A DNA stretch of 34,640 nucleotides from assembly GCA_030621515.1 (NCBI GenBank), contig JAUXHN010000023.1:1-34640 (forward strand), written 5' to 3'. The DNA comes from Deltaproteobacteria bacterium. GTDB lineage: Bacteria; Myxococcota_A; Polyangia; JAAYKL01. Shown here piece after piece: positions 1-34,640 of this stretch. The first letter of the stretch is position 1. Every line of letters starts with the position of its first letter. A program made the translations under genes and the position numbers. The notes below the pieces were generated by a model. That model was not told the origin of the DNA, searched no databases, and saw only the letters and a list, made by a program, of their open reading frames with translations.

Positions 1-2
1 CC

Positions 3-524
3 ATCGACTTCGGTATCGGGCTGGTGCCGTGGGATATCCCGTCCGAATTCAGGAAATTCGTGATCGGGATCGGAGCGCGCGCCAGTTATCACTCGGAGGG
101 CAGGGAGGCGACTCCGCTGTTCGACGCCCTGGGAACCTCTGACTATTTCAGAGAGCAGGATTTCGTGGATTTCGACGGCGACGGTGAGGACGATGGAGGC
201 GGGGAAACAGCGGCACTCAATGGCTGGACGGGGATGACCGACATTGAGAACTACGCCACATTCCTCGGGCGGATCTACTTCATGATCCAGCCCGCCAAGT
301 ACGTGAAGTTTCGCGTGGGTATGGATCTCGGACACGAGACCGAGCACTTCATCACCAAGACGGATCAGTGCCCGGCGGATCAGGTGGACTCCGGGTCCGA
401 CAGCGGTGGTTGTATTATCTATAACTGGGGGCATCGCCCGGAGCTCGACAGGCCCGGCAATCGATTCAGAGCGGAAGAGACCCTCCTCTTTACCCTCTTC
501 ATCGATGCAACCGCGCAGTTCTGA
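3..524 (+). CDS. Outer-membrane beta-barrel-like protein, C-terminal part (5' end cut by window)
   Basis: The reading frame is open from base 3, so this is the end of a longer gene; a GTG at 24 is only an internal codon. The visible ~173 residues alternate short hydrophobic strands (for example VKFRVGMDLG) with polar, acidic, Gly-rich loops. The protein ends in LLFTLFIDATAQF with a terminal Phe, the usual form of the last strand recognised by the BAM machinery. I infer an outer-membrane barrel; no specific family is recognised. A loop holds an acidic stretch (DFDGDGEDDGGG). The next gene begins on the base after its stop, so the two are probably co-transcribed. Confidence 0.6.
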   Translation: MDFGIGLVPWDIPSEFRKFVIGIGARASYHSEGREATPLFDALGTSDYFREQDFVDFDGDGEDDGGGETAALNGWTGMTDIENYATFLGRIYFMIQPAKYVKFRVGMDLGHETEHFITKTDQCPADQVDSGSDSGGCIIYNWGHRPELDRPGNRFRAEETLLFTLFIDATAQF

Positions 525-1259
525 TTGGCTCCACTGACCATAACCGTTACCTATGACAACTACGGCTTCGTCCCCGGTCTCAAGTACGGGTGGGGTTTCT
601 CGTGCCTGGTCCAGGGGGCCTTCGGCAAGGTGCTGTTCGACACGGGATCCGACGGAACCTCCCTTATCGACAACATGAGGAGGCTCGATATCCATCCCGG
701 GGAAGTGGATGCGGTCTTCCTGTCTCACGATCACTGGGACCATGTAGACGGCATCGGTAGATTTCTCGCGGAGCGAGCCCGTGGAGTGCCGATTCATATC
801 ACGCCGTCCTTTTCGGACGATCTTCGCGATCGCCTGAGGTGCGATGGTTGCAACGTGGTGGAGCATGGTCCGGTGAAGGAGGCGGTATGCGAGGCGGAGA
901 TCCTGCCCAGTGTGCTCTCAACCGGAGAGATGGAGGGAACGCCATCGGAGCACTCCATGGTCGTCATGGCCGCCGCCGGCCCGGTGGTTGTTGTGGGATG
1001 TTGCCACCAGGGGTTGAGGAACCTGCTCCAGCGCGTGCGCAATATGTGCGGCGATGACATCGCTCTTCTGGTAGGTGGTTTCCACTTGTTTCGGGACGGG
1101 GTTAAGGAATTGAAGGACACCGTGAGGATGGTGATGGACATGGGCGTCAAGAAGGTCGCGCCCACCCACTGTACGGGAAAGCGCGCTATTCGGATCTTCG
1201 AGGACGCGTACGGCGATGCCTTCATCCCGATGGGCGTTGGTGTCGTCATTGACTGCTGA
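525..1259 (+). CDS. MBL-fold metallohydrolase, COG1237 type
   Basis: A 244-residue protein starting at a TTG that touches the TGA of the preceding gene, so translation is probably coupled; there is no strong Shine-Dalgarno. The metallo-beta-lactamase motif HxHxDH is present as SHDHWDH (H68, H70, D72, H73), with a further His at 161 (GCCHQG), a GGFHLF segment, and a PTHCTG motif near the end. The start (TVTYDNYG) and the PTHCTG plus FIPMGVGVVI ending match the COG1237 branch. That branch is often annotated as 7,8-dihydropterin-6-yl-methyl-aminobenzene-phosphate synthase by similarity to archaeal proteins. The real substrate in bacteria is unknown. No signal peptide is seen, so it should be cytoplasmic, although the next two gene products are exported. 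Family assignment is firm, reaction is not. Confidence 0.85.
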   Translation: MAPLTITVTYDNYGFVPGLKYGWGFSCLVQGAFGKVLFDTGSDGTSLIDNMRRLDIHPGEVDAVFLSHDHWDHVDGIGRFLAERARGVPIHITPSFSDDLRDRLRCDGCNVVEHGPVKEAVCEAEILPSVLSTGEMEGTPSEHSMVVMAAAGPVVVVGCCHQGLRNLLQRVRNMCGDDIALLVGGFHLFRDGVKELKDTVRMVMDMGVKKVAPTHCTGKRAIRIFEDAYGDAFIPMGVGVVIDC

Positions 1260-1272
1260 AGAAGGAGGATCC

Positions 1273-2610
1273 ATGCTCCGAACGCTGCTTGCGTTTTCCG
1301 TGATGTCGGCCATGATCGCGGCCTTTTTGTCCGTTGCAATTGCGGATGACAAGCTATCCCAGCCGAAATATGAAGACTACTTCACCGATGAGGCGCTCCG
1401 GGTGGATCTGATCCACACGGGCACCCGCGGGGAGGAGTTCTTCGGTATCGACGAAATCGTCGCCGAGCCCCTGTGGCCGGGCACCCGCGTATACCTGGTG
1501 GATAACACCGGGTTCGGCAAGTACAGGTTCCGGGTGCTGGATCAGGCCACGGGAAAGGAGATCTTCAGCCAGGGATACTGCACCCTCTTTGGCGAATGGC
1601 TCACAACCTCGACGGCGAAGAAGGCGTGGCGTTCCATGACGGAGCCGGTTCGTATGCCGTTCCCGAAGGCTCCCGTCACTCTGGTGATGGAGGTGCGCAA
1701 CGACAAGACCGGCAAGTTCAGGGAGATCCAGAAACTGCAGATCGATACCACCGCCTACGACATCAGGCGCGGCAGGGCATTCCCCTTCGACGTTCTCGAT
1801 CTTCACAAGAGCGAGAGGAGCCCCGCCACCGCACTCGATGTCGTCATCGTACCGGATGGGTACACGGTGGAGGACGAGGAGAAGCTCGAGGCCGACGCGC
1901 GGCGCTTTGCCGCCGTACTCGTGAATCACTCGCCCTTCGACAGGCACAAGGACAAGATATCGGTCCGCCTGGTCAAGGCGTTCTCCCGTCAGTCCGGTCC
2001 CGACGAGCCGAGGAAGGGCCTGTTTAACGATACGATCGTCGGCACCTCGTTCGACACGTTTCATTCGGCTCGATACCTGACGACCGATAACATGAAGAGG
2101 TTGCGCGAGGTCGCGTCCAATGCGCCCTACGACGCGATCTTCGTCATGGTCAACTCGTACCGTTACGGAGGCGGTGGTATCTTCAACTCATACTCGATCT
2201 TCACGTCAGACTCGGAATACTCCGAGTACGTGATGGTACACGAGTTCGGCCACGGTTTCGGGGCGCTGGCGGATGAGTACTACAGCTCTTCCACCGGGTT
2301 CGAGGAGGATGAGTTCTACGCAAAGGGAGCCGAGCCCTGGGAGCCCAACATCACCGCGCAAACGAAACGCGGCAAGATCAAGTGGAAACATCTCATCAAA
2401 CCGGACACCCCAATCCCCACCCCGGACGAGGACAAATACGATGACGTCGTGGGGCTTTTCCTGGGCGGCGGGTACAAGGCCAGGGGGCTCTACCGTCCGA
2501 CTCGGGACTCCAAGATGCACCACAAGGGGCTGCTTCCCTTCGGCCCGGTCAACGAGGAAGCGATAGAGAACATGATTCATTACTTCACCGATTCGGAGGT
2601 GATGCGATGA
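1273..2610 (+). CDS. Secreted M64-family metallopeptidase
   Basis: A 445-residue protein. The ATG at 1273 is chosen because AGGAGG lies just upstream (GAAGGAGGATCC) and it opens a clean signal peptide (MLRTLLAFSVMSAM...SVAIADD); the frame extends upstream without a better start. Residues ~30-150 (start DYFTDEALRVDLIHTG) look like the beta-sandwich Peptidase_M64_N domain. The catalytic part has HEFGHGFGALADEYY: zinc ligands H323 and H327, catalytic E324, and D334 in the HExxH...LADEY arrangement of peptidase family M64 (the IgA-peptidase-like family). DVVIVPDGYT (~190-200) is also typical. It is probably released to the periplasm or outside. It overlaps the next gene by ATGA, so a functional link with the LVIVD lipoprotein is likely. 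Its substrate cannot be told from sequence. Confidence 0.9.
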   Translation: MLRTLLAFSVMSAMIAAFLSVAIADDKLSQPKYEDYFTDEALRVDLIHTGTRGEEFFGIDEIVAEPLWPGTRVYLVDNTGFGKYRFRVLDQATGKEIFSQGYCTLFGEWLTTSTAKKAWRSMTEPVRMPFPKAPVTLVMEVRNDKTGKFREIQKLQIDTTAYDIRRGRAFPFDVLDLHKSERSPATALDVVIVPDGYTVEDEEKLEADARRFAAVLVNHSPFDRHKDKISVRLVKAFSRQSGPDEPRKGLFNDTIVGTSFDTFHSARYLTTDNMKRLREVASNAPYDAIFVMVNSYRYGGGGIFNSYSIFTSDSEYSEYVMVHEFGHGFGALADEYYSSSTGFEEDEFYAKGAEPWEPNITAQTKRGKIKWKHLIKPDTPIPTPDEDKYDDVVGLFLGGGYKARGLYRPTRDSKMHHKGLLPFGPVNEEAIENMIHYFTDSEVMR

Positions 2611-3701
2611 CGCGCGTATCGAAGTACATGGGTAGTGTCGTGGCAGCGGCGTTTCTGCTGGCGTTTGCCGGTTGCGGGGGAACGCCGACGGACGTTCGAG
2701 ACGCCGACGACGCGGTTTCGGATATCCCCGGCAAGGCTTCTTCCATCGATGGTGTCGAGATCATCGAACCGACAGTCCTTTCTCCCCGGTCGCGGGAGGC
2801 GGCGGCGGTTCTGAACGCCCGGGGCGACGCTGTTTTCGTGGACGGGAAGATCGTTTTCAGGGGGGCGTCGGCGGGTCTGGTGATCAGTGAGATGTCAAGA
2901 GACGGCGCCAAGCTGCTGGAGCGATCCGTGGTGTATCTCCCGGACGCGGCCAGCGACGTGGTGGTGGCAGGGGGGATGGCCTACGTCGCCTGTGGGCCCC
3001 GGGGGGTGGTGGTGATCGACGTCGCCGACCCGGCCGCGCCCAGAGTTGTTTCGGCGATCAAGACCATGGGAGCCGCGTTGAGGCTCGATCTCCAGGGAGA
3101 CAGGCTCCTGGTTGCAGATGGCTCCACGGGGCTGCTCCTGATCGATGTGACCGACGCCGCTTCCCCTGTCCCGACGGCTGTCTGGAAGTCCAGGGGATAT
3201 GTGCGCCACGCCATTCTCAGGGGGGACACGGTCTACGTTGCCGAGGGCCTTTTCGGGGTAACACGCTTGCGAATCGCCGGCGACGGGTTCGAGATGGTAT
3301 GGCGGTACGATGCGGGTGGGCAGGCTCGCGCCGTGTCCCTCGCGAGGCGGAAGTTGCTGGTGGCGAACGGGCCCTCCGGTGTCGTCATGCTGGATGTCTC
3401 GGGGCAGGGAGATCCGGTCGAGGAGGGCAGAATGTCCCTCGACGACATGGCCCGGGATGTTCTCATGCAGCCCGATTCCGGGTTCGGTTTCGTGGCCGCG
3501 GGGGATGATGGGATCATCGTTGTCGACGCTTCCGATCCAAAGAAAATGGTCAAGGCCGGCGAGTTCGTTCCCAAGAGACCGACCAACCGCATTCGCGCAG
3601 GGGAGGGCGATCGTCTTTATGTAGGCAACGACGCGGACGGTATGCTCATCCTTGACGTCTCCACGCCAAACAAGCCCCTGCGCGTCTTTCCGCCGAAATG
3701 A
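2607..3701 (+). CDS. LVIVD-repeat beta-propeller lipoprotein
   Basis: A 364-residue protein whose ATG overlaps the M64 stop codon (ATGA). The N-terminus is a lipoprotein signal (basic MTRVSKYMG, hydrophobic core, lipobox FAGC), with the lipidated Cys followed by GGTPTD. From about residue 80 to the end it repeats a ~45-residue unit whose core is L(V/L)(I/V)D(V/L)(S/T)DP...P, for example VVVIDVADPAAPRVV, LLLIDVTDAASPVPT, VVMLDVSGQGDP, IIVVDASDPKKMV and MLILDVSTPNKPL. This is the LVIVD repeat, which folds as a beta-propeller. The role is probably surface binding or assembly; no catalytic residues are seen. Coupling to the peptidase suggests that it presents or restrains that enzyme (inference). 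Confidence 0.85.
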   Translation: MTRVSKYMGSVVAAAFLLAFAGCGGTPTDVRDADDAVSDIPGKASSIDGVEIIEPTVLSPRSREAAAVLNARGDAVFVDGKIVFRGASAGLVISEMSRDGAKLLERSVVYLPDAASDVVVAGGMAYVACGPRGVVVIDVADPAAPRVVSAIKTMGAALRLDLQGDRLLVADGSTGLLLIDVTDAASPVPTAVWKSRGYVRHAILRGDTVYVAEGLFGVTRLRIAGDGFEMVWRYDAGGQARAVSLARRKLLVANGPSGVVMLDVSGQGDPVEEGRMSLDDMARDVLMQPDSGFGFVAAGDDGIIVVDASDPKKMVKAGEFVPKRPTNRIRAGEGDRLYVGNDADGMLILDVSTPNKPLRVFPPK

Positions 3702-3707
3702 CGTAGT

Positions 3708-4202
3708 TTAACGTCTAGCTCTCGTGATCGCAGCTACGGGGAGAGCCACGACGAAACCGACCGTCGTCGCGACGAACAGCCCCAATACACCACAGATCAT
3801 CGCGCCAGCGGCCCCATCCTGGACAGGGTCCCCGGTCATCAGGCCGAACCCAAACAAGACCAGCGGCCCGCACACCAGTGGCCACAGGATCGCCCAGCAA
3901 ATAGTGTAGATCCGGACCAGTCTCGGAGCGCGCCCCCACAGAGACCAGGCAAGCGAGGGACCCGACAGCACGATCCCGACGAGCAGGAGGCCGCCGAAGA
4001 AGACCATAGCCTCGACGGCGTAGTGGTCGAGGTCGAGGGATCCCGCCCGCCGGAGATCGGTTGCCGTGAGTACCGTCCCACCCGCGATGGGCAAGGCCAG
4101 TCCGAACACGTACCCGAGCGAGAGGGCGAGCTTTACGGGGATCGACCATGTTGGATATAGGTCAGATAATGCGTCTATTCTGGTTCCGCCAGGCACTTTC
4201 AA
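3708..4202 (-). CDS. Orphan polytopic membrane protein, unknown family
   Basis: The minus-strand frame encodes about 164 residues from a TTG at 4202, which has GAGG five bases upstream. A TTG at 4229 is also possible but has poor ribosome-binding spacing, and no ATG start exists in frame. Four hydrophobic segments are visible: LALSLGYVFGLALPIAGGTVL, AMVFFGGLLLVGIVLSG, IYTICWAILWPLVCGPLVLFGFGL and MICGVLGLFVATTVGFVVALPVAAI. It ends ITRARR. The family is not recognised. The gene is convergent with the LVIVD gene (6-base gap) and divergent from the CPBP gene. Its upstream region is visibly poorer in GC than the neighbours. It may be a recent arrival or a 5'-eroded gene; the start is uncertain. 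Confidence 0.5.
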   Translation of the reverse strand: MKVPGGTRIDALSDLYPTWSIPVKLALSLGYVFGLALPIAGGTVLTATDLRRAGSLDLDHYAVEAMVFFGGLLLVGIVLSGPSLAWSLWGRAPRLVRIYTICWAILWPLVCGPLVLFGFGLMTGDPVQDGAAGAMICGVLGLFVATTVGFVVALPVAAITRARR

Positions 4203-4289
4203 GACTTCCTCTAAATGCAGGCTATACAAAACACCTCATTTCCAAGCCGTCAAGAAGCATTGGGGTTGTAACCGTCTAAAAATGAGTCT

Positions 4290-4304
4290 GGCACCCTTGG
4301 TGCC
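4290..4304. repeat. Perfect 6-bp palindrome in the 4230-4368 intergenic gap
   Basis: GGCACC, a three-base loop CTT, and GGTGCC form a perfect small hairpin inside the 139-base gap between the orphan membrane gene and the CPBP gene. Neither strand has an immediate T-run; read on the minus strand, TTTTT follows seven bases after the stem, so a weak terminator is conceivable, but that gene reads away from it. The shape (short GC hairpin in an AT-richer gap) is like a REP unit. The rest of the gap shows a TTGACT and a TATATA-rich stretch near 4334-4351, but not at proper promoter spacing. Confidence 0.4.
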
Positions 4305-4368
4305 GTGTCGATTTCGCTTCCGTTGACTAATCTGGTATCTATATATTCCTTAATATGAGGTTCGATAC

Positions 4369-4974
4369 GTGACTACTATAAGACTAAAGGCAGCGGCCCT
4401 GGTTTACGGCCTTTTGGCCGCGGCAGCCGTCGCGTGGGGTATTTTCAAGGGCGACCCGGACATCTTTCACCACCCGGCCGGTCTCATGGGAAATCATTAC
4501 ATGTTGATAGTGCTCGGAGGCGCGGCCGGCGTTGCCTTCGGTCTGGGGATGGCGCGGCTCACCAGTTTTACCGTGTACCGTTTTCGCTGGGCCAGGGGGC
4601 TCCACATCGAGTTTCGGGGGCTCTTCGGCCCGTTGCGCAACATGGATATCCTGGCATTCGCTGCCTTTTCGGCAATAGCCGAGGAGATGTTCTTTCGCGG
4701 CGCCTTGCAATCGCAGATCGGGATTGTGCCGGCGAGTTTGATCTTCGGTGTGTTGCACATCGCGCCCAGCAAGAAGTTCATCCCGTGGCCGTTCCAGGCG
4801 CTAGGAATGGGCTTCGCCTTCGGGCTGCTCTTCTGGATGTCGGGAAACCTGGCCGCGCCCATCCTGGCGCATTTCACCATCAACTATCAAAATCTTCATT
4901 TTATCAACAGTTACGATCCGTCGCTCCAGCTCCCCCGGTCGTTCGCCAGTGGGCTGGACTCAAATCGTAGGTAA
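4369..4974 (+). CDS. CPBP-family intramembrane metalloprotease (CAAX protease-like)
   Basis: A 201-residue membrane protein starting at GTG 4369, with GAGG eight bases upstream. The CPBP (Abi/Rce1-like) motifs are all present: EExxxR as EEMFFRG (E105, E106, R110), FxxxH as FGVLH (H130), and HFTIN (H168, N172). The order of hydrophobic segments (residues ~6-24, 42-62, 95-125, 145-165) fits this small single-domain type. Family members cleave prenylated proteins in eukaryotes, or process or protect against peptides in bacteria. The local substrate is unknown, and no bacteriocin-like gene is adjacent. The start of the following gene is 38 bases downstream. Confidence 0.88.
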   Translation: MTTIRLKAAALVYGLLAAAAVAWGIFKGDPDIFHHPAGLMGNHYMLIVLGGAAGVAFGLGMARLTSFTVYRFRWARGLHIEFRGLFGPLRNMDILAFAAFSAIAEEMFFRGALQSQIGIVPASLIFGVLHIAPSKKFIPWPFQALGMGFAFGLLFWMSGNLAAPILAHFTINYQNLHFINSYDPSLQLPRSFASGLDSNRR

Positions 4975-5012
4975 AATTGGCCGGGATGGGGTCAATGAGA
5001 AAGGGGTAAGAG

Positions 5013-5885
5013 ATGAACCGGGAGGAAAAACGGTCTTTTTTTTCAACGATGGCAATGCTCGTGCTCACCGCGTCGCTCGCTACTATGTGCGGGGAAGACA
5101 AGAAGGACCCCGACACCCCCGATGCGGGCACCGATGCCGGGACGGACGCGGGCACAGAGGTCCCGTTCACCTGCGATGTGGGAACCAGGGACGGACCCGC
5201 GGGGAACACTGATGGGCTATCCGCCTCGAGCGGCATCACATATAGCGTTCGCACACCCGCAGACTACGATCCCACAGTCGGTTATCCGCTCATCATGGTC
5301 TACGCTCCGGCGGGGGGCACGGAGGTTACCACCGAGACGTGGACCGGGCTGACTCCCGGTGCAATCGCGGGAGGATTCATCATAGCCTACGCAGATCATC
5401 ACTCTCCAAGCTCCCTGGAGAACATCGAGCGCCTTGCCCTCATACCGGCGGAGATCGCCGATCGCTGGTGCGTCGATACAGCGAGGATCTACGTCACCGG
5501 TCACTCGGACGGTGGGAGCACGACGACTATCGTTACTATGAACGAAGATATGATGGAGTACCGGCCCGCCGCCATAGCTCCGAGCGCGGCCGGGGTGAAC
5601 GAGGCGTACTTCACAGGCTTCGGAAGCTGTCCCTCGACAATTCCCGTTATGATACTGCACAGCTCCAACGATACGCTCTTCCCGGACTTCGGCCTGGACG
5701 CGCGGGACTACTGGGTCGACTGCAACGGTTGCGACACAACCCCGGCGCAGACCCTTCCGGACGGTTGTTTGCAATATACCGGCTGTGTTGATGACGTGGA
5801 GGTGTTGTATTGCGAGGGCACCGGAAGCCACGGAACCTGGCCCCCTCTGAACGACTCGATGATCGATTTCTTCTCCCTCTACTAG
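5013..5885 (+). CDS. Secreted alpha/beta-hydrolase esterase, PHB-depolymerase/LpqC-like
   Basis: A 290-residue protein with AAAGGGG upstream of the ATG. Residues 1-26 form an export signal ending in C26; the preceding residues (LATMC) make a non-canonical lipobox, so lipidation is possible but unsure. A short linker DAGTDAGTDAGTE follows, a smaller version of the D-rich tethers seen on other lipoproteins here. The catalytic core has GHSDGG (nucleophile S165), HSSND (acid D220) and SHGTWP (base H273), the triad order of the alpha/beta-hydrolase fold, with YPLIMVYAPAG upstream as the oxyanion strand. Closest known style is the esterase_PHB / LpqC group, including feruloyl esterase-like enzymes. 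Many Cys pairs suggest disulfides. Its stop codon is one base away from the stop of the convergent TonB-like gene. Confidence 0.82.
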   Translation: MNREEKRSFFSTMAMLVLTASLATMCGEDKKDPDTPDAGTDAGTDAGTEVPFTCDVGTRDGPAGNTDGLSASSGITYSVRTPADYDPTVGYPLIMVYAPAGGTEVTTETWTGLTPGAIAGGFIIAYADHHSPSSLENIERLALIPAEIADRWCVDTARIYVTGHSDGGSTTTIVTMNEDMMEYRPAAIAPSAAGVNEAYFTGFGSCPSTIPVMILHSSNDTLFPDFGLDARDYWVDCNGCDTTPAQTLPDGCLQYTGCVDDVEVLYCEGTGSHGTWPPLNDSMIDFFSLY

Positions 5886-5886
5886 C

Positions 5887-6891
5887 CTACCCGTCGTCGA
5901 ACATGAAATCTCCCGGGTCGATGGCTTCGGGCTTTGCCCCGGGTGCGCGCAGCAGGTACGGCTCCGCGTTGAAGACGCCGCACATGCGGTGGTTCCTGTA
6001 AAACCCCCAGCGGAAATACACCCGGTCGTTGTACGAGAGGATCGCCTTGGGGGGAGGGCGAAAAGGTGACGACCGGAAGATCGAGTCCACCGCCGCGGCG
6101 TCGAAGACCGAGTTTCCCGAGGTCTTGATCACGTGGATGTCGTTGACCACGCCGGTGGCAAGGATCTCGAACTCCATCTTGGTCATGAGGGTGAAGTCGT
6201 TGAGGGGATCGCTCGGATCCAGGCTAGAGAGAGATCCGAGAAAACTGTGCGCGAACAGGGTGTGGATCCTTCTGTGGGCCACTTCGATGTAATTGCGAAA
6301 TATCCTGGTTTTCTTCCCCAGGGGGACCTGCTCCCCGTCGGAGACCCATGATCTATTATTGGCCAGAGCGCGCTTGACCTTGCCCGTGAGGCTCCCCATG
6401 CGAAGGGCGCCTCGTCGTTTTTCCATACTGTGCTTCTGGTGAACCTGCCTCGCCTGCGCGGCGGTCTCTTCGAAGATCCGCTCGAAGGAACCCCAGCTCA
6501 ATTCGGTCTTGATGTTTTTGGGTACGGGTTCCGGGGGTTCCGGGGAGGTGGCGATGGGCTCGGGGGAGATGGGGGCCTCGGGCACTCCCGCCGGTTCCGG
6601 CTGCATGGCGACCGGTGGTTGAACAGGTCTGGCAGTTGGTTGCGGGCGGGCGATGCGCTCGGGTTCGGCCGGTTTTTTTTCTTCCGTCTCGGGAGTCGGG
6701 TCGGGCTCCTTCTCCACGGGTTCGTCCTCGGTCAGAACTATCTCGATCTCGTTGTCAGGCTCGGGGACGTCGGGGAGGAGCCTCGCCACGAGAAACACCA
6801 CGGCCACGTAGTTGATCAGCAGCGAGACCAGGAGCGCCGCAAGCAGGCCCTTCCTGGCGTTCCGGTCTTCTTCCTGTCGCCGATAATCCAT
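5887..6891 (-). CDS. TonB-family protein
   Basis: A 334-residue protein starting at ATG 6891, with no clear Shine-Dalgarno, 15 bases behind the stop of the CBM9-like gene, so it probably depends on that transcript. One inner-membrane span (residues 14-38) is followed by a Pro/Glu-rich periplasmic stretch (42-125: EPDPTPETEEKKP...), a linker, and a TonB C-terminal domain at ~233-300 (VVNDIHVIKTSGNSVFDAAAVDS...PFRPPPKAI). The layout is that of TonB, which carries proton-motive energy to outer-membrane receptors. A 34-residue tail after the TonB fold is unusual. No exbB, exbD or TonB-dependent receptor is nearby, so partners must be encoded elsewhere, or it is a TonB-like envelope protein with another job. 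Confidence 0.82.
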   Translation of the reverse strand: MDYRRQEEDRNARKGLLAALLVSLLINYVAVVFLVARLLPDVPEPDNEIEIVLTEDEPVEKEPDPTPETEEKKPAEPERIARPQPTARPVQPPVAMQPEPAGVPEAPISPEPIATSPEPPEPVPKNIKTELSWGSFERIFEETAAQARQVHQKHSMEKRRGALRMGSLTGKVKRALANNRSWVSDGEQVPLGKKTRIFRNYIEVAHRRIHTLFAHSFLGSLSSLDPSDPLNDFTLMTKMEFEILATGVVNDIHVIKTSGNSVFDAAAVDSIFRSSPFRPPPKAILSYNDRVYFRWGFYRNHRMCGVFNAEPYLLRAPGAKPEAIDPGDFMFDDG

Positions 6892-6906
6892 GTACGTGAA
6901 TATACA

Positions 6907-8208
6907 CTACTTTGTCTGGTACAACTCGTTTTCGAAATGATATTTGAGTCTGGAGGGCGAATCCCAGGGAAGGACCATCGGGTTTCCGCCCTCGTCCGGG
7001 ACGTTGCCCTCGATGGAGTCCTCGTCCACGCCCGCGACTTTCCCCGGCGTTACCTCGATGGCTTTTAGCTTTCCGCGTCCCTTGACGAACCGATATTTGT
7101 TTTCGATGCTGACGCTTCCGTCGGACACCAGGGTCAGCGCGCTGAAGATTTTCTGGAAGGACATGTCGTTCCTGACCCTGTAGATCTCCACCCACTCCCT
7201 CACCGTCACGCCGATCTCCTCCCGAAAGCGGAAGATCAACTCCGCCTTCCTGTTGCCCAGGAGATCTCTGGCCTTGATGTCGAGCACCTGATCGTCGCCC
7301 TTGATGGGCAACTTGGCGTAAATGTAAGCGTTCGGTCCGCCGATAGCTTTTCCCTGGGCGACGGCGTACCGGTCGATCACCATGATCTTTTCCTTCTTCT
7401 TGTTGCCGGCGATGTTCGCCATTATCGTGAACCTCGGCTCCTGGTCGGAGGAAAGATCCATCTCCTCCTTGAACGACGTGAGCCCGGCGTCGACATCTTC
7501 CTGGAGCAGCCTGGGCATCTGAGAGGGGTTCTTGATGGCTGCGATCGGCGCCGTGGCGAGGATCGATTTTCTGGACATGTGGGCCGCCATGTCTCCGTCG
7601 ATGACGTACAGGCCGGCCCTGATTCCCATGCGGCCCTTTTTGCCCTTCGGAAGCGCCGACCACGGGATAGACACCTCGACTTCGTATGTCCACTCATCCC
7701 CCCTGACCGCTCCCTTCGCCCCGTGTATTTTGCCGCCCGCTCTTTTCGCGCCGGGTTTCATGGTTCGGATCTCAACGGGTCCCTTGTACCTGCTGGGATC
7801 GGCGAACACCCCGAGGCCGAAGACGCTAAATTTGCCGCCGGTCTTCGGGACGGCGAACCAGAGCTCCACGTGGTCCTCGTCTGCGTAGAATTTCTTTGTG
7901 CGCACAAGGCGCTGGTCCTTGATCTTGAACGCCAGGAAGAGGTTTTTCGCGTTATTGGCGACGGCGAACTCCAGGCTGATATCGTCCGCCCCTTCCCAGG
8001 CGCCGTCTCCGCCCATCCGGTCCCCGTCGTCGAGGGGTGTGAACGGTATGAGTTCCTCGCCTTGTGCCGTCGCCCACTCCTCGAGGTTTCCGTCGATACG
8101 TGGAGCGTCGCTTCCGGTGAAGAAGCTCTCGATCTCGAACTGGGCGGCGGCGGAGCCGGCGATCAAGGTAAGGGTTATTACAAGGACGGCTGTCGTGACC
8201 GATCTCAT
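6907..8208 (-). CDS. Secreted protein with CBM9-like domain
   Basis: A 433-residue protein. The ATG at 8208 is preferred over an upstream in-frame start because AAGGAGG lies just before it and it opens a signal peptide (MRSVTTAVLVITLTLIAGSAAAQ, cut near residue 22). Residues ~33-230 carry the CBM9/DOMON-like start PRIDGNLEEW and the later features of that beta-sandwich (NLFLAFKIKDQ, DHVELWFAV, WTYEVEVSIPWSALP). Such domains bind sugars or haem, or act as structural modules. The C-terminal ~200 residues (FTIMANIAGNKKKEKIMVIDRYA...) are not recognised. It is transcribed with the TonB-like gene, suggesting both act at the envelope, perhaps on an outside ligand. Confidence 0.75.
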   Translation of the reverse strand: MRSVTTAVLVITLTLIAGSAAAQFEIESFFTGSDAPRIDGNLEEWATAQGEELIPFTPLDDGDRMGGDGAWEGADDISLEFAVANNAKNLFLAFKIKDQRLVRTKKFYADEDHVELWFAVPKTGGKFSVFGLGVFADPSRYKGPVEIRTMKPGAKRAGGKIHGAKGAVRGDEWTYEVEVSIPWSALPKGKKGRMGIRAGLYVIDGDMAAHMSRKSILATAPIAAIKNPSQMPRLLQEDVDAGLTSFKEEMDLSSDQEPRFTIMANIAGNKKKEKIMVIDRYAVAQGKAIGGPNAYIYAKLPIKGDDQVLDIKARDLLGNRKAELIFRFREEIGVTVREWVEIYRVRNDMSFQKIFSALTLVSDGSVSIENKYRFVKGRGKLKAIEVTPGKVAGVDEDSIEGNVPDEGGNPMVLPWDSPSRLKYHFENELYQTK

Positions 8209-8368
8209 TTTTTCCTCCTTGACGAAAGGTGGAGCTTCATTTCTATGACTCCGAGCTTCTATTGACGATTCAAAACAATAATACAAGACCCGTTATCTCA
8301 ATAAATGAAGTAGACTTGAAAAGGCCGATTGCGTTCACGGCAGAAATGCCGATTGGAGGAGATGAACA

Positions 8369-9280
8369 ATGAGCAAGCATATATTGGGATTGATTATCTT
8401 GATGCTGGCGAGCTGGATACTCGGTTGCGGAGGAGAAGCTCCGACCGGTTTCGTCCCGGACTCGGGCGGCGACACGGACAGCGATACGGACAGCGACACG
8501 GACAGCGACACGGACAGCGACACGGACAGCGACACGGATAGCGACACGGATAGCGACACGGACAGCGACACGGATAGCGACACGGATACGGATACCGACA
8601 CGGATACGGATACCGACACCGACACGGATACCGACACGGATACCGACACCGGTCCCTCGCTCACATACTGCGAGATGACGGCCCTCGTGGAGTCGGACGT
8701 GATCTGTTGCCCGGTTCCCCCGCCGGCGGACTGTGATGCGTCCACGTGGGCGTTTTCCACGGCCACCCCCGATCCCGCGTTCTACGGTTGCTGTACCGCC
8801 GATTTGAGCGAATCGATATGGTGCCAGGGTTCGCCCCAGACACTTCAAAACGAGACCTGCACCGGCGACAGTTCATGCGGGCACCACCTGACAAACGACT
8901 ACATGGATTGCCTCGGCAACGGTTGCCACGAGGCCATCCTCGTCTACAATCTGCCGTTCAGCTGGAGCGGAAGCTGGAGCGCGTTCGGGCAGACATTCTC
9001 TCCGGGCGCGGGCGGTTGCGGGGACGGAGCCGGCGGCGAGGACGTGTGGTTCGTGGTTCGCATCCCGGGCTCGAGCACGCTCAACGTGACAGAGACCACG
9101 TCCGCGGACGTCACCCTGCGACAGGTGGCCGAGTGCGCTTCGAACACCTGCATCCAGTTCGAGGAGAACCCGGAGAGCATGAACATTGTGAACAGCGCCT
9201 CCGGCGAAATGTTCGTCTACGTGGTCGTGAGCCAGGACGGTTCCGACACGGCCTCCTCCATCGCCCTGGATTTCATCTGA
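8369..9280 (+). CDS. Lipoprotein with 60-residue D[ST] tether and Cys-rich domain
   Basis: A 303-residue protein with a good GGAGGAG site eight bases before the ATG. The lipobox is ILGC (C20). Residues 35-94 are a pure alternation of Asp with Ser or Thr, probably an extended, acidic, possibly Ca-binding spacer between membrane anchor and head. The head (~95-303) holds about 15 Cys, including pairs such as VICCPVP and YGCCTADL, likely disulfide-bonded. Its second half (GGCGDGAGGEDVWFVVRIPGS ... LDFI) resembles the small beta-sandwich repeats with DVWF/VV-strand patterns seen on secreted bacterial proteins. No enzyme motif is found. The gene stands alone, divergent from the CBM9 gene across 160 bases, and no convincing promoter was found in that gap. 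Confidence 0.75.
   Translation: MSKHILGLIILMLASWILGCGGEAPTGFVPDSGGDTDSDTDSDTDSDTDSDTDSDTDSDTDSDTDSDTDSDTDTDTDTDTDTDTDTDTDTDTDTGPSLTYCEMTALVESDVICCPVPPPADCDASTWAFSTATPDPAFYGCCTADLSESIWCQGSPQTLQNETCTGDSSCGHHLTNDYMDCLGNGCHEAILVYNLPFSWSGSWSAFGQTFSPGAGGCGDGAGGEDVWFVVRIPGSSTLNVTETTSADVTLRQVAECASNTCIQFEENPESMNIVNSASGEMFVYVVVSQDGSDTASSIALDFI
8471..8650 (+). repeat. Tandem 6/12-bp microsatellite coding for (Asp-Ser/Thr)x30
   Basis: 180 bases made of GAYACS-type hexamers, first mainly as 12-base units (GACACGGACAGC coding DTDS), then as DTDT units with alternating GATACG/GACACC codons. The period is a multiple of three, so slippage would change tether length without shifting frame. Synonymous third-base changes break up perfect identity, which suggests age or selection against instability. 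Confidence 0.9.
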
Positions 9281-9359
9281 GGAAATCGCCGGTAGCGACC
9301 CATTGGAATAACCTGAAATATATTCCGTCGAAGCAACGTTGCCATCTTGAAAGGCGATC

Positions 9360-11210
9360 ATGCTTGTGCGCTTCTTGATATCGTCAATTATCCTCTCGAT
9401 GTTCGCCTGCGCGCCGGAGCCGTCGTCCGGGGTATTGCCCCCGGATACCAACCCGCTGGAGCTCGTCTCCACCACCTCGGAAGTGGAAGTGACTGTCACT
9501 TCCCTCGGGCTGGACGGCTATATTTCGACTTACGACACCCCGGTGGTCCTTGGATACCGCATCCGGAACAATGGCCCGGCCGTCACGCTCTTTTTCGAGT
9601 TGTACGAGTGGTCCCCGGATTCCATGCCGATGGCCTGGCCCGGCGACATCATGGAAAGATGCGGTTTGTCTCCACTGGAGGTGACGGTCGGGGACGGTCT
9701 CACACTCGATTCCAGATGGATCATTCCAACAGCCCAACAGGGCTGGTCATACAATTCGACGGTTGACGGTGCGGGGGTGTTCCTGCTGGCTAGGGATTCG
9801 GGAGGGGTCCTGGTGGCCGCGACAAAGATCCCGGAGCCGAGGACGGGCGGCAAACCCATCGCGGTGATCGCCTCCAGCGCGGAGGATGCTCTTGTCGTGC
9901 AAAACGAGATCCAGAGAGCTCATGTCGCGGATGCCGTCGGCCTCGATGTGATCATGCTGTCCGGAGATCCGCCGGAGACCTGGTACGAGTACGAATCGGC
10001 GAGGACCGTTGTCCTTGCTCGACCGTGGTCAAGCCTCGGCACAAGAGCCCGCAAGGCCATTGTCAGGTGGGTCACATTCGGTGGTCGCCTCGTTCTCTTG
10101 CCGCCCCTGTGCACGGACTGGAGGGACAGCCCCTTTGGTGAGGCATTTGGAGAAGGTGTTATCCAGCGGCGATACGGCGCCGGACAGGTGTTCGTGGCCG
10201 TCGAGGAGGTGGTAGAGGGCGGCGTGGCGATTCCGGGCTCCCGGTTCAGGGGGATCCTTCCCTATATCACCGACTACCCGCAAGAATATTACGCTCAACC
10301 CAACCTCAAGAAAAACTACGTTTTGCCGGACATATGGCTTCTGGCGGCGTTCATCGGCCTGGTGGTGATCCTGATCGGGCCGGTGACCCACATCGTGCTG
10401 TCCCGTCTGGGTCGAAGGGAGCTGGCGTGGATCGCGGTGCCTGCGCTGAGCATCTTGCTGGCCGTGGGGATGTACTGGCTGGCCAGCGCGGTGAAGGGAG
10501 AGCACAACGCTTTGGAGGTTCACCATGTGATGACCATGTTCGATAATTCCGAAGAGGCGTTTGTCTCCACGGGTACGAGAACGTTGTCGGCTCAAAAAGG
10601 GGTGAGGGAACTCTCCGTTTCCGCCCTGTCACCGCGACCGGCCATGTCGAATCTCTTGTTCATGAACTATCGCCTCACGGGGAAGGTACCCACCCCCACC
10701 GTGTTCATCGGGAGAGACATGATCGTCGCATCCAAATTGCACATGCAGCGCTGGAGCAACGTGGATTTCTCCTTCATCTCGATTGGCGAGCGGGTCCCCC
10801 TGGAGGTGAACTGGGTCGGAGAGGACAGCCTGGTCATTGTCAACACGGGATCCCACGCGCTCGAGGATATTCATGTCAATCTCCTTCCGGACAGATGGCA
10901 AGTCATCGAGAAACCACTGGCTCCGGGTGGTCGCGTCCGGATCGACAATTTGAGCCGGGGCTCAACCGCCTACGACCTCTTCGCGGATCTGGACGATCTG
11001 GGGCTGGGATACTCCGTGGAAGCAAATGAGCTGAGCGGACTGATCTACGGCGTCTCGAACAACAGAGCGGACGGGGTGGCGATCGTCGCTGACTGCAAGG
11101 TCGGCGGTCTCCCGCAAATCGTCATGAGCCCGGCGCCCGACAATGTCGAGACGAGGACGACCTGCGTCTGGGTGAAGAGCCCTCAGGGCGTGCGCGGAGG
11201 AAACCTATGA
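9360..11210 (+). CDS. Membrane-anchored periplasmic subunit of an ABC-2 export system
   Basis: A 616-residue protein with AAAGG upstream of the ATG. The N-terminus is a lipoprotein-like signal (MFAC, C17; not a perfect lipobox). Residues ~30-320 should be periplasmic: a beta-rich start, then a segment with IAVIASSAEDA, LSGDPPETWYEYESARTVVLARPWSSL and AIVRWVTFGGRLVLLPP that resembles the GATase1-like fold common in proteins next to ABC-2 exporters. Two spans lie at ~322-345 and ~357-378 with a short Arg-rich cytoplasmic loop (RLGRRE). The C-terminal ~235 residues are again periplasmic and beta-rich. It overlaps the ATPase gene by ATGA. The layout resembles the accessory parts of gliding-type and multi-subunit ABC-2 systems; the cargo is unknown. 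Confidence 0.65.
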   Translation: MLVRFLISSIILSMFACAPEPSSGVLPPDTNPLELVSTTSEVEVTVTSLGLDGYISTYDTPVVLGYRIRNNGPAVTLFFELYEWSPDSMPMAWPGDIMERCGLSPLEVTVGDGLTLDSRWIIPTAQQGWSYNSTVDGAGVFLLARDSGGVLVAATKIPEPRTGGKPIAVIASSAEDALVVQNEIQRAHVADAVGLDVIMLSGDPPETWYEYESARTVVLARPWSSLGTRARKAIVRWVTFGGRLVLLPPLCTDWRDSPFGEAFGEGVIQRRYGAGQVFVAVEEVVEGGVAIPGSRFRGILPYITDYPQEYYAQPNLKKNYVLPDIWLLAAFIGLVVILIGPVTHIVLSRLGRRELAWIAVPALSILLAVGMYWLASAVKGEHNALEVHHVMTMFDNSEEAFVSTGTRTLSAQKGVRELSVSALSPRPAMSNLLFMNYRLTGKVPTPTVFIGRDMIVASKLHMQRWSNVDFSFISIGERVPLEVNWVGEDSLVIVNTGSHALEDIHVNLLPDRWQVIEKPLAPGGRVRIDNLSRGSTAYDLFADLDDLGLGYSVEANELSGLIYGVSNNRADGVAIVADCKVGGLPQIVMSPAPDNVETRTTCVWVKSPQGVRGGNL

Positions 11211-12148
11211 CCGGGTTCGGCGCAGGTGAGAGTGTCGTCACTGTTGAAAAGCTGAGCGTGGTCTTCGGACAGTTCCGGGCCCTTTCCGACGTCACGTTTT
11301 CCCTGCCGAGGGGAACCGTGGTCGGGCTGGTGGGGCCGAACGGCGCCGGCAAGACCACCCTTATGCGTGTACTGGCCACCCTTCTTATCCCGGCGTCGGG
11401 GAGCGCGTCGGTGGGTGGCTGCGACGTGGTGAAGATGGCGGGGAGGGTCAGGGAAAAAATCGGGTACCTTCCGGATTTCGGCGGAATCTACCAGGATATG
11501 CGAGCCCGGGAGTACCTGTCTTTCTTTGCGGCGGCCTACGGTCTTCGTCCCGGGGAGATCGGCGAATACGTCGAACGGGTGCTCGCTCTGGTGGGCCTGA
11601 CCGACCGGATCGATGATTTCGTCGAGGAACTCTCCCTGGGTATGCGCCTCAAACTGGCCTTTGCACGGACGCTGGCGGGAGATCCGAGCCTGCTCATCCT
11701 GGACGAGCCCCTCGCGGGCCTGGACCACATGGCGCGGGGAGACATGCTCGATATCCTGTCGGATATGAGATCGAGGGGCAAGACGATCATCATCTCGTCC
11801 CACTTGCTGTCGGATCTCGAGAAGGTGTGCGACCGGATTCTCTTCCTGGACGGGGGCGCGCTGGTTCGCGAGCCGGTCCACGAGGGAGAGACGGTGCTCT
11901 ACGAGTTGGAGACCGCCGATCCCCCGGATAATCTCCTGGAAATTCTCGAGACCACGAGCGGAGTATTGAGCGTGGAGGCGCAAGCCGGGGCTGGACGGCT
12001 CCATCGTCTGGATCTCTCGTCGGGTGATGAGGTGACGCCGATCTTACGGGCGTTGCTGGACAGGGGCCTCGACGTGGTCATGTGGCGGCCGGTGAAGGAG
12101 GGGCTGGAGGAGAGGCTTCGCCGCGCAGTGAAGGAGAATGAGTCATGA
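11207..12148 (+). CDS. ABC transporter ATP-binding protein, ABC-2 export type
   Basis: A 313-residue protein translated from an ATG that overlaps the stop of the preceding gene, with GGAGGAAA inside that gene as ribosome-binding site. It has Walker A GPNGAGKT (43-50), signature LSLGM (142-146), Walker B LLILDEP (D166, E167) and switch His in ISSHLL (H199). The aromatic adenine-contact region is near F20-F23. The C-terminal ~90 residues form the usual extra domain of ABC-2 exporter ATPases. Both neighbours are coupled by ATGA overlaps, so ATPase, permease and accessory subunit should be made in fixed ratio. Confidence 0.95.
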   Translation: MTGFGAGESVVTVEKLSVVFGQFRALSDVTFSLPRGTVVGLVGPNGAGKTTLMRVLATLLIPASGSASVGGCDVVKMAGRVREKIGYLPDFGGIYQDMRAREYLSFFAAAYGLRPGEIGEYVERVLALVGLTDRIDDFVEELSLGMRLKLAFARTLAGDPSLLILDEPLAGLDHMARGDMLDILSDMRSRGKTIIISSHLLSDLEKVCDRILFLDGGALVREPVHEGETVLYELETADPPDNLLEILETTSGVLSVEAQAGAGRLHRLDLSSGDEVTPILRALLDRGLDVVMWRPVKEGLEERLRRAVKENES

Positions 12149-12951
12149 TTGGAACCGGGCTGTGGCGCAACCCGATCCTCTCCCGGGAGATCGATCACCG
12201 GATGCGGGACAACCGCACCTACTTCATTCCGGTGGTGTACATCTCGCTGCTCGGCCTGGTGACCCTGGGTATCTACCTGGTCATGGGCACAATGGCGGCC
12301 GGGGGGCCGAGCAACTTCATTCAGGGATGGGAGATAGGCCAGTTCATCTTCAAGGCGGTGACATTCACCCAGATGGGGCTCATCCTGATGTTGGTCCCGT
12401 CCGTGAGCGCGGGGGCGATAACCTCCGAGCGGGACAAGGGGACCCTCGTGCCCCTGCTGGTCACCCCCATGAAAAGAAGCCGAATCACCATCGGCAAGCT
12501 GGTAGCTCCCGTGCTGTACGTATTGTTGTTATTGAGCACTTCGCTTCCATTCGCCGCTTTGAGCTTCGGTTTCGGCGGTACTGACCTCAAAATGCTGGTC
12601 GTCGCCTACGGTTGCATGGTGTCCACGACCCTGTACGTCGCCGCCCTCTGCCTGCTGGTCTCCACCGTGATGAAACGCACCGTCCCCGCGGTCCTCCTGG
12701 CCTACGGGCTCGTCGCGGCCCTCGTCATCGGCTCGGTGATCGCCGAGGTGATCGTCCACGTCGCCTTCGAGGACATGGACGCCATCTTTTTCCTCTACCT
12801 CAACCCCTTTTCGCCCCTCGTTTTCGCCGGCGAAGAATATCTTGCCAACGAGGTGAGTGCCCACTGGTGGATAACCCCCGTCATCCAGATGATACTGGGA
12901 GCATTCTTCCTCTTCATCGCCCATCTGCGAATACGGAACATGCGATCGTAG
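12145..12951 (+). CDS. ABC-2 type permease
   Basis: A 268-residue integral membrane protein starting at the ATGA overlap, with AAGGAG upstream. Six hydrophobic segments are visible (around 28-50, 68-92, 112-135, 150-172, 178-203, 240-260). The cytoplasmic motif TSERDKGTLVPLLVTPM is characteristic of ABC-2 permeases of the GldF/NatB/CcmB-like kind. The start (WRNPILSREIDHRMRDNRTYF) is typical of an amphipathic connector helix. It pairs with the upstream ATPase. The cargo could be a lipid, peptide, polysaccharide or ion; nothing local settles it. Confidence 0.9.
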   Translation: MIGTGLWRNPILSREIDHRMRDNRTYFIPVVYISLLGLVTLGIYLVMGTMAAGGPSNFIQGWEIGQFIFKAVTFTQMGLILMLVPSVSAGAITSERDKGTLVPLLVTPMKRSRITIGKLVAPVLYVLLLLSTSLPFAALSFGFGGTDLKMLVVAYGCMVSTTLYVAALCLLVSTVMKRTVPAVLLAYGLVAALVIGSVIAEVIVHVAFEDMDAIFFLYLNPFSPLVFAGEEYLANEVSAHWWITPVIQMILGAFFLFIAHLRIRNMRS

Positions 12952-12961
12952 GGGGGGGCGG

Positions 12962-12990
12962 TTGCCAGAATATTGCGGTCGAGGTATTCT
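12962..12990 (+). promoter_or_regulatory. Probable sigma-70 promoter for gtrA-like operon
   Basis: TTGCCA, 17 bases, TATTCT lie in the 74-base gap after the ABC-2 permease, 36 bases before the ATG of the GtrA-like gene. Spacing is ideal and five of six (-35) and four of six (-10) bases fit consensus. Such matches arise by chance in short gaps, so support is moderate. Confidence 0.45.
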
Positions 12991-13025
12991 CGCGCGTCAC
13001 GGTGCAAGGATACTAAATCGCAACT

Positions 13026-13511
13026 ATGCTCAAGCTGCTCAAACCGATTTTCACCGTTCGATTCATGAAATTCTGCACGGTTGGAGCCTCCGGGGTTGTG
13101 GTCAACCTGGGTTGTCTGGCTCTGTTTACGGGCGTGTTCGGCGTTCAGGCGAACCTGGCGGCGGCGCTTGCCATCGAGGTGTCGATAAACACCAACTTTC
13201 TCATCAACGAGCTGTGGACATTCCGCGATCGGAGCGCCGGGAAGAGCGGATTCCTCAAGAGGCTGGTCCGTTTCCATCTGGTATCGCTGGTGGGCGCGGC
13301 CATTCAGTGGGTCGTTTTCGTCGGTATGAATTCGATCGTAGCCACGGCTTGCGGACAGGATGTATCCCTCGTTGCGGCTGTGACGGATCCCCCTGACGTC
13401 GGCAACTGGATGTACCTCTCCCAGCTGACGGGCATCGGCGTCGCAACCATCTGGAACTTCGTTGCCAACTTCTATTGGACGTGGAAACATGGGGACGCAA
13501 ATGAACGATAA
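13026..13511 (+). CDS. GtrA-family membrane protein
   Basis: A 161-residue protein with four hydrophobic segments. It begins KPIFTVRFMKFCTVGASGVVVNLGCLALF and has the conserved NTNFLINELWTFRD region and an ending IWNFVANFYWTWKH, the repeated N-F-x-x-x-x-W-x-F pattern of the GtrA/DPMS-TM family. Members are thought to flip or support undecaprenyl-phosphate sugars across the inner membrane. The downstream gene is a polyprenyl-phosphate glycosyltransferase that overlaps by 11 bases, which fits this role directly. No clear Shine-Dalgarno precedes the ATG. An insert of about 15 residues (VAAVTDPPDVGNW) before the last span is a small departure from the minimal family form. Confidence 0.9.
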   Translation: MLKLLKPIFTVRFMKFCTVGASGVVVNLGCLALFTGVFGVQANLAAALAIEVSINTNFLINELWTFRDRSAGKSGFLKRLVRFHLVSLVGAAIQWVVFVGMNSIVATACGQDVSLVAAVTDPPDVGNWMYLSQLTGIGVATIWNFVANFYWTWKHGDANER

Positions 13512-14226
13512 TCCGACAGGGGAAGGCGCCCTCATCTGCATCCCCACTTACAATGAGCGAGAGAACGTGGAGAAGATCGTTCCCGCAGTTCTCGATGTGC
13601 TTCCATCCGCCAGCGTGTTGATCATCGACGACAACTCTCCGGACGGCACGGGAGCGCTGGCCGACGCCCTCGCAAACGAAGACGACAGGGTTCACGTCTT
13701 GCACCGTGAGATGAAGGAGGGTCTCGGCAAGGCGTACCTGGCCGGGTTCGCCTGGGCTCTCGAAAAAAACTACCGGTTTGTCATAGAGTTCGACGCGGAT
13801 TTCTCCCACAATCCGGACTATCTCCCCAGGATGATCCGGCTTCTTGGAACCAACGACATGGTCATCGGATCACGCCGTGTTCCCGGTGGGGGTACCGAGA
13901 ATTGGGGGGTCGGCAGAAGATTCGTTTCCTTTGCGGGGAGCCTCTACGCCCGAGCTATTCTGGGCGTCGGTGTTAAGGATTTGACGGGAGGTTTCAATGG
14001 TTTCCGTCGAAAAGCTCTACAATCACTTCAGCTTGATTCCATCGGTGCCTCGGGCTACGGATTTCAGATTGAGATCAAATATCGGGCTGTGAAATCCGGG
14101 CTCAAGGTGATGGAGATGCCCATAATCTTTCGCGATCGCGAGGAGGGTGTTTCCAAGATGAGCACGGGGATATTTGCCGAGGCTATGGTGCAGGTAATCA
14201 AACTGCGGTTTTCCAAACTGTCATGA
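13501..14226 (+). CDS. Polyprenyl-phosphate mannose synthase-like glycosyltransferase (GT2, DPM1 type)
   Basis: A 241-residue GT-A fold enzyme. The ATG at 13501 is chosen since GGGGAC lies just upstream and the family core (ALICIPTYNERENVE) starts soon after; an ATG at 13489 is also possible. Motifs: IIDDNSPDGT (42-50), EGLGKAYLAGF, DADFSH (D98, D100, the metal-binding DxD), IGSRRVPGGG, DLTGGFNGFRR and ASGYGFQIEIKYRA. These fit Dpm1-like synthases that move mannose or another hexose from a nucleotide sugar to polyprenyl phosphate. It has no membrane spans, so the overlapping GtrA-like gene probably supplies the membrane part. The product would feed glycosylation of envelope proteins or glycans. 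Confidence 0.9.
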   Translation: MNDNPTGEGALICIPTYNERENVEKIVPAVLDVLPSASVLIIDDNSPDGTGALADALANEDDRVHVLHREMKEGLGKAYLAGFAWALEKNYRFVIEFDADFSHNPDYLPRMIRLLGTNDMVIGSRRVPGGGTENWGVGRRFVSFAGSLYARAILGVGVKDLTGGFNGFRRKALQSLQLDSIGASGYGFQIEIKYRAVKSGLKVMEMPIIFRDREEGVSKMSTGIFAEAMVQVIKLRFSKLS

Positions 14227-14280
14227 TCCGGTGTTCGTTAAATTGCAAACTGCGGACGCTTCGGTCACACTTTTTCAATC

Positions 14281-15108
14281 ATGAATGAAGAGTGGAACAC
14301 AATTGATCGAGGCGCGCGTTTCCTGAAGGAACGGCTCGGGACAGGCCCCGATGTTCACCTGGTTCTGGGCTCCGGTCTCGGTGGGGTAGCCCACGGTCTG
14401 GAGGATTCGCGCTCGGTGCGGTTCGATGAGATTCCGGGATGGACCAACTCTACCGTGGACGGGCACGCGGGGGAGCTTCGGCGAGGGTGGATAGCCGGGG
14501 TCGAGGTTCTTCTGCAGATGGGACGAATTCATCTGTACGAGGGCCACACGGCGGCGCAGGTCGTTCGCCCGGTTCGCGTGGGGATAGCCTACGGCGCCAA
14601 AACGGTGATTTTGACCAACGCGGCGGGGGCAATCAACGAGGCGTTCAGGGCCGGAGATCTCATGATGATCGAGGATCACCTCAACCTCACGGGCGTCAAC
14701 CCTCTCACCGGACCGAACAACGACGGCCGGGGCGAACGCTTCCCGGACATGACCAACCTGTACTGTTCCAAGTTGCGCGCCACAGCCCTGGATCGTGCCG
14801 CCCACCTGGGCATCGTGCTGCGATCGGGCGTGTACGCGGGAGTGAACGGACCGTCCTACGAGACGCCCTCCGAGGTGCGGATGATGGCCGGGATGAGTGT
14901 GGACGCGGTGGGGATGTCCACGGTGCTCGAGGCCATAGCGGCCCGGCACATGGGCGCGCGTATATGCGGGATATCGTGCATCACCAATCAGGCTGCTTCA
15001 ATCAGGGGAGTCCCCTTGCGCCACGACGAGGTGAAGATGTTCGCGGCCAAGGCGTCCGACGACTTGATCCGTCTCATAGCGGCCATCCTCGACTCGCAGG
15101 AGGGGTAG
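14281..15108 (+). CDS. punA: Purine nucleoside phosphorylase, trimeric type
   Basis: A 275-residue protein of usual length for class I PNP. It has the phosphate-binding Ser31 in VLGSGLGG, GRIHLYEG (H84, Y86, E87), NAAGAIN (113-119), NGPSYETP (Y193, E194 at the base pocket), GMS (M212, S213) and TNQAA (N236). It cleaves purine ribonucleosides with phosphate to free base plus ribose-1-phosphate. The Asn in TNQ fits 6-oxopurine substrates. No Shine-Dalgarno is evident before the ATG, and the 54-base upstream gap shows no good promoter. The cytidine deaminase follows after a single base, so the pair forms a nucleoside salvage unit. Confidence 0.93.
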   Translation: MNEEWNTIDRGARFLKERLGTGPDVHLVLGSGLGGVAHGLEDSRSVRFDEIPGWTNSTVDGHAGELRRGWIAGVEVLLQMGRIHLYEGHTAAQVVRPVRVGIAYGAKTVILTNAAGAINEAFRAGDLMMIEDHLNLTGVNPLTGPNNDGRGERFPDMTNLYCSKLRATALDRAAHLGIVLRSGVYAGVNGPSYETPSEVRMMAGMSVDAVGMSTVLEAIAARHMGARICGISCITNQAASIRGVPLRHDEVKMFAAKASDDLIRLIAAILDSQEG

Positions 15109-15109
15109 G

Positions 15110-15496
15110 ATGACAGATAGTATCGACTGGGGCGCGCTTCATGACGCGGCTTCGCATGCAAGGTCCAACGCCTATGCTCCCTATTCAAAAATCACCGTCG
15201 GATCTGCAGTTCTCGCCGACGGGCGGGTGTTCTTCGGATGCAACGTGGAGAACGCCTCGTTTCCGGTGGGGTGTTGCGCGGAGCGAGCAGCCCTATATGC
15301 TGCGGTGGCCGCCGGTTGCCGGAACATTCAGGCGGTCGCCATAGTCAGCGAAGAAGCGATACCTCCGTGCGGGATGTGCAGGCAGGCGCTGGTAGAGTTC
15401 AACCCATCCGTTCCGATCCGGCTCTACGGCGCGAATTCGGAGATCTCCTGGAATCTGGACGCCCTCTTGCCCGAACCGTTCAGGTTAATATACTGA
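15110..15496 (+). CDS. cdd: Cytidine deaminase
   Basis: A 128-residue protein of the small tetrameric type. The zinc site is complete: CAE at 56-58 (ligand C56, catalytic E58) and PCGMC (ligands C87, C90), with NVEN (45-48) for ribose binding. It turns cytidine and deoxycytidine into uridine forms plus ammonia. The ribosome-binding site (GGAGGGGTAGG) lies inside the end of the PNP gene, so the two are expressed together. Only seven bases separate it from the protein kinase gene, an unusual neighbour for a salvage enzyme. Confidence 0.95.
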   Translation: MTDSIDWGALHDAASHARSNAYAPYSKITVGSAVLADGRVFFGCNVENASFPVGCCAERAALYAAVAAGCRNIQAVAIVSEEAIPPCGMCRQALVEFNPSVPIRLYGANSEISWNLDALLPEPFRLIY

Positions 15497-15503
15497 CAAC
15501 GCC

Positions 15504-17234
15504 ATGACTTTTTGTCCCCACTGCGACGAGATCCACGACAAGGGTGTAGATTTCTGCCCCCGGACCGGCCGCCCCATAGTCGACGTGGTGGATCGGATGG
15601 TCGGTCGTACAATCGCCGGAAAATACAAGCTTGTACGTTGTATCGGCCAGGGTGGGATGGGGACGATCTTCGAGGCGGAGCACGTCCTGATCGGCAACAG
15701 CGTCGCAGTGAAGATGCTTCACCAGCCGTTTGCGCAAAAACGGGAGCCGGTCCAGCGCCTCTATCGCGAGGCAAAGGCAACCGGCGCCGTCGGTCACCCC
15801 AACATCATAAAGGTGCATGACGTGGGCGAGACCGCCGACGGGATCCCGTTTCTGGTCATGGAGTTGCTCAAGGGTCAATCCCTCGGGGATCACATCGAGA
15901 ACAACGGACCCTGCTCGATCGGGTTCGTTCTGGAGATGAGTATACAGTTACTCTCCGCTCTGCACGCGGCCCATCGAGCGGGGATCATTCACAGGGATCT
16001 CAAGAGCGACAACATTTTTCTTTTGAATACGGAGCCCGACAAGATCTTCATCAAGGTTCTGGATTTCGGGATCTCCAAGTTCATTTTGCCGGAGATGGAG
16101 AACCTAAAGCTCACCCAGACGGGGTCCGTACTCGGCACACCCTACTACATGTCTCCGGAGCAGGCTTCGGGCAAGAAGGATCTGGATCTGCGCATCGACA
16201 TATACTCGGTGGGGGTCATCATCTACGAATGCCTTATCGGTATAATTCCGCATACGGCGTCCAACTACAATGCACTGCTCATCCAGATAATCAGCCAGGA
16301 TGTGAAACCCTTTCGAGGGGGCCGTCCGGATGTGCCGAAGGAACTCGAGGCCGCGGTGCTAAAGGCCATGTCGCGGCGCCGGGAGGATCGGTGGGACAAC
16401 GCCCTGGACCTGATGGATGAGCTGGTCTCTATTCGCGACAGCCTGTCTTCGCAGGCCCTCACCGCAGAGCCAGACATCCGTCGGGATTTCCCGGTAATGG
16501 ATCGCGACTCGCGGACCATGGACATCAAGGACGCGTCGTTCGGGGGTATCGACGCCACGCCGTTGCAATACGAAACCGGCCTGCGGACCGGCTTTGGCCC
16601 CTTCGGCAGAGTCTCTCGCAAGAAGCTGGCCGCGTGGATCGGGGCGTCTTTCGGGCTCATTGCGGGTGTGGCAATAGCCTTCATGTGGATCTTCACCGGG
16701 CCTGCCGCAACTCCGGATACCGGGTTTGTGGTCCATGGGGAAACCCCTGCAGTGACAGTCGACAAGGGTCTCGCGGACGCATCGCCTGCGGTCGATGCCC
16801 ACGTGCCGGTCGCGGATGTGGTTCGCCTGGTGGTCGTGCGCATGCCGAAAGAGGCGATGGTTCGTGTGGACGGTCGGGAGGTGCCCGTGCATGGGCTCGA
16901 TATCCGGAAGGGAGTGGAATCGCTTCAGGTAGTGGTGAGCGCGGAGGGCTTCGAGACAGCGCAGTTGCAGGTGATCCCCTCGAAAGACGTCACCCTGGAG
17001 ATCGAGCTAACCGCGATCAAACCGGCGAAGGGCAAGAAGGGCCCAAAGAAAAAGGGCAAGAAGAGCGGTAAATCGGGAGACCACGTTGCGCCGGCTTCCA
17101 CAGAAATCGACAAGCCCGACAAGCCCGACAAGCCTGATAAGCCCGACAAGCCCGACAAACCCGACAAGCCCGACAAGCCCGACAAGCCTGATAAACCCAA
17201 GTCGATCGAGCACCCGATGGACAATCCATTCTGA
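15504..17234 (+). CDS. Transmembrane Ser/Thr kinase with zinc ribbon, PEGA domain and DKP tail
   Basis: A 576-residue protein. Residues 4-22 are a zinc-ribbon-like knuckle (CPHC, ten residues, CPRTG; C4, C7, C18). The kinase domain spans ~41-305: GQGGMG (48-53), K70 in VAVK, HRDLKSDN (163-170, catalytic D165), DFG (187-189) and SPE (217-219). A single span follows at ~376-397. The outside part has a PEGA domain (~441-505, MVRVDGREV...EGFETAQLQV), a Lys/Gly-rich stretch, ten DKP repeats, and the end MDNPF. The Arg before the catalytic Asp marks a kinase activated by loop phosphorylation. The layout is that of the Pkn kinases abundant in Myxococcota. It sits seven bases behind cdd and 19 bases before a TPR/2-TM gene. 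Whether the DKP tail lies in the periplasm follows from one span and is inference. Confidence 0.93.
   Translation: MTFCPHCDEIHDKGVDFCPRTGRPIVDVVDRMVGRTIAGKYKLVRCIGQGGMGTIFEAEHVLIGNSVAVKMLHQPFAQKREPVQRLYREAKATGAVGHPNIIKVHDVGETADGIPFLVMELLKGQSLGDHIENNGPCSIGFVLEMSIQLLSALHAAHRAGIIHRDLKSDNIFLLNTEPDKIFIKVLDFGISKFILPEMENLKLTQTGSVLGTPYYMSPEQASGKKDLDLRIDIYSVGVIIYECLIGIIPHTASNYNALLIQIISQDVKPFRGGRPDVPKELEAAVLKAMSRRREDRWDNALDLMDELVSIRDSLSSQALTAEPDIRRDFPVMDRDSRTMDIKDASFGGIDATPLQYETGLRTGFGPFGRVSRKKLAAWIGASFGLIAGVAIAFMWIFTGPAATPDTGFVVHGETPAVTVDKGLADASPAVDAHVPVADVVRLVVVRMPKEAMVRVDGREVPVHGLDIRKGVESLQVVVSAEGFETAQLQVIPSKDVTLEIELTAIKPAKGKKGPKKKGKKSGKSGDHVAPASTEIDKPDKPDKPDKPDKPDKPDKPDKPDKPDKPKSIEHPMDNPF
17109..17198 (+). 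repeat. Ten tandem DKP-coding 9-bp repeats in the kinase tail
   Basis: Ten copies of a nine-base unit (mostly GACAAGCCC) code DKP ten times near the C-terminus of the kinase. The variants GATAAG, AAACCC and AAGCCT occur in a pattern that suggests block duplication of three or more units. The repeat keeps frame whatever the copy number. In the protein it would form a stiff, charged, Pro-rich spacer. Confidence 0.9.
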
Positions 17235-17253
17235 TCTTGTAGAATCCAGAGTA

Positions 17254-18018
17254 ATGTTTTTTGCAAGAACCCCACACAGTGTTTGTTCGCAATTGTCCCG
17301 CGGATGCCTCGTCGCGGTCGCTTTTGCGGCAGTCCTCGCAACGAGCGGTCAGGCGAAGGCCCAGGGGGACGACATGCAGCGCGCCAAGGACGCGTTTTCG
17401 CGGGGGCAGGCGCACTACGATATCGGTGAGTTCAACGAAGCCAGGGATGCCTTCCAATTGTCCTTCGACGCTTTTCCGCACTTTCGGACCATCTTCAACC
17501 TGGCCCTTTGCGAGGAGAAGCTCGAAAATATTGCCGCGGCTGTCGAATTGTACCAGCGATATCTGTTCTGGTCGGGCGATGTTCCAGCCCGCGGTGACGT
17601 GGAAAAAAAACTGAAGAAGCTCAAGGCCATGTTGCCGCCCGAACCGGAACCTGAGCCCGAGGTGGAAAAGGGGCCGGACCTGATCGTTCCGGGCTGGATA
17701 ACACTGGGATCAGGGGCCGCCGTCACCATCCTCGGTGGTGTCATGCTGGGACTGGCTGCGTCCAGGAAGGGCGAGATCGAGAACGTGCAAGATGTGGCAT
17801 ACGACCCCAAAAAACACGATGAGATGATCGCGGATGGTGAGCAGTACGAACTAGTCGGTTGGTTGGCGGGAGGGATCGGTGTAGCGGCCATGGGCGCCGG
17901 GTTGGTGATGTTGCTCGTTTCGGATAGGGGCGAGGAGAAACAGGACGAAGCCGGGCCGACCGTGAATGTCGGGCTCCTGGACAGCGGCGTCGTAATCGGC
18001 GCAGGTTGGAGTTTCTAG
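17254..18018 (+). CDS. Exported TPR protein with two C-terminal membrane spans
   Basis: A 254-residue protein from the ATG at 17254, which has only a weak AGAG site; the frame continues upstream through the DKP repeat in another phase, which is not coding here. The signal peptide ends near QAKAQ (residue 37). Two TPR-like helix pairs follow (AFSRGQAHYDIGEFNEARDAF; FNLALCEEKLENIAAAVELYQRYL), then a Pro/Glu hinge (PPEPEPEPEVE), a span at ~146-169, a charged loop, a second span at ~206-229, and a short tail ending GWSF. A second protein of this architecture lies at 29158-30168. It is placed between the kinase and a Cys-rich lipoprotein whose ATG directly follows its TAG. Function unknown; it may be a scaffold for envelope assembly. 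Confidence 0.75.
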   Translation: MFFARTPHSVCSQLSRGCLVAVAFAAVLATSGQAKAQGDDMQRAKDAFSRGQAHYDIGEFNEARDAFQLSFDAFPHFRTIFNLALCEEKLENIAAAVELYQRYLFWSGDVPARGDVEKKLKKLKAMLPPEPEPEPEVEKGPDLIVPGWITLGSGAAVTILGGVMLGLAASRKGEIENVQDVAYDPKKHDEMIADGEQYELVGWLAGGIGVAAMGAGLVMLLVSDRGEEKQDEAGPTVNVGLLDSGVVIGAGWSF

Positions 18019-19713
18019 ATGTGGCCGCGCGTGTACACAATGCTCGCGCTTTTCGTAGCGGTAACGCTGTCGGCAGTTTCGTGCATGGATTTCGGATGGA
18101 AGTCAGGTCAGTTCGTATGTGATGGCCCGGATCAGTGCCCTCCCGGTTTCTTCTGCGATCTGGAACAGGGATATTGCGTGGATGGGGATGGCCCGGACGT
18201 GGACACGGATACCGACGTGGATACGGACAGTGATACCGATACCGACACGGATACGGACACGGACACCGGCGAGTGTACGAGCCCCGGGGATTGTTTCCAG
18301 CCCGAGTGCGGGGACGTCAGTTGCAACGACGACAACGAGTGCGAGTACGGAGCAGATGGAGGGCTCTGCGAGATCACAAACGGTGAGTGCGATCACGGCG
18401 TCTGTACTCTTGCGGACACGAGCTATCCGCCGGTTTGCGAATTCGACGTGGACTGGCAAGGCTGCGACCCGGGGGATGTCTGCGAGGGCGATCCCGACTA
18501 CCTGTGCGTCGACGGCACATGCGTCGACGGAGTTGTCGGCAACGAGCAGTGCCTCACCACCAACCCGGGAGAGACGCATCATCCATCGGTGGTGGTCACG
18601 GACTCAGGCTTTTCCGCTGTGTGGATAGACGACTTCAGCTCGGGTTATGGCCACCTCTTTTTCGCCACGTTCAATTCTGTCGGGATATTGCTGGCCTCTG
18701 CTCAGGTGGGAACGGCGTACTACGAGTATCCTGCCCTGGTATGGCTTGGAACCGTTGTGGACGGCTACGCGCTTGTGTTCCAGCGATGGGTATCGTCGAA
18801 CCACGAGGTGATGCTCGATTATCTGGACGCTACCGGCGCCCTGACCTCGTCGACGCTTCAGATATCGGATGGGGATAGCGCGGATTCGCGTTATCCGGAG
18901 GCGGCCATGGGTGTCTTCAGTTCGGACAGGCGGCTGGCAATTGTATGGCAGGACAAGCGCAACGATGCATTGTACAAGCACGATGCTTACGTGTCTGTCG
19001 TCAACCTGGATACCTTCGCCGTGCTCGGCGACAACCAGCGCCTGACCGACGATCCGAGGGACGAGATGTGGGCGTCGGTGGTGGCCACGGACGACAATTT
19101 CCTGGTCTCCATCACCGCCTACGAGGAGATCGCGGGAGATGTGCCGGGGCAGGTTCTGACCCGCGCGACGACCTCCGACGGCACGCTGGTGGGATCCTCC
19201 CACGCAGAGATCACGCCCGACGGTTATGCGATTCCTCCCGCCGTAATAGCGTGGGACGACGTGTCCGGAAGCGCAGGAGTGGCGTGGCGTGATCGCAGGG
19301 TAAACGGCGAGTTCAGGATAATGTTTCGCCTGCTCGATTCTTTCGGCGCGCCTGTCGGGAGTCTCGAGGACGGGTTGGTGGTGGGACCTTCACACAACGC
19401 CGGGTGGAATCAGAATGGCCTGTCCATGTATTTCCACAGTTCCCCCGCGCAGGAGTTCGTGCTCGCCTGGGACGGTGTTCCCGGTGATTACTCGGGTGAT
19501 GTGGAGGTGGCCGACCTGATGGTCTCCCGGATAGCCGCCGACGGTCAGTCGGTGGATTCCGCGTACATACTCTGCGGCGATCCCGCCAGATCGATATGGC
19601 CGAGGATCGCCGAGTTCGGCAGTGTCGCGCTGGTGCTCTGGCAGGACAACCGCGATGACAATACCCTCCCTGCAGATGGCGAGATTTACGCGGCCACTCT
19701 GGATTGCCAGTGA
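18019..19713 (+). CDS. Large Cys-rich lipoprotein with DT tether and propeller-like head
   Basis: A 564-residue protein whose ATG touches the preceding TAG; GGAG seven bases upstream lies inside the last codons of the TPR gene. Lipobox VSC (C22). A first Cys motif (FVCDGPDQCPPGFFCD...GYCVDG) is followed by a 22-residue D[TSV] tether (62-83), a Cys-rich, EGF-like block to ~180, then ~380 residues almost free of Cys. That part repeats strands such as FSAVWIDD, LAIVWQDKRND, AGVAWRDRRVN and LVLWQDNRDD at ~55-residue steps, like a six-blade beta-propeller with W-x-D-x-R motifs. No catalytic site is recognised. It is probably a surface-exposed receptor or adhesin-type protein working with the TPR and kinase neighbours (inference). 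Confidence 0.75.
   Translation: MWPRVYTMLALFVAVTLSAVSCMDFGWKSGQFVCDGPDQCPPGFFCDLEQGYCVDGDGPDVDTDTDVDTDSDTDTDTDTDTDTGECTSPGDCFQPECGDVSCNDDNECEYGADGGLCEITNGECDHGVCTLADTSYPPVCEFDVDWQGCDPGDVCEGDPDYLCVDGTCVDGVVGNEQCLTTNPGETHHPSVVVTDSGFSAVWIDDFSSGYGHLFFATFNSVGILLASAQVGTAYYEYPALVWLGTVVDGYALVFQRWVSSNHEVMLDYLDATGALTSSTLQISDGDSADSRYPEAAMGVFSSDRRLAIVWQDKRNDALYKHDAYVSVVNLDTFAVLGDNQRLTDDPRDEMWASVVATDDNFLVSITAYEEIAGDVPGQVLTRATTSDGTLVGSSHAEITPDGYAIPPAVIAWDDVSGSAGVAWRDRRVNGEFRIMFRLLDSFGAPVGSLEDGLVVGPSHNAGWNQNGLSMYFHSSPAQEFVLAWDGVPGDYSGDVEVADLMVSRIAADGQSVDSAYILCGDPARSIWPRIAEFGSVALVLWQDNRDDNTLPADGEIYAATLDCQ
18202..18267 (+). repeat. D[TSV] tether microsatellite
   Basis: 66 bases coding 11 Asp-X dipeptides (X is Thr, Val or Ser), built of the same GAYACS hexamers as the tether at 8471-8650. 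Here it lies between two Cys-rich blocks instead of directly after the lipid anchor. Confidence 0.85.
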
Positions 19714-19726
19714 CGGGCCGCTGACC

Positions 19727-20266
19727 ATGGCGTCGTATTCCAAAACATTGCTGCTCATCTTTTCGGTGATGTGCGTTGCGTGCAGCGACACGGACGGCAC
19801 CGATCCGTACGCTCTATGGCGGACCTTCGAGCACCCGACTTCGGCGTTTCACTTTCATTACCTGTCGCCACCGTGGGAGTCGGTGGAAGATACCGGACCT
19901 GAAAGGGCTGTACTCGCGGTCGATCCGGACACCGATGGGCTTGTGGATGATCATCCCAACGCCAGGCTGAGGCTCGAGGTGTGGCTGGTCAACGCCAACC
20001 CGGTCTCCGATGTTGTTGGCGACCGGCATGATCATTGGGTGGGGCTCGGCTACCATGTGGATCCTCCGAGGTTGTATTGGAACGGCGCCGATGATGAGGG
20101 CGTTCGCGTGGAGGCTGCCGACGGGCCTTACCTTCGGGTGACAGAAGTCTTCTATTCCCTCGGCGGCAGGACAGCCTTGTTGTCCCTGTGGATGAACGGC
20201 GAGTCTGACCGGAGCGATCTCGAATTGCTGATCGAAGGGTTCGAACCTCGAGGGTCGGAGGAGTGA
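19727..20266 (+). CDS. Small lipoprotein, unknown family
   Basis: A 179-residue protein. The ATG at 19727 opens a lipoprotein signal (MASYSKTLLLIFSVMCVAC, C19) followed by SDTDGTD, a very short form of the acidic tether. The frame stays open upstream inside the previous gene, but without a signal. The mature part is rich in aromatic residues and His (HPTSAFHFHYLSPPW; DRHDHWVGLGYHV) and ends with GFEPRGSEE. It resembles the small lipoproteins that test whether a stress or fatty-acid-like ligand is bound, but no family can be named. It is 13 bases behind the Cys-rich lipoprotein and its stop nearly overlaps the start of the zinc-ribbon barrel gene, so it belongs to that operon. Confidence 0.65.
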   Translation: MASYSKTLLLIFSVMCVACSDTDGTDPYALWRTFEHPTSAFHFHYLSPPWESVEDTGPERAVLAVDPDTDGLVDDHPNARLRLEVWLVNANPVSDVVGDRHDHWVGLGYHVDPPRLYWNGADDEGVRVEAADGPYLRVTEVFYSLGGRTALLSLWMNGESDRSDLELLIEGFEPRGSEE

Positions 20267-20267
20267 T

Positions 20268-21275
20268 TTGAAGCGAAGATCGATATCAAGGCTGTTTGCG
20301 GCGCTTCTGGCAATGGCGATGATCCTTTGCGTGGGGGCGATATCTTTCGCCGCCAAAGTTCGTTGCCCCGTCTGCAGGCAGGTTTTCGACGAGAAGGTGA
20401 AGGTCTGCCCGGATGACGGTACCGACCTGACGCTGTCGGGGCAGGTGGTGGAGGAAGAGTCGAAGAAGGACGGGCCGGAGCCGGAGGCGATCGAGGAATC
20501 TCCGTACGATGATGAGGAGGAGGACGGCGGGAGCGGCAAGTACAAGCGCCACGATCTTGGAGGAGACCGACGGCGCATCGAGGCCGAGGAGGGGCCCGTG
20601 TACTCCGACAGGTACCGGAGGGTGGGGGAGGAGCGCCGGAGCCCGGAGGCGGCGGCCGAACGTCGTAAAAAAGCCAGGGAGAAGCGGAAGACCGAGTTCG
20701 ACGAAGAAGACACGGGGCTGAAGTCCGAGTTCGAGGACAATCGTCGGAATATGTGGCGCAGGAGGCGGCAGCGGGCGTACGACGACAAGGCGAAGGCTCA
20801 GGACGTCGCTTACCTGGAGTGGTTGTCCCTCTGGGGCAGGGGAGCCCCCATAGCTTCCCTCGGCGCGCGAGTTTCCTGGATGGGGGAGGGGAGCGATCCG
20901 GGCTTCATCAGCGGACCGGAGATCGACATCAACATTCTTCGAAAAGAAATACGACTTGGGTTATCGACAACCATAGGCTTTCGCACCCTGCCGGATCGCA
21001 CGGACATGATCTTCATGGAACATATTTCGGCCGGGATCCAGTTGCCCTGGCGGTTCTCTCCGTACCTGATCGCAAAGGTGGGGTTGGGACCCCTTGCAAG
21101 CAACCGGTTCGGAAACGACTTGACGTATCTGGTGCGCGCGCTTGGCGCGGAGAGCGGACTCGATTGCCGGGTGACCCGATCCCTGGTTATCACACCCTCG
21201 GTCGGGTATGTCAGGTACGTCGTGGATGACGCGTACTGGAACAGCTTCACCGCCAAAATATCCGTCGGTTTCTAG
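20268..21275 (+). CDS. Exported zinc-ribbon protein with charged linker and barrel-like C-terminus
   Basis: A 335-residue protein from a TTG one base after the preceding stop, with a strong GGAGGAG site. Signal peptide 1-28 (RLFAALLAMAMILCVGAISFAA). Directly after it comes CPVC, ten residues, CPDDG (C33, C36, C47, possibly D50), the same knuckle spacing as in the kinase at 15504. Residues ~60-180 are a highly charged disordered region (acidic, then Arg/Lys-rich). From ~185 to the end, alternating strands (IASLGARVSWMG, IRLGLSTTIGFRTL, HISAGIQLPWRF, LIAKVGLG) and the ending AKISVGF suggest an outer-membrane barrel of about eight strands. A zinc knuckle on the periplasmic side of a barrel is unusual. 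The function is unknown. It closes the kinase operon. Confidence 0.7.
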   Translation: MKRRSISRLFAALLAMAMILCVGAISFAAKVRCPVCRQVFDEKVKVCPDDGTDLTLSGQVVEEESKKDGPEPEAIEESPYDDEEEDGGSGKYKRHDLGGDRRRIEAEEGPVYSDRYRRVGEERRSPEAAAERRKKAREKRKTEFDEEDTGLKSEFEDNRRNMWRRRRQRAYDDKAKAQDVAYLEWLSLWGRGAPIASLGARVSWMGEGSDPGFISGPEIDINILRKEIRLGLSTTIGFRTLPDRTDMIFMEHISAGIQLPWRFSPYLIAKVGLGPLASNRFGNDLTYLVRALGAESGLDCRVTRSLVITPSVGYVRYVVDDAYWNSFTAKISVGF

Positions 21276-21304
21276 CAAAATCGGCCCGGATGACGCACCA
21301 TTTC

Positions 21305-21332
21305 TTGACAAGTCAATTTTCAATCATATACT
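21305..21332 (+). promoter_or_regulatory. Near-consensus sigma-70 promoter of the dnaG-rpoD block
   Basis: TTGACA (21305-21310), 16 bases, TATACT (21327-21332) in the AT-rich 110-base gap before dnaG. The -35 box is perfect and the -10 box has five of six matches. Transcription should start near 21339, giving a leader of about 47 bases. It is the best housekeeping promoter in the window. Confidence 0.75.
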
Positions 21333-21385
21333 TCGTCGAATTCTTTGGAAGCATCAACCGACAACGCCACTGAAACGGATGAGAT

Positions 21386-23215
21386 GTGATCCCTGAAGCG
21401 AAGATCGCGGAAATCAGGGAACGGTCCGATATTGTTGAGGTGATCGGCGAGTACGTCACTCTCAAGCGGGCCGGGGTGAATCACAAGGGCGTCTGTCCCT
21501 TCCACGCGGACAGCGATCCGTCGTTCAATGTCAACCCCGCGCGACAATTCTATCACTGCTTCGGATGCGGCGTGTCGGGGGATATTTTCAAATTCCTGAT
21601 GACCATCGAGGGCCTGTCGTTCGTCGAATCGGCGCGCAGGCTCGCGGGTCGATACGGCGTGGAACTCCCCAAACAGGAGATGACTCCTGCCGCCAGAACC
21701 GAGCAGGAGCGCGCGAGAGAGGCGTTGAGGAGGAGACGACTCATCCTGGAGACGGCGGCGACGTTTTTCGAGGACAACCTCTGGAGCCCGACGGGCGCGC
21801 AAGCCCGTGAGCTGATCAAGGCGCGAGGCATCGACGACGAGATCGCGCGGCTGTACAGACTCGGTTATGCCCCCGATTCATGGCAAGCCCTCCTCGACCA
21901 CCTTCGCGAAAAGCGAATATCCGCCACGGAAGTCGAGGCGGTTGGCCTGGCGTTGCCGCGCAAGGGCGGGAGCGGATACTACGATCGGTTCAGAAATCGG
22001 CTGGTGTTCACCATCACGGATCCCTCCGGGCACCCCATTGCCTTCTCGGCCAGAGTGATTGGAAGCGGAAGCGGGGGCGACGGGCGAGATCCAAAGTACG
22101 TGAACTCCCCGGAGACCAGGGAGTTTGTAAAGGGAAAGATCCTGTTCGGCATTCACGCGGCCAGGGTCGATCTTTCGAAGACCCGAGAGGCGATTCTGGT
22201 GGAGGGCAATTTCGACGTGGTCTCCATGGCCCAGGCCGGGTTCAGAAACGTTGTGGCGCCGCTTGGAACCGCTATCACAAATGATCACGCTGTCATCCTC
22301 AGGAGGAGGGTGGACAACGTGACGGTGATGTTCGACGGAGACGTCGCGGGAAGAAAGGCGGCGGCCAGAGCGTTCCCCATGCTGGCGAAGGTCGGGCTGG
22401 CGGCATATGTGGCGCCGCTTCCCGAGGGAGAAGATCCAGACAGCCTGTTTCGCAAGGGTGGGAAGGAAGCCATCGATTCATTGCTTGCAGTAAAAAAGGG
22501 ACTGCTCGATGAGATTATCCGATCTTCGGCAGCCGCCTCGGACGGGAGCGCCCAGGATGCAGCCCGCAGGATCGGCAAGCTCGGACCCTTCGTTGCGGCT
22601 GTCCAGAACCACATGGAGCGAGATGTGTACAGGCAGCTCATCGCCGACGTATTCGGTGTCGATTCAAGGGTGGTCTTTTCCCATCTCAGAGGAGGCGGCG
22701 GTTCGACATCGGGATCGCAAGAGCGCGGGGCAGGTCGGGAAGAGACGCCCATTCCCGGCACGACCGAAGAGCGGGAGCTGATAGGTCTCATGCTGGATCT
22801 ACCCGGGCTGTGCGGAGAAGTAGAGGAGCGTGGAATCACAACCATGATCGTAACCCAACGCCTGCAGAAGATCGCGAGCGACCTGATTCTCGGATACAAG
22901 CGGAAGGAGTTCGATATTTCGGAAATGCTGAGTGGCTCGGGAGATGATTCCGCAGTCACATGGTTTGCAGCCAGAGCGATAAAACCGCTTTTCAAGGAGG
23001 AGGAAACGGGGCGCGAGGCCCTCAAGGAAATCGAACAGCGAATGCGAGGTACTTTTTTGAAACAGGGAGTCCGGGAGCTGGATCAGCAGATTCGTCTGGC
23101 CAATGCGGCCAACGATTACCATAAAGTGCTAGAATTACAGCGAGGACGGACAGAAATCGAAAAAGAAATTACCGATGCACATCAAGCTTTTGACAAAGAC
23201 CCGATCAGGGATTAA
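21386..23215 (+). CDS. dnaG: DNA primase
   Basis: A 609-residue protein of normal length, starting at GTG with only a weak GA-rich site. The N-terminal CHC2 zinc finger has C37, H40, C58 and C61 ([11 protein letters not shown]...YHCFGCG). The RNA-polymerase core follows (residues ~120-260, with [10 protein letters not shown] and PKYVNSPET), then the TOPRIM part (E273 in VEGNFD; D317 and D319 in DGDVAG). The C-terminal ~150 residues should bind the replicative helicase DnaB. The protein makes the RNA primers for replication. It lies 20 bases before rpoD, the order seen in the macromolecular synthesis operon, but rpsU is missing at its usual upstream place. Confidence 0.97.
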
Positions 23216-23235
23216 AGCGTGCCAGGGGATTTCGC

Positions 23236-25149
23236 ATGAGAACCACTACTGAAAAGAAAAACATCAAGCAACTCATAGAGCTTGGCAAGTCCAAGGGCTT
23301 TGTCACGTATGAGGAAGTAAACGACCATCTGCCCGAGGAGATGGTCTCATCCGATCGCATCGATGATCTGCTCGACCTTCTGACGGGAGAGCAAATCGAA
23401 GTGGTCGATAGTGGTGAGGCTGCGACTGCGGGGAAGAAGGGTGGAGTCGACGCCGGCGCTGCGGTTTCGGAGCCCGGCAAGCCCGCAGTGGAGGCCGAGG
23501 AACAGGATCTCGGATACTTCTCCAAGACCAACGATCCGGTGCGCATGTACCTGCGCAAGATGGGGACCGTCTGTCTTCTCACCCGAGAGGGAGAGGTGGA
23601 GATTGCCAAGCGTATCGAGCGCGGTGAACGGCAAGTGCTGGATATGCTCATGACCTCCAACATCGCCATTCAGGATATCATCGGATTGGGTGACAAGCTT
23701 CTGGAGGAGAAGATACGTCTCAAGGACGTGGTCGAGCGCAGCCACGCCAAGTCCGCAAAGGCGAAAAGCGAAGACGGCGAAGAAAAGGAAGAGAAAGAAG
23801 AGGAATTTGAGTTCGAAGAGGAAGAAGAGGAAGAAGAGGAAGAAGAGGAAGACGAAAAAGGAGAAGAGGAACTCAAATATGACGAGTACGAGAATATCGT
23901 CGAGCGAGTGGAAGCTGACCGTCGTTTCCTCGAGACGATCGATGATGTTCGCAAGATAAGCGACGAGATTCAGCGATGCACTTCGTTGCTGAAGGACGGG
24001 AAGAAACTCACCGATCGCAGGCGCGAGACTCTCATGCGCAAGGTTACCGACTGTCGTTTCTGCGTGAAGAATCTGCTGGTAAGCCTCAACCTCAACAAGG
24101 GACAGATCGTCCGGATCGTCGCCCAGTTGAAGGAGTTCATCGGCAGGGTGGAGGAGGCCGAGGCGGCGGTAGTCGCGTGCGAGAAGCGCGCCGGAATGTC
24201 CGCTCGGGACATAAGGCGAACCGTCCGGGAGATGAAGCTCGGCAAGGCGGCGGAGCGAAGAATCTGCCGCAAGCTGGGGCTGCGGGCGTCCGAGCTACAG
24301 GAGCTCGAGGATATCATCCGCGATTCCCACAAGAAAGTCCGTGTAGTAGAGGAAGACGTCAATCTCGACATCGAGGAGCTCAGGGAGATCTACCGATGCA
24401 TACGCGAGGGTGAGCGACACGCGGAGAAGGCCAAGGCCGATCTGGTTGAGGCCAACCTGAGGCTGGTGGTGTCAATCGCCAAGAAGTACACGAACCGGGG
24501 GTTGCAGTTTCTCGACCTGATCCAGGAGGGCAATATCGGGCTCATGAAGGCCGTGGACAAATTCGAGTACCGGCGCGGTTATAAATTTTCCACTTACGCC
24601 ACGTGGTGGATCCGTCAGGCGATCACTCGCGCAATAGCGGATCAGGCACGCACCATCCGGATCCCCGTGCACATGATAGAGACCATCAACAAGCTCATCC
24701 GAACGAGTCGATACCTGGTTCAGGAGATCGGCCGCGAGCCCACTCCGGAGGAGATCGGCGATCGTATGGAGCTGCCCCTGGACAAGGTGCGCAAGGTCCT
24801 GAAGATCGCCAAGGAGCCCATCAGTCTGGAGACTCCCATCGGGGAGGAAGAGGACAGTCACCTCGGAGACTTCATCGAGGACAAGGGCGTGGTCTCGCCT
24901 GCCGAGGCGGTCATCGGTCTCAACCTGTCCGAGCAGACCAGGCGCGTGCTCAAGACCCTCACCCCCCGCGAGGAGAAGGTGCTCAGGATGCGCTTCGGTA
25001 TCGGCGAGAAATCCGACCATACTCTCGAGGAGGTAGGCCAGGATTTCGAGGTGACCAGGGAACGAATTCGCCAGATCGAGGCGAAGGCGCTTCGCAAGCT
25101 GCGGCACTCGTCCAGAAGCAAACATCTCAAGAGTTTCATCGAGCAGTAG
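23236..25149 (+). CDS. rpoD: RNA polymerase primary sigma factor
   Basis: A 637-residue protein with AGGGGA before the ATG. Region 1.1 is at 1-50 ([27 protein letters not shown]). Region 1.2 starts at ~98 ([12 protein letters not shown]). A long non-conserved region (~130-390) holds a very acidic stretch (179-213) with twelve Glu in a row. Regions 2.1-2.4 begin near 400 ([32 protein letters not shown]..., [10 protein letters not shown]). Region 3 follows ([20 protein letters not shown]), and region 4.2 has the -35-reading helix-turn-helix at 596-622 ([20 protein letters not shown]). All core contacts of a housekeeping sigma-70 are present. purF starts three bases later. Confidence 0.97.
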
Positions 25150-25152
25150 GAC

Positions 25153-26574
25153 GTGACAAGGGCGTCACTCAACTCAAGCTCTGATCGCCTTCGTGACAAG
25201 TGCGGTGTCTTCGGGATCATCAATCACCCGGAGGCGGCGAACATGACCTACCTGGGGCTGCACGGTCTTCAGCACCGTGGGCAGGAGAGCGCCGGGATAG
25301 TTACCGCCCACGAGGGCAGGCTGATCGCGTATCGCCGCCTGGGGCTGGTAGGCGAGATCTTCACCCCGGATGTCCTCGCCAGGTTGCCGGGCCCAAGCGC
25401 CATCGGCCACGTTCGCTACTCCACCGCCGGGAAGAGCTCCCTTTCCAACGCACAGCCCCTCACCGTTCACTACGGCAAGGGATCCCTCGCCGTGGCGCAC
25501 AACGGGAATCTGACCAACGCGCTCAAGATAAGGAAGGATCTCGAACAGCACGGAGCGATCTTTCAGTCGACATCTGATACCGAGGTGCTAATCCACCTCA
25601 TCGCCCGATCCGGAAGCAACGACGTGGATGCCGTGTGCGAGGCTCTGTATCGCGCGCACGGATCCTATTCCATTTTGTTCATGTTCGGGGACACAGTCAT
25701 CGCTGCCCGGGACGCCTTTGGGATAAGGCCGCTTTGCATCGGCAAGCTCGATGATAGCTGGGTCGTATCCTCCGAGTCCGCAGCCTTCGATCTGATCGGA
25801 GCGGAGATGGTTCGGGACGTCGAGCCCGGGGAGATGATCGTCTTTGACAAGAGCGGCGGGATGCGAAGCCTGCGGCCGTTTCCGCGAAACGAGAACCGCC
25901 TGTGCCTGTTCGAGTACGTGTATTTTTCGAGGCCGGACAGCGTGATTGACGGGAGGTCCGTGTACGAGGCGCGCAAGAAAATGGGAGAGATCCTGGCACA
26001 GGAGTCCCCCGTCGAAGCGGATCTCGTCATCCCCGTACCCGATTCGGGAACCGCCGCCGCGCTCGGGTACGCCCGGCACTCGGGGTTGCCTTTCGAGTTG
26101 GGTCTCATCAGGAGCCATTACGTCGGTCGAACTTTCATCGAGCCGCAGCAAGCCATCCGGAACTTCGGTGTCAAGCTCAAGCTCAACCCGTCCCGCGCGG
26201 TGCTCGACGGGAAGAAAGTAGTCGTCGTCGACGACTCACTGGTTCGGGGCACAACATCAGGGAAGATCGTAGAGAACATCCGCAAGGCCGGCGCGAGGGA
26301 AGTTCACTTCAGGGTCAGCTCTCCTCCCATAAGGTACTCGTGCAAGTACGGGATCGACACGCCGACCGAAGAGGAACTGATCGCCAACGATATGAAGCTG
26401 TCGAAGATCGCCGGCCACATCGGCGCCGACTCGCTTGCTTATCTCAGCCTCGATGGATTGAAGCAGGCGGTGGGCGAGGGAGCGGGCTACTGCACCGCGT
26501 GCTTCGACGGGGACTATCCCGTCCCGTTCGAGGATGAGGGCCTGCGGCTCCAGCTTCGCTTCGAAGGACTGTGA
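25153..26574 (+). CDS. purF: Amidophosphoribosyltransferase
   Basis: A 473-residue protein from a GTG three bases after the rpoD stop; the site before it is weak, so coupling is likely. A 16-residue propeptide precedes the nucleophile C17 (CGVFG), which is expected to be exposed by self-cleavage, as in the Bacillus-type enzyme. The glutaminase half has [11 protein letters not shown] and HNGNLTN; the PRPP-binding loop [14 protein letters not shown] is at ~356-369. Four Cys (C251, C397, C447, C450, the last two as CTAC) match the [4Fe-4S] ligands of oxygen-sensitive PurF. The enzyme makes phosphoribosylamine, the first step of purine synthesis. Its place after rpoD is not usual. Confidence 0.96.
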
Positions 26575-26648
26575 GTCACGGGAACCTTGCCTAATCGCCC
26601 GGCGGGATATACAAATCAAAAGTCAGTTGTATTTCAGGAGGTAGATTC

Positions 26649-27038
26649 ATGGCACTCGATTGTCCTCGCTGCAAGAAGGGGAAACTCGAGGAGATCGAGA
26701 TCGGTGACGTGGTGCTGGAGCGCTGCGTGCAATGTTCCGGTTTGTGGTTCGACAACGACGAGATCTACGAAGTGCTCGATCGTCGCCCGGCCCTGCGAAA
26801 AATCGAGGAGACCATCCCGCCAGCCGAGTTTGCGCAACCGGACATGCCGTGTCCCCGCTGCGTAGAAGTATCGCTTCGAAGATTCGATATGAACGAGTGC
26901 GGAGATCGATCGGGCACGATCTATCGATGCGCATCCTGTAGCGGAACATGGATGGACAGGGGCGAACTGAATACCCTGGAAGATCCCACCATCGCGAAAA
27001 ACCTGAAGGCCTATTTCGACAAGCGCTGTCCCGACTGA
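26649..27038 (+). CDS. Double zf-TFIIB zinc-ribbon protein
   Basis: A 129-residue protein with a strong CAGGAGG site. Two similar zinc ribbons are in tandem: CPRC...CVQCSGLWFDNDEI (residues 5-39) and CPRC...CASCSGTWMDRGEL (77-112), each with the CxGxW(F/M)DxxE hallmark of the zf-TFIIB family. The function of these small cytoplasmic proteins is not known; some are linked to transcription or quality control. The 74-base gap upstream has TTGCCT and TATACA but at 15-base spacing, so a promoter is only possible. Its last 28 bases overlap the end of the convergent folC gene. Confidence 0.85.
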   Translation: MALDCPRCKKGKLEEIEIGDVVLERCVQCSGLWFDNDEIYEVLDRRPALRKIEETIPPAEFAQPDMPCPRCVEVSLRRFDMNECGDRSGTIYRCASCSGTWMDRGELNTLEDPTIAKNLKAYFDKRCPD

Positions 27039-28333
27039 TCCCCCACGGGCCACGAGGTTCTTTGCAGAACCACCGATTCCTGGCTGAACCATCGACTCCT
27101 CAGATCGCCGACCAGATAAAAAGAGCCCGTCACCAGCACCATGCCGTCCGATCCGGCCAGATCGAGAGCACGCTCGAGCGCCTTGTGAGGATCCGGTTCC
27201 GACTGCGGTGCGTAGCCCACGTTTTCCATGAGGCGAGCAGTGTCAGCGGCGGGGCAGGGCGTCTTTCCGTATACCCTCGGCTCCGTGGCGATCGCGTGAT
27301 CGAATCTGCGGGCGAGGGGCCGAATTATATCCGGACTCGCCCTGGTTCCCAAAAAGCCGATTAGCAGAACTCGCGGGCCGGCCACATCCGTTTCGAAGGC
27401 CTGTTCGATCGCGACTGTCAGCTTCTCCTCGTTGTGGGCTCCGTCCAGGATCACTCTGGGGCCGTCTCCGGGCATCACCTCTGTGCGTCCAGCCAGTCGG
27501 ACACGTTGCGCCCCCTCTCCGATCACGCGGGGAGTCATCTTTACGTTCAACAGTTCGCCCATGAGGCCGGCCGCCTTCGATGCGACCGACATGTTGTCCA
27601 TCCGGGCATTCCCCGAGTGGGGTATCTCCTCGAGGACGGCGCCCATAGAGTTCGCCTCCTGTCGAATGACATCGAGGGCGGTTCCGGTAGCTCCGGTCAC
27701 CAGGGGCGCCCCGCGACGAGCCACGCCGGCCTTGTGCCAGGCAATCTGTTCGATATCGGGCCCCAGGCTGATCACGTGGTCGAGGCCCACGTTTGTGACC
27801 ACCGCGACCGAGGTTTCCACAAAAGACGTCAGGTCGAATCTGGCGCCGCAACCCGCTTCAAAGACCATCACGTCCACCTTCGCGCGACGAAAGCCTTCGA
27901 GGGCGATTGCCACGGAGGCCATTCCGTGGATAGAAGCGGGAGTCTCGGGCCGGACGCGCGGCGCGGCCACCGGCATGACCCAGCTCACCAGATCGCGAAA
28001 CTGTTGCGCCGAAACAAAGCTGCCGTCGATCCAGATCTTTTCGGTGGCGGATTGCAAGTAGGGCGTCACGTGGAGTCCCACCCTGAGACCGGCTTCCTGG
28101 AGCATCCCCGCAATTGCGGCGGATACGGAACCCTTTCCCGAGGTACCCGCCACGTGGACCGCCGGGATGTTTCGTTGGGGATTATCGCAGCATTCGAGGA
28201 AGTTCCGCATTTCGTCCATACGCCTTTGCGGATCTCGCACGTAGCCCTCGGGACGGTCCATTGAAATGCCCATCCTTATGAGACCTTCATTGATCTCCTG
28301 CTGCGCGTTGAGGTATCTCTGGTACGGCGTCAT
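27011..28333 (-). CDS. folC: Folylpolyglutamate synthase / dihydrofolate synthase
   Basis: A 440-residue protein on the minus strand. The Mur-ligase-type P-loop is VHVAGTSGKGSVSA (59-72; most relatives have TNGKGS). Further family motifs: SIHGMASVAIALEGF (usual form F..T..AF..F), VFEAGCGARFDLTS (usual E.G.GGR.D.TN), VVTNVGLDHVISLG, IAWHKAGVARRGAPLV, and VILDGAHNEEKL in the C-terminal domain. It adds glutamate to folates and may also join dihydropteroate and glutamate. Variant motif residues (HGMAS and CGARFDLTS) hint at a divergent FolC, and the substrate could differ. No clear ribosome-binding site precedes the ATG. It is divergent from the TtcA-like gene across 56 bases. Confidence 0.85.
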   Translation of the reverse strand: MTPYQRYLNAQQEINEGLIRMGISMDRPEGYVRDPQRRMDEMRNFLECCDNPQRNIPAVHVAGTSGKGSVSAAIAGMLQEAGLRVGLHVTPYLQSATEKIWIDGSFVSAQQFRDLVSWVMPVAAPRVRPETPASIHGMASVAIALEGFRRAKVDVMVFEAGCGARFDLTSFVETSVAVVTNVGLDHVISLGPDIEQIAWHKAGVARRGAPLVTGATGTALDVIRQEANSMGAVLEEIPHSGNARMDNMSVASKAAGLMGELLNVKMTPRVIGEGAQRVRLAGRTEVMPGDGPRVILDGAHNEEKLTVAIEQAFETDVAGPRVLLIGFLGTRASPDIIRPLARRFDHAIATEPRVYGKTPCPAADTARLMENVGYAPQSEPDPHKALERALDLAGSDGMVLVTGSFYLVGDLRSRWFSQESVVLQRTSWPVGDQSGQRLSK

Positions 28334-28389
28334 GGAGATATGGATACGCCAAAAGGAAGTCGGATGTCACGTGGGATAATGGAGATGAT

Positions 28390-29121
28390 TTGAAGATCGA
28401 GCGACTCGTACACCGCCGCGTGGGAACAGCCCTTCGTCGCCACCGGATGATCGAGGAGGGCGACAGGATCCTGGTAGCCTTTTCCGGTGGTGTGGATTCC
28501 TTTGTCCTCACTCGGATTCTGGCCGAGAAGAGGAGCGCCATTCCTGTCAAATTCGAGTTGATGGGGTGCCATGTGGCGACGGACATCGTCGATATGAAGG
28601 AAGGTGGTTGGGATCTCTCTCAAAAGTTCTTCGACGATCTCGAGATCCCGCTGCTCAGGATGGACGTGGAGGTTACCGGCAGGAGCGATCCGGGAAGGCC
28701 AATGAACTGCTTTTTTTGCGCCATGCAGCGACGCAAGGCCCTGATTTCGCAGGCGTTGAAAAACGATTGTACCAAGATCGCCTACGGCCATCATCTCGAC
28801 GACGTCATCGAAACCCTGCTCATCAACATGTTCTACAACGCTGAGATCTCCACCATGCCGGCGCGGCTGGAGCTGGACAACTACGATCTGGTGATCGTCA
28901 GGCCCCTGTGCCTGGTCAAGGAGAGCGAGGTGAAGAGGTACGCGGCGCGCATGGGGTTGGAGGCGGTGGTGGAGCCCTGTCCACACGGGGACAAGGGCAA
29001 GAGGGCGCGCGTGAAGCAGATGATTAACGAGATGGCCAGAGAGGACGGGCGCGTGAGGGATAACCTGGCCGCGTCTCTGGGTAGGATAAAATCGGGTTAT
29101 CTGCTAGAAAAGTTGAGATAG
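28390..29121 (+). CDS. ttcA: TtcA-family tRNA 2-thiocytidine synthase-like protein
   Basis: A 243-residue protein from a TTG with GGAG at good distance. The PP-loop is SGGVDS (32-37), which binds ATP to activate the target base. CFFC (C107, C110) followed by RRKAL, and a further C197 in PCPHG, give the three Cys that hold the [4Fe-4S] cluster in TtcA. AYGHHLDDVIETLLINMFYNAE is a strong family signature. TtcA thiolates cytidine 32 of some tRNAs. It is shorter than the E. coli protein (~310 residues), like many other bacterial homologues, so naming it exactly is not sure; related TtcA-like thiolases exist. Confidence 0.87.
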   Translation: MKIERLVHRRVGTALRRHRMIEEGDRILVAFSGGVDSFVLTRILAEKRSAIPVKFELMGCHVATDIVDMKEGGWDLSQKFFDDLEIPLLRMDVEVTGRSDPGRPMNCFFCAMQRRKALISQALKNDCTKIAYGHHLDDVIETLLINMFYNAEISTMPARLELDNYDLVIVRPLCLVKESEVKRYAARMGLEAVVEPCPHGDKGKRARVKQMINEMAREDGRVRDNLAASLGRIKSGYLLEKLR

Positions 29122-29157
29122 AGGATGTTGTTGTTTCCTGCTTCTTGGGGAGGGAGT

Positions 29158-30168
29158 ATGCGACGAGTCGTTGCGGTCACTCTTGCGATTCTGGTTTTCG
29201 GCCTGTGCCATGCAGTTTGCGCTCAGGCGGATGATTCACAAAAGGCCGAGGCCAGGAAACACTTCGACGCGGGCAAGGGGTTGTTGAAGGTCGAGGAGTT
29301 TGTGGCGGCGGCGGCCGAGTTCGAGGAGTCGGTGCGGCTGTTTCCCACAAGGAACGGGTTGTTCAACCTTGCAAACGCATACAAGGGCATGGGCCGCTAC
29401 GACAAGTCGCTGAAGGCCTACGAGCGGCTTCGAACGGAGTTCGGGGATCGGCTCGGCAAGGAGATGGAGCGGAAGGTCGCGCAAGAGGTCAAAGACATTG
29501 CCGCGATGCGGGCCTGGTTGATCCTCAAAGTGGACCAGCCACAAGCGCCCATCGATATCGACGGACTCCGGTACGGAGAATCCCCCATGCGGGAAGCCCT
29601 CGTGTTGGGGGCCGGCTCCCATGAACTGAAAATTACTCTGGACGGATTCGAGCCGTTCTTGACGGAGGTGACCCTGCTCGCCGGGGACAGGCAAACCCTT
29701 TCGGTGCAGATGGTACCAGTGGAGGTGGAGGCTCCAATAGAAGATGAGCCAGAGCCCGAGAAAGCCGATACAGAACCCGAGCCAACCCCGGAACTGGAGC
29801 CTTTACCCGCAAAGAAAGGGTGGTCGGGCCTTCGCAAAGGCGGAGCCGCAATAACCTGTATTGGAAGCACAGCCCTCCTTGGCGGAATTCTCACCGGCGT
29901 CACGGCATTGACAATCGGTTCGAGTCTCGAAAAGGACTGCCCCGATGGAATTTGCACACCGGAAAAGAGCGATCAAATCGAGGGCATGGGCAACCATGCG
30001 ATTGCGGCCGACGTGTTGCTCGGAGTCGGCGGCGCAATGTTCGTCACAGGAATGGTGATGCTGATAGTCGACAAGAAGAGACGCAAGCAGGAAAACATCT
30101 CCGACGTAGTAATTGCTCCCCTCACCGGGCCGTCCATGGGTGGCGCCGTCATTACAGGGAGGTTCTAG
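29158..30168 (+). CDS. Exported TPR-PEGA protein with two C-terminal membrane spans
   Basis: A 336-residue protein; the ATG at 29158 has GGGGAGGGA just upstream and opens a signal peptide (MRRVVAVTLAILVFGLCHAVCAQA). An earlier in-frame ATG at 29125 lacks this. TPR-like helices fill ~28-115 (KHFDAGKGLLKVEEFVAAAAEFEESV; LFNLANAYKGMGRYDKSLKAYERL). A PEGA domain follows at ~120-186 (IDIDGLRYGESPM...DGFEPFLTEVTL), then a Pro/Glu hinge, spans at ~229-254 and ~281-304 joined by a loop with two Cys (CPDGIC), and a tail ending VITGRF. It shares plan and junction with the protein at 17254-18018 but has the added PEGA domain. Function unknown; an envelope scaffold is likely. Confidence 0.78.
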   Translation: MRRVVAVTLAILVFGLCHAVCAQADDSQKAEARKHFDAGKGLLKVEEFVAAAAEFEESVRLFPTRNGLFNLANAYKGMGRYDKSLKAYERLRTEFGDRLGKEMERKVAQEVKDIAAMRAWLILKVDQPQAPIDIDGLRYGESPMREALVLGAGSHELKITLDGFEPFLTEVTLLAGDRQTLSVQMVPVEVEAPIEDEPEPEKADTEPEPTPELEPLPAKKGWSGLRKGGAAITCIGSTALLGGILTGVTALTIGSSLEKDCPDGICTPEKSDQIEGMGNHAIAADVLLGVGGAMFVTGMVMLIVDKKRRKQENISDVVIAPLTGPSMGGAVITGRF

Positions 30169-31176
30169 ATGATGAGGTCATTCATCATTGTGTTTGCGGT
30201 GGCAGTCGCCGGCTGCCAGCTCTTCCTGCCCGAATTTGAAATCGTGGATGATGGGGGTACGGATTCGAATTCAAATCTTGCCGCAAATGGAGAAGCATGC
30301 TCACAAGAAACCGACTGCCAGAGCGGGCACTGCCTCAACAATGTGTGCTGCCCCCCCGGCGGCGAGTGTTGCAATGAAAACGTCGGCTGCGGTGTCCTGG
30401 TCTGCGACCTGGTCACTTTCACATGCTTCACCGAGTGCGCCCCGGGTGGGGAGGAGCACGATGAATACTGCGTCGAGGGTTTTCACTGCGACGCCGACGT
30501 TTGCCTGGAGGACATTGTAACCGGCGATTGTGACGAGAACTCCGACTGCGTGAGCGACGAGTGCATAGATGACAACTGCTGCGAGCATGCGGGGCTCTGT
30601 TGCGGAGGCGACCAGGATTGCCCGGAGATGTTCGACGGCTGTTCGGTAAACAACACCCAGACCTGCGTGTTCTCCCCGTTCTCATTCCCCGACACGGGGC
30701 AGGCGGACGACTGCTACGATTCGAGCGGAACGCTAGTGGATTGCTCCACTATATCACCGGGCGCGGAGTACTACGGGCAGGACGGCCACTATCCCGGGCC
30801 TGGACGCCTTTACGACGATTCCAATACCGATTGGATTGTTGATCAGATAACCGGGCTTTCATGGACGGTGGGCCCGCTTTCTCAGGATGGTTGGGATAAC
30901 GCTGTCGTAATATGCGGCCAAGAGACTGCGGGCTCCAAGACCTGGAGACTGCCAAAGCGCCATGAGTTGTTGAGCATCGTGGACTATCGCAGTGGGGGCG
31001 GCGTCGGGGTGGATTCCGTCTTTGGTTTTAGCCCTGACACTGTGTTGGTGTGGTCCGTTGAATCAACGGGCGACAACTCGACCAAGGCATGGGCGGTTGA
31101 CTTCGATACCGGCGATCTTATGCGCGCTGAAAAGATCGACACCGGTCCACGGTATATTTGCGTGGCGGAGAACTAG
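30169..31176 (+). CDS. Cys-rich lipoprotein with C-terminal Lcl (DUF1566) domain
   Basis: A 335-residue protein whose ATG directly follows the TAG of the TPR gene; GGGAGG six bases before serves as ribosome-binding site. Lipobox VAGC (C16). The stretch 42-165 has over 20 Cys in motifs like CSQETDCQSGHCLNNVCCPPGGECC, typical of disulfide-rich stalks in Myxococcota lipoproteins. The C-terminal ~140 residues form an Lcl/DUF1566 domain: TDWIVDQITGLSWTVG, WRLPKRHELLSIVD, VWSVEST and the ending RYICVAE. This fold is found in a Legionella collagen-like adhesin and many secreted proteins, probably for binding sugars. The next gene carries the same domain. Confidence 0.82.
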   Translation: MMRSFIIVFAVAVAGCQLFLPEFEIVDDGGTDSNSNLAANGEACSQETDCQSGHCLNNVCCPPGGECCNENVGCGVLVCDLVTFTCFTECAPGGEEHDEYCVEGFHCDADVCLEDIVTGDCDENSDCVSDECIDDNCCEHAGLCCGGDQDCPEMFDGCSVNNTQTCVFSPFSFPDTGQADDCYDSSGTLVDCSTISPGAEYYGQDGHYPGPGRLYDDSNTDWIVDQITGLSWTVGPLSQDGWDNAVVICGQETAGSKTWRLPKRHELLSIVDYRSGGGVGVDSVFGFSPDTVLVWSVESTGDNSTKAWAVDFDTGDLMRAEKIDTGPRYICVAEN

Positions 31177-31680
31177 ATGATGAAGAAATTTAGAAACAAC
31201 ATTGTTTACCTGCTCGCCGTGGCCGCGATGGTGCTCGTTTCGTCCGTCTGCCTGGCCATCGATCCAAGGTACAACATTGATGGAACCGCCGAAGAGCCCA
31301 TAGTAACCGATCACATCACCGGGCTGGGGTGGCAGCAAAACACGACTCTCGGGGACGGAGGCGTAAACTGGATGGACGCGCTGGCTCACTGCGAGGGGCT
31401 GTCATACGGAGGCAGCGACGACTGGCGGCTGCCCAACGTGACTGAGCTAATATCCATCGTCGACGAGAAGAGGGCGGAAGCCCCGGCCATCAACCCCGTC
31501 TACTTTCCAGGCTTCGACGCCGAAGGCGGTCACTGGACCTCCACCACCTCCAGGAAAACCGGCACTTCCGCATACATTGTCTACTTTGGTGAACATGACA
31601 GCACCCTGGGCCGCGGCGGCATGAGCGCGGTACCCAAGACGGTGTCGGCGCTGGTGTTATGCGTGAGAGGCAACGAGTAA
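31177..31680 (+). CDS. Secreted Lcl-domain (DUF1566) protein
   Basis: A 167-residue protein beginning on the base after the stop of the previous gene, with GGAG six bases upstream. Signal peptide MMKKFRNNIVYLLAVAAMVLVSSVCLA (cut near 27). The whole mature part is one Lcl/DUF1566 domain: TDHITGLGWQQN, WMDALAHCEGL, DDWRLPNVTELISIVD, HWTSTTS and the end ALVLCVRG. It is a soluble or released form of the domain carried by the lipoprotein before it, so the pair probably arose by tandem duplication and domain swapping. Confidence 0.85.
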   Translation: MMKKFRNNIVYLLAVAAMVLVSSVCLAIDPRYNIDGTAEEPIVTDHITGLGWQQNTTLGDGGVNWMDALAHCEGLSYGGSDDWRLPNVTELISIVDEKRAEAPAINPVYFPGFDAEGGHWTSTTSRKTGTSAYIVYFGEHDSTLGRGGMSAVPKTVSALVLCVRGNE

Positions 31681-31696
31681 ACGTGGAGGAAGATAA

Positions 31697-33115
31697 ATGA
31701 AAAATATCCTGCTTTTCACTGGAATGCTGTTTGTATCGGCATCGTTTTTAGCGTGTGACGACGAAAAAGCCGCGACGGATGAAAACGACTCCGGAACCGG
31801 GGACACGGACACCGATGGCGACGGGGACACCGACACGGACACCGATGGCGACCCACTATTGACCTTCTCCCCATGGAATGTCTCTGAAAACAAGACCAGG
31901 TTCCCCCTGCCGGTCCAGGCGGGATCAATGCGCGCCGACAGCGTAGTCCTCGTCGGACTCAGCGCCAACGTGGATCAGGTCCGGCTGGTGATCTGGCCCA
32001 GGGCATCCGAAGGGTCGGAGGTTACGTCCGTCGCCAACCGCGATGTCCCTCCGGCGGACGGCTATCTCAAGGCCGTGGTCGAAGGACTGGAGTCGGGGAG
32101 CTGGTATCAGTACGCCTTCTTCGTCGACCAGGGCACCGACGATTTCACCGAGCGTTCCGTCATCGGCCAGTTCCGCACCGCCCTCGCGCCGGGCGCCCTG
32201 GAGCCCGTGGTGGTCGCCGGAACCCACGGAACCAACGGTTCCTACAAACCGTTCACCGCTCTCGAACTCACCGCGCAGCACGATGTCGACGTCTTCCTCC
32301 AGCTCGGCGACTTCACTTACAACGACGGGGCCGAGACTCTCGCCGCCTTCCGCGCCTCCTGGCGAACAAACGTGGACGACCCGGGGTACTGGGCCATCCT
32401 GCCCCATGCGGGTCAATACGTGATCATCGACGACCACGAGGTGATGGACAGCGACTCTCTGCCCGGCGCCCCTTCGGCAGTGGTGGAAGCGGGGCTGCAG
32501 GCGTTTTACGAAAACACGCCGGTCCTCAAGGGAGACAGCGGCAGCTACTGGGACAGCTATCGATGGGGCGATACGGTGGAGTTTTTTGCCCTCGATTGTC
32601 GCTACGAGCGCGATTCGACCACCAATCAGTACATCAGCATCGAGCAGATGGAATGGCTCAAGCAGGCCCTGTCCGACAGCCCCTGTCACTTCAAGGTCCT
32701 GCTCAACTCGGTGCCCATCACCCAGTGGCCGGCGGTGTGGGTCATGGCCTACGACCGCTGGCAGGGGTTCCCGGATCAACGGCGGGAGCTGCTCGATTAC
32801 ATCGCGGACAACAATATCACCGGAGTGTGGTCTCTTAGCGGAGATTTTCACGTGGCCTCGGTAGGTCTGGTGGACACGACGCCGCCGGACAACGCCATTC
32901 GCGAGGTGCTGATGGGTCCCGGAGGCAACAAGGGCAACCCGGCCTGGACGCTGTATCAGACCATGCCGGAGACCGTGGCCCCGTCGGCCCAGTTCGACTT
33001 CTTCTACGGCCTGCCCACGGCGACGATCGTCACCTTCGATCCGGTCGCGGATGAAGTATTTGTGGAGTTCTTCGACGACGTCACCCAGCAGGTGCTTTTC
33101 ACCAATACATACTGA
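31697..33115 (+). CDS. PhoD-like phosphatase lipoprotein
   Basis: A 472-residue protein with GGAGGA before the ATG. Lipobox FLAC (C20), then an acidic tether (GDTDTDGDGDTDTDTDGD). Residues ~55-165 look like the N-terminal Fn3-like PhoD_N domain (ADSVVLVGLSA; YLKAVVEGLESGSWYQYAFFV). The metallophosphatase part has LQLGDFTYND, IDDHEVMDSD, ALDCRYERD and SGDFHVASVG, the metal-binding motifs of the PhoD alkaline phosphatase / phospholipase D-like family (Fe and Ca in the Bacillus enzyme). It lacks a Tat signal and is instead lipid-anchored, probably on the outer membrane, which is less common. It may release phosphate from outside esters. It is 16 bases behind the Lcl gene. Confidence 0.87.
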   Translation: MKNILLFTGMLFVSASFLACDDEKAATDENDSGTGDTDTDGDGDTDTDTDGDPLLTFSPWNVSENKTRFPLPVQAGSMRADSVVLVGLSANVDQVRLVIWPRASEGSEVTSVANRDVPPADGYLKAVVEGLESGSWYQYAFFVDQGTDDFTERSVIGQFRTALAPGALEPVVVAGTHGTNGSYKPFTALELTAQHDVDVFLQLGDFTYNDGAETLAAFRASWRTNVDDPGYWAILPHAGQYVIIDDHEVMDSDSLPGAPSAVVEAGLQAFYENTPVLKGDSGSYWDSYRWGDTVEFFALDCRYERDSTTNQYISIEQMEWLKQALSDSPCHFKVLLNSVPITQWPAVWVMAYDRWQGFPDQRRELLDYIADNNITGVWSLSGDFHVASVGLVDTTPPDNAIREVLMGPGGNKGNPAWTLYQTMPETVAPSAQFDFFYGLPTATIVTFDPVADEVFVEFFDDVTQQVLFTNTY

Positions 33116-33139
33116 CCCTTACAGTCAAGGGGCCGGGCT

Positions 33140-33805
33140 TTACTGGCAGCAGAGGGTGCCGGCGGTGTAGTTGCCATTGCAGCCGCCGAAGTATTCGTTG
33201 GGGGAGGTGGAGTCCAGTCCACAGTTGCGCCAGTTGCACGCGTTGCCCTCGGGATCGTATGGAGAGCTCGCGCAGACCCGCATCGGCGCCGAGGTTGGAC
33301 TGCAATCGTATCCTCCCGATAAGGTGGCGTAGCAGTTCCCGTTATCGTACCCGCCGTACTGGAGTTGATTGTCGGTCCAGTAGTGGTGGTAGGGCGCGAG
33401 TCCTCCCCGCATGGCAACCCACTGTGCGGCGGTGCAGGCGAACCAACCGGCGGCGCACAGATTGTCTCTATTCGCCCATGAGACGTCCCCGGCGCATCCC
33501 ACCATGAGGCCCGAGGAGAAGACGTCCTCGGCGCTTCCGTCCTGGCAGGCACTGTCGGCATCGGTGTCGGAGTCGGAGTCCGAGTCAGTGTCAACATCCG
33601 TATCAGTGTCGGAGTCGGTGTCAACATCCGTATCGGTGTCGGTGTCCGAATCGGTGTCACTGTCTGTATCCGAGTCGCCATCGGAATCTGAGTCCGAGTC
33701 GCTGTCCGAGTCGGTTGAGTCACCGACACCCGGTGGCAAGGCGGGTGGCGTGTTGCTGCAACTCCAGAGCAACGCGATGCTCAGCGCCAAGAGTAGATGC
33801 CTCAT
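33140..33805 (-). CDS. Lipoprotein with long D[ST] tether and small Cys/Trp/Tyr-rich head
   Basis: A 221-residue protein on the minus strand. Lipobox WSC (C16). Residues 29-84 are a D[STGV] tether of 56 residues. The head has ~12 Cys and many aromatic residues: GCAGDVSWANRDNLCAAGWFACTAAQWV, YHHYWTDNQLQYGGY, and the end AGTLCCQ. The CAAGWFxCTAxxWV pattern is familiar from other secreted Myxococcota proteins, but its function is unknown. It is convergent with the PhoD-like gene (24 bases between stops) and divergent from the next lipoprotein. Confidence 0.72.
   Translation of the reverse strand: MRHLLLALSIALLWSCSNTPPALPPGVGDSTDSDSDSDSDSDGDSDTDSDTDSDTDTDTDVDTDSDTDTDVDTDSDSDSDTDADSACQDGSAEDVFSSGLMVGCAGDVSWANRDNLCAAGWFACTAAQWVAMRGGLAPYHHYWTDNQLQYGGYDNGNCYATLSGGYDCSPTSAPMRVCASSPYDPEGNACNWRNCGLDSTSPNEYFGGCNGNYTAGTLCCQ
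33554..33721 (-). repeat. D[STGV] tether microsatellite
   Basis: 168 bases of hexamer-based repeat coding 28 Asp-X dipeptides on the minus strand, with Val and Gly interruptions. Same kind of sequence as at 8471 and 18202, but in the opposite orientation, so pairs of these blocks form long inverted repeats in the chromosome. Confidence 0.87.
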
Positions 33806-33818
33806 TTCCTATGTTCCT

Positions 33819-33847
33819 TTCACATCGGTACTGCAATGCTGTATAAT
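33819..33847 (+). promoter_or_regulatory. Strong sigma-70-like promoter inside an inverted repeat
   Basis: TTCACA (33819-33824), 17 bases, TATAAT (33842-33847), then about 53 bases to the GTG start of the next gene. The -10 box is perfect. It lies in the loop of an inverted repeat ATGCT...AGCAT (33836-33855), a layout in which a repressor could cover the -10 box. Confidence 0.6.
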
Positions 33848-33900
33848 TTTAGCATAATGGTTATCGCATAAAAATGGGGATAAACAATAGGAGCGACACT

Positions 33901-34599
33901 GTGACGTCGTTGAAGAGAATGAAACATACCTGGACAGCTATCATGATGATGATTCTCTGCGCGTCGGCATGTAAGAGCATTTCCAACGACGGGGAGACGG
34001 CCGATACAGATACACACGATGATTCAGGCACCGACGAAGATTGCGGCGACCTGGACGAGGTATGCTGCGCGCAGAACATCTGCAACAGTTCCGATCTGGT
34101 CTGCGTGGGGCTCACGGAACAGGAGGCCCTTTGCCTGCTTCAGTGCGTGCCGCCGTTCTGCACTGAACAGGGGCTCGACGAGGCCCTCTGCCAGGATGTG
34201 TCCGATGGGGCCGGGCTGGGCGCATGCTTCTCGGATGAGGATCTCGGCACCGGTTCGGACCTCGACAGCGGCAACGTCTGTGAACTGGACACATATCAAA
34301 ATTTCTGCTGCCCACGTTCCATGGGCGGAACCGACTCCGGTGACGCCCCCAATGCGCCTGCGGATGCCCTGTGCAACGGCGTCGACATGTCCACCCTGGA
34401 GGAGGCCACATCGATGGACGAATTGTTGAGTTCGCAGGTGGGTAATTGTCTCGACAGCTCCGATGGGACCACTCAGTGGTGTGGAGTACCGTGCGAGGCC
34501 CAGGAAACCTGCGATTCGCAGCACGAGTGTTTCGGTCTCTTCGATGCCGACGGGAACTACCAGGGATACGGGGCTTGCATACCCGACAGCTACATGTGA
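33901..34599 (+). CDS. Cys-rich lipoprotein, unknown function
   Basis: A 232-residue protein. The GTG at 33901 is preferred since AGGAG lies eight bases upstream; an ATG at 33874 has no site and an ATG at 33919 a weaker one. Signal MTSLKRMKHTWTAIMMMILCASAC with C24, followed by an acidic linker (TADTDTHDDSGTDED). The mature part has ~18 Cys in motifs such as CGDLDEVCCAQNIC and FCCPRS and ends with GACIPDSYM. This is the usual disulfide-rich stalk style of the organism's lipoproteins. No enzyme motif is seen. It is led by its own promoter and followed after one base by another gene. Confidence 0.7.
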   Translation: MTSLKRMKHTWTAIMMMILCASACKSISNDGETADTDTHDDSGTDEDCGDLDEVCCAQNICNSSDLVCVGLTEQEALCLLQCVPPFCTEQGLDEALCQDVSDGAGLGACFSDEDLGTGSDLDSGNVCELDTYQNFCCPRSMGGTDSGDAPNAPADALCNGVDMSTLEEATSMDELLSSQVGNCLDSSDGTTQWCGVPCEAQETCDSQHECFGLFDADGNYQGYGACIPDSYM

Positions 34600-34600
34600 G

Positions 34601-34640
34601 ATGAATAGAGCAATTTTCTTTCTTGTGACTGCGCTCACGG
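34601..34640 (+). CDS. Start of a further secreted protein (cut by window end)
   Basis: An ATG one base after the preceding TGA opens a frame reading MNRAIFFLVTALT up to the last base. The basic start and hydrophobic run look like a signal peptide. Only 13 residues are visible, so nothing more can be said. The tight spacing suggests co-transcription with the Cys-rich lipoprotein. Confidence 0.45.
   Translation, partial: MNRAIFFLVTALT

Follow-up and report, generated by a model that had tools for sequence, protein, structure and literature searches.

A kinase, TPR and lipoprotein gene trio beside a dnaG-linked outer-membrane pair: a candidate split receptor in Myxococcota

Introduction

Myxobacteria have some of the largest Ser/Thr kinomes among bacteria, and what most of these kinases respond to is not known. 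The closest described arrangement is that of Corynebacterium and Mycobacterium, in which the lipoprotein sensor GlnH, the membrane protein GlnX and the Ser/Thr kinase PknG are encoded in a putative operon, PknG being a cytoplasmic kinase with its own TPR part and GlnH a solute-binding protein (PMC9769921, PMC8546545). TPRs are also fused to kinases in myxobacteria, as 26% of 317 Sorangium cellulosum Ser/Thr kinases carry them (as cited in PMC11032199). The ambruticin-sensing complex was set aside as a comparison because it is made of histidine kinases. In the literature searched, mostly outside subscription journals, we found no published description of an arrangement of Ser/Thr protein kinase (STPK), TPR protein and lipoprotein genes.

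Here we analyse a locus of five genes, referred to as KIN, TPR, LIP1, LIP2 and BARREL, which an earlier note on the same DNA had read as one envelope-spanning module. That reading is half right. KIN, TPR and LIP1 are supported as a unit and LIP2 and BARREL lie outside it, so that the module boundaries are corrected from five genes to three plus two and the outer-membrane pair linked to dnaG and rpoD is set apart. Of greater interest is that similar neighbourhoods recur class-wide.

Results

Five closely spaced genes within a longer run

The window (the whole stretch of DNA analysed, 34,640 nucleotides) is contig C259 of a 346-contig MAG. All genomes compared here are fragmented MAGs, and those of the relatives are labelled Myxococcota, Myxococcales or Deltaproteobacteria. 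The ORF coordinates bear out the earlier description of five plus-strand genes separated by 19, 0, 13 and 1 bases (Table 1). The same-strand run is longer than these five genes, with punA and cdd upstream (1 base apart, cdd ending 7 bases before KIN) and dnaG and rpoD downstream (rpoD starting at 23236). A gap of 110 bases between BARREL and dnaG contains the best promoter-like site of the run. The TTG start of BARREL is preceded by GGAGG and is kept in both sister species. Separate promoters and terminators had been named in the earlier note as evidence that would count against a single module. Promoter-like matches, which are consensus matches only, lie directly upstream of KIN and of TPR, and no terminator-like hairpin was found between the five genes. 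No RNA family or tRNA was found within the window.

Table 1. Features of the same-strand run and their positions in the window.
Feature	Position	Strand	Basis	Description
punA	14281-15108	+	Pfam, synteny	upstream neighbour
cdd	15110-15496	+	Pfam, synteny	upstream neighbour
KIN	15504..17234	+	ORF	Hanks-type Ser/Thr kinase
TPR	17254..18018	+	ORF	TPR/2-TM protein
LIP1	18019..19713	+	ORF	propeller-type lipoprotein (predicted)
LIP2	19727..20266	+	ORF	small lipoprotein
BARREL	20268..21275	+	ORF	outer-membrane beta-barrel (model), TTG start
promoter-like TTGACA-16-TATACT	21305-21332	+	consensus match only (11/12 positions)	between BARREL and dnaG
dnaG, rpoD	21386..25149	+	Pfam, synteny	downstream neighbours of LIP2-BARREL across family

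Domain architecture of KIN, TPR and LIP1

Residues 41-271 of KIN form a kinase domain (Pfam PF00069, E 4e-43) that scores 148 bits against a gathering score of 31.7, which places KIN among the Hanks-type Ser/Thr kinases. The catalytic motifs AVK, HRDLKSDN and LDFGIS are intact and conserved in the orthologue alignment. A Cys ribbon (CPHC...CPRTG) is present at the N-terminus, a single TM segment lies at approximately residues 379-397, and TPRs are absent. The extracytoplasmic part is variable and poorly conserved; it contains PDK repeats and a stretch that weakly resembles PEGA. The PEGA part that the earlier note had assigned to the kinase did not hold up: PF08308 reached 12.5 bits, below its gathering score of 20.8, and KIN was not classed as a PEGA-domain kinase. 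The domain matched at E<=10 in two of five orthologues, and the stretch is deleted in the orthologue of a sister species. KIN was also rejected as a PASTA receptor kinase of the PknB/Stk1 kind, since NF033483 scored 278 bits against a cutoff of 450 and matched the kinase part only, and Pfam found no PASTA repeats. The C-terminal six residues (PMDNPF) do not vary among five orthologues, whereas the preceding ~150 residues do, and the KIN orthologue of genome G006 likewise terminates in PMDNPF.

The TPR protein consists of a signal peptide, a TPR domain, a Pro/Glu linker, two late hydrophobic spans and a C-terminal Phe. Its gene is one of 25 TPR/2-TM paralogues in the genome, and an alignment shows that all 25 proteins terminate in Phe. 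LIP1 has a lipobox Cys (Cys22), a small 4-Cys module, an Asp/Thr repeat linker of variable length and a Cys-rich region. Seven W-D type blade motifs, spaced ~50-60 residues apart, suggest that the C-terminal part of LIP1 is beta-propeller-like; the propeller of the earlier proposal is based on these sequence motifs.

Predicted structures of LIP2 and BARREL

LIP2 has its lipidation Cys at Cys19. Its AF2 model (pTM 0.77, mean pLDDT 84) aligns with CyanoP (2xb3) with a Z score of 13.7 (rmsd 3.2, 135 aligned), and LIP2 is accordingly predicted to adopt the PsbP/Mog1 fold, an alpha/beta/alpha sandwich. It was not assigned to the PsbP sequence family, having no Pfam PsbP or DUF1795 match, and a LIP2 profile gave no match against PDB sequences.

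BARREL comprises a signal peptide, a 3-Cys ribbon, a disordered linker, a 65-residue helix, an eight-stranded barrel and a terminal Phe. A BARREL profile returned low-complexity matches only against PDB sequences. The AF2 model has eight strands at 196-334 with a pLDDT of ~90-95 in the barrel, and it aligns best with NspA (Z 17.6, rmsd 2.4, 142 aligned), followed by OprF (Z 17.4), OmpA (Z 17.1) and OmpW (Z 16.1). By this high-confidence model BARREL, whose sequence ends in SVGF, is an eight-stranded outer-membrane beta-barrel, as the earlier note had thought likely. It was not placed in the OmpA family proper, having no Pfam match and no domain C-terminal to the barrel. If its orientation is OmpA-like, the ribbon and helix would be periplasmic. 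The Cys ribbons of KIN and BARREL are similar. Families f4, f7 and f21 have barrel-like C-termini but were rejected as kin of BARREL, as they lack the ribbon and have different N-termini, and LIP2 and BARREL were absent upstream of dnaG at the loci examined in other families. The five products can be assigned to membrane layers much as previously proposed, namely a one-TM STPK, an exported two-span TPR protein, two lipoproteins and an outer-membrane barrel.

The trio is lost jointly while LIP2 and BARREL are retained

We compared the locus across 14 genomes of the family. BARREL is present as a single copy in 12 of these genomes, 11 of which also have LIP2. All five genes are present in order in G000, G002 and G003, and G001 has a matching order from the kinase tail, where its contig starts, onward. 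TPR-LIP1-LIP2-BARREL-dnaG is kept in G006, with the KIN orthologue ~10 kb upstream on the same contig. Order and spacing are kept by orthologues in other genera, and the five-gene neighbourhood is therefore not due to chance. The TPR-LIP1 junction is the tightest, at 0 or -1 base in all six genomes that carry KIN, TPR and LIP1.

Orthologues of these three genes were found in the same six of the 14 family genomes, while the other eight have none of the three (KIN orthologues match at E<1e-130, the next best paralogues being at ~1e-90). A TPR or LIP1 orthologue was never found in a family genome without a KIN orthologue. The remaining six of the 12 BARREL-bearing genomes lack the trio and retain LIP2-BARREL. 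Five of them (G004, G005, G008, G012 and G013) read punA-cdd-LIP2-BARREL-dnaG, with LIP2 following cdd directly, while in G007 LIP2-BARREL-dnaG is preceded by a different, unrelated kinase and a PAS histidine kinase. LIP2 and BARREL are older companions of punA-cdd and dnaG-rpoD that stay when the trio is lost. Homologues found mostly apart from the kinase, which the earlier note had said would undermine its module, are what we observe for LIP2 and BARREL, and not for TPR or LIP1.

The six trio-bearing genomes do not form one clade in a tree of rpoD and dnaG (AU p=0.0065 against one clade), and G000 and G001 group with a trio-lacking clade with support of 90/97. Most simply, therefore, the ancestor of the family carried the trio, and two lineages, G007 and the group of G004, G005, G008, G012 and G013, each lost it whole, a history limited by modest support at some nodes and by MAG fragmentation.

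Mainly because the trio was lost jointly while LIP2-BARREL was kept, we draw the module as three plus two genes. Gene content and order, co-occurrence, the joint losses, the two predicted folds and the recurrence of neighbours described below lead us to lean towards a reading with two units, a split receptor kinase formed by KIN, TPR and LIP1 and an independent outer-membrane pair formed by LIP2 and BARREL. It is unlikely that all five products instead form one envelope-spanning complex in which BARREL and LIP2 serve the kinase receptor as its outer-membrane end. Such a complex would suit a family ancestor in which, by parsimony, all five genes were adjacent, the similar Cys ribbons of KIN and BARREL, and a modelled BARREL helix that could extend into the periplasm. 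G009 would also fit a wider module, as KIN-TPR-LIP1-BARREL are contiguous there and distant from dnaG. However, six genomes keep LIP2-BARREL without the trio, and G009 itself lacks LIP2 despite keeping the trio and BARREL.

Kinase, TPR and lipoprotein genes recur as neighbours

An STPK gene lies directly upstream of 9-10 of the 25 TPR/2-TM genes in this genome (the tenth is cut by a contig end), and 15 have no kinase neighbour. The next gene after a TPR/2-TM gene encodes a lipoprotein in 18 of 20 scorable cases, compared with 29 of 207 other genes; with a second lipoprotein detector the counts were 19/24 and 23/241 (background). Across other families of the class, 13 of 36 TPR/2-TM genes come immediately after an STPK gene, and a lipoprotein gene is next after 17 of 35 (background 8/86). 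Among held-out membrane STPKs of the family, 12 of 34 are followed by a TPR/2-TM gene, where ~1% would be expected. KIN-TPR-LIP1 thus exemplifies a gene arrangement found repeatedly, in which a TPR/2-TM gene has a kinase or a lipoprotein gene as its neighbour. All three partners stand together less regularly than either pair does, as a lipoprotein gene comes next in only four of the 12 held-out kinase-TPR pairs.

Kinases followed by a TPR gene in this genome mostly end in a tail motif, [NDSE]P[FWY] or [DE]FE (8/10, compared with 3/14 other kinases). A prediction set beforehand, that TPR-followed kinases carry this motif, failed on the held-out kinases, where the motif occurs in 6/12 TPR-followed kinases and 12/22 others (p=1), so the idea that the TPR neighbour specifically reads the kinase tail is not supported.

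It is improbable that these neighbourhoods lack a joint function, with a TPR-lipoprotein surface system and separate kinases that are both abundant and often side by side. The 15 TPR/2-TM genes without a kinase neighbour, the majority, would fit such a situation and speak against a split receptor, as does the separation of the kinase from TPR-LIP1 in G006. Deep co-evolution of kinase and TPR is also weak, as a Mantel comparison gave no sign of deep co-duplication (r 0.14 across all pairs and no correlation among distant ones). Against this stand the perfect co-occurrence of the trio with its two joint losses, the excess of TPR genes after held-out kinases, and the finding that, in 14 of 40 pairs where ~1 would be expected, one partner pair supplies both the nearest kinase and the nearest TPR. 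More tentatively than the two-unit reading of this locus, an STPK, a TPR/2-TM protein with a C-terminal Phe and a lipoprotein could represent a general, undescribed class of split receptors in Myxococcota, built around an adaptor family with dozens of paralogues per genome that would pair with many lipoprotein sensors and often with a dedicated kinase.

Discussion

A possible split receptor

We propose a signalling chain running from LIP1 as sensor through TPR as coupler to KIN as transducer, suggested by analogy with GlnH-GlnX-PknG and with myxobacterial kinases that have fused TPRs. The propeller lipoprotein LIP1 would do its sensing towards the outside of the envelope, and the exported TPR protein, anchored by its two spans, would act as a periplasmic adaptor. 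Single-pass KIN would carry the signal inward, its free PMDNPF tail lying outside the cytoplasm. In this scheme we infer every physical contact, the topology of the TPR protein, the direction of signalling, the ligand and the phosphorylation target. BARREL would reach into the periplasm with its ribbon-and-helix arm, probably accompanied by LIP2 with its PsbP-type fold, and the two may work without the kinase. If TPR/2-TM proteins and lipoproteins are the input side of such receptors, candidate sensors would become available for a large share of kinases and could be tested one gene at a time.

Comparison with known systems

Like GlnX-GlnH-PknG, the trio combines a lipoprotein sensor candidate, a membrane protein and a kinase, and in that system a TPR part couples detection to the kinase. 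The trio was rejected as a GlnX-GlnH-PknG system. Compared by description rather than by sequence, KIN differs from PknG in having its own TM and no fused TPR, the TPR part being a separate exported two-span protein, and LIP1 appears propeller-like, unlike the solute-binding GlnH. STPKs that carry TPR or WD40 arrays fused at the C-terminus share a cytoplasmic kinase, and a Planctomycetota study predicted their repeat domains to be periplasmic; here the kinase, TPR and predicted propeller are instead encoded by three separate adjoining genes. KIN is a single-pass receptor Ser/Thr kinase as are PknB and Stk1, but without PASTA, and with a short, variable extracytoplasmic part ending in PMDNPF.

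In its model BARREL resembles NspA, OmpA, OmpX and OmpW in having eight strands and a C-terminal Phe, with 6-16% identity to eight-stranded barrels in structural alignments. It differs from barrels of this type in its N-terminal Cys ribbon and long helix and in having no C-terminal peptidoglycan-binding domain. LIP2 is predicted to share the fold of CyanoP, LpqN and DcrB, from which it differs in gene context and in having no detectable sequence similarity. The individual parts are of known kinds, and it is the kinase plus TPR cassettes recurring in the class that look like an undescribed kind of receptor.

Features of the kinase, lipoprotein and barrel genes

Across the 14 family genomes, many membrane Ser/Thr protein kinases terminate in [NDSE]P[FWY] (MDNPF, SNPFG, DPWS) or xFE (EDFE, DEFE), at a frequency that, judged by eye, is far above expectation. 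These endings are present in kinases with and without a TPR neighbour. The tail of the Hanks-type kinase in the window also carries PDK tripeptide repeats (17108-17200), the number of which varies between sister species, and the orthologue from one sister species lacks the entire PEGA-like stretch. Similar Cys ribbons are found at the cytoplasmic end of the kinase and at the exported start of the outer-membrane barrel protein. Three other families (f4, f7 and f21; loci L013-L023) have barrels that are related to the C-terminal portion of this barrel protein; their N-termini are Pro-rich or otherwise different and lack the ribbon. The N-terminal module of the propeller-like lipoprotein, MDFxWxSG...CPxGxxC followed by Asp/Thr repeats (18060-18270), is shared with many lipoproteins of the family that differ otherwise. 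Similar-looking PAS histidine kinases adjoin the small lipoprotein and barrel genes in G007 and the kinase gene in G009.

Positions of the sequence features (window positions unless a locus is named)
Feature	Position	Remark
PAS histidine kinases	L063:9508-11034, L064:12254-13867	next to lipoprotein-barrel pair (G007) / kinase (G009)
Kinase C-terminal tail motif	17217-17231	MDNPF; window instance of family endings
Cys ribbon, kinase	15507-15572	CPHC..FCPRTG
Cys ribbon, barrel	20370-20440	CPVC..VCPDDG
TPR-PEGA-2TM gene	29158-30168	first gene of kinase-less cassette

TPR/2-TM proteins

The window holds one more TPR/2-TM cassette, at 29125-33115, which has no kinase. Its TPR-PEGA-2TM gene is directly followed (gap of 0 bases) by a gene for an Lcl_C-domain lipoprotein, and then by genes for a second Lcl_C protein and a PhoD-like lipoprotein. 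The genome's 25 TPR/2-TM paralogues (window 17980-18015 and loci L166-L190) all have a C-terminal Phe, mostly within GxxxxGRF with a conserved Pro upstream. This C-terminus resembles an outer-membrane beta-signal, despite the helical spans of these proteins.
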